A DNA stretch of 33,154 nucleotides, taken from Alphaproteobacteria bacterium (lineage in GTDB: Bacteria; Pseudomonadota; Alphaproteobacteria; UBA6615). The notes beneath the pieces were generated by a model. That model worked only from the letters and a program-made list of their open reading frames with translations, was not told the origin of the DNA and did not search any database. Location of the stretch: assembly GCA_027297685.1 (NCBI GenBank), contig JAPUHN010000093.1:1-33154 (forward strand), in the 5' to 3' direction. Shown one piece after another: positions 1 to 33,154 of this stretch (positions are counted from its first letter, which is position 1; every line of letters begins with the position of its first letter). The position numbers were made by a program, and so were the translations under genes.

Positions 1-371
1 ACTTTCGGGGTTTGCACTTCGCCGATGGGGCCTGGCGGCCACCAGTGGAGGCCCGGATCGGTTATACTACCGTCCCAATCACCGAATAATAGCTGGACAC
101 CTTGTTCATCGGGCTGTACCCGGTAAAATCCGCTAAACAACCATAGAACAACCGCCACGCCAATTATCAGCGCAATGGCGCGGCCGCTGCCGAAACCACC
201 GGGCAGGAAGCGTTTGACCTTGTCCTGGCTGCGGCGCAGCATCTCTTCGATATTCGGCGGAGGCGCACCGCCACCGCCACGGGGCGGCCATTGACCCCTC
301 GGGCCACCGCCACCACCACCACCACCACCCCAGGGGCCGCCGCCCCCGCTTCCCTGATTATTCCACGGCAT
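1..371 (-). CDS. hflK: HflK, membrane protease-regulatory subunit (5' part only)
   Basis: The first 123 codons of HflK, read leftward and cut by the window edge. HflK and HflC form a periplasm-facing SPFH/prohibitin complex in the inner membrane that modulates FtsH proteolysis. The start is MPWNNQGSGGGG, followed by a glycine/proline-rich cytoplasmic tail that includes a nine-glycine run encoded by a GGT/GGC tract (about 305-335). Next come EEMLRRSQDKVKRFLPGG, one transmembrane helix (ALIIGVAVVLWLFSGFY) and the start of the SPFH domain (RVQPDEQGVQLLFG, then GLHWWPPGPIGEV). This order is typical of the family. The ATG at 369-371 is the only sensible start. The gene is divergent from mrp across about 200 bp that must hold both promoters. 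hflC would be expected beyond the left edge but cannot be seen. Confidence 0.93.
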   Translation of the reverse strand, partial: MPWNNQGSGGGGPWGGGGGGGGGPRGQWPPRGGGGAPPPNIEEMLRRSQDKVKRFLPGGFGSGRAIALIIGVAVVLWLFSGFYRVQPDEQGVQLLFGDWDGSITDPGLHWWPPGPIGEVQTPK

Positions 372-574
372 CAATTATTCCCCTGTTCTATACTTCCTAG
401 CGCGAAATTCGCTCCAATCGCGAGCCAATAGTGGTCACGTATGCGTGGGGCGAAACGAAAACCTATACTTTCCAATGGGCGTCCTCGGGCTTATACCACA
501 TCAAAATCGCGCCTGCTGCGGCAACGACAATTAATTTCATCTCGATATTGTCTGTTAACTGGGAGATTTCAACC

Positions 575-1720
575 ATGGTGGCCATCGCCGATGCCGATGT
601 TCGGGCCGCGTTGGCGGATATTATCGATCCCCGCACGGGCACAGACATCATCGCGCAGAATATGGTTCGCGGGCTGATCATCAAGGACCGGAACGTCGGG
701 TTTGCCATCGAAATCGACCCAGCCGACAGCGAGGCCATGGAACCCGTACGCAAGGCCGCCGAAGCGGCGGTGCGGGCCTTGCCGGGCGTATCTTCGGTAA
801 CCGCGGTGCTGACCGCCCATAGTAGCGTACCGGGTGCCGGCCAAACCGGTGACCGCGCAACCCCGGCCCCGCAAGCCCCGGGTCCGCAAGCCCCGGGCCC
901 GCAAACCCCGGCACAGCGCGATCTGGTGCCGGACGTGACGTGGATTATCGCCATCGCTAGCGGTAAAGGCGGTGTCGGCAAATCAACGACAGCGGTAAAT
1001 CTGGCGCTCGCCCTGGCCGGTCTTGGACTGGCCGTCGGCCTGCTCGACGCCGATATATACGGTCCGTCGATACCGCGCATGTTGGGCATCAAAGGCAAGC
1101 CGCAGCCATTACCCGACAAGCGCATCGCGCCAATGGAGAACTACGGCATTAAGGCAATGTCGATCGGTTTTCTGGTCGACGAAGAAACGCCGATGATCTG
1201 GCGCGGACCGATGGTTATGGGCGCGCTTGAGCAGATGCTGCGCGATGTGGAATGGGGCCGGTTGGATATATTGGTCGTCGACATGCCGCCTGGTACCGGC
1301 GATGCGCAGCTGACCATGGCGCAACGGGTGCCGTTGGCGGGCGCGGTCATCGTCTCGACGCCGCAGGACATTGCCCTGCTCGACGCCCGCAAGGGCCTCC
1401 ATATGTTCCGCAAGGTCGACGTTCCGGTGCTCGGAATCATCGAAAACATGAGTACCTTTGTATGCCCCAATTGCGGCCACCAGACCGACATTTTCGGCCA
1501 TGGCGGCGCGCGCACCGAGGCCGAGCGCCTGGGCTGCGACTTTCTGGGTGAAATTCCCCTCGATATGGCGATCCGGGTGACCTCGGATTCGGGCCAGCCG
1601 ATTGTGATCGACCAGCCCGACAGCCCCCATGCCGAGGCCTACCGGGCGATTGCCACGGCGATTGCCGCCAAACTTGCCGGCGAACCGGTCCGCGCGGCGC
1701 CACAAATCGTCATGGAATAG
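575..1720 (+). CDS. mrp: Mrp/ApbC-type P-loop iron-sulfur cluster carrier ATPase
   Basis: Mrp/ApbC (NBP35 family) binds a labile Fe-S cluster and delivers it to apoproteins in the cytosol, using ATP. The protein is 381 aa from the ATG at 575, which has GGGAG about nine bases upstream; the frame is open further upstream but that stretch is not protein-like. Residues 1-80 form a MIP18/DUF59 domain (DIIDPRTGTDII). Residues about 90-115 are an Ala/Pro/Gln linker encoded by a 15-nt tandem repeat. The rest is the ParA/MinD-like ATPase, with the deviant Walker A GKGGVGKST at about 130-138, LLDADIYGPSIPRM after it, VDMPPGTGD as Walker B, and the cluster-binding pair CPNC at 297-300. Length and order match the family. 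It is divergent from hflK. Confidence 0.95.
   Translation: MVAIADADVRAALADIIDPRTGTDIIAQNMVRGLIIKDRNVGFAIEIDPADSEAMEPVRKAAEAAVRALPGVSSVTAVLTAHSSVPGAGQTGDRATPAPQAPGPQAPGPQTPAQRDLVPDVTWIIAIASGKGGVGKSTTAVNLALALAGLGLAVGLLDADIYGPSIPRMLGIKGKPQPLPDKRIAPMENYGIKAMSIGFLVDEETPMIWRGPMVMGALEQMLRDVEWGRLDILVVDMPPGTGDAQLTMAQRVPLAGAVIVSTPQDIALLDARKGLHMFRKVDVPVLGIIENMSTFVCPNCGHQTDIFGHGGARTEAERLGCDFLGEIPLDMAIRVTSDSGQPIVIDQPDSPHAEAYRAIATAIAAKLAGEPVRAAPQIVME
869..913 (+). repeat. Three 15-nt tandem repeats in the mrp linker
   Basis: Three near-identical in-frame 15-nt units starting CCGCAAGCCCCGGG (869-883, 884-898, 899-913) encode PQAPG PQAPG PQTPA between the DUF59 domain and the ATPase domain of Mrp. Such linkers often vary in copy number by slippage without breaking the frame. 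The third unit has diverged. Confidence 0.7.
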
Positions 1721-2060
1721 CCCAACCGCCGATAGCCTGGAGGCCTCGCGCATTGTTGATCCGCTGCGGCACAATCGTGGCTTGCGAATGCCGGGTTTCG
1801 ATACCACGTTTGTCGTTGACGCGGCTTCGCTACCCCAGCGTTGCCGTGCCGAGAAAGAACCGCCGGGCCAGCATCGCGCCCAGCCCCGCAGGCCGCCGGC
1901 CTTCTGCCCCCCATTTGGTCGGCAACGATGCAATTTTTGGCCCGGCGGCGTCTTCTCCAAACGTGAAATATCCGGAAAATTTTTGCCCGACGGTGGAATT
2001 GTACGCCTGCTACGGTGTTCAACCAGTACCAGGGCGTACTATGTATCAACGGAGACCGTC
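1721..2060. other. Intergenic stretch without a recognised gene
   Basis: 340 bp between mrp and the YHS-domain gene. Open frames cross it on both strands, but none has a plausible start or recognisable protein sequence. No clear terminator hairpin with a U-run follows mrp. The promoter of the YHS gene presumably lies in the AT-richer last 100 bp (from about 1960), but I cannot pick -35/-10 boxes with confidence. Confidence 0.5.
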
Positions 2061-2534
2061 ATGTTCACCAAGCCAAGACACGTAAGGCTGCCGCTATTCG
2101 CGCTGGTGGCGCTGATCGCCGCTTTCATCGCAACGGCAGGACCGGCGCTCGCAATCGATCCTGTTTTCAACGAGAACGGGACAGCCATCCGGGGCTATGA
2201 TCCGGTGGCCTATTTTACCCAAGGCAAGCCCGTCGAAGGCAATGCAGAACATGCCATCGAATTTCGCGGCGCGCGCTGGCACTTTGCCTCGGCAGAAAAT
2301 CGCGATCTGTTTGCCGCCGATCCGGAAAAATTCGCACCGCAATATGGTGGATATTGCGCCTGGGCGGTCGCCAACAATTACATCGCTTCAATCGATCCAC
2401 ACGCCTGGTCGATCAAGGACGGCAAGCTGTACCTGAACTACTCGAAATTCTTGCGGGTCCGCTGGTCCGTCGACAAAGCGGGCAACATCGCCAAGGGCGA
2501 CACCAACTGGCCCAGTCTGCGCGGCGGCAACTAG
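2061..2534 (+). CDS. Exported YHS-domain protein
   Basis: 157-aa protein with GGAG at 2051-2054 before the ATG. Residues 1-31 form a clear signal peptide (PLFALVALIAAFIATAGPALA, then IDP), so the protein is probably periplasmic. The YHS-like domain at about 44-100 has GYDPVAYFTQGKPVEG, FRGARWHFAS, NRDLFAADPEKFAPQYGGYC and AWAVA. It is followed by KLYLNYSKFLRVRW and GNIAKGDTNWPSL, the usual ending of this proteobacterial family. YHS domains are linked to metal (often copper or heavy metal) proteins, but no ligand set can be assigned here and the function is unknown. The last codons lie inside a 73-bp direct repeat whose other copy overlaps the 3' end of folA. Confidence 0.85.
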   Translation: MFTKPRHVRLPLFALVALIAAFIATAGPALAIDPVFNENGTAIRGYDPVAYFTQGKPVEGNAEHAIEFRGARWHFASAENRDLFAADPEKFAPQYGGYCAWAVANNYIASIDPHAWSIKDGKLYLNYSKFLRVRWSVDKAGNIAKGDTNWPSLRGGN

Positions 2535-2585
2535 CGCGCTTTCGAGTTCGCTCCAGGGTGACAGAACTGAACGCCGGGTTATCAC
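2513..2585 (+). repeat. 73-bp direct repeat, left copy (YHS 3' end / folA-tail-like)
   Basis: Gap-free alignment with 8603-8675 gives 65 of 73 identical bases, same orientation; the last 55 bases match at 51 of 55. This copy contains the YHS stop codon (TAG, 2532-2534). Read on the minus strand it contains DNPAFSSVTLERTR, nearly the same as the FolA C-terminus DNPAFSFVTLERTR, but here without a FolA body and without the stop. It therefore looks like a displaced tail of folA next to the YHS gene end. Confidence 0.8.
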
Positions 2586-2637
2586 TGCCACGTAAGGCGA
2601 TGAAGAAGCGAGCGGCTACCAGAGATTGACCCCCTGT

Positions 2638-2712
2638 ATGTCTGTTCCAGGCCAAATCCCGCCGTGACCACCCATTGCGCATTACGCCGGTTGTTGTGGG
2701 TAAAGCAGACAT
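2638..2712. repeat. Dispersed GCRGACAT-type repeat, copy 1
   Basis: An inverted pair: ATGTCTG at 2638-2644 and CAGACAT at 2706-2712, the latter within GGGTAAAGCAGACAT. The same core recurs at about 4368-4440 and 7346-7477. It lies between the left direct repeat and the first small membrane gene and encodes nothing recognisable. Confidence 0.4.
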
Positions 2713-2764
2713 CCTGCCCGCGAGTGGCTAGAGGCACATCCGAAATAGGTGCTAGGCTGGAGTC

Positions 2765-3088
2765 ATGGCCGCCCGTCTCGGAAATATCCTGTACTGGCTC
2801 GGCATTGTTCTCGCTGCTATCGCTCTGCTGGAGGCGTCGTTGGTGCTTTTCGGTTCCTCACAAAGCGGCAGCAATAGCGCGGTGTTGATAGGCGTGGTTG
2901 TTTGCAGCGTCGGCTGGGCGGCCCGGTACATCTTGCAGAGCCCAAGCCAACTGAGCGGATTCCGGCTGGGTGACAGCGCGCCGGCGGCTATACGCAGAAA
3001 GCGAGGCTTGGAGCATGGTTTGGGCATTGGTTTTCGTGTTGGTTACAACGAGCGTGGCGGAGACGTGGGACACGGGCATGCGATTTGA
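2765..3088 (+). CDS. Small two-helix membrane protein, function unknown
   Basis: 107-aa frame. The N-terminus (MAARLGNILYWLG) leads into two hydrophobic helices, about residues 9-31 and 40-58, separated by a short polar SSQSGSN loop. This is a familiar plan for uncharacterised small inner-membrane proteins of alphaproteobacteria. After about residue 62 the sequence becomes Arg/Gly-rich and less protein-like, and it runs into the next gene in another frame, so the original gene may have ended earlier or suffered a frameshift. A GGAG sits very close to the ATG (2759-2762). No function is proposed. Confidence 0.55.
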   Translation: MAARLGNILYWLGIVLAAIALLEASLVLFGSSQSGSNSAVLIGVVVCSVGWAARYILQSPSQLSGFRLGDSAPAAIRRKRGLEHGLGIGFRVGYNERGGDVGHGHAI

Positions 3089-3230
3089 CACCCTCCGAGA
3101 ATGTCGGCGCGCGGGCGGAACCATCGCCGATCAAATTCTAAGCAGCGAAATACAGCGACTTGAAAAACGTCAAACTGGCGAAATTCAGTTGAGCAACTGG
3201 GAGTGGTCCTGCTTGCCCCGTGAAGAGTAA
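3015..3230 (+). CDS. Small exported or membrane-anchored protein, function unknown
   Basis: 71 aa from the ATG at 3015 (the frame is open from 2970). A short hydrophobic N-terminus (MVWALVFVLVTTSVAE) looks like a signal peptide or anchor. A polar region with Cys residues in LRECRRAGG and WSCLPRE follows and could form a periplasmic disulfide. I chose 3015 because the signal-like segment then sits at the N-terminus. It overlaps the preceding membrane-protein frame by about 74 bp, which suggests that one of the two is mis-bounded or the pair has decayed. The family is not identified. Confidence 0.45.
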   Translation: MVWALVFVLVTTSVAETWDTGMRFDTLRECRRAGGTIADQILSSEIQRLEKRQTGEIQLSNWEWSCLPREE

Positions 3231-3354
3231 ACGGTTCACGCGTACATCGCCTAGCCAAGCGTACCGCACCCTACTCGATGCCAGCGACTTCGACGGCGCG
3301 GCGACGTGGCGGAAGATCGTCAAGCGATTGCGTCGATGCAGGCGACTGAGCTAG
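3220..3354 (+). pseudogene. Possible remnant of a small ORF (DFDGAATWRKIV motif)
   Basis: A 44-codon frame from GTG 3220 contains LLDASDFDGAATWRKIVK. I associate this motif with the C-terminal part of small uncharacterised alphaproteobacterial proteins of the form LL(D/E)AGDLDGAATWRRI..AI..L. After VK the family-like continuation (AIASMQATELAGVLH) is found only in another frame, which suggests a frameshifted leftover. The identification rests on memory of a short motif. Confidence 0.22.
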
Positions 3355-3420
3355 CAGGGGTGCTGCACCGATCCTATAGGCAAGCGAGAGGACCATGCCT
3401 TTTCTAATCAGGATGCTTTG

Positions 3421-4272
3421 ATGCCAGAGCCCAACGCGTTTTGGTCCAGTACCATCTGGCACATACTAATGTATGCAGCCATAGCGTATGTGACGTTCGC
3501 TTTCGTTATGTTTTTGCTGCAGTCGCGCCTGATCTACTACCCCAACATGCCGTCCCGCGCGGTGACGGCGACACCGGACCAGGCAGGCTTGATCTACCAG
3601 TCAGTCAAGTTTGCCACTGAGGACGGCGTTCAGCTCGATGGCTGGTTTCTGCCCGTTGATCAGCCGCGGGGGGTGTTGCTGTTCTTCCACGGCAATGCGG
3701 GAAATATTTCCCACCGTTTCGAGTCATTGCAGATATTCCACGATCTGGGCCTGTCCTCGTTCATCTTCGATTATCGAGGCTACGGGCGGAGTGAAGGAAA
3801 GCCATCAGAACACGGGACGTATCGCGATGCCGAGGCGGCTTGGCGTTACCTGACCGATGAGCGCCAAATTCCGAAACAGAGCATTGTTTTCTTCGGACGG
3901 TCCCTTGGTGCGTCTATCGCCGCGCACCTGGCGATGACGCAAGCTCCCCGGGTGTTGATCCTCGAATCCGCGTTTACGTCAGTGCCCGATGTGGGGGCGC
4001 GAACATACCCATTCCTGCCGGTGCGTTGGCTTTCTCGCTTCCAATACAACACCAAGCAATATCTGAAGTCTGTGTCGGCTCCCGTTCTCATCGTACATAG
4101 CCGACAGGACGAGATCATTCGGTTCGAACACGGCCGCACGCTGTTTGCCAGCGCCAACGAGCCAAAGCGTTTGTTGGAAATCCGCGGTGGGCACAATGAC
4201 GGGTTCCTGGTGTCGGGAAAGACTTACATCAACGGCATTGACACCTTTTTAAAAGACCATCTAGACCGGTGA
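3421..4272 (+). CDS. Membrane-anchored alpha/beta hydrolase (ABHD13/17-like)
   Basis: 283-aa serine hydrolase of the Bem46/ABHD13/17-like group. The ATG at 3421 has AGGA about seven bases upstream; a TTG just before it is not needed. Residues 8-36 form a hydrophobic N-terminal helix anchoring the protein in the inner membrane. Next are RLIYYPNMPSR, GVLLFFHGNAGN (oxyanion region), FDYRGYGRSEGKPSE, the nucleophile elbow GRSLG (Ser about 161), then PVLIVHSRQDEIIRF (acid Asp about 230) and GGHNDGFL (His about 258). All three catalytic residues are present. The substrate is unknown; relatives are esterases or depalmitoylases. The gene stands alone between repeat-rich spacers. Confidence 0.88.
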   Translation: MPEPNAFWSSTIWHILMYAAIAYVTFAFVMFLLQSRLIYYPNMPSRAVTATPDQAGLIYQSVKFATEDGVQLDGWFLPVDQPRGVLLFFHGNAGNISHRFESLQIFHDLGLSSFIFDYRGYGRSEGKPSEHGTYRDAEAAWRYLTDERQIPKQSIVFFGRSLGASIAAHLAMTQAPRVLILESAFTSVPDVGARTYPFLPVRWLSRFQYNTKQYLKSVSAPVLIVHSRQDEIIRFEHGRTLFASANEPKRLLEIRGGHNDGFLVSGKTYINGIDTFLKDHLDR

Positions 4273-4367
4273 TATCTACGCAATCCCGCCGCCAATGCAG
4301 TTTCCGATTGTTGCGGAACCGCATTGATTACGTCGTATGCTGCAATGTTCATTTTTCGGACGAACTG

Positions 4368-4440
4368 GTCCGCTTTACCCCCGAAACCGGGCGTCAATCG
4401 CGATAGGTGATGACGGCCGCTTTTGACCCTAAGCGGACAT
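4368..4440. repeat. Dispersed GCRGACAT-type repeat, copy 2
   Basis: The arms GTCCGCTT (about 4369-4376) and AAGCGGAC (4431-4438) form a perfect 8-bp inverted repeat with a long spacer. The left arm continues as GTCCGCTTTACCC, the reverse complement of the GGGTAAAGCRGAC seen in copy 1. The rest of the 333-bp gap 4273-4605 shows no gene, RNA or terminator that I recognise. Confidence 0.45.
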
Positions 4441-4605
4441 TACGAATTCGAATATTGACAGCCCGTTTGTTGGCGTAGCCGGACTTTCAGCGGTTCCATA
4501 GGGTGTGTCTCGATGGCCGGGATTCTATGGTTATTAATGCCCAAACCTTCCATTCTCATGTCGTTCATTCCAGTAGAATTTTTGCATTGATTTTCTCAAG
4601 CCAAG

Positions 4606-4845
4606 TCAGTCCAGATCGACGAATAGACTGTCCTGTGGATCGGCCTCGAACGGCCCCAGCCGCGGATCGTACCTAAAACACGTCGCGCAGTAGGGACACA
4701 GGATCGCGTCCTCTTCCTCCATATTGAGATACACGTGCGGGTGATCGAGCGGCGGCGACACGCCGATGCAGTTAAATTCTCTCACGCCGATGCGGATCTC
4801 CGAGACCCCGTGGTCGTTCCGGAACTTGGGATAATCGGTTGTCAT
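4606..4845 (-). CDS. CHCC zinc-finger domain protein (NDUFS6-like)
   Basis: A 79-aa protein with the zf-CHCC layout: FNCIGVSPPLDHPHVYLN, then DAILCPYC, then CFRYD. The Cys, His and Cys-x2-Cys ligands of the single zinc site are all visible. The domain is shared with the NDUFS6 accessory subunit of complex I, and free-standing copies are common in alphaproteobacteria, where their role is not settled. The C-terminal DPQDSLFVDLD is acidic. It lies 37 bp downstream of the 2OG oxygenase gene on the same strand, so the two are probably co-transcribed. Confidence 0.82.
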   Translation of the reverse strand: MTTDYPKFRNDHGVSEIRIGVREFNCIGVSPPLDHPHVYLNMEEEDAILCPYCATCFRYDPRLGPFEADPQDSLFVDLD

Positions 4846-4882
4846 TGGAGTTGTTGCGGGTTCCCGCCACGTGTAGCGCTCC

Positions 4883-5527
4883 CTACCACAGCGGTTTGCT
4901 CAGTTCTTCTGCGTATGCAGAAAACATGGTGTTGAAACTGATGCTTATTCTCCGTTTCCCGCTCTCGTTGGCATCGACCGAGTGTGGCAACCAGGCTGGG
5001 AACACAAGAAGGGTACCGTTTTTCACCGTCACGACGACCTGATCAGCATTCTCGGCCGTGAGCTCGGTTGCGGGCGGTCTGATGATTCCGGTCTGTGACC
5101 GGGGATCGTGGAAGTTAATGGTCTCGGCTCCCTTGTGGGTCGCTACATAGTAGACACCGCTCAGAAAGTTGTTTGGATGACAATGCATTTTGTGTTCGGC
5201 ACCCGGCATGCAGATGTTTGCCCAAAATGCGGTGATTTCGAACGCTCTGTAGCTAACTTTTAGATACTCCAGTACGCGCTCGGTTGCCTCGTTGATGCAG
5301 GATACCAGCTCGTGGAATTCATCAAGCTTGTGTAACGCACGCTCCGACTGCCAGGCCCGACCCGGCGCGAGCTCGGGCTCGTCGCGCCTTAGCTGATCGA
5401 GCGCCCTAATAATATTTTCATTCAAACTTTGATGAACGACCGGCGTCAGGTCTGCTTTCCAAACAAATGTGGGAAACATGCGCAGCACATCCGCTGCTTC
5501 GAAGCTGAGGTCACGTTTGTTGGCCAT
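4883..5527 (-). CDS. Putative 2OG-Fe(II) oxygenase (TIGR02466-type)
   Basis: 214 aa. The jelly-roll core has EHKMHCHPNNFLSGVYYV (candidate iron ligands at His115/His117), NFHDPRSQ, then LLVFPAWLPHSVDANES (distal His182) and RRISISFN (Arg about 193, which would bind the 2-oxoglutarate carboxylate). FPTFVWKADL near the N-terminus matches the start of this family. Members are putative Fe(II)/2-oxoglutarate dioxygenases, often of phage or marine bacterial origin, with unknown substrates; hydroxylation of a protein or small molecule is the general expectation. Base composition looks less GC-rich than the core genes nearby. It is the first gene of a two-gene unit with the CHCC zinc-finger protein. 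Confidence 0.85.
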   Translation of the reverse strand: MANKRDLSFEAADVLRMFPTFVWKADLTPVVHQSLNENIIRALDQLRRDEPELAPGRAWQSERALHKLDEFHELVSCINEATERVLEYLKVSYRAFEITAFWANICMPGAEHKMHCHPNNFLSGVYYVATHKGAETINFHDPRSQTGIIRPPATELTAENADQVVVTVKNGTLLVFPAWLPHSVDANESGKRRISISFNTMFSAYAEELSKPLW

Positions 5528-5688
5528 TCCAAAAGCAAATATGCCTTCCCGCTGTTTCGTCCAGCCGCATTGTTAGCCCGATCTCTCGAAAGAACCAGCC
5601 CTGCCGGCGCGCCGCTTCCCCTTGAAGGTATGTTTCCTAATTTTCCGTTCCATAGGAGCCCTGACAACTAGCTGCTACGATTACATCT

Positions 5689-6480
5689 ATGGCGGATGCA
5701 GACCGGCCACGCTCGCCGTTTGCGGCGAACATCGAATTTCTCGACGATGCGCCGATCCGGTCGGTGACTCCGGAGGAACTCGCGCAGATTCTCGCAGCCC
5801 ATGACCTTTATGTGACTTCCAACCGACAGTCGGGCAAGCGGGCCCATCTGGAATCAACTGCTCTCTCCGGGCAAAGCTTTTCCGGTATGAAGCTGCGGCG
5901 CATCCGCATGTACCGAGCAGAACTGGCGGGCGCCGATTTTACGGGCGCCGATCTGCGAAGGGCTAATATGATCGGGGCGAAGATACAGCGCGGATGCCTT
6001 GCCTCTGCCGATCTCACCGGCGCGCGATTGAGCGGGGTCAATCTTGCTGATGCCAACTGCAAAGACGCTTGCCTGGCCAGAGCCGACCTGGAATTCGCGA
6101 TTTTGGCCAACGTGGTATTCGAGGATGCGGACCTGAACGACGCCGATATGAGCGGTGTGATTCTGGATGGAGCTGACTTAAGCGGAGCTACTTTGTGCCG
6201 GGCAAACCTGCGTGGCGCTTCGTTGCGAGACGCTCGTCTCTGCGGTGCCGACCTGAGGGATGCTAGACTGGGCGGCGCGAGCTTAACCCGGACCTCATTC
6301 AAGGGAGCCGATCTCCGCAACGCCTATCTCCGGGTGGCGAAGTTCGACCATGTCGACCTATCGGGGGCAGATCTCCGCGGTGTACGAGGGTTAACCCGTG
6401 AGCAAATCGACAACGCGATCTGCGACGCGGATACGCGCCTGCCCGACGACTTGAGCACGGAGACGACAGATGGCGCATAA
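5689..6480 (+). CDS. Pentapeptide-repeat protein
   Basis: 263 aa. After an N-terminal region of about 70 residues (with VTPEELAQILAAHDLYV and GKRAHLES) comes a long run of A(D/N)LXX repeats, for example GADFTGADLRRANMIGA, ADLSGATLCRANLRGA and ADLRNAYLRVA, at about residues 72-232. This predicts a right-handed quadrilateral beta-helix. The end, GLTREQIDNAICDADTRLP, is the usual capping tail of the family. No signal peptide or catalytic domain is seen. Function is unknown; such proteins may act as DNA mimics, scaffolds or effectors. Its 3' end overlaps the next pentapeptide gene by 11 bp. Confidence 0.88.
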   Translation: MADADRPRSPFAANIEFLDDAPIRSVTPEELAQILAAHDLYVTSNRQSGKRAHLESTALSGQSFSGMKLRRIRMYRAELAGADFTGADLRRANMIGAKIQRGCLASADLTGARLSGVNLADANCKDACLARADLEFAILANVVFEDADLNDADMSGVILDGADLSGATLCRANLRGASLRDARLCGADLRDARLGGASLTRTSFKGADLRNAYLRVAKFDHVDLSGADLRGVRGLTREQIDNAICDADTRLPDDLSTETTDGA

Positions 6481-6859
6481 GGAGCAGGTTGAGTTGTTGA
6501 AGCAAGGGGCCGAGCGGTGGAATGCCTGGAGGGCTAAAAAACCGGAGACGATTATCGATCTTTCAGGTGGTGCCCTTCGTGGTTTCGACATGACGGGCGC
6601 CGACCTTTCCGGAGCGAATCTAAGCGGTGCCGACCTCCGCGGCGCCAGTCTGAGCGGAGCAAACCTTGTCGATGCTCGCCTCGAAGGCGCCAACCTCTTC
6701 AAGGTCATGCTCGACGGCGCCGATTTGAACAGGGCAAATCTTTCTGGTGCACAATTCCTTCATTGTGGCCAGCTTGAGGTAGCGCACAACTGGCAGTCAG
6801 CCTATCGAGACGAAGAGCTGGCTTGTGGTGCAGCGATCCCAGCGATGTCAGGCAAATAA
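6470..6859 (+). CDS. Second, short pentapeptide-repeat protein
   Basis: 129 aa. The N-terminus (EQVELLKQGAERWNAWRAKKP) is the helical segment often found at the start of pentapeptide proteins. Repeats follow at about residues 35-100 (MTGADLSGANLSGADLRGAS and similar), and the tail is ATLxx-poor (QLEVAHNWQSAYRDEELACG). It starts inside the last codons of the preceding pentapeptide gene in another frame, so the two are translationally coupled. Despite adjacency the repeats are not simple copies: the second protein has more regular ADLSGAN units. A good terminator follows at 6891-6915. Confidence 0.85.
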   Translation: MAHKEQVELLKQGAERWNAWRAKKPETIIDLSGGALRGFDMTGADLSGANLSGADLRGASLSGANLVDARLEGANLFKVMLDGADLNRANLSGAQFLHCGQLEVAHNWQSAYRDEELACGAAIPAMSGK

Positions 6860-6890
6860 TATGAATGGGCATCGTCGATAGTAAGGCCGT

Positions 6891-6915
6891 CGGTCAACGA
6901 ATGACCGCTTTTTTT
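6891..6915 (+). terminator. Rho-independent terminator of the pentapeptide pair
   Basis: The stem CGGTCA/TGACCG with loop ACGAA is followed by C and seven T (6909-6915), placed 30 bp after the second pentapeptide gene. A second small palindrome (GGCTGA-CA-TCAGCC, 6916-6929) follows directly. Confidence 0.75.
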
Positions 6916-6930
6916 GGCTGACATCAGCCG

Positions 6931-7155
6931 TTAACTAGCTTTCCCACCCGAACGGTAGCGCTTGGCGCCCGGACTGCTGAGGAATTTGGCCACAGTCGCA
7001 CCGGTCCAGCGCCGGCCCTTGCGGGTGGTGACGCCCTTGGCGTTGAAATGATCGGCAATGGCTTGGGGCGCAATCATCCCCGCCGCCTCAGCGGCCTCAA
7101 CTTCGATGACGAGATGCCGCACGAATGCCTCGATCTCTTGTCGCCGTTGCGCCAT
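6931..7155 (-). CDS. Recombinase-like fragment or small protein
   Basis: 74 aa. The middle (PQAIADHFNAKGVTTRKGRRW, then TGATVAKFLSSPGAKRY) matches the segment of large serine recombinases (the PF07508 'Recombinase' domain) where an LN.RG..T..G..W pattern precedes helix TV..iL. There is no catalytic resolvase domain and no zinc ribbon. It therefore looks like a detached fragment, or a small stand-alone protein built on that helix-turn-helix-like motif. Its position inside a block bracketed by direct repeats fits a decayed integration module, but that is inference. The ATG at 7155 begins MAQRRQEIEAFV; no strong ribosome binding site is seen. Confidence 0.45.
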   Translation of the reverse strand: MAQRRQEIEAFVRHLVIEVEAAEAAGMIAPQAIADHFNAKGVTTRKGRRWTGATVAKFLSSPGAKRYRSGGKAS

Positions 7156-7345
7156 TCCGTAAATCCCTCAGTATTGATTTTGTATGTTTGGCAAAACAAT
7201 TGCACCCATCTCGCGTATCCGCTGACATTGCGGTGGACAGTTCCCCTCCACTGGCTTCGTCATGTTCCGATCCGCCGCTCTGGAAGCTGTTAGCCAACGC
7301 TTTATTAGCTTTTGCCGAACGGCGGTTGTTGACTAAAAGCAGCCG

Positions 7346-7477
7346 GCAGCGGACATGGTCGATCACTTTGGTTTACACCCGAAAGCAGACATTGAATGCG
7401 TTGGTGTCGGTTATCGGGGGCAAAGCGGACATAATATCCGGAGCGGCTAATGTCCATTCCTGACCCTTCCGGACATT
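7346..7477. repeat. Dispersed GCRGACAT-type repeats, cluster 3
   Basis: Five cores occur in 132 bp: GCAGCGGACAT (7346-7356), GAAAGCAGACATT (7381-7393), CAAAGCGGACAT (7421-7432), and the inverted pair AATGTCC (7449-7455) and GGACATT (7471-7477). The wider gap 7156-7486 holds no recognisable gene. Translations of such repeats give spurious small proteins in many alphaproteobacterial genomes. Confidence 0.5.
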
Positions 7478-7486
7478 GCACTGCGG

Positions 7487-7963
7487 CTATTGCGAATGCG
7501 CCACCAGCCACTCACGGGCCATGCGCTGGGCCGCCGATACGTCAGCTGGCGTCATCCGGTGGATGACGATATTGCGGCTCACAAATGCCATGTTATGACC
7601 TCGAGCAGAGGCCAGGCCTAGCCACTTAAGCGCTAGCACGTCGTCCTGCGGGACACCTCTGCCCGCCGCGTAGAAATTGCCGAGACTGTTTTGTGCATCG
7701 ACATGCCCCAGTTCAGCAGCCCGTTGAAACCAATGAGCGGCAGCGCCAGCGTCCTGCGGTACCCCGCGGCCAGTTTGGTACATGAGACCGAGGTGGTTCT
7801 GCGCCCTGGCATCGCCCTGATCGGCGGCCGCTCGCCACGCCTCAAACGCGGCGGCATAGTCAGCCCGTTCATTCGCTGCGACGCCCTTTTCGAAATCCTG
7901 CGCGCGAACGGGCACCGCCAGCAGCGACACCAACACAACAAGCGTGGGCAGAAGCAATTTCAT
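7487..7963 (-). CDS. Exported Sel1-repeat protein
   Basis: 158 aa. Residues 1-21 are a signal peptide (LLLPTLVVLVSLLAVPVRA). Two full Sel1-like repeats follow: AAAFEAWRAAADQGDARAQ with LGLMYQTGRGVPQD (about 34-71), and AAHWFQRAAELGHVDAQ with LGNFYAAGRGVPQD (about 72-107). A third, partial repeat (DVLALKWLGLASARGH) is followed by a helical tail. Sel1 repeats are TPR-like solenoids used for protein-protein contacts, and short exported ones are common and mostly uncharacterised. No catalytic residues are expected. The neighbours give no specific hint. Confidence 0.85.
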   Translation of the reverse strand: MKLLLPTLVVLVSLLAVPVRAQDFEKGVAANERADYAAAFEAWRAAADQGDARAQNHLGLMYQTGRGVPQDAGAAAHWFQRAAELGHVDAQNSLGNFYAAGRGVPQDDVLALKWLGLASARGHNMAFVSRNIVIHRMTPADVSAAQRMAREWLVAHSQ

Positions 7964-8095
7964 GGTGGTAGCCTAGCACCGATAATTATTGAATAAGACA
8001 CGCCATTATTTTAGGTGCAAGCAAGGCCAGGTTGCAGGCGCCCAGGCTTGCGACAAGAATGTAGCAAAACTTTCTTGCTGCCCGGCTGAACGACG

Positions 8096-8488
8096 ATGAC
8101 ACAAACTCCTCGCAACGAAAAAACGGACTGGGTCAGCCGCCGCGGTGCCGCCGTGGTGGCTTGGGGCCTACCCATCGTCGCGTTGGTTGCTGCGATAGGC
8201 CTCGATCACCCAGCGAAGACCCTGGTGTGGCTGGTCGCATTGGCGTGGATGGGCTTGGCATGCCTGGCCAACGCGCGGCGATGCGGGCGGATGCACTGCC
8301 GCTTTACCGGGCCTTTTTTTCTGCTTATGGCGGCGCTCGCAACCCTGCACGGCTTTGAAGTGGTGTGGCTTGGCGCGAACGGCTGGTCGATCCTCGGGCT
8401 GATCGTTCTGGTCGGCGGTGTCCTTTTGACCGTGGTTCCTGAGAAGCTCTGGGGCAAATACACCGCTAAACACCGATCGCAGGCGTGA
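8096..8488 (+). CDS. Four-helix integral membrane protein, function unknown
   Basis: 130 aa with four predicted transmembrane helices: about residues 18-38, 44-60, 70-92 and 98-116. Between helices 2 and 3 is the Cys-containing loop CLANARRCGRMHCRFTGPFF, a motif I associate with a conserved uncharacterised membrane family; the three cysteines could bind a metal or form disulfides. The protein ends with a basic cytoplasmic tail (KLWGKYTAKHRSQA). No Shine-Dalgarno is obvious. It is the last gene before the right direct repeat and folA. Confidence 0.7.
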   Translation: MTQTPRNEKTDWVSRRGAAVVAWGLPIVALVAAIGLDHPAKTLVWLVALAWMGLACLANARRCGRMHCRFTGPFFLLMAALATLHGFEVVWLGANGWSILGLIVLVGGVLLTVVPEKLWGKYTAKHRSQA

Positions 8489-8507
8489 CTGGGATTGGCG
8501 TGTATGA

Positions 8508-8531
8508 AATCAGTGGTTTCACCGACTGATT
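8508..8531. repeat. Hairpin AATCAGT/ACTGATT
   Basis: AATCAGTGGT-TTC-ACC(G)ACTGATT forms a 10-bp stem with one bulged base, 20 bp after the four-helix membrane gene and about 70 bp before the right direct repeat. There is no U-run, so it is at best a weak terminator; it could instead be a structural element at the island edge. Confidence 0.4.
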
Positions 8532-8602
8532 ATTGCCAAGGGCGTCAGCCGTGGTGGGCTAGTTCGGCCTTCGCAATGTCGGTCTACCGGTTTCGGCAGG
8601 GT

Positions 8603-8675
8603 CAGTCAGCGCAGCGGCGGCTAGCGCGCTATCGGGTTCGCTCCAAGGTGACAAAACTGAACGCCGGGTTATCAC
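8603..8675 (+). repeat. 73-bp direct repeat, right copy (folA 3' end)
   Basis: Partner of 2513-2585 (65 of 73 identical, no gaps). Its minus strand encodes the last residues of FolA plus the stop (8629-8631). Its plus strand, in the phase of the YHS gene, also reads into a TAG at the position equivalent to the YHS stop (8622-8624). It thus resembles a copy of a junction between two convergent gene ends. Confidence 0.8.
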
Positions 8676-9126
8676 CGGCGGCCGCATGGTCGTCGCGCGA
8701 CAATTCACGCCATTGCGCGCGGTCGAATGCTGGAAAACGCACATCGCCCGCAGCGTCTATATGGACCTCCGTGAGATAGAGCCGGTCGGCGCGCGGCAAT
8801 GCCGCGGCATAAATTTCGCCGCCGCCGATCACCATCACCTCGTCGGCGCCGGTTCCAACGGCAATCTCCAGGGCTTGGTCCAAATTGCCTGCCACCTCGA
8901 CATCGTCCGCGGAAAAATCGGCAGAGCGGGTAACCACGATATTGGCTCGCCCCGGCAACGCCTTGCCGATCGACTCGAATGTACGACGCCCCATGATCAT
9001 GGGCTTGCCCATGGTGATAGCTTTAAAATATTTCAGATCGGCCGGAATTCGCCATGGCAATTCGCCACCGCGGCCAATCACGCCGTTATGCGCCACCGCG
9101 GCAATGAGTGCGAGCCGCACCGCCAT
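8629..9126 (-). CDS. folA: Dihydrofolate reductase
   Basis: 165 aa, the normal length for bacterial DHFR, which reduces dihydrofolate to tetrahydrofolate with NADPH in the cytosol and is the trimethoprim target. The sequence shows IAAVAHNGVIGRGGELPWRI (substrate loop with conserved Trp), DLKYFKAITMGKPMIMGRRT (cofactor-binding motif), VVTRS, EVMVIGGGEIYAAAL (nucleotide-binding glycines), LTEVHIDAAGDVRFPAF and the terminal strand PAFSFVTLER. It starts five bases after the thyA stop and so forms an operon with it; the pairing recycles the dihydrofolate produced by ThyA. The 3' end overlaps the 73-bp direct repeat shared with the YHS gene end. Confidence 0.97.
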   Translation of the reverse strand: MAVRLALIAAVAHNGVIGRGGELPWRIPADLKYFKAITMGKPMIMGRRTFESIGKALPGRANIVVTRSADFSADDVEVAGNLDQALEIAVGTGADEVMVIGGGEIYAAALPRADRLYLTEVHIDAAGDVRFPAFDRAQWRELSRDDHAAAGDNPAFSFVTLERTR

Positions 9127-9131
9127 GGCCG

Positions 9132-9926
9132 CTAAACGGCCACCGCCGCCGGTATATGCGGGTGAAAACGGTAGCCTTCGAGTTCAAAATCTTCATACCG
9201 AAATCCGAATATATCGTCGGCTTTCGGATCGAGGATCATTCGCGGCAACGGATAGGGCGTGCGCTGCAACTGTTCGTCGGCCTGTTCGACGTGGTTGAGG
9301 TAGAGATGTGCATCACCGAACGTATGCACGAATTGGCCCGGTTCGAGCCCGGTGACTTGCGCGACCATCAGGGTCAGCAGTGCGTACGATGCAATATTAA
9401 AGGGCACGCCTATAAATATATCAGCGCTGCGCTGGTACAGCTGGCACGACAGACGGCCTTCGGCGACGTAGAACTGAAACAAGCAATGGCAGGGCGGCAA
9501 CGCCATGGCTGAGACATCGGCGACGTTCCAGGCGCTGACAATCAGCCGCCGCGAATCTGGGTTCGAACGGATTTGTTCGATCAGGCCGGCGATCTGGTCG
9601 ATGTGGCCGCCGTCGACCGCCGGCCACGAGCGCCACTGGTGGCCGTAGATCGGTCCGAGGTCGCCGTCGCTATCCGCCCATTCGTCCCAGATCGTCACGC
9701 CGTTATCGTTCAAATAGCCGATGTTGGTGTCGCCTTTCAGGAACCACAACAGCTCGTGGACGATCGATTTCAAATGCAGCCGCTTTGTCGATAGCAGGGG
9801 AAAACCTTCCGCCAGGTCAAACCGCATCTGGGCACCGAATACGCTCAGCGTACCGGTACCGGTGCGGTCCTGCCGTTCGACGCCAGTTGTGCGCACGTGG
9901 CGCATTAAATCCAAATATTGTTGCAT
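9132..9926 (-). CDS. thyA: Thymidylate synthase
   Basis: 264 aa, the same length as E. coli ThyA. It methylates dUMP to dTMP using methylene-tetrahydrofolate and releases dihydrofolate. Seen are [43 protein letters not shown], the catalytic Cys146 in [26 protein letters not shown], and the ending [19 protein letters not shown]. The open frame continues upstream to 10085, but those 53 extra residues are not family-like, so the start is set at [10 protein letters not shown]. No strong ribosome binding site precedes it. It leads the thyA-folA operon and is divergent from the ssrA gene. Confidence 0.97.
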
Positions 9927-10110
9927 TCTGGTCGGCTCGATTGCGTTGTGGACTGCGTTGTCGGCTTGACGATTTGGCCCAAATGACCGTTTCAGCGCCT
10001 GTGGGACCGACCCTATAACGACCGGCGAGTCGCCGAAACCTGTGGAAAACGCCGCCGTCGGAGATAACCGGACAACATCTTCCAAACCACCCGATTATTA
10101 CCTATATATA

Positions 10111-10400
10111 GGGAGCCGGGTTCGCCCGGCTATGGTGATAAACGTCTTTCGCAATAAACGATGCGGACCCGGGGGCGGTACCCGGCGCCTCCACCATTAT
10201 CCCGGCCTCACCGGTGCGGATTTTTGGGGGCGAAATAGGATCGACGCGCGCGTAAAGGTCTGACTTTCTCCCGGCATGGTACCGCCGTTATCGGACCAAA
10301 ACTATAGGTGCCAACGATAATGTTGAGCCCATCGCTGTTGCCGCTTAATAAGCGTCGATAAGCGCGGTTCGGGGGGCACCGGGCAACAGAAGCCCCCCAC
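10111..10400 (+). ncRNA. ssrA: Transfer-messenger RNA, circularly permuted two-piece type
   Basis: tmRNA rescues stalled ribosomes and adds a degradation tag. The gene is permuted as in alphaproteobacteria: the acceptor piece comes first and ends in CGCCTCC-ACCA (10186-10196), then a 29-nt spacer, then the coding piece starting GGGGGCG at 10226. The two 7-nt strands pair as the acceptor stem, with one G-U. The T stem CCGGG/CCCGG encloses loop GGCGGTA, not the canonical TTC loop. The D-like segment CGAAATAGGATCGACGCG follows the 5' strand. CTTTCGC (10146-10152) can pair with GCGTAAAG downstream as P2. A 7-bp GC hairpin (10114-10131) opens the acceptor piece, and GGGGGGC/GCCCCCC (10371-10398) closes the coding piece. 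Outer ends are approximate. TATATA at 10104-10109 is a candidate -10 box. Confidence 0.93.
10310..10348 (+). other. tmRNA tag reading frame (ANDNVEPIAVAA)
   Basis: The resume codon GCC lies five bases after TA of CTATAGGT, as in other tmRNAs. The frame encodes ANDNVEPIAVAA and ends TAA TAA. ANDN is the part normally contacted by SspB and the terminal AVAA is a ClpX-type degron, so tagged proteins should be substrates of the adaptor encoded next door. Confidence 0.92.
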
Positions 10401-10497
10401 TTTCGCCACACCGGGGACCAATTAATTTGCGGTTGCTCACATATTCTGAGTGATTTCCGTTGACGTGCGAGGCGCACCGCGCTTCCATCATCCGGCT

Positions 10498-11025
10498 ATG
10501 ACCGATAACTCTCTCAGATACGATCGAATGGTCGAGGACGCGTTACGCGGGGTTGTTCGCACGGCGCTCGAAAACACGATCGAGCACGGTCTGTCCGGCG
10601 ACCATCATTTTTATCTCACCTTTAGCACCGAAGCTTCGGATGTCGTTATGCCGGTCTTCCTGCGCGATCGTTATCCCGAAGAGATGACGATCGTCTTGCA
10701 GCATGTATTTCGGGATTTGTGGGTTAGCGAGGACGCGTTCGGCGTTAGCTTGAGCTTCGACAACCAGTTTGTCGAATTAACCGTTCCTTTCGTCGCTCTG
10801 TCGGCATTCGTCGACCCTTCCGTCAAGTTCGGACTCCAGTTCAATGTCGAGGAAAGCGCCGACGCCTCCGGCACGAAGAAACAAGGTGGCAGCGTTCCGG
10901 CGATCCGCAAACCCGGTGACTTGGTTACGGTTCCCGAAACTGCGACAGCTGACAACGATACCGACGATGAAGCCGACAAACCGACCGCCGAGGTCGTCAA
11001 CCTTGAGACGTTTCGTAAGAAATAA
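10498..11025 (+). CDS. sspB: SspB-family ClpXP adaptor (alphaproteobacterial type)
   Basis: 175 aa. SspB binds the SsrA tag and tethers tagged proteins to ClpXP. The folded domain is about residues 1-120: LRYDRMVEDALRGVVRTAL, HHFYLTFST, VVMPVFLRDRYPEEMTIVLQ, then FGVSLSFDNQFVELTVPFVA and FVDPSVKFGLQF. An acidic, flexible linker follows, and the C-terminal peptide VVNLETFRKK is the conserved segment that docks on the ClpX zinc-binding domain. The start is MTDNSLRYDR; an upstream in-frame ATG (10450) would reach toward the tmRNA and is not family-like. It begins about 100 bp after the end of the ssrA gene, which encodes its ligand. A divergent or shared transcription unit is possible but not shown. 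Confidence 0.93.
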   Translation: MTDNSLRYDRMVEDALRGVVRTALENTIEHGLSGDHHFYLTFSTEASDVVMPVFLRDRYPEEMTIVLQHVFRDLWVSEDAFGVSLSFDNQFVELTVPFVALSAFVDPSVKFGLQFNVEESADASGTKKQGGSVPAIRKPGDLVTVPETATADNDTDDEADKPTAEVVNLETFRKK

Positions 11026-11047
11026 CCACTCCGTTCGCTAAAAGCCG

Positions 11048-11395
11048 ATGGCTCGGGAAAACGAATTCACAGCCCACGTTCGCGATCTGTTGGCGCCGTT
11101 CGGCGATGGCGCCGAAACTTTGCGCGTTCGGGGCATGTTCGGCGGTTATGGCGTGTTTCACGGCGACACAATGTTTGCGCTGATCGCCGACGACGTTCTG
11201 TATTTCAAGGTCGACGATCAAACGCTCAGCGATTTCCAGGACGCCGGTTCGGAGCCATTTACCTACACCCGCGGCGGCAAGGTCCGGCAGATGTCCTATT
11301 ACACCGCACCGGACGGCTCGATCGAGGACGCAGAGACATTATACCCGTGGGCGGAACGCGCTATCGGTGCCGCCAAACGGAACCGCAAGCGCTAG
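11048..11395 (+). CDS. TfoX/Sxy N-terminal-domain protein
   Basis: 115 aa covering one TfoX_N domain: DLLAPFGDGAETLRVRGMFGG, YGVFHGDTMFALIADDVLYF, KVDDQT, and FTYTRGGKVRQMSYYTAP, with a basic tail RNRKR. Full-length TfoX/Sxy regulates competence through CRP in gammaproteobacteria. Single-domain versions in alphaproteobacteria have no established role, so the name should not be read as function. It sits 22 bp after sspB on the same strand and may be co-transcribed with it. No strong ribosome binding site is seen. Confidence 0.87.
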   Translation: MARENEFTAHVRDLLAPFGDGAETLRVRGMFGGYGVFHGDTMFALIADDVLYFKVDDQTLSDFQDAGSEPFTYTRGGKVRQMSYYTAPDGSIEDAETLYPWAERAIGAAKRNRKR

Positions 11396-11510
11396 GCGAG
11401 CCGGTTTTCGACGGACAGATCCTAAAAATCCGCACGTACGAGACTATTCAGGCTTTACCTGCAGGCGATCGCAACCATAATGCGCGTCATACCCTATGAA
11501 AGACCACATC

Positions 11511-12905
11511 ATGACGCGCGACGTTCGTATCGAATCCGACACCATGGGCGAAGTTGAAGTATCTGCCGATAAATACTGGGGCGCCCAAACTCAACGCAGT
11601 TTGGAGAACTTTCCGATCGGCGACGAGCACATGCCGCTGTCACTCATCTACGCGTTTGGCATACAAAAACAGGCCGCCGTACGCGCTAATCTCGCGCTCG
11701 GCCAACTCGAGAAAGAGATCGCCGACGCGATCGATAAAGCGGCGCAGGAAATTATCGAGGGCAAGTTCGACGACCATTTCCCGCTTGTGGTTTGGCAGAC
11801 CGGTTCTGGCACCCAGACCAACATGAACGCCAACGAAGTTATCGCCAACCGTGCCAACGAAATTCTCGGTGGCCAACGTGGCGACAAATCGCCGGTCCAT
11901 CCCAACGACCACGTTAACCGCAGCCAATCGTCGAACGACAGCTTTCCCGCTGCCATGCATATCGCCGTGGCGATCGAATTCGAGGACCGTCTGCTGCCCG
12001 CATTAGGTCGCCTACATGACGCGTTGGGGGAGAAAGTGGCGGCGTTCGACAAAATCATAAAAATTGGCCGCACCCATACCCAAGACGCGACACCCATAAC
12101 GTTGGGCCAGGAGTTTTCGGGGTATGCGGCCCAAGTGCAGGGTGTAATAGATGGTGCTCGCCGCACGTTACCCGAACTTTACCAATTGGCGCAGGGTGGC
12201 ACGGCCGTTGGCACCGGCTTGAATGCCGCGGTTGGCTTTGCCGAACGGTTCGCCGATGAAGTCGCCGAGATTACCGGCAAAGCGTTCGTGACCATGCCCA
12301 ACAAATTTGCCGGTCTGGCCGCACACGACGCACTGGTTGCGGCCTCGGGCGCACTTAATGTCGGCGCAGCAGCGGTGATGAAAATCGCCAACGATATCCG
12401 CTTTCTTGGCTCCGGCCCGCGCAGCGGCATCGGTGAATTATCCCTTCCGGCAAACGAGCCGGGATCGTCGATCATGCCGGGCAAGGTGAACCCGACCCAA
12501 TCCGAGGCGATTACCATGGTTGCCGCGCAAATTATGGGAAACAACGTCACGGTTACTGTCGCCGGCAGCAACGGTCACTTCGAGTTGAATGTGTTCAAGC
12601 CGGTTATGGTCTACAACGTCCTCCAGTCGGCCCGGCTTCTCGGCGACGCGGCGCGAAGCTTTGCCGACCGGTGTGTTTCGGGCATCGAAGCCAATACCGG
12701 TCGAATCAATCAGCTGATGGAGCAATCCCTGATGCTGGTAACAGCCCTGAACCCGCATATTGGGTATGATAATGCGGCAAAAGTGGCTAAAAAAGCCTTT
12801 GCAGACGGTACTACCCTAAAAGAGGCGGCGATATCGCTTAGTTTGCTCACCGCCGAGCAATACGATGAATGGGTCCGGCCGGAAAACATGATCGCACCGC
12901 GATGA
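11511..12905 (+). CDS. fumC: Class II fumarate hydratase
   Basis: 464 aa from ATG 11511 (an in-frame ATG at 11496 would add MKDHI; neither start has a strong ribosome binding site). FumC is the iron-independent, homotetrameric TCA-cycle enzyme that hydrates fumarate to L-malate. Seen are [36 protein letters not shown], the [20 protein letters not shown] region, [20 protein letters not shown] (catalytic His region), [10 protein letters not shown] and the superfamily signature [13 protein letters not shown]. The family ending [12 protein letters not shown] and VRPENM is also present. The TGA stop overlaps the ATG of the RHH gene (ATGA), so the two are translationally coupled. Confidence 0.97.
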
Positions 12906-13141
12906 AATCAGAAATAATACGTGACCTCGCTGACCAAGCCGTCAACAAGAAACGTTCCGTGGTCGTCTCCGGCCATCGGACCAGCGTATCGTTAGAACCC
13001 ATTTTTTGGGACCAATTGCGCACCCTCGCGACGCAACGGCGGATATCGGTGAACGAACTGGTTACCGAAATCGACCAACAACGCTCCGGCAGTCTCTCCA
13101 GCGCGATCCGGGTCTTCGTTCTCCAAAGCGTCGCGAAGTGA
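12902..13141 (+). CDS. Ribbon-helix-helix (RHH_4-type) protein
   Basis: 79 aa. The segment [20 protein letters not shown] with [16 protein letters not shown] and [14 protein letters not shown] matches the RHH_4 family: a beta strand (RTSVSLE) that would insert into the DNA groove, followed by two helices, in a dimer. Small proteins of this family are common in alphaproteobacteria, and AT-type or autoregulatory DNA binding is expected but not shown. It shares the ATGA overlap with fumC, an arrangement I associate with this family in related bacteria. It converges on the asmA-like gene with 10 bp between the stops. Confidence 0.88.
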
Positions 13142-13151
13142 CGCCGCGCCT

Positions 13152-16100
13152 TTACCGGTTGCGCAGCAAGTCATCCAACAAACCACGGAATAGCTCGGCT
13201 GGTTGCGGCGGCGGGGCCGGTTGGCTGCCTGAACTGTCTTGCGGCGCAGGCGCCGGTTGTTGTTCGATACCGGGTATCAGCTTGCGCAAGATCGATCCCG
13301 CCGATTTGCCAATTATGTACTGTTGAACTTCGTTCGAATTGACCAGCCGCGTATTCGGTGCATCGAGCCGGCCTTTCTCCTCGACGATGACGCCTGGAAA
13401 CTTTGGATGTTCGGGAAAAAGCGTCCTGGCTTGAATATCGACCAGCCATCGCGGCAGGTCCACTTTACCGGCGAAATCGATCGTCGCACAGTCGGCGATG
13501 ATTCTCTGCTGCGGCAACGTCGCGACGCCTTTGGCGATATCGAACCGGCCGGCGTAATTGGCAATTTTCGTAGTGCCGCCTTGCGCCGACAGCAACAAGC
13601 CGAGAAATCCTTCCAAGCCATTTAGATTGCCCAGTTGCTTGCTGATCCGGCAGACATCGACCCCTTCGGCGACGGCATTGGTGAATGTCACGTTCCCCGT
13701 GCCCGATAACGCGCCGATCAATTCGCGCTCGCTGCGGCCCTGCGACGCCACGTCGATTTTGGCGTCGAGGGTGCCTGAGGCAAGCTTTACACTCGACACC
13801 GGAAACAGCAGGTCGAGAACGCTCATCACGCCGCGGCCCTCTTGTCCCGCCGTACTGGTGAGCTGTGCCGCGTCGGCACCATCGATGTTCAGTACATATC
13901 TCAGCGACGGCACTTTCCTATCCGCCAATTGGCCGGTCATGTTGAACGCCCCGCCATAGGCTCGACCGGACAATTCGTCGAGATCGAGAACGCCGTCGGC
14001 GAGCGTCAACGCGACCTTCGGGTTATCCACTTTCAAATTGGTGTAGGTGATCGCCGGCGCGGTTAGGACGATATCGGCATCGACTTTGCGCAACGCTGAA
14101 AAATCGAGCCGTTCGCGCGACCAGCGCTCGCCGGTCGCCTTGGCCCGGGCGGTTTGCCCGGCCTTGCGCGAAGATGCGCCCGACGAACCGGCCGCGGGTG
14201 TTGATCTTTTTCGCACCGGCAAGAACCAATCAACGATAATTTCACTTGTCTTCAGTTCGCCAACAACCTTCGGGCGCGCACCGCCGAGCGCCACACTCGC
14301 GTTGCTCTCGAACGCCACAGGCCCTGCGTTGCCTTTCAAATCGTCGACGCGTAGCGTCGTCGGATCGAACGCAAAGTCGCCGGTAAACTTCAATGGTCCC
14401 AGCTCCGCCAACGCCGGTTTATAGCCCGGTAAAAATAAGCGAACAGCCTGGGCAAGGTTGGGGTGGTTCGCTGAAACCGCCACGCCGCCGGTCATCTGTT
14501 CGCCGCCGATATCGGATATCGTACCTTTGACTGCCAGCGAACCCTCGCCGATGCTAACGCCGGCATTCAATTCACTTTTTGCCAGGCTACCGACCACTGC
14601 GGCAGCCACCCGCAGGGCGGCGGGCGGGCGCCCCGTTTTTCCATCCCTTCCGCCGCCGCCGATACGCGATAACAGCGTTCCCGCATCGGCGTGACGCAAA
14701 TCCAGGTTGACGTCGAATCGCGGTTTGCCGGTTAACGAGGCCACCTTGCCCTTGATCGTAAGCTTGGCCTCAAGCGCGGCCAACGTCAGGTCCAGATCCA
14801 GAGCTTCGAGATTCCCCTTGACCGAACCTTGCAACCGGCCGGGACCGACGGCAAACGACGGCGCCGTTCCCAGCATCTGCAACAGGCGGTCGGAATCATT
14901 GGCACCAATATCGAGTTTGAGATCGACCGTGGGCGCCGAGGTCGCCAGGCCCTCGATCCGTCCCGACGCTTTGACGCGCGCACCGGCGAGACTTTTCACC
15001 GATGCGTCACGGAGAACGAGGGCCCCCGCAGTAAGCGTGCCATCGATGTTGACGCCTTGGATGCGCTTGCCCCGGTAGGTCAGAGATCCGGCTTTGAGCT
15101 GTACTACGGAATCGAAACGATCGAGGAAACCCAGACCAACTGCGCCCGACAGTGCCGACCCGGCGCCGCCAGCCACTTTGCCGGCAGGTTTTTGCGCGGC
15201 GTCAGCACCACCGGGCGGGGAAGATTTCTCGGCCACCGGAAGATATGCGTCGAGATTGAGTTTATCGAGCGACAGGCCGATCCCCAGGCCGAGTCGTTTG
15301 CGCAACGCAACCGCGATGCCGCCACGCACCCGCGACCCATCGATGCCGAGATCGATGTCGGTTATGTTCAGCTGATCGGGCACGCCATCCACTTTGGCGG
15401 TCAGCGCTAATTTGCGCAGGCGATCCAACGGCACTGCCGATACGTCGACGCCAAGCCACGCCAGCAAGCCGCGCAGATCATCGGCATTGGCTTCACCTTG
15501 GCCGCCAAATGCAGGAACGCCGTCGCGCGCCGCAACAAATCCGAACAGGGAAACATCGGCGCTGCCAGGTAATTGCGCGGTTAGTTGCGACACAGTCAGC
15601 TCGCCATCGGCCAGTTGCGCATTCAGCGCGGCTTGGCGAATAACCCCGCCGCGGTAGAGAACCGCATCGATCTTGGCCTCGACCGTCGCATTGAGAGAAT
15701 CAGGCAGCGAAAATTCTGCAGCGGCTTCCGATGCCGGTCCGCCACCGGTCTGTCCCGCCGCCCGGCCGTTCTCGCGCGTAGCGCCGGAGCGGACAGTCGA
15801 ACCGCTGTTCTTGCTCGCCGCCGATCGAATATTCGTCAGCAGCCGGTCCAGATCGAGTTGTCCGACGTTCAGGATCACGTCGATCGCGGGCGTCTCGCCC
15901 AAGCTGATGTTAACGGCGCCGGTGGCGTTTATATCGCCCAACCCGACCGATAAATTATTCAGCGCGACAGCCTCGCGGTTTGCAGTCAAATCGCCCTTGA
16001 TCGCCAGCGGTGAGGCATCCAAGGCGACCGGTGCGGTTTGACCAGATACTGTGGTGATCAAACTCGCAATATCAGCCGCCTTGCCGTCGATTTGGCCGGC

Positions 16101-16865
16101 GATGCGGGGTTCATTTGGAAACCCCGACAGGACCCCGGAAAAGGTGACCTCGGCATCTTCGACGCCGATGGTCACACTAACCGGGATCGCCCGGTCGGTT
16201 TCCAATTTGCCAATCGCAGCGCGCAGCCGTGCCGGCACGCCGCGCACAACCACATCTCCCTCGGCCCGGAACGGACCGACTAGCGAGGCCGCCCCAAACG
16301 AGGCGTTGATACCTTCGAACCGTTCGACCATATCGGGACTGCGAAATACGATCGTGCCGCCTCGTACAATCAAATCGTTGAGTTGTATTGACCGCCCGAA
16401 TCCGCCGGAACCATTTGCCGACCCGGTCGCGGCTGCACCATCGCGATCGGAGGTTCCCGAAACACCACTCGGTTGGGAGGGCGCAAACGTCCAGTTGTTA
16501 CTGCCATCGGCGAACTGTTCTAGTTCGAACACCGGTTCGACTAGCACCACCCGCTCGATCTCGATGTTGCCGCCAAACAGCGGTCCCAGCGCGAGTGCGA
16601 CCTGAGCCGATTTGAGCCGCAATATGTCGCTGGCCTGCGCCCCATCGATATTCGACACCCTGAGGCCGGAAACAGACACGCCTGGCGCCGGTAGCAGTGT
16701 GAATGAAAGGTCGCCGTCGATGACCACATCGCGGCCAGTCGCCGCGCGAACCTGCTCGGCAACATCCGCTTTTAAAGAGTCGGCAGGTATAAACCGCGGA
16801 CCAACAAACGCAGCCGCAACCAACACGACAAGCAAGGCAACGATACCGATCAGAAACTTGCGCAC
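13152..16865 (-). CDS. AsmA-family protein (giant envelope protein)
   Basis: 1237 aa. AsmA-like proteins are inner-membrane-anchored, mostly periplasmic beta-rich proteins related to bridge-like lipid-transfer proteins, and they influence outer-membrane assembly. A transmembrane helix (LIGIVALLVVLVAAAFVG) occupies residues 5-22. AsmA N-terminal features follow: ATGRDVVIDGDLSFTLLPAP and VSVSGLRVSN. Repetitive glycine/serine-rich linkers and beta segments fill the middle. The C-terminal AsmA domain shows SGTLDAKIDVASQGRSE, LIGALSGTGNVTFTNAVAEG and GGTTKIANYAGRFDIAKGVA. The tail is Pro/Gln-rich and then QPAELFRGLLDDLLRNR. The start is GTG with a strong SD. No partner gene lies beside it. Confidence 0.93.
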   Translation of the reverse strand: MRKFLIGIVALLVVLVAAAFVGPRFIPADSLKADVAEQVRAATGRDVVIDGDLSFTLLPAPGVSVSGLRVSNIDGAQASDILRLKSAQVALALGPLFGGNIEIERVVLVEPVFELEQFADGSNNWTFAPSQPSGVSGTSDRDGAAATGSANGSGGFGRSIQLNDLIVRGGTIVFRSPDMVERFEGINASFGAASLVGPFRAEGDVVVRGVPARLRAAIGKLETDRAIPVSVTIGVEDAEVTFSGVLSGFPNEPRIAGQIDGKAADIASLITTVSGQTAPVALDASPLAIKGDLTANREAVALNNLSVGLGDINATGAVNISLGETPAIDVILNVGQLDLDRLLTNIRSAASKNSGSTVRSGATRENGRAAGQTGGGPASEAAAEFSLPDSLNATVEAKIDAVLYRGGVIRQAALNAQLADGELTVSQLTAQLPGSADVSLFGFVAARDGVPAFGGQGEANADDLRGLLAWLGVDVSAVPLDRLRKLALTAKVDGVPDQLNITDIDLGIDGSRVRGGIAVALRKRLGLGIGLSLDKLNLDAYLPVAEKSSPPGGADAAQKPAGKVAGGAGSALSGAVGLGFLDRFDSVVQLKAGSLTYRGKRIQGVNIDGTLTAGALVLRDASVKSLAGARVKASGRIEGLATSAPTVDLKLDIGANDSDRLLQMLGTAPSFAVGPGRLQGSVKGNLEALDLDLTLAALEAKLTIKGKVASLTGKPRFDVNLDLRHADAGTLLSRIGGGGRDGKTGRPPAALRVAAAVVGSLAKSELNAGVSIGEGSLAVKGTISDIGGEQMTGGVAVSANHPNLAQAVRLFLPGYKPALAELGPLKFTGDFAFDPTTLRVDDLKGNAGPVAFESNASVALGGARPKVVGELKTSEIIVDWFLPVRKRSTPAAGSSGASSRKAGQTARAKATGERWSRERLDFSALRKVDADIVLTAPAITYTNLKVDNPKVALTLADGVLDLDELSGRAYGGAFNMTGQLADRKVPSLRYVLNIDGADAAQLTSTAGQEGRGVMSVLDLLFPVSSVKLASGTLDAKIDVASQGRSERELIGALSGTGNVTFTNAVAEGVDVCRISKQLGNLNGLEGFLGLLLSAQGGTTKIANYAGRFDIAKGVATLPQQRIIADCATIDFAGKVDLPRWLVDIQARTLFPEHPKFPGVIVEEKGRLDAPNTRLVNSNEVQQYIIGKSAGSILRKLIPGIEQQPAPAPQDSSGSQPAPPPQPAELFRGLLDDLLRNR

Positions 16866-16871
16866 TTATTA

Positions 16872-16880
16872 CCCTCTCCC
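16872..16880 (-). promoter_or_regulatory. Shine-Dalgarno deciding the GTG start of the AsmA gene
   Basis: On the minus strand GGGAGAGGG ends six bases before GTG 16865-16863. This near-perfect ribosome binding site supports GTG as the start, directly followed by the membrane anchor. Confidence 0.7.
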
Positions 16881-17059
16881 TACGCGTGCTTGGCCAAGCA
16901 GTTGGCGCGCAAACCGGCGAGCCCAGCCAGTTCGTAAGCTAGAGGAAGCACAGGACCAGATCAAACAAATCAGCGCCGCCGAGCCGCGCGACGATTACAA
17001 ATCCGCGTGACCGTATACCGGCACTTGGAGCGCACGGTAATTCGTGGCAGCTTCGGCCA

Positions 17060-18838
17060 ATGGCGACCACCATCCATCACGCCGGGCAGCGACGGTACCG
17101 CTGGATTGCGGGTTTTCTCGTTTGTCTTCTGGCAATTTTTTCAACCCCGGCGGTTGGGCAAAATCTGCAACCCGAAGACGGTACGGGCCGCCAGCGCCAC
17201 GACCTGGCACGGGCCGAACGGCACATGGTTGCCGCGGCGCACCCCGAAGCGGTCGCCGCCGGTCTGGAGATGCTGCGCGCCGGCGGCAGCGCAGCGGATG
17301 CGGCGGTCGCCGTTCAACTGGTTCTCAATCTGGTCGAGCCCCAAAGCTCGGGCATCGGCGGCGGCGCGTTCCTGCTCTACCACGACGGCGTCTCCAAGCA
17401 ACTCACCGCCTTCGACGGCCGCGAAACAGCACCGGCGGCAGCGACCGGAAAACTGTTCGTAAATTCCGACGGAACACCGATGAAGTTTTTCGACGCCGTT
17501 GTCGGCGGCCGGTCGGTTGGCACACCCGGCACGGTGGCGCTTTTAGCGTCAGTGCACGAAAGCCACGGACGCTTGCCGTGGAAGCGCCTATTCGCACCGG
17601 CGATCGCTCTGGCTGAGAACGGTTTCACCGTCACGCCCCGCCTCGAAGGACTGTTACAGGGCCGGCGCGGCGAACGCCTGCGCACTTATGGACCAGCCGC
17701 GGCTTATTTCTTTCCCGGCGGCGAACCCTTGAAGGCCGGGATGTTGGTCACCAACAAATCCTTCGCCGAGACCTTGCGCGCGATCGCTGTGGAAGGCCCT
17801 AGCGCGTTTTACGCCGGCGCGCTGGCCCGCGACATTGTCGCCACGGTTCGCGGCGTAACCGGCAATCCGGGGCTCTTGGCTGAAACCGATCTAGCGGCCT
17901 ATCGGGTGATCAAGCGCGTCCCGATCTGCCATCCCTATCGCGGCCATCGGGTCTGCGGCATGGGACCGCCCAGTTCGGGCGCACTGACCGTTGGGCAAAT
18001 CCTCGGCATCCTTGAGCACTTCGACCTGGCGAGCCTGGGGCCCGACAGCTTCGATAGCTGGCACTTGATCGCCGAGGCCAGCAAGCTCGCCTTCGCCGAC
18101 CGGGCCCGCTACATGGCCGACGCCGACTTCGTACCGGTCCCGGTGGAGGGCTTGCTCGATCGTGCCTACCTAGCGGCGCGCGCGCGGCAGATATCGCGCG
18201 ACCATGCAATGCCGACCCCGGTTTCCGCTGGCGAACCACCACGCCGCAAAGGCCAGCTCCAGGCACCCGACGCCAGCCAAGGCCGCCCGGGCACCAGCCA
18301 TATCTCCATCATCGACAGCGACGGCAACGCGGTGTCGATGACCACCACCATCGAAGGCGCCTTCGGCTCGCAATTGATGGTCCGCGGATTTCTGCTGAAC
18401 AACGAGCTCACCGACTTTTCGTTTTCGCCCACCCGAAACGGAAGGCCGATCGCCAACCGGGTCGAGCCGGGCAAGCGCCCGCGCAGCTCGATGGCGCCAA
18501 CCATGGTGTTCGATGGCGCGGGCAACCTCGAACTGATTATCGGATCACCCGGCGGCAGCGCGATCATCGGCTATGTGGCGCAGACTCTCATCGCCGTTCT
18601 CGATTGGGGCCTCGACATCCAAGCGGCGATCGATCTGGCCCACGTGGTCAACCGCAACGGCGCGACCGATATCGAGGCCGGTACCAACGCCGCCCGTTTG
18701 CAGGCCGCTTTGGCCTCGCGCGGTCACGACGTGCGCATCCGCGATCTCAACAGCGGTCTGCACGGCATAGCGGTAACCAAGGACGGCTTGCGCGGCGGCG
18801 CCGACCCGCGCCGCGAGGGTGTCGCGCGGGGCGACTAA
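17060..18838 (+). CDS. ggt: Gamma-glutamyltransferase (exported proenzyme)
   Basis: 592 aa. GGT hydrolyses glutathione or transfers its gamma-glutamyl group; the precursor self-cleaves in the periplasm. Residues 1-33 are a signal peptide (RRYRWIAGFLVCLLAIFSTP). The large subunit shows HPEAVAAGLEMLRAGGSAAD, VEPQSSGIGGGAFLLYHDG, FDGRETAP and FAPAIALAENGF. Autocleavage is expected before Thr412 in GRPGTSHISIID, the new N-terminal nucleophile. The small subunit has NELTDFSF, PGKRPRSSMAPTMVF and GSPGGSAI. All key motifs are intact. The gene stands alone, convergent with a methyltransferase gene 40 bp away. Its metabolic partner, 5-oxoprolinase, is encoded about 4 kb to the right. Confidence 0.96.
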   Translation: MATTIHHAGQRRYRWIAGFLVCLLAIFSTPAVGQNLQPEDGTGRQRHDLARAERHMVAAAHPEAVAAGLEMLRAGGSAADAAVAVQLVLNLVEPQSSGIGGGAFLLYHDGVSKQLTAFDGRETAPAAATGKLFVNSDGTPMKFFDAVVGGRSVGTPGTVALLASVHESHGRLPWKRLFAPAIALAENGFTVTPRLEGLLQGRRGERLRTYGPAAAYFFPGGEPLKAGMLVTNKSFAETLRAIAVEGPSAFYAGALARDIVATVRGVTGNPGLLAETDLAAYRVIKRVPICHPYRGHRVCGMGPPSSGALTVGQILGILEHFDLASLGPDSFDSWHLIAEASKLAFADRARYMADADFVPVPVEGLLDRAYLAARARQISRDHAMPTPVSAGEPPRRKGQLQAPDASQGRPGTSHISIIDSDGNAVSMTTTIEGAFGSQLMVRGFLLNNELTDFSFSPTRNGRPIANRVEPGKRPRSSMAPTMVFDGAGNLELIIGSPGGSAIIGYVAQTLIAVLDWGLDIQAAIDLAHVVNRNGATDIEAGTNAARLQAALASRGHDVRIRDLNSGLHGIAVTKDGLRGGADPRREGVARGD

Positions 18839-18878
18839 AGTGTCGGGATATTACCTCGACGTTTCGCGTTACGGCTCT

Positions 18879-19691
18879 TCAAGCTACTGCTGCGAGAACA
18901 TGCGCCTGAATCTTGGCAGCAATCGTACCGTTGCCGCAGCGTTCCGCTATGGCCTGGGTTGCGCGTTCGGTAACATGGTCCAGCAGGTTTGCGTCGCGCG
19001 CCTCGATTTCGCTGCGCAACGGCGTGCCCTCGCAAAACGCAACGGCAACATGGCGGGGCGAGGGCGCAGGGCTTGTCTCAGCCAGAGTGGAGAACGAAAC
19101 GTCGGCGAAACCGGCGCTCGTCAGTTCATCCCGGATCGTGCCCACATCGTAATAACCGTAAGGTGTGCGAGGCAAAAACTGTGGTGGATCTTCAGGGAAA
19201 ATCATTGCCGCGGTCTGGTTCACGATATCGGCAAACTCGTTCACGCCAATATGGTCCCAAACGCTAAAAAGAAACTGCCCACCCGGTTTCAAAACGCGTT
19301 TCGCTTCCGCGTAACCAGCAATCCTGTCTGGAAAAAACATCACACCGAATTGGCAAACGACCACATCAAATGATGCGTCCTCGAAAGGCAGGTTCAATGC
19401 GTCGGCCTGCTGCCAAGTAATACGATCGTCGTGACCCTGCCGGCTCGCCGCATAATCGAGCATCGGTTGATTGAGGTCGGTGACGACGTAGCGGGCGGCG
19501 GGATCAAGGCGCGCAGCCAGAACACGGGTTACGACACCGCTACCCGCCGCTGTTTCGAGCACATTTTTGGGTGAAAAGGCGACAACACGGTCTGCTAGGT
19601 CTTCCGCATAGGCCGCGAAAATCATCGGCACCAAATAGGTGTCGTAAAGTTTGGGGATGAACCCGGAAAATACTTTGTCACTGTCGGCCAT
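18879..19691 (-). CDS. Class I SAM-dependent methyltransferase
   Basis: 270 aa with the Rossmann methyltransferase motifs: ETAAGSGVVTRVLAARLD (motif I, SAM-binding glycines), VVTDLNQPMLDYAASR (acidic residue for the ribose), WQQADALNLPFEDASFDVVV (motif III/IV) and AKRVLKPGGQFLFSVWD (post-motif). The start follows GGAGAC about seven bases upstream. The N-terminus PKLYDTYLVPMIFAAYAEDL resembles UbiE/MerR-associated small-molecule methyltransferases. The substrate cannot be told from sequence. It is followed downstream by a short convergent gap to ggt, and the MFS exporter gene lies upstream in the same direction, 76 bp away. Confidence 0.9.
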   Translation of the reverse strand: MADSDKVFSGFIPKLYDTYLVPMIFAAYAEDLADRVVAFSPKNVLETAAGSGVVTRVLAARLDPAARYVVTDLNQPMLDYAASRQGHDDRITWQQADALNLPFEDASFDVVVCQFGVMFFPDRIAGYAEAKRVLKPGGQFLFSVWDHIGVNEFADIVNQTAAMIFPEDPPQFLPRTPYGYYDVGTIRDELTSAGFADVSFSTLAETSPAPSPRHVAVAFCEGTPLRSEIEARDANLLDHVTERATQAIAERCGNGTIAAKIQAHVLAAVA

Positions 19692-19767
19692 GATGGGTCT
19701 CCAAAATTAGGCAAGTGCGAGATAAATCCCCTAACGATCGCTAGAGGTAAATATCCTTACCGCTCTA

Positions 19768-20988
19768 TCAAGGGCTGCGGCCCTGTCGTGGCAGAAACAG
19801 AATCGACACGAACCCCAACACCGACGCCACTGTCACCACGATGACCATGGGAATAGGTGTGCCGTCTTGCAGCACCCCAGCCAACTGTGCGAACAACGCT
19901 CCGGTCGACATCTGTAGGAACCCCATCAAACCCGACGCCGCGCCGGCGATGCGCGGATTAATGCTCACCGCGGCGGCCTGGGCATTGGGCATGATCAGAC
20001 CGTTGGCGAACGCCATGCCGGCGCCGGGCAGAAATATCGCCCATACCGTCCACTCGCCGGCCAATACGAGCGCTACCATCAAAATGCCAAAGGTGACGGA
20101 AAGCCCGCTGCCAAACAAAATCATGCGATCGACGCCGACCCGTCCGGCGATGCGCGCCGTAACAAAGGTCCCGACCATGAAACCGCCGGTGATTATCAGC
20201 AGCAACACTCCCAACTCGGTCGGCGGCCGGCCGAGCACGCGTACCACGACAAATGGCGCCGCGCCGATGAAAGCCATGAACATGCCGAGACCGAAGCTCA
20301 ACTGGCCGGCATAAGCGAGAAAGGCGGGGACGCGGAGCAGGGAAAGGAAGCTTCGCAGCATGCTCATAAGCGATTGGTCGTGCACCGGTTGGGTCAGCGT
20401 CTCGGGAACCCGCGGATAGGCCAAGGCCAGCGCCGCCAGGCCGGCAATGCCAAGGAACACGAAAATCGACCGCCAGCCGGCCACATCGTTGAGCACACCG
20501 CCGATCAAGGGGGCCACCATCGGCGCCGCCACCAGCGCAGTCACCATATAGGCGAGCATTTTGGCCGCCGTCTCGCGGTCGTATAGATCGCGGATAATTG
20601 CGCGGCAGAGCACCATGCCGGCAGCGCCGCCAACCGCCTGTACAATCCGCCCCAAAATCAAAATACCAATCGTCGGTGCGATGGCGCAGATGATGCTGCC
20701 AACCAGAAAAATCGCTAAACCGACCGCCAACACCGGGCGGCGGCCAAAACTGTCGGAGGCCGGACCATACGCCAGGGTCGAAAACGCAATGGCGGCCAGC
20801 GGGACCGACAAGGCCAATTGCGCCCGTCCCGCCGACACCGTGAACGCATCCTGGATCGCCGGTAGCGCCGGCAGGAATATCTGCATCGACATCGGCCCCA
20901 GCGCGGTGATTGCTGCGAGGACCAGAATCAGCAGTCGGGGTGAGGCGGGAGCGGGCACGCGCAAACCTGTTTGAAAGATAAAAGACAC
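19768..20988 (-). CDS. Bcr/CflA-type MFS multidrug exporter
   Basis: 406 aa, 12 predicted transmembrane helices. Bcr/CflA proteins are proton-driven drug exporters (bicyclomycin, chloramphenicol, sulfonamides) of the inner membrane. Seen are ITALGPMSMQIFLPALPAIQ in helix 1 (typical of the group), the motif A-like GPASDSFGRRPVL, GRIVQAVGGAAGMVLCRAII (antiporter-like segment) and LIGGVLNDVAGWRSIF. The start codon is GTG (20986-20988), without an obvious ribosome binding site; the next in-frame ATG is at residue 33, inside helix 1, so GTG is preferred. Specificity is unknown. Confidence 0.92.
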   Translation of the reverse strand: MSFIFQTGLRVPAPASPRLLILVLAAITALGPMSMQIFLPALPAIQDAFTVSAGRAQLALSVPLAAIAFSTLAYGPASDSFGRRPVLAVGLAIFLVGSIICAIAPTIGILILGRIVQAVGGAAGMVLCRAIIRDLYDRETAAKMLAYMVTALVAAPMVAPLIGGVLNDVAGWRSIFVFLGIAGLAALALAYPRVPETLTQPVHDQSLMSMLRSFLSLLRVPAFLAYAGQLSFGLGMFMAFIGAAPFVVVRVLGRPPTELGVLLLIITGGFMVGTFVTARIAGRVGVDRMILFGSGLSVTFGILMVALVLAGEWTVWAIFLPGAGMAFANGLIMPNAQAAAVSINPRIAGAASGLMGFLQMSTGALFAQLAGVLQDGTPIPMVIVVTVASVLGFVSILFLPRQGRSP

Positions 20989-21102
20989 GGCGGCGCGACG
21001 CGCTCACCAGAAAACTTCAACTAGTTATCACCCGAACGGCCGATACAGAAGCAGCAGTTGTGCATGGGTTACATGAACTGAAGGCCACCATTTGGGCGCA
21101 GC

Positions 21103-21239
21103 GCCCCTCTCCCTGCGGGAGAGGGGTTAGGGTGAGGGGATATAATTTTGTTACTCGTCTAGCATTGGGAGACCTGGGAGGGATTTGTCCCCTCACCCGG
21201 TCCGCTTCGCGGCCCACCCTCTCCCTGTAGGAGAGGGTG
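21103..21239. repeat. Intergenic inverted-repeat element (CCCTCTCCC type)
   Basis: The left half is CCCCTCTCCCTGCGGGAGAG followed by GGTTAGGGTGAGGGG (21104-21139). The right half is CCCCTCACCC (21189-21198), a short GCTTCGCGG hairpin, and CCCTCTCCCTGTAGGAGAG (21218-21236). Each half folds on itself and the halves are inverted copies, so the whole can form a long hairpin. This matches a widespread dispersed element of high-GC proteobacteria. The rest of the 323-bp gap 20989-21311 holds no gene. Confidence 0.8.
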
Positions 21240-21311
21240 GCGGAAAAGTCCAAACTGGCTGCACAGGTAACAGAACCGTTCCCTCGGCCGCCAGCGACCA
21301 CACCCGCAGAT

Positions 21312-22640
21312 CTACGCGGCCAGCGCCTCGGCGCGTTTCGAGTTAGTCTTGTTGAACAGGCTGTCCGGTTTCTGACTCAACCGTTCGGCCACCAACGCCC
21401 GCGCCAAGTTGCCTTGGCCGGCGCGGATCGCCGCCTCGACCAGGGTGCGGTGGACTACGTCGCGCTGGGCATTGCTGCCGCCAAAGCGGTGGGCAATCTC
21501 GACGATGGGCGCGATCAGGTCGACTGTGGTGGCGTAATCACCCTGGCCGAAGGCATGGATCGCGCGGGCCAGCGGCAGGCCGACATCGCGCGTCATCATG
21601 GCGTTGGTGCCGCCGCCATCGAGCCGTTTTTCCATTGTTGCCAAGATGGTGCGCGCCGCATCCTTCCGGTCGTCGCCGACAAACGCCATCATCGCGTGGG
21701 CGTCATTGAAGGCGTAATAGCCGTCTTCGATAGTGCTTTCCCAATCACCGGCCAGCTCGGCCCAGCGGTTACCCACATCGATGCCGTCGAGATGCAGGCG
21801 CCACAGCAGCGCCGAGGCGTCGAGCATCTCCAAGACAACATCGCTCGCCTGCGGCCGCACGCCGGTATCGTAGATCTCGAGCACCCGTGCGATCTCGCCG
21901 CGGTCGAGGTGATAGAGCGCGAGGTGCCACCAATTGTGGAAGGCGAACATGTTGTCGGGCGCCCAGTCCGCGGTGCGCTCGGTCATCCAGCCGACGCCGT
22001 CGTCGAGGCGTCCGGTCATCTCCAAGACATGGGCCACCGCGTGGATCGCCCAGGGATCGCGCGGGTTCAGTTCGACCGCGCGACGCCCGGTATCCTCGGC
22101 GCGGCCGAATTCATTCATCTCTTCCAGCCCGAAGGCACGCATGCCGAGCACATATCCGAACCCGGGCACATTCTCGTCCCAATGGGGCAGCGCGCGTCCG
22201 ATACGGTCGCGCAGCATCGACGAACGGCCGAGATAGAAATCTCCCAGATGGGCCAATTGCAGGGCCATCAGGTCGCGTGGATAGTCGACCGCGACCGCGC
22301 CCCAACCGTCGGCGGCGGCGCGGAAATCGCCATCGAGCCAGGCACGTAACGCCGCAATGTGGCCGCGCTCGCGCACGTTGGCCTGGCCGGCCAGCGCCTC
22401 AGCGGCTTCGACGCTTTCGCGCAGCCCCTGTTCGGCGGCCTTTTCAGACGCCACCGCAAACATCCCGCCGCGCAAACAATGGCCGATGATAAAGTCGGGA
22501 TCCGTCTCGAGCGCGGTCTCTATTTCGGCCAACGGATCGACAAAATAACCATTCAGCAGTTCGAGAGATTTTTCGAAATGGGCGAGCGACGCGCTGTTGC
22601 CAGTCGAAACCGGCACGCCGCGGCAGTCGGACATGGTCAT
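21312..22640 (-). CDS. Tetratricopeptide-repeat protein, TTC38-like
   Basis: 442 aa from ATG 22640, which has AGGGGAG eight bases upstream (the frame is open to 22721). The protein is an all-helical TPR solenoid with family-specific stretches: HCLRGGMFAVASEK, DYPRDLMALQLAHLGDFYLG, MRAFGLEEMNEFGRAEDTGR, AVELNPRDPWAIHAVAHVLE, DNMFAFHNWWHLALYHLDRG and NRWAELAGDW. These correspond to the TTC38 family found in bacteria and eukaryotes, whose molecular role is unknown. No signal peptide or catalytic domain. It lies 84 bp downstream of the 5-oxoprolinase gene on the same strand and is probably in one operon with it, which suggests, weakly, a link to amino-acid derivative metabolism. Confidence 0.88.
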   Translation of the reverse strand: MTMSDCRGVPVSTGNSASLAHFEKSLELLNGYFVDPLAEIETALETDPDFIIGHCLRGGMFAVASEKAAEQGLRESVEAAEALAGQANVRERGHIAALRAWLDGDFRAAADGWGAVAVDYPRDLMALQLAHLGDFYLGRSSMLRDRIGRALPHWDENVPGFGYVLGMRAFGLEEMNEFGRAEDTGRRAVELNPRDPWAIHAVAHVLEMTGRLDDGVGWMTERTADWAPDNMFAFHNWWHLALYHLDRGEIARVLEIYDTGVRPQASDVVLEMLDASALLWRLHLDGIDVGNRWAELAGDWESTIEDGYYAFNDAHAMMAFVGDDRKDAARTILATMEKRLDGGGTNAMMTRDVGLPLARAIHAFGQGDYATTVDLIAPIVEIAHRFGGSNAQRDVVHRTLVEAAIRAGQGNLARALVAERLSQKPDSLFNKTNSKRAEALAA

Positions 22641-22648
22641 GAACTGTG

Positions 22649-22655
22649 CTCCCCT
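22649..22655 (-). promoter_or_regulatory. Shine-Dalgarno deciding the start of the TTC38-like gene
   Basis: AGGGGAG on the minus strand, eight bases before ATG 22640. It favours this start over the further-upstream in-frame ATG at 22721 and a second ATG two codons later. Confidence 0.65.
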
Positions 22656-22724
22656 AATTTTTTGAGTACGGCCCCGACTGGTCGGCGCGCCATCGAACAA
22701 CAACCCATGATCGAACTTCAACGA

Positions 22725-25700
22725 TTACTCGGCCGCTTTTTTACCCGCCGCCGCCAAACCGAATCCACCGCCGCCGGGCGTCTCGATGACAAAGACGTCG
22801 CCGACGCCGACATCCGCCTTGTCGGTACCCGTCATTTCGTGACGGCTGCCGTCGGCGCGCTCGATCCAATTGCGGCCAAGCGCTCCAGCCTCGCCGCCGG
22901 CCAAACCGTAAGGGGCGACGATACGATGGTTCGACAGTATCATCACTTCCATCGGTTCTAGGAAGCGCAGGCGCCGCACGGTGCCGTCGCCGCCGCTGTG
23001 CAATCCGCTGCCACCTGACCCGGCGCGTATCTCGAAGCCTTCCAGCACCACCGGGAAACGCCATTCGAGCACCTCCGGATCGGTCAAGCGCGAATTGGTC
23101 ATATGGGTATGGACCGCCGAGGTGCCGTCGAAGTCGGGCCCCGCGCCCGAACCGCCGCAGATGGTTTCGTAGTACTGGTAGCGCGCGTTGCCAAAGGTCA
23201 GGTTGTTCATGGTGCCCTGCGCCGCCGCCATGACGCCGAGGGCGCCATAAAGCGTGTCGGTGATCACCTGGCTGGTCTCGACATTGCCGGCGACCACCGC
23301 GGCGGGGTACTTCGGCGCCAGCATCGAGCCTTCCGGAATGATGAGATCGATCGGCTTGAGACACCCCTCGTTCATGGGAATGTCGTCGTCGACAAGAGTG
23401 CGGAAAACATAGAGCGCGGCAGCCCGGCAAACTGCGCTGGGGGCGTTAAAATTGTTGTCCCGTTGCGCGCTGGTGCCGGTGAAATCGACCGTTGCCTGGC
23501 GGCGCGCGGGATCGATGGTCACCCGCACCACGATCTGGCTGCCATCGTCCATCGGGTAAGTGAACGCGCCGTCCTGCAACACATCGATGACACGGCGCAC
23601 CGACTCTTCGGCGTTGTCCTGCACATGGTCCATATAGGCGTGCACGGTCGCCAAGCCGAAATGCTCAACCATCTTGCGCAGCTCGCTGACGCCCTTCTCA
23701 TTGGCCGCGATCTGCGCGCGTACGTCGGCAATGTTCTGGTCGATATTGCGCGCCGGATAACGCCCGGAGGCAAGCAACGCGCGGAACGCATCCTCGCGAA
23801 ACCGGCCGCCATCGAGCAGTTTGAAATTGTCGATCAGCACACCTTCTTCTTCGGCGACGCGGCTGTGCGGTGGCATCGAGCCCGGCGTCAGACCGCCGAT
23901 ATCGGCATGATGGCCGCGGGTACCGACGTAAAACAAAATGGCTTTACCCGCGTCATCGAAGACAGGCGTGACCACGGTTACATCGGGTAGGTGGGTACCG
24001 CCATTGTAGGGCGCGTTCAGCACATAAACGTCGCCGGCACCCATTGCCTCTTCATTCTCGCGGATCACCACGCGAACACTCTCGCTCATCGAGCCGAGAT
24101 GGACCGGCATGTGCGGCGCGTTGGCGACCAGATTGCCTTGGGGGTCGAACACCGCGCAAGAGAAATCGAGCCGTTCCTTGATGTTTACCGAATAGGCGGT
24201 GTTTTGCAGAGTGAACCCCATTTGCTCGGCGATCGACATGTAGAGGTTGTTGAAGACCTCGAGCATCACCGGATCGACCGAGGTACCGATTGCCGCCGTG
24301 CGCGCCAACGGCACCACCCGTTCGAGCACCAGGTCGGCGCGCTCGGTCATGCGGGCCCGCCAGCCCGGCTCGACGATAGTCGTCGCCACCGCTTCGCGGA
24401 TAATCGCCGGGCCGTCGATCGCCGCCCCCGGCGCCAGCGCTTCGCGGTCGTAGACCGGCGTGGCATGGGCCGCTTCCGCCATATGAGTCTCGACCGTAGC
24501 GAGCGCGGTGGCCTCTGCCTGAGTGGCGGCATCGATCGGGGTGCCTGTGGCGCTCTCCTCAACGCTGTCCTCGCTGACGCCTACCACCTCGACCGCCGCG
24601 GTATCGATAATCAACCCCTTTTCGCGCATGACGAAGCCATAACGCTGGCGGTGCAGGGTCTCGAACTGTTCGGCCATGGCGTCGACAGAAGCGAAATCGA
24701 CAATGAGCGGCGTATCGGTGCCGTCATATTTCAGATGCAGGCGGCGCAACACTTCAATACGCGCGTCGGCGATGCCCTGGGCCTGTATTTCTGCCCGGGC
24801 GTCCGCCACCAACCGCTCAAGCAGCGTTGTTACCTCGCCAACCGTGTCGTCGGACAAAAGCGTTTCAACCGATTGCTCGCGCAGTGCCCGCACGTCGGCC
24901 AGACCCATACCGTAGGCCGACAAAACGCCGGCCAGCGGATGGGCGAGAACCCGGGTCATTCCCAATGCGTCGGCGACCAGGCAGGCGTGCTGGCCTGCCG
25001 CGCCGCCGAAACTGCACAGGGTATATTCGGTCACGTCGTAGCCGCGCTGCACCGATATCTTCTTGATCGCGTTGGCCATGTTTTCAACCGCGATCCGCAA
25101 GAACCCTTCGGCCACTTCGACCGGCGTTCGGGTGTCGCCGGTGGCGGTGCGGATATCGCCGGTCAGTGCGGCAAACTTCTCGTGCACCACGGCGGCGTCG
25201 AGGGGTTGGTCCTGGTTCGGTCCGAAAACGGCGGGGAAATAATCGGGCTGCAGCTTGCCCAACATGACGTTGCAGTCAGTCACTGTGAGCGGCCCGCCCT
25301 TGCCGTAGCTCGCCGGGCCCGGATTGGCGCCGGCGCTTTCCGGTCCGACCCGGTAGCGGGCGCCGTCGAACTGGCAAATCGAGCCGCCGCCAGCGGCGAC
25401 GGTGTGGATCTGCATCATCGGTGCGCGCATGCGCACGCCGGCGACCAGGGTTTCGAAGGCGCGCTCGAATTCACCGTCATAGTGAGTGACGTCGGTCGAG
25501 GTGCCGCCCATGTCGAAACCGATGATCCGCTCGAAGCCGGCCGCCGCGCTGACCTCGACGGCGCCAACCACACCGCCGGCCGGCCCCGACAATATGGCGT
25601 CCTTGCCCTGGAACAAATGGGCGTCGGTGAGGCCGCCGTTCGACTGCATGAACATCAGCTTCACACCGCCCAATTCGCCGGCCACCTGATCCACGTAGCG

Positions 25701-26369
25701 CCGCAGGATCGGGGACAGATAGGCGTCGACAATGGTGGTGTCGCCGCGCCCGACCAGCTTGATCAACGAGCTCACCTGATGGCTCACCGAGACCTGGGTA
25801 AAGCCGATCTCCCGCGCCAGCTCGGCGCATGCCAACTCGTGCTGGGGATAGCGATAGGCGTGCATGAAGGTGATAGCGATGGCGCGGATACCGGTATCGA
25901 AGGCAGCCTGCAGGCCCGCGCGCGCGGTCGCCGGGTCGAACAGCGTCAGCACATCGCCATGGGCGCCGATCCGCTCGTCGATCTCGACGACGCTTTCATA
26001 GAGCAACTCGGGCAGCACGATGTGCCGGTCGAACAGGCGCGGCCGCGCTTGATAGCCGATCCGCAACGCATCGCGGAACCCACGGGTGATCGCCAACACC
26101 GTGCGGTCGCCTTTTCGTTCGAGCAGCGCATTGGTGGCGACCGTGGTGCCCATTTTGACCACGTCGATCTGAGCGCTCGGGATCGGCGCCCCGGCGGCGA
26201 CGCCGAGCACCTCACGGATACCTTGCACCGCAGCATCGCGATAATGCTCAGGATTTTCCGACAGCAATTTGTGGGTCGCCAGCGAACCGTCGGGACGACG
26301 CGCAACGATATCGGTGAACGTCCCACCTCGGTCGATCCAGAACTGCCAAAGGTTTGGCTGATTATTCAT
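22725..26369 (-). CDS. 5-oxoprolinase (fused hydantoinase A/B type)
   Basis: 1214 aa, the size of single-chain ATP-dependent 5-oxoprolinases, which open 5-oxoproline to glutamate at the cost of ATP. The HyuA-like half begins [19 protein letters not shown] (phosphate-binding loop of the ASKHA-type fold). It continues with [28 protein letters not shown] and [18 protein letters not shown] at about residue 284. The HyuB-like half starts near residue 695 ([20 protein letters not shown]) and has [57 protein letters not shown] and [15 protein letters not shown]. Both halves look intact. A hydantoinase or acetophenone-carboxylase-like activity is the alternative, but the fused layout favours oxoprolinase. 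It leads a unit with the TTC38-like gene. Confidence 0.93.
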
Positions 26370-26541
26370 TGCTTAACCGAATTTTCATACGCTTCACCAA
26401 GCCAAGAGCGCGACGTGCCAAATCAACGAACAAGCCGTCGATGCAGCATTTTCGCGCCTCGCTTGCGCCTTTACGTGTAACCCTTATGGGACCCGTGATA
26501 GCTATAAGTCAAAGTACAGATATATTATCCAATCGGTCGAA

Positions 26542-27259
26542 ATGTCGCCAATAAACAAGAACGTCTATTCGATTAATCTATTTCGGCGATTGGACCGCTC
26601 GATCGATCGCATTGTCACGCGCAAACGAGACGAGATGTTCACCCGAATATTCGAGGATGGAACGATGCGGCTGGACACGATCGCCGACGTGCTCGACGTC
26701 GGGTCGACAAGAGACAATGTCCGGTCGTCCTCGAACTTTTTTTGCGCGCCGTCTCGCAGCCACATCGCGCGTAACCCTGTTTTCCGATCAGCCGATCGAT
26801 ATCTCGGACGACCTCGATTTCGACGTTGAAAAGTCGCTTGTCGGAGATGCATTGAATATTGACCCCGAGTTGGGAACGTTCGATCTGGTATTTTCGAGCG
26901 CCACAATCGAGCATGTCGGCAACGCCGATAACCAGCGCCGAATGATCGAGTGCTGCATTGGCGCGGCGCGTAAATACGTGGTCATAACCACGCCAAACCG
27001 GTGGCATCCGCTCGAGTTCCACACCATGCTGCCGTTGCTCCACTGGTTGCCGCGCCATCTTCATCGCCGAATTCTGAAAGCGATCAGATTTCCCTTCTTT
27101 GCCGACAAAGCAAACCTCAATCTGCTCGACCGGCGCGAGCTACAGATTCTGATAAACGATAACAATCAGCGCGAGCGGATCAAATCGTGCTGGCTCGAGA
27201 CCATACGCCTTTTTGGCCCAGTTTCGAATTTGGTCTTTATCCTGGAACTCACGGAGTAG
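26542..27259 (+). pseudogene. SAM-dependent methyltransferase gene with a frameshift
   Basis: One methyltransferase is spread over two frames. The first (from ATG 26542) gives NLFRRLDRSIDRIVTRKRDE, DTIADVLDVGSTRDN (SAM motif I) and RSSSNFF. After the seven-T tract at 26737-26743 the sense continues one frame over: ARRLAATSRVTLFSDQPIDI, FDLVFSSATIEHVGNADNQR, KYVVITTPNRWHPLEFHTML and ADKANLNLLDRRELQ. Removing one T gives a continuous protein of about 238 aa in a family that typically reads SNFF then TTPNRWFPVEFHT. The gene may be inactive, be rescued by slippage at the T run, or reflect a sequencing error. Codon use stays normal after the shift, so any inactivation is recent. Confidence 0.75.
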
Positions 27260-27359
27260 CCGTTATTTATAACGTTCGCGGCACTCCTGAATCTCATTCA
27301 GAATCGAACCAGCTTTCACGTCTGTTTCTTATCGCACGCGATTCCGCTAAACCTTCCCC

Positions 27360-28091
27360 ATGAGCATATGGGGCAAAGTAGTTGGCGGCGCGGCCGGTTT
27401 CGCGTTGGGCGGCCCGTTGGGGGCGCTGCTCGGCGCGGTCGCCGGACACGTCTATGACAGCAGCAAGCGCAGCCAGGGCAAAGCGACTGCCGACCCGACC
27501 AAGCAGATCGGCTTCACCATTGCCGTCATCGCGCTGGGCGCCAAACTGGCCAAGGCCGACGGCGTCGTCACCGAAGACGAAATCCGCGCCTTCCGGCGGG
27601 TCTTCAAAGTAGCCCCGGAAGAAATGAAAAATGTTGCGCGGATCTTCAATCTGGCGCGCCGCAGCGTCGCCGGGTACGAGCCCTATGCGCGCCAGGTCGC
27701 GGGCATGTTTGCCGACAATCCCGTCGTCCTCGAGGAACTGCTCGGCTGCTTGTTTTATATCGCTCAAGCCGACGGTACAGTCGCCGAAGAGGAAGTCCTC
27801 TATTTGCAGAACGTGGCCCGCATCTTCGGCTTCAGTGACGCCGACTTCTCCCGCCTGCGCGCCGAGCATATCGGCACCGACGCCGCCGATCCCCACACCA
27901 TCCTCGGCATCGCTCCTGACACCGCTGACGATGAGATAAAATCGGCCTATCGCAAACTGGTGCGCGAGAACCACCCCGACACGTTGATCGCCCAGGGCAT
28001 GCCGGAAGAATTCATCGAAGTCGCCAACGACAAACTGGCGGCGATTAATGCCGCCTACGACAAGGTCGCCGCCCAACGGGGCCTCAAGTAG
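27360..28091 (+). CDS. DjlA-like protein: TerB-like domain plus C-terminal J domain
   Basis: 243 aa. Residues 8-31 are a glycine/alanine-rich hydrophobic stretch (GAAGFALGGPLGALLGAVAG) that may associate with the membrane. Residues about 50-165 form a TerB-like helical domain (AVIALGAKLAKADGVVTEDE and LFYIAQADGTVAEEE, each an acidic ADG.V..EE metal-binding-type motif). Residues 178-243 are a J domain with HPD at 205-207, needed to stimulate DnaK ATPase. This is the DjlA architecture; E. coli DjlA is membrane-anchored at its N-terminus and affects capsule and envelope stress. It is the first of three plus-strand genes in close succession. Confidence 0.92.
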   Translation: MSIWGKVVGGAAGFALGGPLGALLGAVAGHVYDSSKRSQGKATADPTKQIGFTIAVIALGAKLAKADGVVTEDEIRAFRRVFKVAPEEMKNVARIFNLARRSVAGYEPYARQVAGMFADNPVVLEELLGCLFYIAQADGTVAEEEVLYLQNVARIFGFSDADFSRLRAEHIGTDAADPHTILGIAPDTADDEIKSAYRKLVRENHPDTLIAQGMPEEFIEVANDKLAAINAAYDKVAAQRGLK

Positions 28092-28103
28092 CCGATTGCG
28101 CCG

Positions 28104-29923
<1,820 letters not shown>

Positions 29924-29927
<4 letters not shown>

Positions 29928-30643
29928 ACCTCACCGACCGACCGTCGCCCAACCACGACGAGCGACTGCCCGAAGCTGGCGGCGCGGCGGCGATCGACTT
30001 GTTGGTGATCCATTACACCGGCATGGTGCCGGACGCTCGCGCGCTCGACTGGCTGTGCGATCCCGCGTCGAGCGTAAGCGCCCATTATTTCATCGACGAG
30101 GCCGGCGTGGCCTGCCGTCTGGTACCGGAAAATCGCCGCGCCTGGCATGCCGGCGTCAGCGCCTGGCGGGGCGCCACGGACATCAATTCCCGCTCGATCG
30201 GCATCGAGCTGTCGAACCCGGGGCACGAGTTCGGCTACCGCGATTTTCCGCCGCCCCAGATCGACGCCTTGGTTACGCTCACACGAGATATCGTCGCCCG
30301 CCATCCGATCCCGCGACGCAACGTGGTCGGACACTCCGACATCGCACCGGCACGCAAGATCGACCCCGGCGAGCGGTTTCCGTGGCGGCAATTGGCCGAG
30401 GTTGGATTCGGCTTGTGGCCGAACCAGGGCACCGATAGCACCGCCGCCGACGATACCGACGATGTTGCCGCCATGCTGGCCGCTTATGGCTACGACACGG
30501 ATAACAACGCGCTCGCCGATGTGGTTGCAGCCTTTCAACGCCATTTTCGGCCCGAACGGTTCGACGGCGTCGCCGACGGCGAGACACGGGCTCGGTTGGC
30601 TGCGTTGCTGGGGTCGGTTGCAGGCGGCGCCGTTATTTCCTAA
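29924..30643 (+). CDS. N-acetylmuramoyl-L-alanine amidase, PGRP fold (AmpD/AmiD-like)
   Basis: 239 aa. The Amidase_2 (PGRP) zinc hydrolase cuts the bond between MurNAc and the stem peptide. Ligands are visible: His30 (LLVIHYTG), His137 (VVGHSDIAPARK) and Asp147 (KIDPG), with HYFIDEAGVACRLVPEN and SRSIGIELSNPG between. The C-terminal 60 residues (VVAAFQRHFRPERFDGVADGE) are a peptidoglycan-binding domain of the type found in AmiD. Unlike AmiD it has no signal peptide or lipobox (MNLTDRPSPNHDERLPEAGG), so a cytosolic, AmpD-like recycling role is possible. The ATGA overlap with the ABC-F gene implies coupling. The stop is eight bases before the RNase P RNA. Confidence 0.92.
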
Positions 30644-30651
30644 ATACAAGG

Positions 30652-31047
<396 letters not shown>

Positions 31048-31055
31048 TTTTTCTT
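31048..31055 (+). terminator. U-run after rnpB P1 stem
   Basis: TTTTTCTT directly follows the 12-bp P1 stem of RNase P RNA, so the P1 helix and this tract together resemble a Rho-independent terminator. The downstream hydroxylase frame runs through the region in the same direction, and read-through could supply part of its expression. Confidence 0.45.
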
Positions 31056-31113
31056 GGTCGTGATGTGCACCGGCGCTTGTGCCGGCCCTTGTCGCGGCCA
31101 CGGGCGCTCGGGC

Positions 31114-32010
31114 ATGAATGATGGCATGGGTGACAACTTCGTTTGCCACACCGTTCGGGTGGTTTCCTACCCTGGCGTCATGGTGGCCGGCTTCGTGCTG
31201 TTCGTTTTCCTGGAGCAAGCGGGAGTGCCCTTGACGTTGAGTTCCTATCTGCCTGTCGCCGCCGCGGCGGGCTTGATTACCCTGCACGAGATCGTGCTGC
31301 CCCACCGCGAAGACTGGAAACCGGCCCGTGCCGAGATCGCCAATGACGCCACGTTCCTGGTCGCCGTCCAGATATTGCTGCCATACATATTGTCTTTGGC
31401 GGCGGTGCTGTGGCTGGCCGATGCCGCTCGGGCCACTGGCTGGGCGGTAACGACGCTCTGGCCGAACGATCTGCCGATCCTGGCGCAGGCATTGCTGATG
31501 CTGGTTGGCGCCGACTTCCTGCGGTATTGGATGCACCGCGCCTTTCACCGGTTCGCCCCGCTGTGGCGGCTCCATGCGGTGCACCATTCGCCGCACCGGC
31601 TGTATTGGCTGAATGTCGGACGCTTTCACCCTATCGAAAAGGCGATCCAGTACCTGGCCGACGCCCTGCCCTTTATCGTGCTCGGCGTGTCGGAGCCCGT
31701 GCTCGCGGTTTATTTCGTCTTTTTCGCCATCAATGGTTTTTTCCAGCACTCGAACTGTTCGGTCCGGCTTGGCCCGCTGAATTACATCGTCAGCGGCCCC
31801 GAACTGCACCGCTGGCACCATTCTGAGCTGGCCGAGGAGGCCGACACCAATTTCGGCAATAATCTGATCGTCTGGGACATGCTGTTCGGCACGCGCTTTT
31901 TGCCCGCCGGCCGTGAGGTGGGTCCACTGGGGTTGCAGAACAGAGCCTACCCGTTGAGCTTTTTGGCGCAAATGAAGTCGCCCTTCGTAAACAGCCCAAC
32001 GGCGGATTGA
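31114..32010 (+). CDS. Fatty acid hydroxylase superfamily membrane protein
   Basis: 298 aa from ATG 31114; the open frame continues to 30982, but that part lies inside rnpB. Other nearby starts (31063, 31126) are possible. The sterol desaturase/fatty acid hydroxylase family uses a di-iron centre held by eight or more histidines at the membrane face. The clusters are visible: HRAFH (141-145), HAVHH (154-158), FHP (172), FQHSN (212) and HRWHH (232-236). Four hydrophobic helices lie at about 22-60, 80-104, 120-136 and 182-210. The substrate is unknown: a lipid, hopanoid or carotenoid-type molecule. It ends six bases before the GH3-like gene and is likely co-transcribed with it. Confidence 0.9.
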   Translation: MNDGMGDNFVCHTVRVVSYPGVMVAGFVLFVFLEQAGVPLTLSSYLPVAAAAGLITLHEIVLPHREDWKPARAEIANDATFLVAVQILLPYILSLAAVLWLADAARATGWAVTTLWPNDLPILAQALLMLVGADFLRYWMHRAFHRFAPLWRLHAVHHSPHRLYWLNVGRFHPIEKAIQYLADALPFIVLGVSEPVLAVYFVFFAINGFFQHSNCSVRLGPLNYIVSGPELHRWHHSELAEEADTNFGNNLIVWDMLFGTRFLPAGREVGPLGLQNRAYPLSFLAQMKSPFVNSPTAD

Positions 32011-32016
32011 CCGGCA

Positions 32017-33154
32017 ATGGCATCTCTCGCCGATACGATGTCGAGTTGGGCGCTGGGCGGCGCATTCGCGCGCACACGGTTTGGTCCGTGGCGGCAATTT
32101 CTTATGGCCGCCGAAAGCCCGGGACCGGCCCAGGAAGATACCCTTCGCCGCATTCTTCGGGCCAACGCGACGACCGAATTCGGCCGCGCCCACGGATTTT
32201 CTGAGATTAAGGGACAGGACGACTATCGGCGCGCGGTGCCTGTGCAGACCTTCGATACTTTGCGACCCTACGCGACGGCGCAGGACACCACCGGTGCGCC
32301 CAGCCTTACTGCCGCACCGCCGGTATTCTATCAGCGGACCAGCGGCACCCTGGGCACGCCGAAAGACGTGCCGCTAACCCAGGCCGGCATCGACCGCATT
32401 CGCCGGCATCAGCGGCTTGCCGCCTACGCCCAGCATGCCGGTGCGCGCCTGTTCGCCGGTAAGGTTGTCGGCATCGGCAGCCCAGCGGTCGAAGGACATA
32501 CCGCCGGCGGTACACCTTATGGTTCCGCTAGCGGGCTTATTTATGGGAGCCAGCCCGCGATCGTTCGCGCAAAGTTCGTGCTGCCGCCGGCGGTGTTCGA
32601 AATCGCCGATTATGACGCGCGCTATTACACCATCGCCGCGCTGGGACTCGCCGAACCTCGGGTCACTGGCCTCGCCACCGCCAATCCCTCAACGCTGGTC
32701 AAGCTGCTGGAAGTGATCAACCAAAACGCCGAGCGCCTGTTGCGCGACGTCACCCAAGGGCGCTTGGTTGTCGACGACGCGCTTTCTTCGCGGCAGCGCC
32801 AGGTGGTAGACGCCGCGCTCCAACCCGCACCGCAGCGCGCGCGCGACCTTGCCGCCATCTTGGACCGCAACAGCCGGCTGACCTATGGCGACCTATGGCC
32901 GAACCTTGCCGGCGTGGTGACGTGGATGGGCGGCAGTTGCGCAGTTCCGTTGGCCGTCCTGCGCCCCCAGCTACCGGCGACGGCGAAAATCATCGAAGCG
33001 GGTTACATGTCGAGCGAATTTCGCGGCACCATCAATGTCGATGTGAACCGCAATGTCGGCCTTCCCACCCTGCTCGATCATTATTTCGAGTTCGTCCAGC
33101 GCGACGACTGGGAACGCGGCGATGATAATTTTCAGACCTTGGATCAACTCGAGG
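32017..33154 (+). CDS. GH3-family protein (5' part, open at window edge)
   Basis: About 379 codons from the ATG at 32017, running off the right end. The GH3 family comprises acyl-adenylating enzymes best known from plants, where they conjugate auxin or jasmonate to amino acids; bacterial members exist with unknown substrates. Seen are TTEFGRAHGFSEIKGQDDYR, the ATP-binding-like VFYQRTSGTLGTPKDVPLT (the SSGTT-type loop), GSPAVEGHTAGGTPYGSASG, WMGGSCAVPLAV and EAGYMSSEFRGTINVDVNRN. The C-terminal acceptor-binding subdomain is outside the window. The gene is in the same unit as the upstream hydroxylase, which suggests, weakly, modification of a lipid or hydroxylated acyl substrate. No signal peptide. 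Confidence 0.88.
   Translation, partial: MASLADTMSSWALGGAFARTRFGPWRQFLMAAESPGPAQEDTLRRILRANATTEFGRAHGFSEIKGQDDYRRAVPVQTFDTLRPYATAQDTTGAPSLTAAPPVFYQRTSGTLGTPKDVPLTQAGIDRIRRHQRLAAYAQHAGARLFAGKVVGIGSPAVEGHTAGGTPYGSASGLIYGSQPAIVRAKFVLPPAVFEIADYDARYYTIAALGLAEPRVTGLATANPSTLVKLLEVINQNAERLLRDVTQGRLVVDDALSSRQRQVVDAALQPAPQRARDLAAILDRNSRLTYGDLWPNLAGVVTWMGGSCAVPLAVLRPQLPATAKIIEAGYMSSEFRGTINVDVNRNVGLPTLLDHYFEFVQRDDWERGDDNFQTLDQLE

Follow-up and report, generated by a model that had tools for sequence, protein, structure and literature searches.

In most families of the Alphaproteobacteria the permuted, two-piece gene for tmRNA (ssrA) stands immediately upstream of the gene for the SspB adaptor (sspB) on the same strand, a pairing that lies far beyond chance and very probably represents an ancestral alphaproteobacterial ssrA-sspB locus encoding a functional pair. 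We describe this locus starting from a window, by which we mean the whole analysed stretch of 33,154 nucleotides from an alphaproteobacterial genome (assembly GCA_027297685.1, contig JAPUHN010000093.1). Its components are already known, and the locus is an unremarkable representative of established families; the arrangement of the two genes is a conserved and apparently undescribed feature of the class. That the pairing is kept in most families suggests that the genes for the tag RNA and for its adaptor are inherited as a working unit.

The original prediction, made from the letters of the window, placed a permuted two-piece ssrA with the tag ANDNVEPIAVAA at 10111-10400, and a search with the alphaproteobacterial tmRNA covariance model of Rfam detects the gene over the full length of the model (RF01849 alpha_tmRNA, 10076-10401 on the forward strand, 274.6 bits, E 3.8e-79, model positions 1-355 of 355). 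A second Rfam model, RF04321 tmRNA_permuted, matches the core (10134-10348, 155 bits), and ARAGORN likewise predicts a permuted tmRNA (10104-10439) carrying that tag, so that the gene, its permuted layout and the tag are all borne out. The predicted coordinates were right to within a few tens of bases, with a 5' end at 10111 that omits a promoter-like stretch included in the Rfam model. In both the alignment and the sequence the acceptor piece precedes the coding piece (Table 1), and the acceptor stem is formed by pairing of 10186-10192 with 10226-10232, the latter being the 5' acceptor strand GGGGGCG. This stem carries a G3-U70 pair (G10228-U10190), which marks alanine tRNAs and acceptors, and the tag frame delineated by ARAGORN ends in a hydrophobic AA. 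The window additionally contains an RNase P RNA gene (RF00010, 30654-31049 on the forward strand, 311.7 bits) about 20 kb away from ssrA; RNase P trims tmRNA precursors.

Some 100 bp further along this strand the original prediction placed an alphaproteobacterial sspB, and this gene is likewise recovered: the frame opening at 10498 matches the Pfam SspB profile (PF04386) over residues 11-167 with 136.6 bits (cut-off 27), and its ATG follows the end of the RF01849 model by 96 nt. Both checks that could have overturned the prediction, the tmRNA covariance search and the SspB profile match of the frame at 10498, came out in its favor. Pfam was used for the protein calls in place of NCBIfam, in which no model was found for the SspB or TfoX_N proteins of the window. 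The best solved relatives are 2QAS and 2QAZ ('SspB Protein') and 2NYS (AGR_C_3712p), with E-values from 1e-27 to 1e-28. Most family representatives of SspB have a C-terminal tail of the (V/I)VxL(D/E)xFRKK type, which, by analogy with the E. coli SspB, is predicted to dock on ClpX. The pair is flanked upstream by the divergently oriented thyA and folA, and downstream by genes for a TfoX_N protein and for fumC on the sspB strand. Further along the window, the gene for an AsmA-family protein of 1237 aa (13152-16865, reverse strand) is overlapped on the opposite strand by several open frames, each 100-190 codons long, of a kind common in G+C-rich DNA.

Table 1. Features of the ssrA-sspB locus, in coordinates of the window
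Feature	Position	Strand	Basis
Promoter-like element of ssrA: CTTCCA (10079-10084), 18-nt spacer, TATATA (10103-10108)	10079..10108	+	read from sequence
ssrA acceptor piece: T arm, 3' acceptor strand, encoded CCA (10194-10196)	10110..10196, 5' end approximate	+	RF01849 alignment; ARAGORN start 10104
Intervening segment, absent from mature tmRNA, about 29 nt between CCA and 5' acceptor strand	10197..10225	+	RF01849 and RF04321 alignments
ssrA coding (mRNA-like) piece	10226..10401, 3' end approximate (ARAGORN 10439)	+	Rfam, ARAGORN, sequence
Tag frame ANDNVEPIAVAA (10310-10345), then two TAA stops	10310..10351	+	ARAGORN coding part; sequence
Promoter-like element before sspB: TTGACG ... GCGCTTCCATC, TTGAC starting 38 nt before ATG	10460..10489	+	family alignment
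sspB, alphaproteobacterial SspB (SspB-alpha) adaptor, 175 aa, start ATG 10498	10498..11025	+	PF04386; PDB relatives
SspB C-terminal tail EVVNLETFRKK, candidate ClpX-docking motif	10990..11022	+	tail type kept in family representatives

How common such an adjacency might be had been left as a question by the original prediction, and a survey of the class now supplies the answer. Our sample comprised 387 genomes, with SspB in 356 and the alphaproteobacterial tmRNA in 370, and one genome was then examined for each of 140 families having both genes. In 100 of these families ssrA directly precedes sspB on the same strand, within 600 nt of the SspB match, and a further 14 keep order and strand at a distance of 0.6-10 kb. 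The two genes fall on different contigs in 19 families, where their arrangement is not visible, and are clearly separated in 7; these 7 families retain both genes, indicating that linkage is not required. Within the taxonomic order of the window (24 genomes, one family) ssrA is the gene directly preceding sspB, in the same orientation, whenever both are intact on one contig, and named genomes from another collection, among them species of Bradyrhizobium, Methylobacterium, Reyranella, Dongia and Inquilinus, agree. Side-by-side placement of the two genes is the rule in the Alphaproteobacteria and no peculiarity of the source genome.

The tag and the adaptor also co-vary. Among the distinct tags of genomes with SspB, an N-x-N motif is present in 129 of 133 and an ANDN start in 104 of 133, as against 3 of 12 and 1 of 12, respectively, in lineages without SspB; since SspB has been lost in only about four clades, this co-variation rests on few independent losses and is suggestive. 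The absence of SspB from those lineages held on a recheck with a profile of divergent alphaproteobacterial SspB. The comparison leaves out families f48 and f69, which have a non-permuted tmRNA. ARAGORN tags from three loci (L142, L205 and L246), bearing no likeness to those of relatives, were discarded as wrong calls. All 21 tags read from the window's family start with ANDN and vary in the remainder. The small-genome families f26, f40 and f84 (1.2-1.4 Mb; genomes G048, G062 and G106 and their relatives, loci L210-L229) have kept the permuted tmRNA; SspB is not detectable in them, and their tags are mostly devoid of ANDN.

Certain tags, including those of loci L243, L325, L374 and L198, are 20-32 residues long and contain two or three N-x-N motifs, and many of these come from small-genome families; ANDNVSTVAANDNVFVEAGEKIAA and the two-motif ANDNAQFVAANDNFVVEGDIAIAA are examples of such repetition. 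Among 25 long tags, with at least 16 residues each, the pattern [AVICG]-N-x-N occurs 39 times versus 8.2 in shuffles, and past the first six residues 22 times versus 4.0 (maximum 13 in 5000 shuffles), although these figures overstate the certainty because the pattern was picked after some of the long tags had been seen. We tentatively propose, with a confidence somewhat short of even, that tag and adaptor evolve together in alphaproteobacteria as linked partners, in which (A)N-x-N would be the adaptor-binding part of the tag, kept along with SspB and decaying upon its loss. By the same proposal, several small-genome lineages would have extended their tags to hold two or three copies of the motif, which could allow a single tagged protein to contact both protomers of an SspB dimer.

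The adjacency could in principle be an inherited order without function, in which ancestral neighbors were seldom separated. Both the families with the two genes apart and those with 0.6-10 kb between them, neither gene having been lost, are compatible with this possibility, as is the verdict of a 2007 study on Sinorhizobium and its relatives, which found both neighbors of the tmRNA gene to be conserved and judged their functional association uncertain since smpB lies 1.1 Mb away (PMC2245857). As a control, the window's other neighbors were sought in the sequence around sspB in the other 139 families, with flanks of about 0.6 kb upstream of ssrA and 1.5 kb downstream of sspB, so that near neighbors only were counted. 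We found fumC in 26 of the 139, always downstream on the sspB strand, and thyA in 17, always upstream and divergent; both have been lost from the vicinity several times more often than ssrA, and plain gene-order inertia is hence a poor explanation. Moreover, the products of ssrA and sspB are expected to meet physically via the tag, unlike those of thyA or fumC, and we regard functionless inheritance as improbable. A different proposal, to which we attach very little weight, is that the PF04386 protein of the window's lineage is not the tag adaptor and serves other substrates, so that the pairing has another reason. SspB proteins do have other partners in some bacteria, and the tag of this lineage is unlike that of Caulobacter crescentus after ANDN; however, ANDN is invariant in the window's family and N-x-N has mostly gone where SspB was lost. 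The original expectation that SspB serves this tag finds support in its family membership, its conserved tail and the co-variation of N-x-N with SspB.

It is also conceivable that the pairing is kept mainly as one transcription unit, with an sspB devoid of its own promoter being expressed by read-through from ssrA, and with the 3' stem of the tmRNA, a partial terminator, controlling how much tmRNA is made relative to adaptor. Several class-wide features of the 100 adjacent families point in this direction. Promoter-like scores are elevated upstream of ssrA (8.46 versus 7.38 in shuffles), where most relatives in the window's family share a CTT...TATAT pattern, and rise only slightly above shuffles between ssrA and sspB. 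Even with the most conservative, that is the most downstream plausible, sspB start the gap is below 40 nt in 21 of the 100, too short a stretch to hold a promoter of sspB's own, though one inside ssrA is possible. A T-run directly follows the last 3' stem of the tmRNA in 31 of the 100 versus 4.9 expected, suggesting that this end may be a partial terminator in some lineages, and a scan of the window detected no terminator-like site between ssrA and sspB. On the other side, only three T follow the tmRNA stem in the window, and most members of its family have a fixed TTGAC...GCGCTTCCATC element in front of sspB, its TTGAC starting 38 (once 36) nt from the ATG (9 of 18 by the strict pattern, about 13 with variants; mean 0.008 and maximum 1 in shuffles). 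The start codon follows the second box by 7-9 nt, and the element is most naturally read as a separate promoter that gives a leaderless mRNA; it is this alignment that demotes full dependence of sspB on read-through to a rival, which we consider rather unlikely. Across the class TTGAC at -25 to -55 before sspB is in weak excess (5 families versus 1.2 expected). A sigma-70 scan, with boxes corresponding to the E. coli consensus, recovered no promoter at either ssrA or sspB of the window, and the comparison of relatives was the more informative approach. The suggestion of the original prediction that the adjacency could allow co-regulation of tagging and degradation stands in part: roughly one in five adjacent families has a short gap, which favors a single transcription unit there, whereas the window's family has the promoter-like element before sspB. 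Judged from these sequence features, co-regulation via a single transcript is a plausible option for some lineages and a doubtful one for that of the window.

Apart from the divergence of the tag noted above, the system resembles that of Caulobacter crescentus in its permuted tmRNA gene of the RF01849 type and in its PF04386 SspB, which aligns over residues 4-120 (E about 1e-28) with 2QAS and 2QAZ, structures that we take to be of the Caulobacter SspB-alpha. The Caulobacter SspB assists the degradation of tagged proteins. The SsrA/SspB pathway in Caulobacter is named in a published account (PMC8119881). With Escherichia coli, where all of these are established, the locus shares a tagging RNA and, by prediction, an adaptor with a C-terminal ClpX-docking tail and delivery to ClpXP, but the tmRNA there is in one piece, in contrast to the permuted two-piece gene found here. 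In E. coli sspB belongs to the sspA-sspB operon and is unlinked to ssrA. The E. coli ssrA gene instead adjoins smpB (PMC2245857). For Sinorhizobium meliloti, a 2008 paper gives the layout SMc01449(-) ssrA(+) SMc01450(+) (PMC2573895), placing ssrA between a divergent gene and a same-strand gene as in the window; the product of SMc01450 is not stated in that paper, and the likeness drawn here is one of layout. A 2025 paper on a tmRNA database makes no mention of SspB (PMC11915505). No paper stating the class-wide pairing was found in the searchable literature, and several classic papers lie outside it, so novelty is unproven.

For the functional pair that we favor, we infer the following course of tag binding, delivery, expression and selection for linkage. 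The permuted ssrA would have a promoter of its own, and its transcript would be processed into the two-piece tmRNA, which, when charged with alanine, would rescue stalled ribosomes and add (A)ANDNVEPIAVAA to the unfinished protein. The folded domain of SspB-alpha would then bind ANDN, the N-terminal stretch of the tag, and its C-terminal VVNLETFRKK tail would dock on ClpX, enabling tagged proteins to reach ClpXP efficiently. Joint function is the likely reason why the two genes have remained neighbors in a constant order and orientation. Lineages in which the gap is very short probably, in some cases, make a shared ssrA-sspB transcript, while in the lineage of the window sspB most likely has a promoter of its own and a leaderless mRNA.

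The tmRNA/SspB system is usually described from E. coli with its unlinked genes, and a pair that extends across the class links the tag and its reader genetically. It revises the published remark that the functional association of tmRNA with its conserved alphaproteobacterial neighbors is uncertain, and adjacency to ssrA offers an easy guide for locating SspB-alpha in divergent genomes. The co-variation of tag and adaptor makes the locus a useful test bed: the tag data provide a direct test of which residues are read by the adaptor, and the lineages without SspB, together with those having repeated N-x-N motifs, constitute natural experiments on adaptor recognition.
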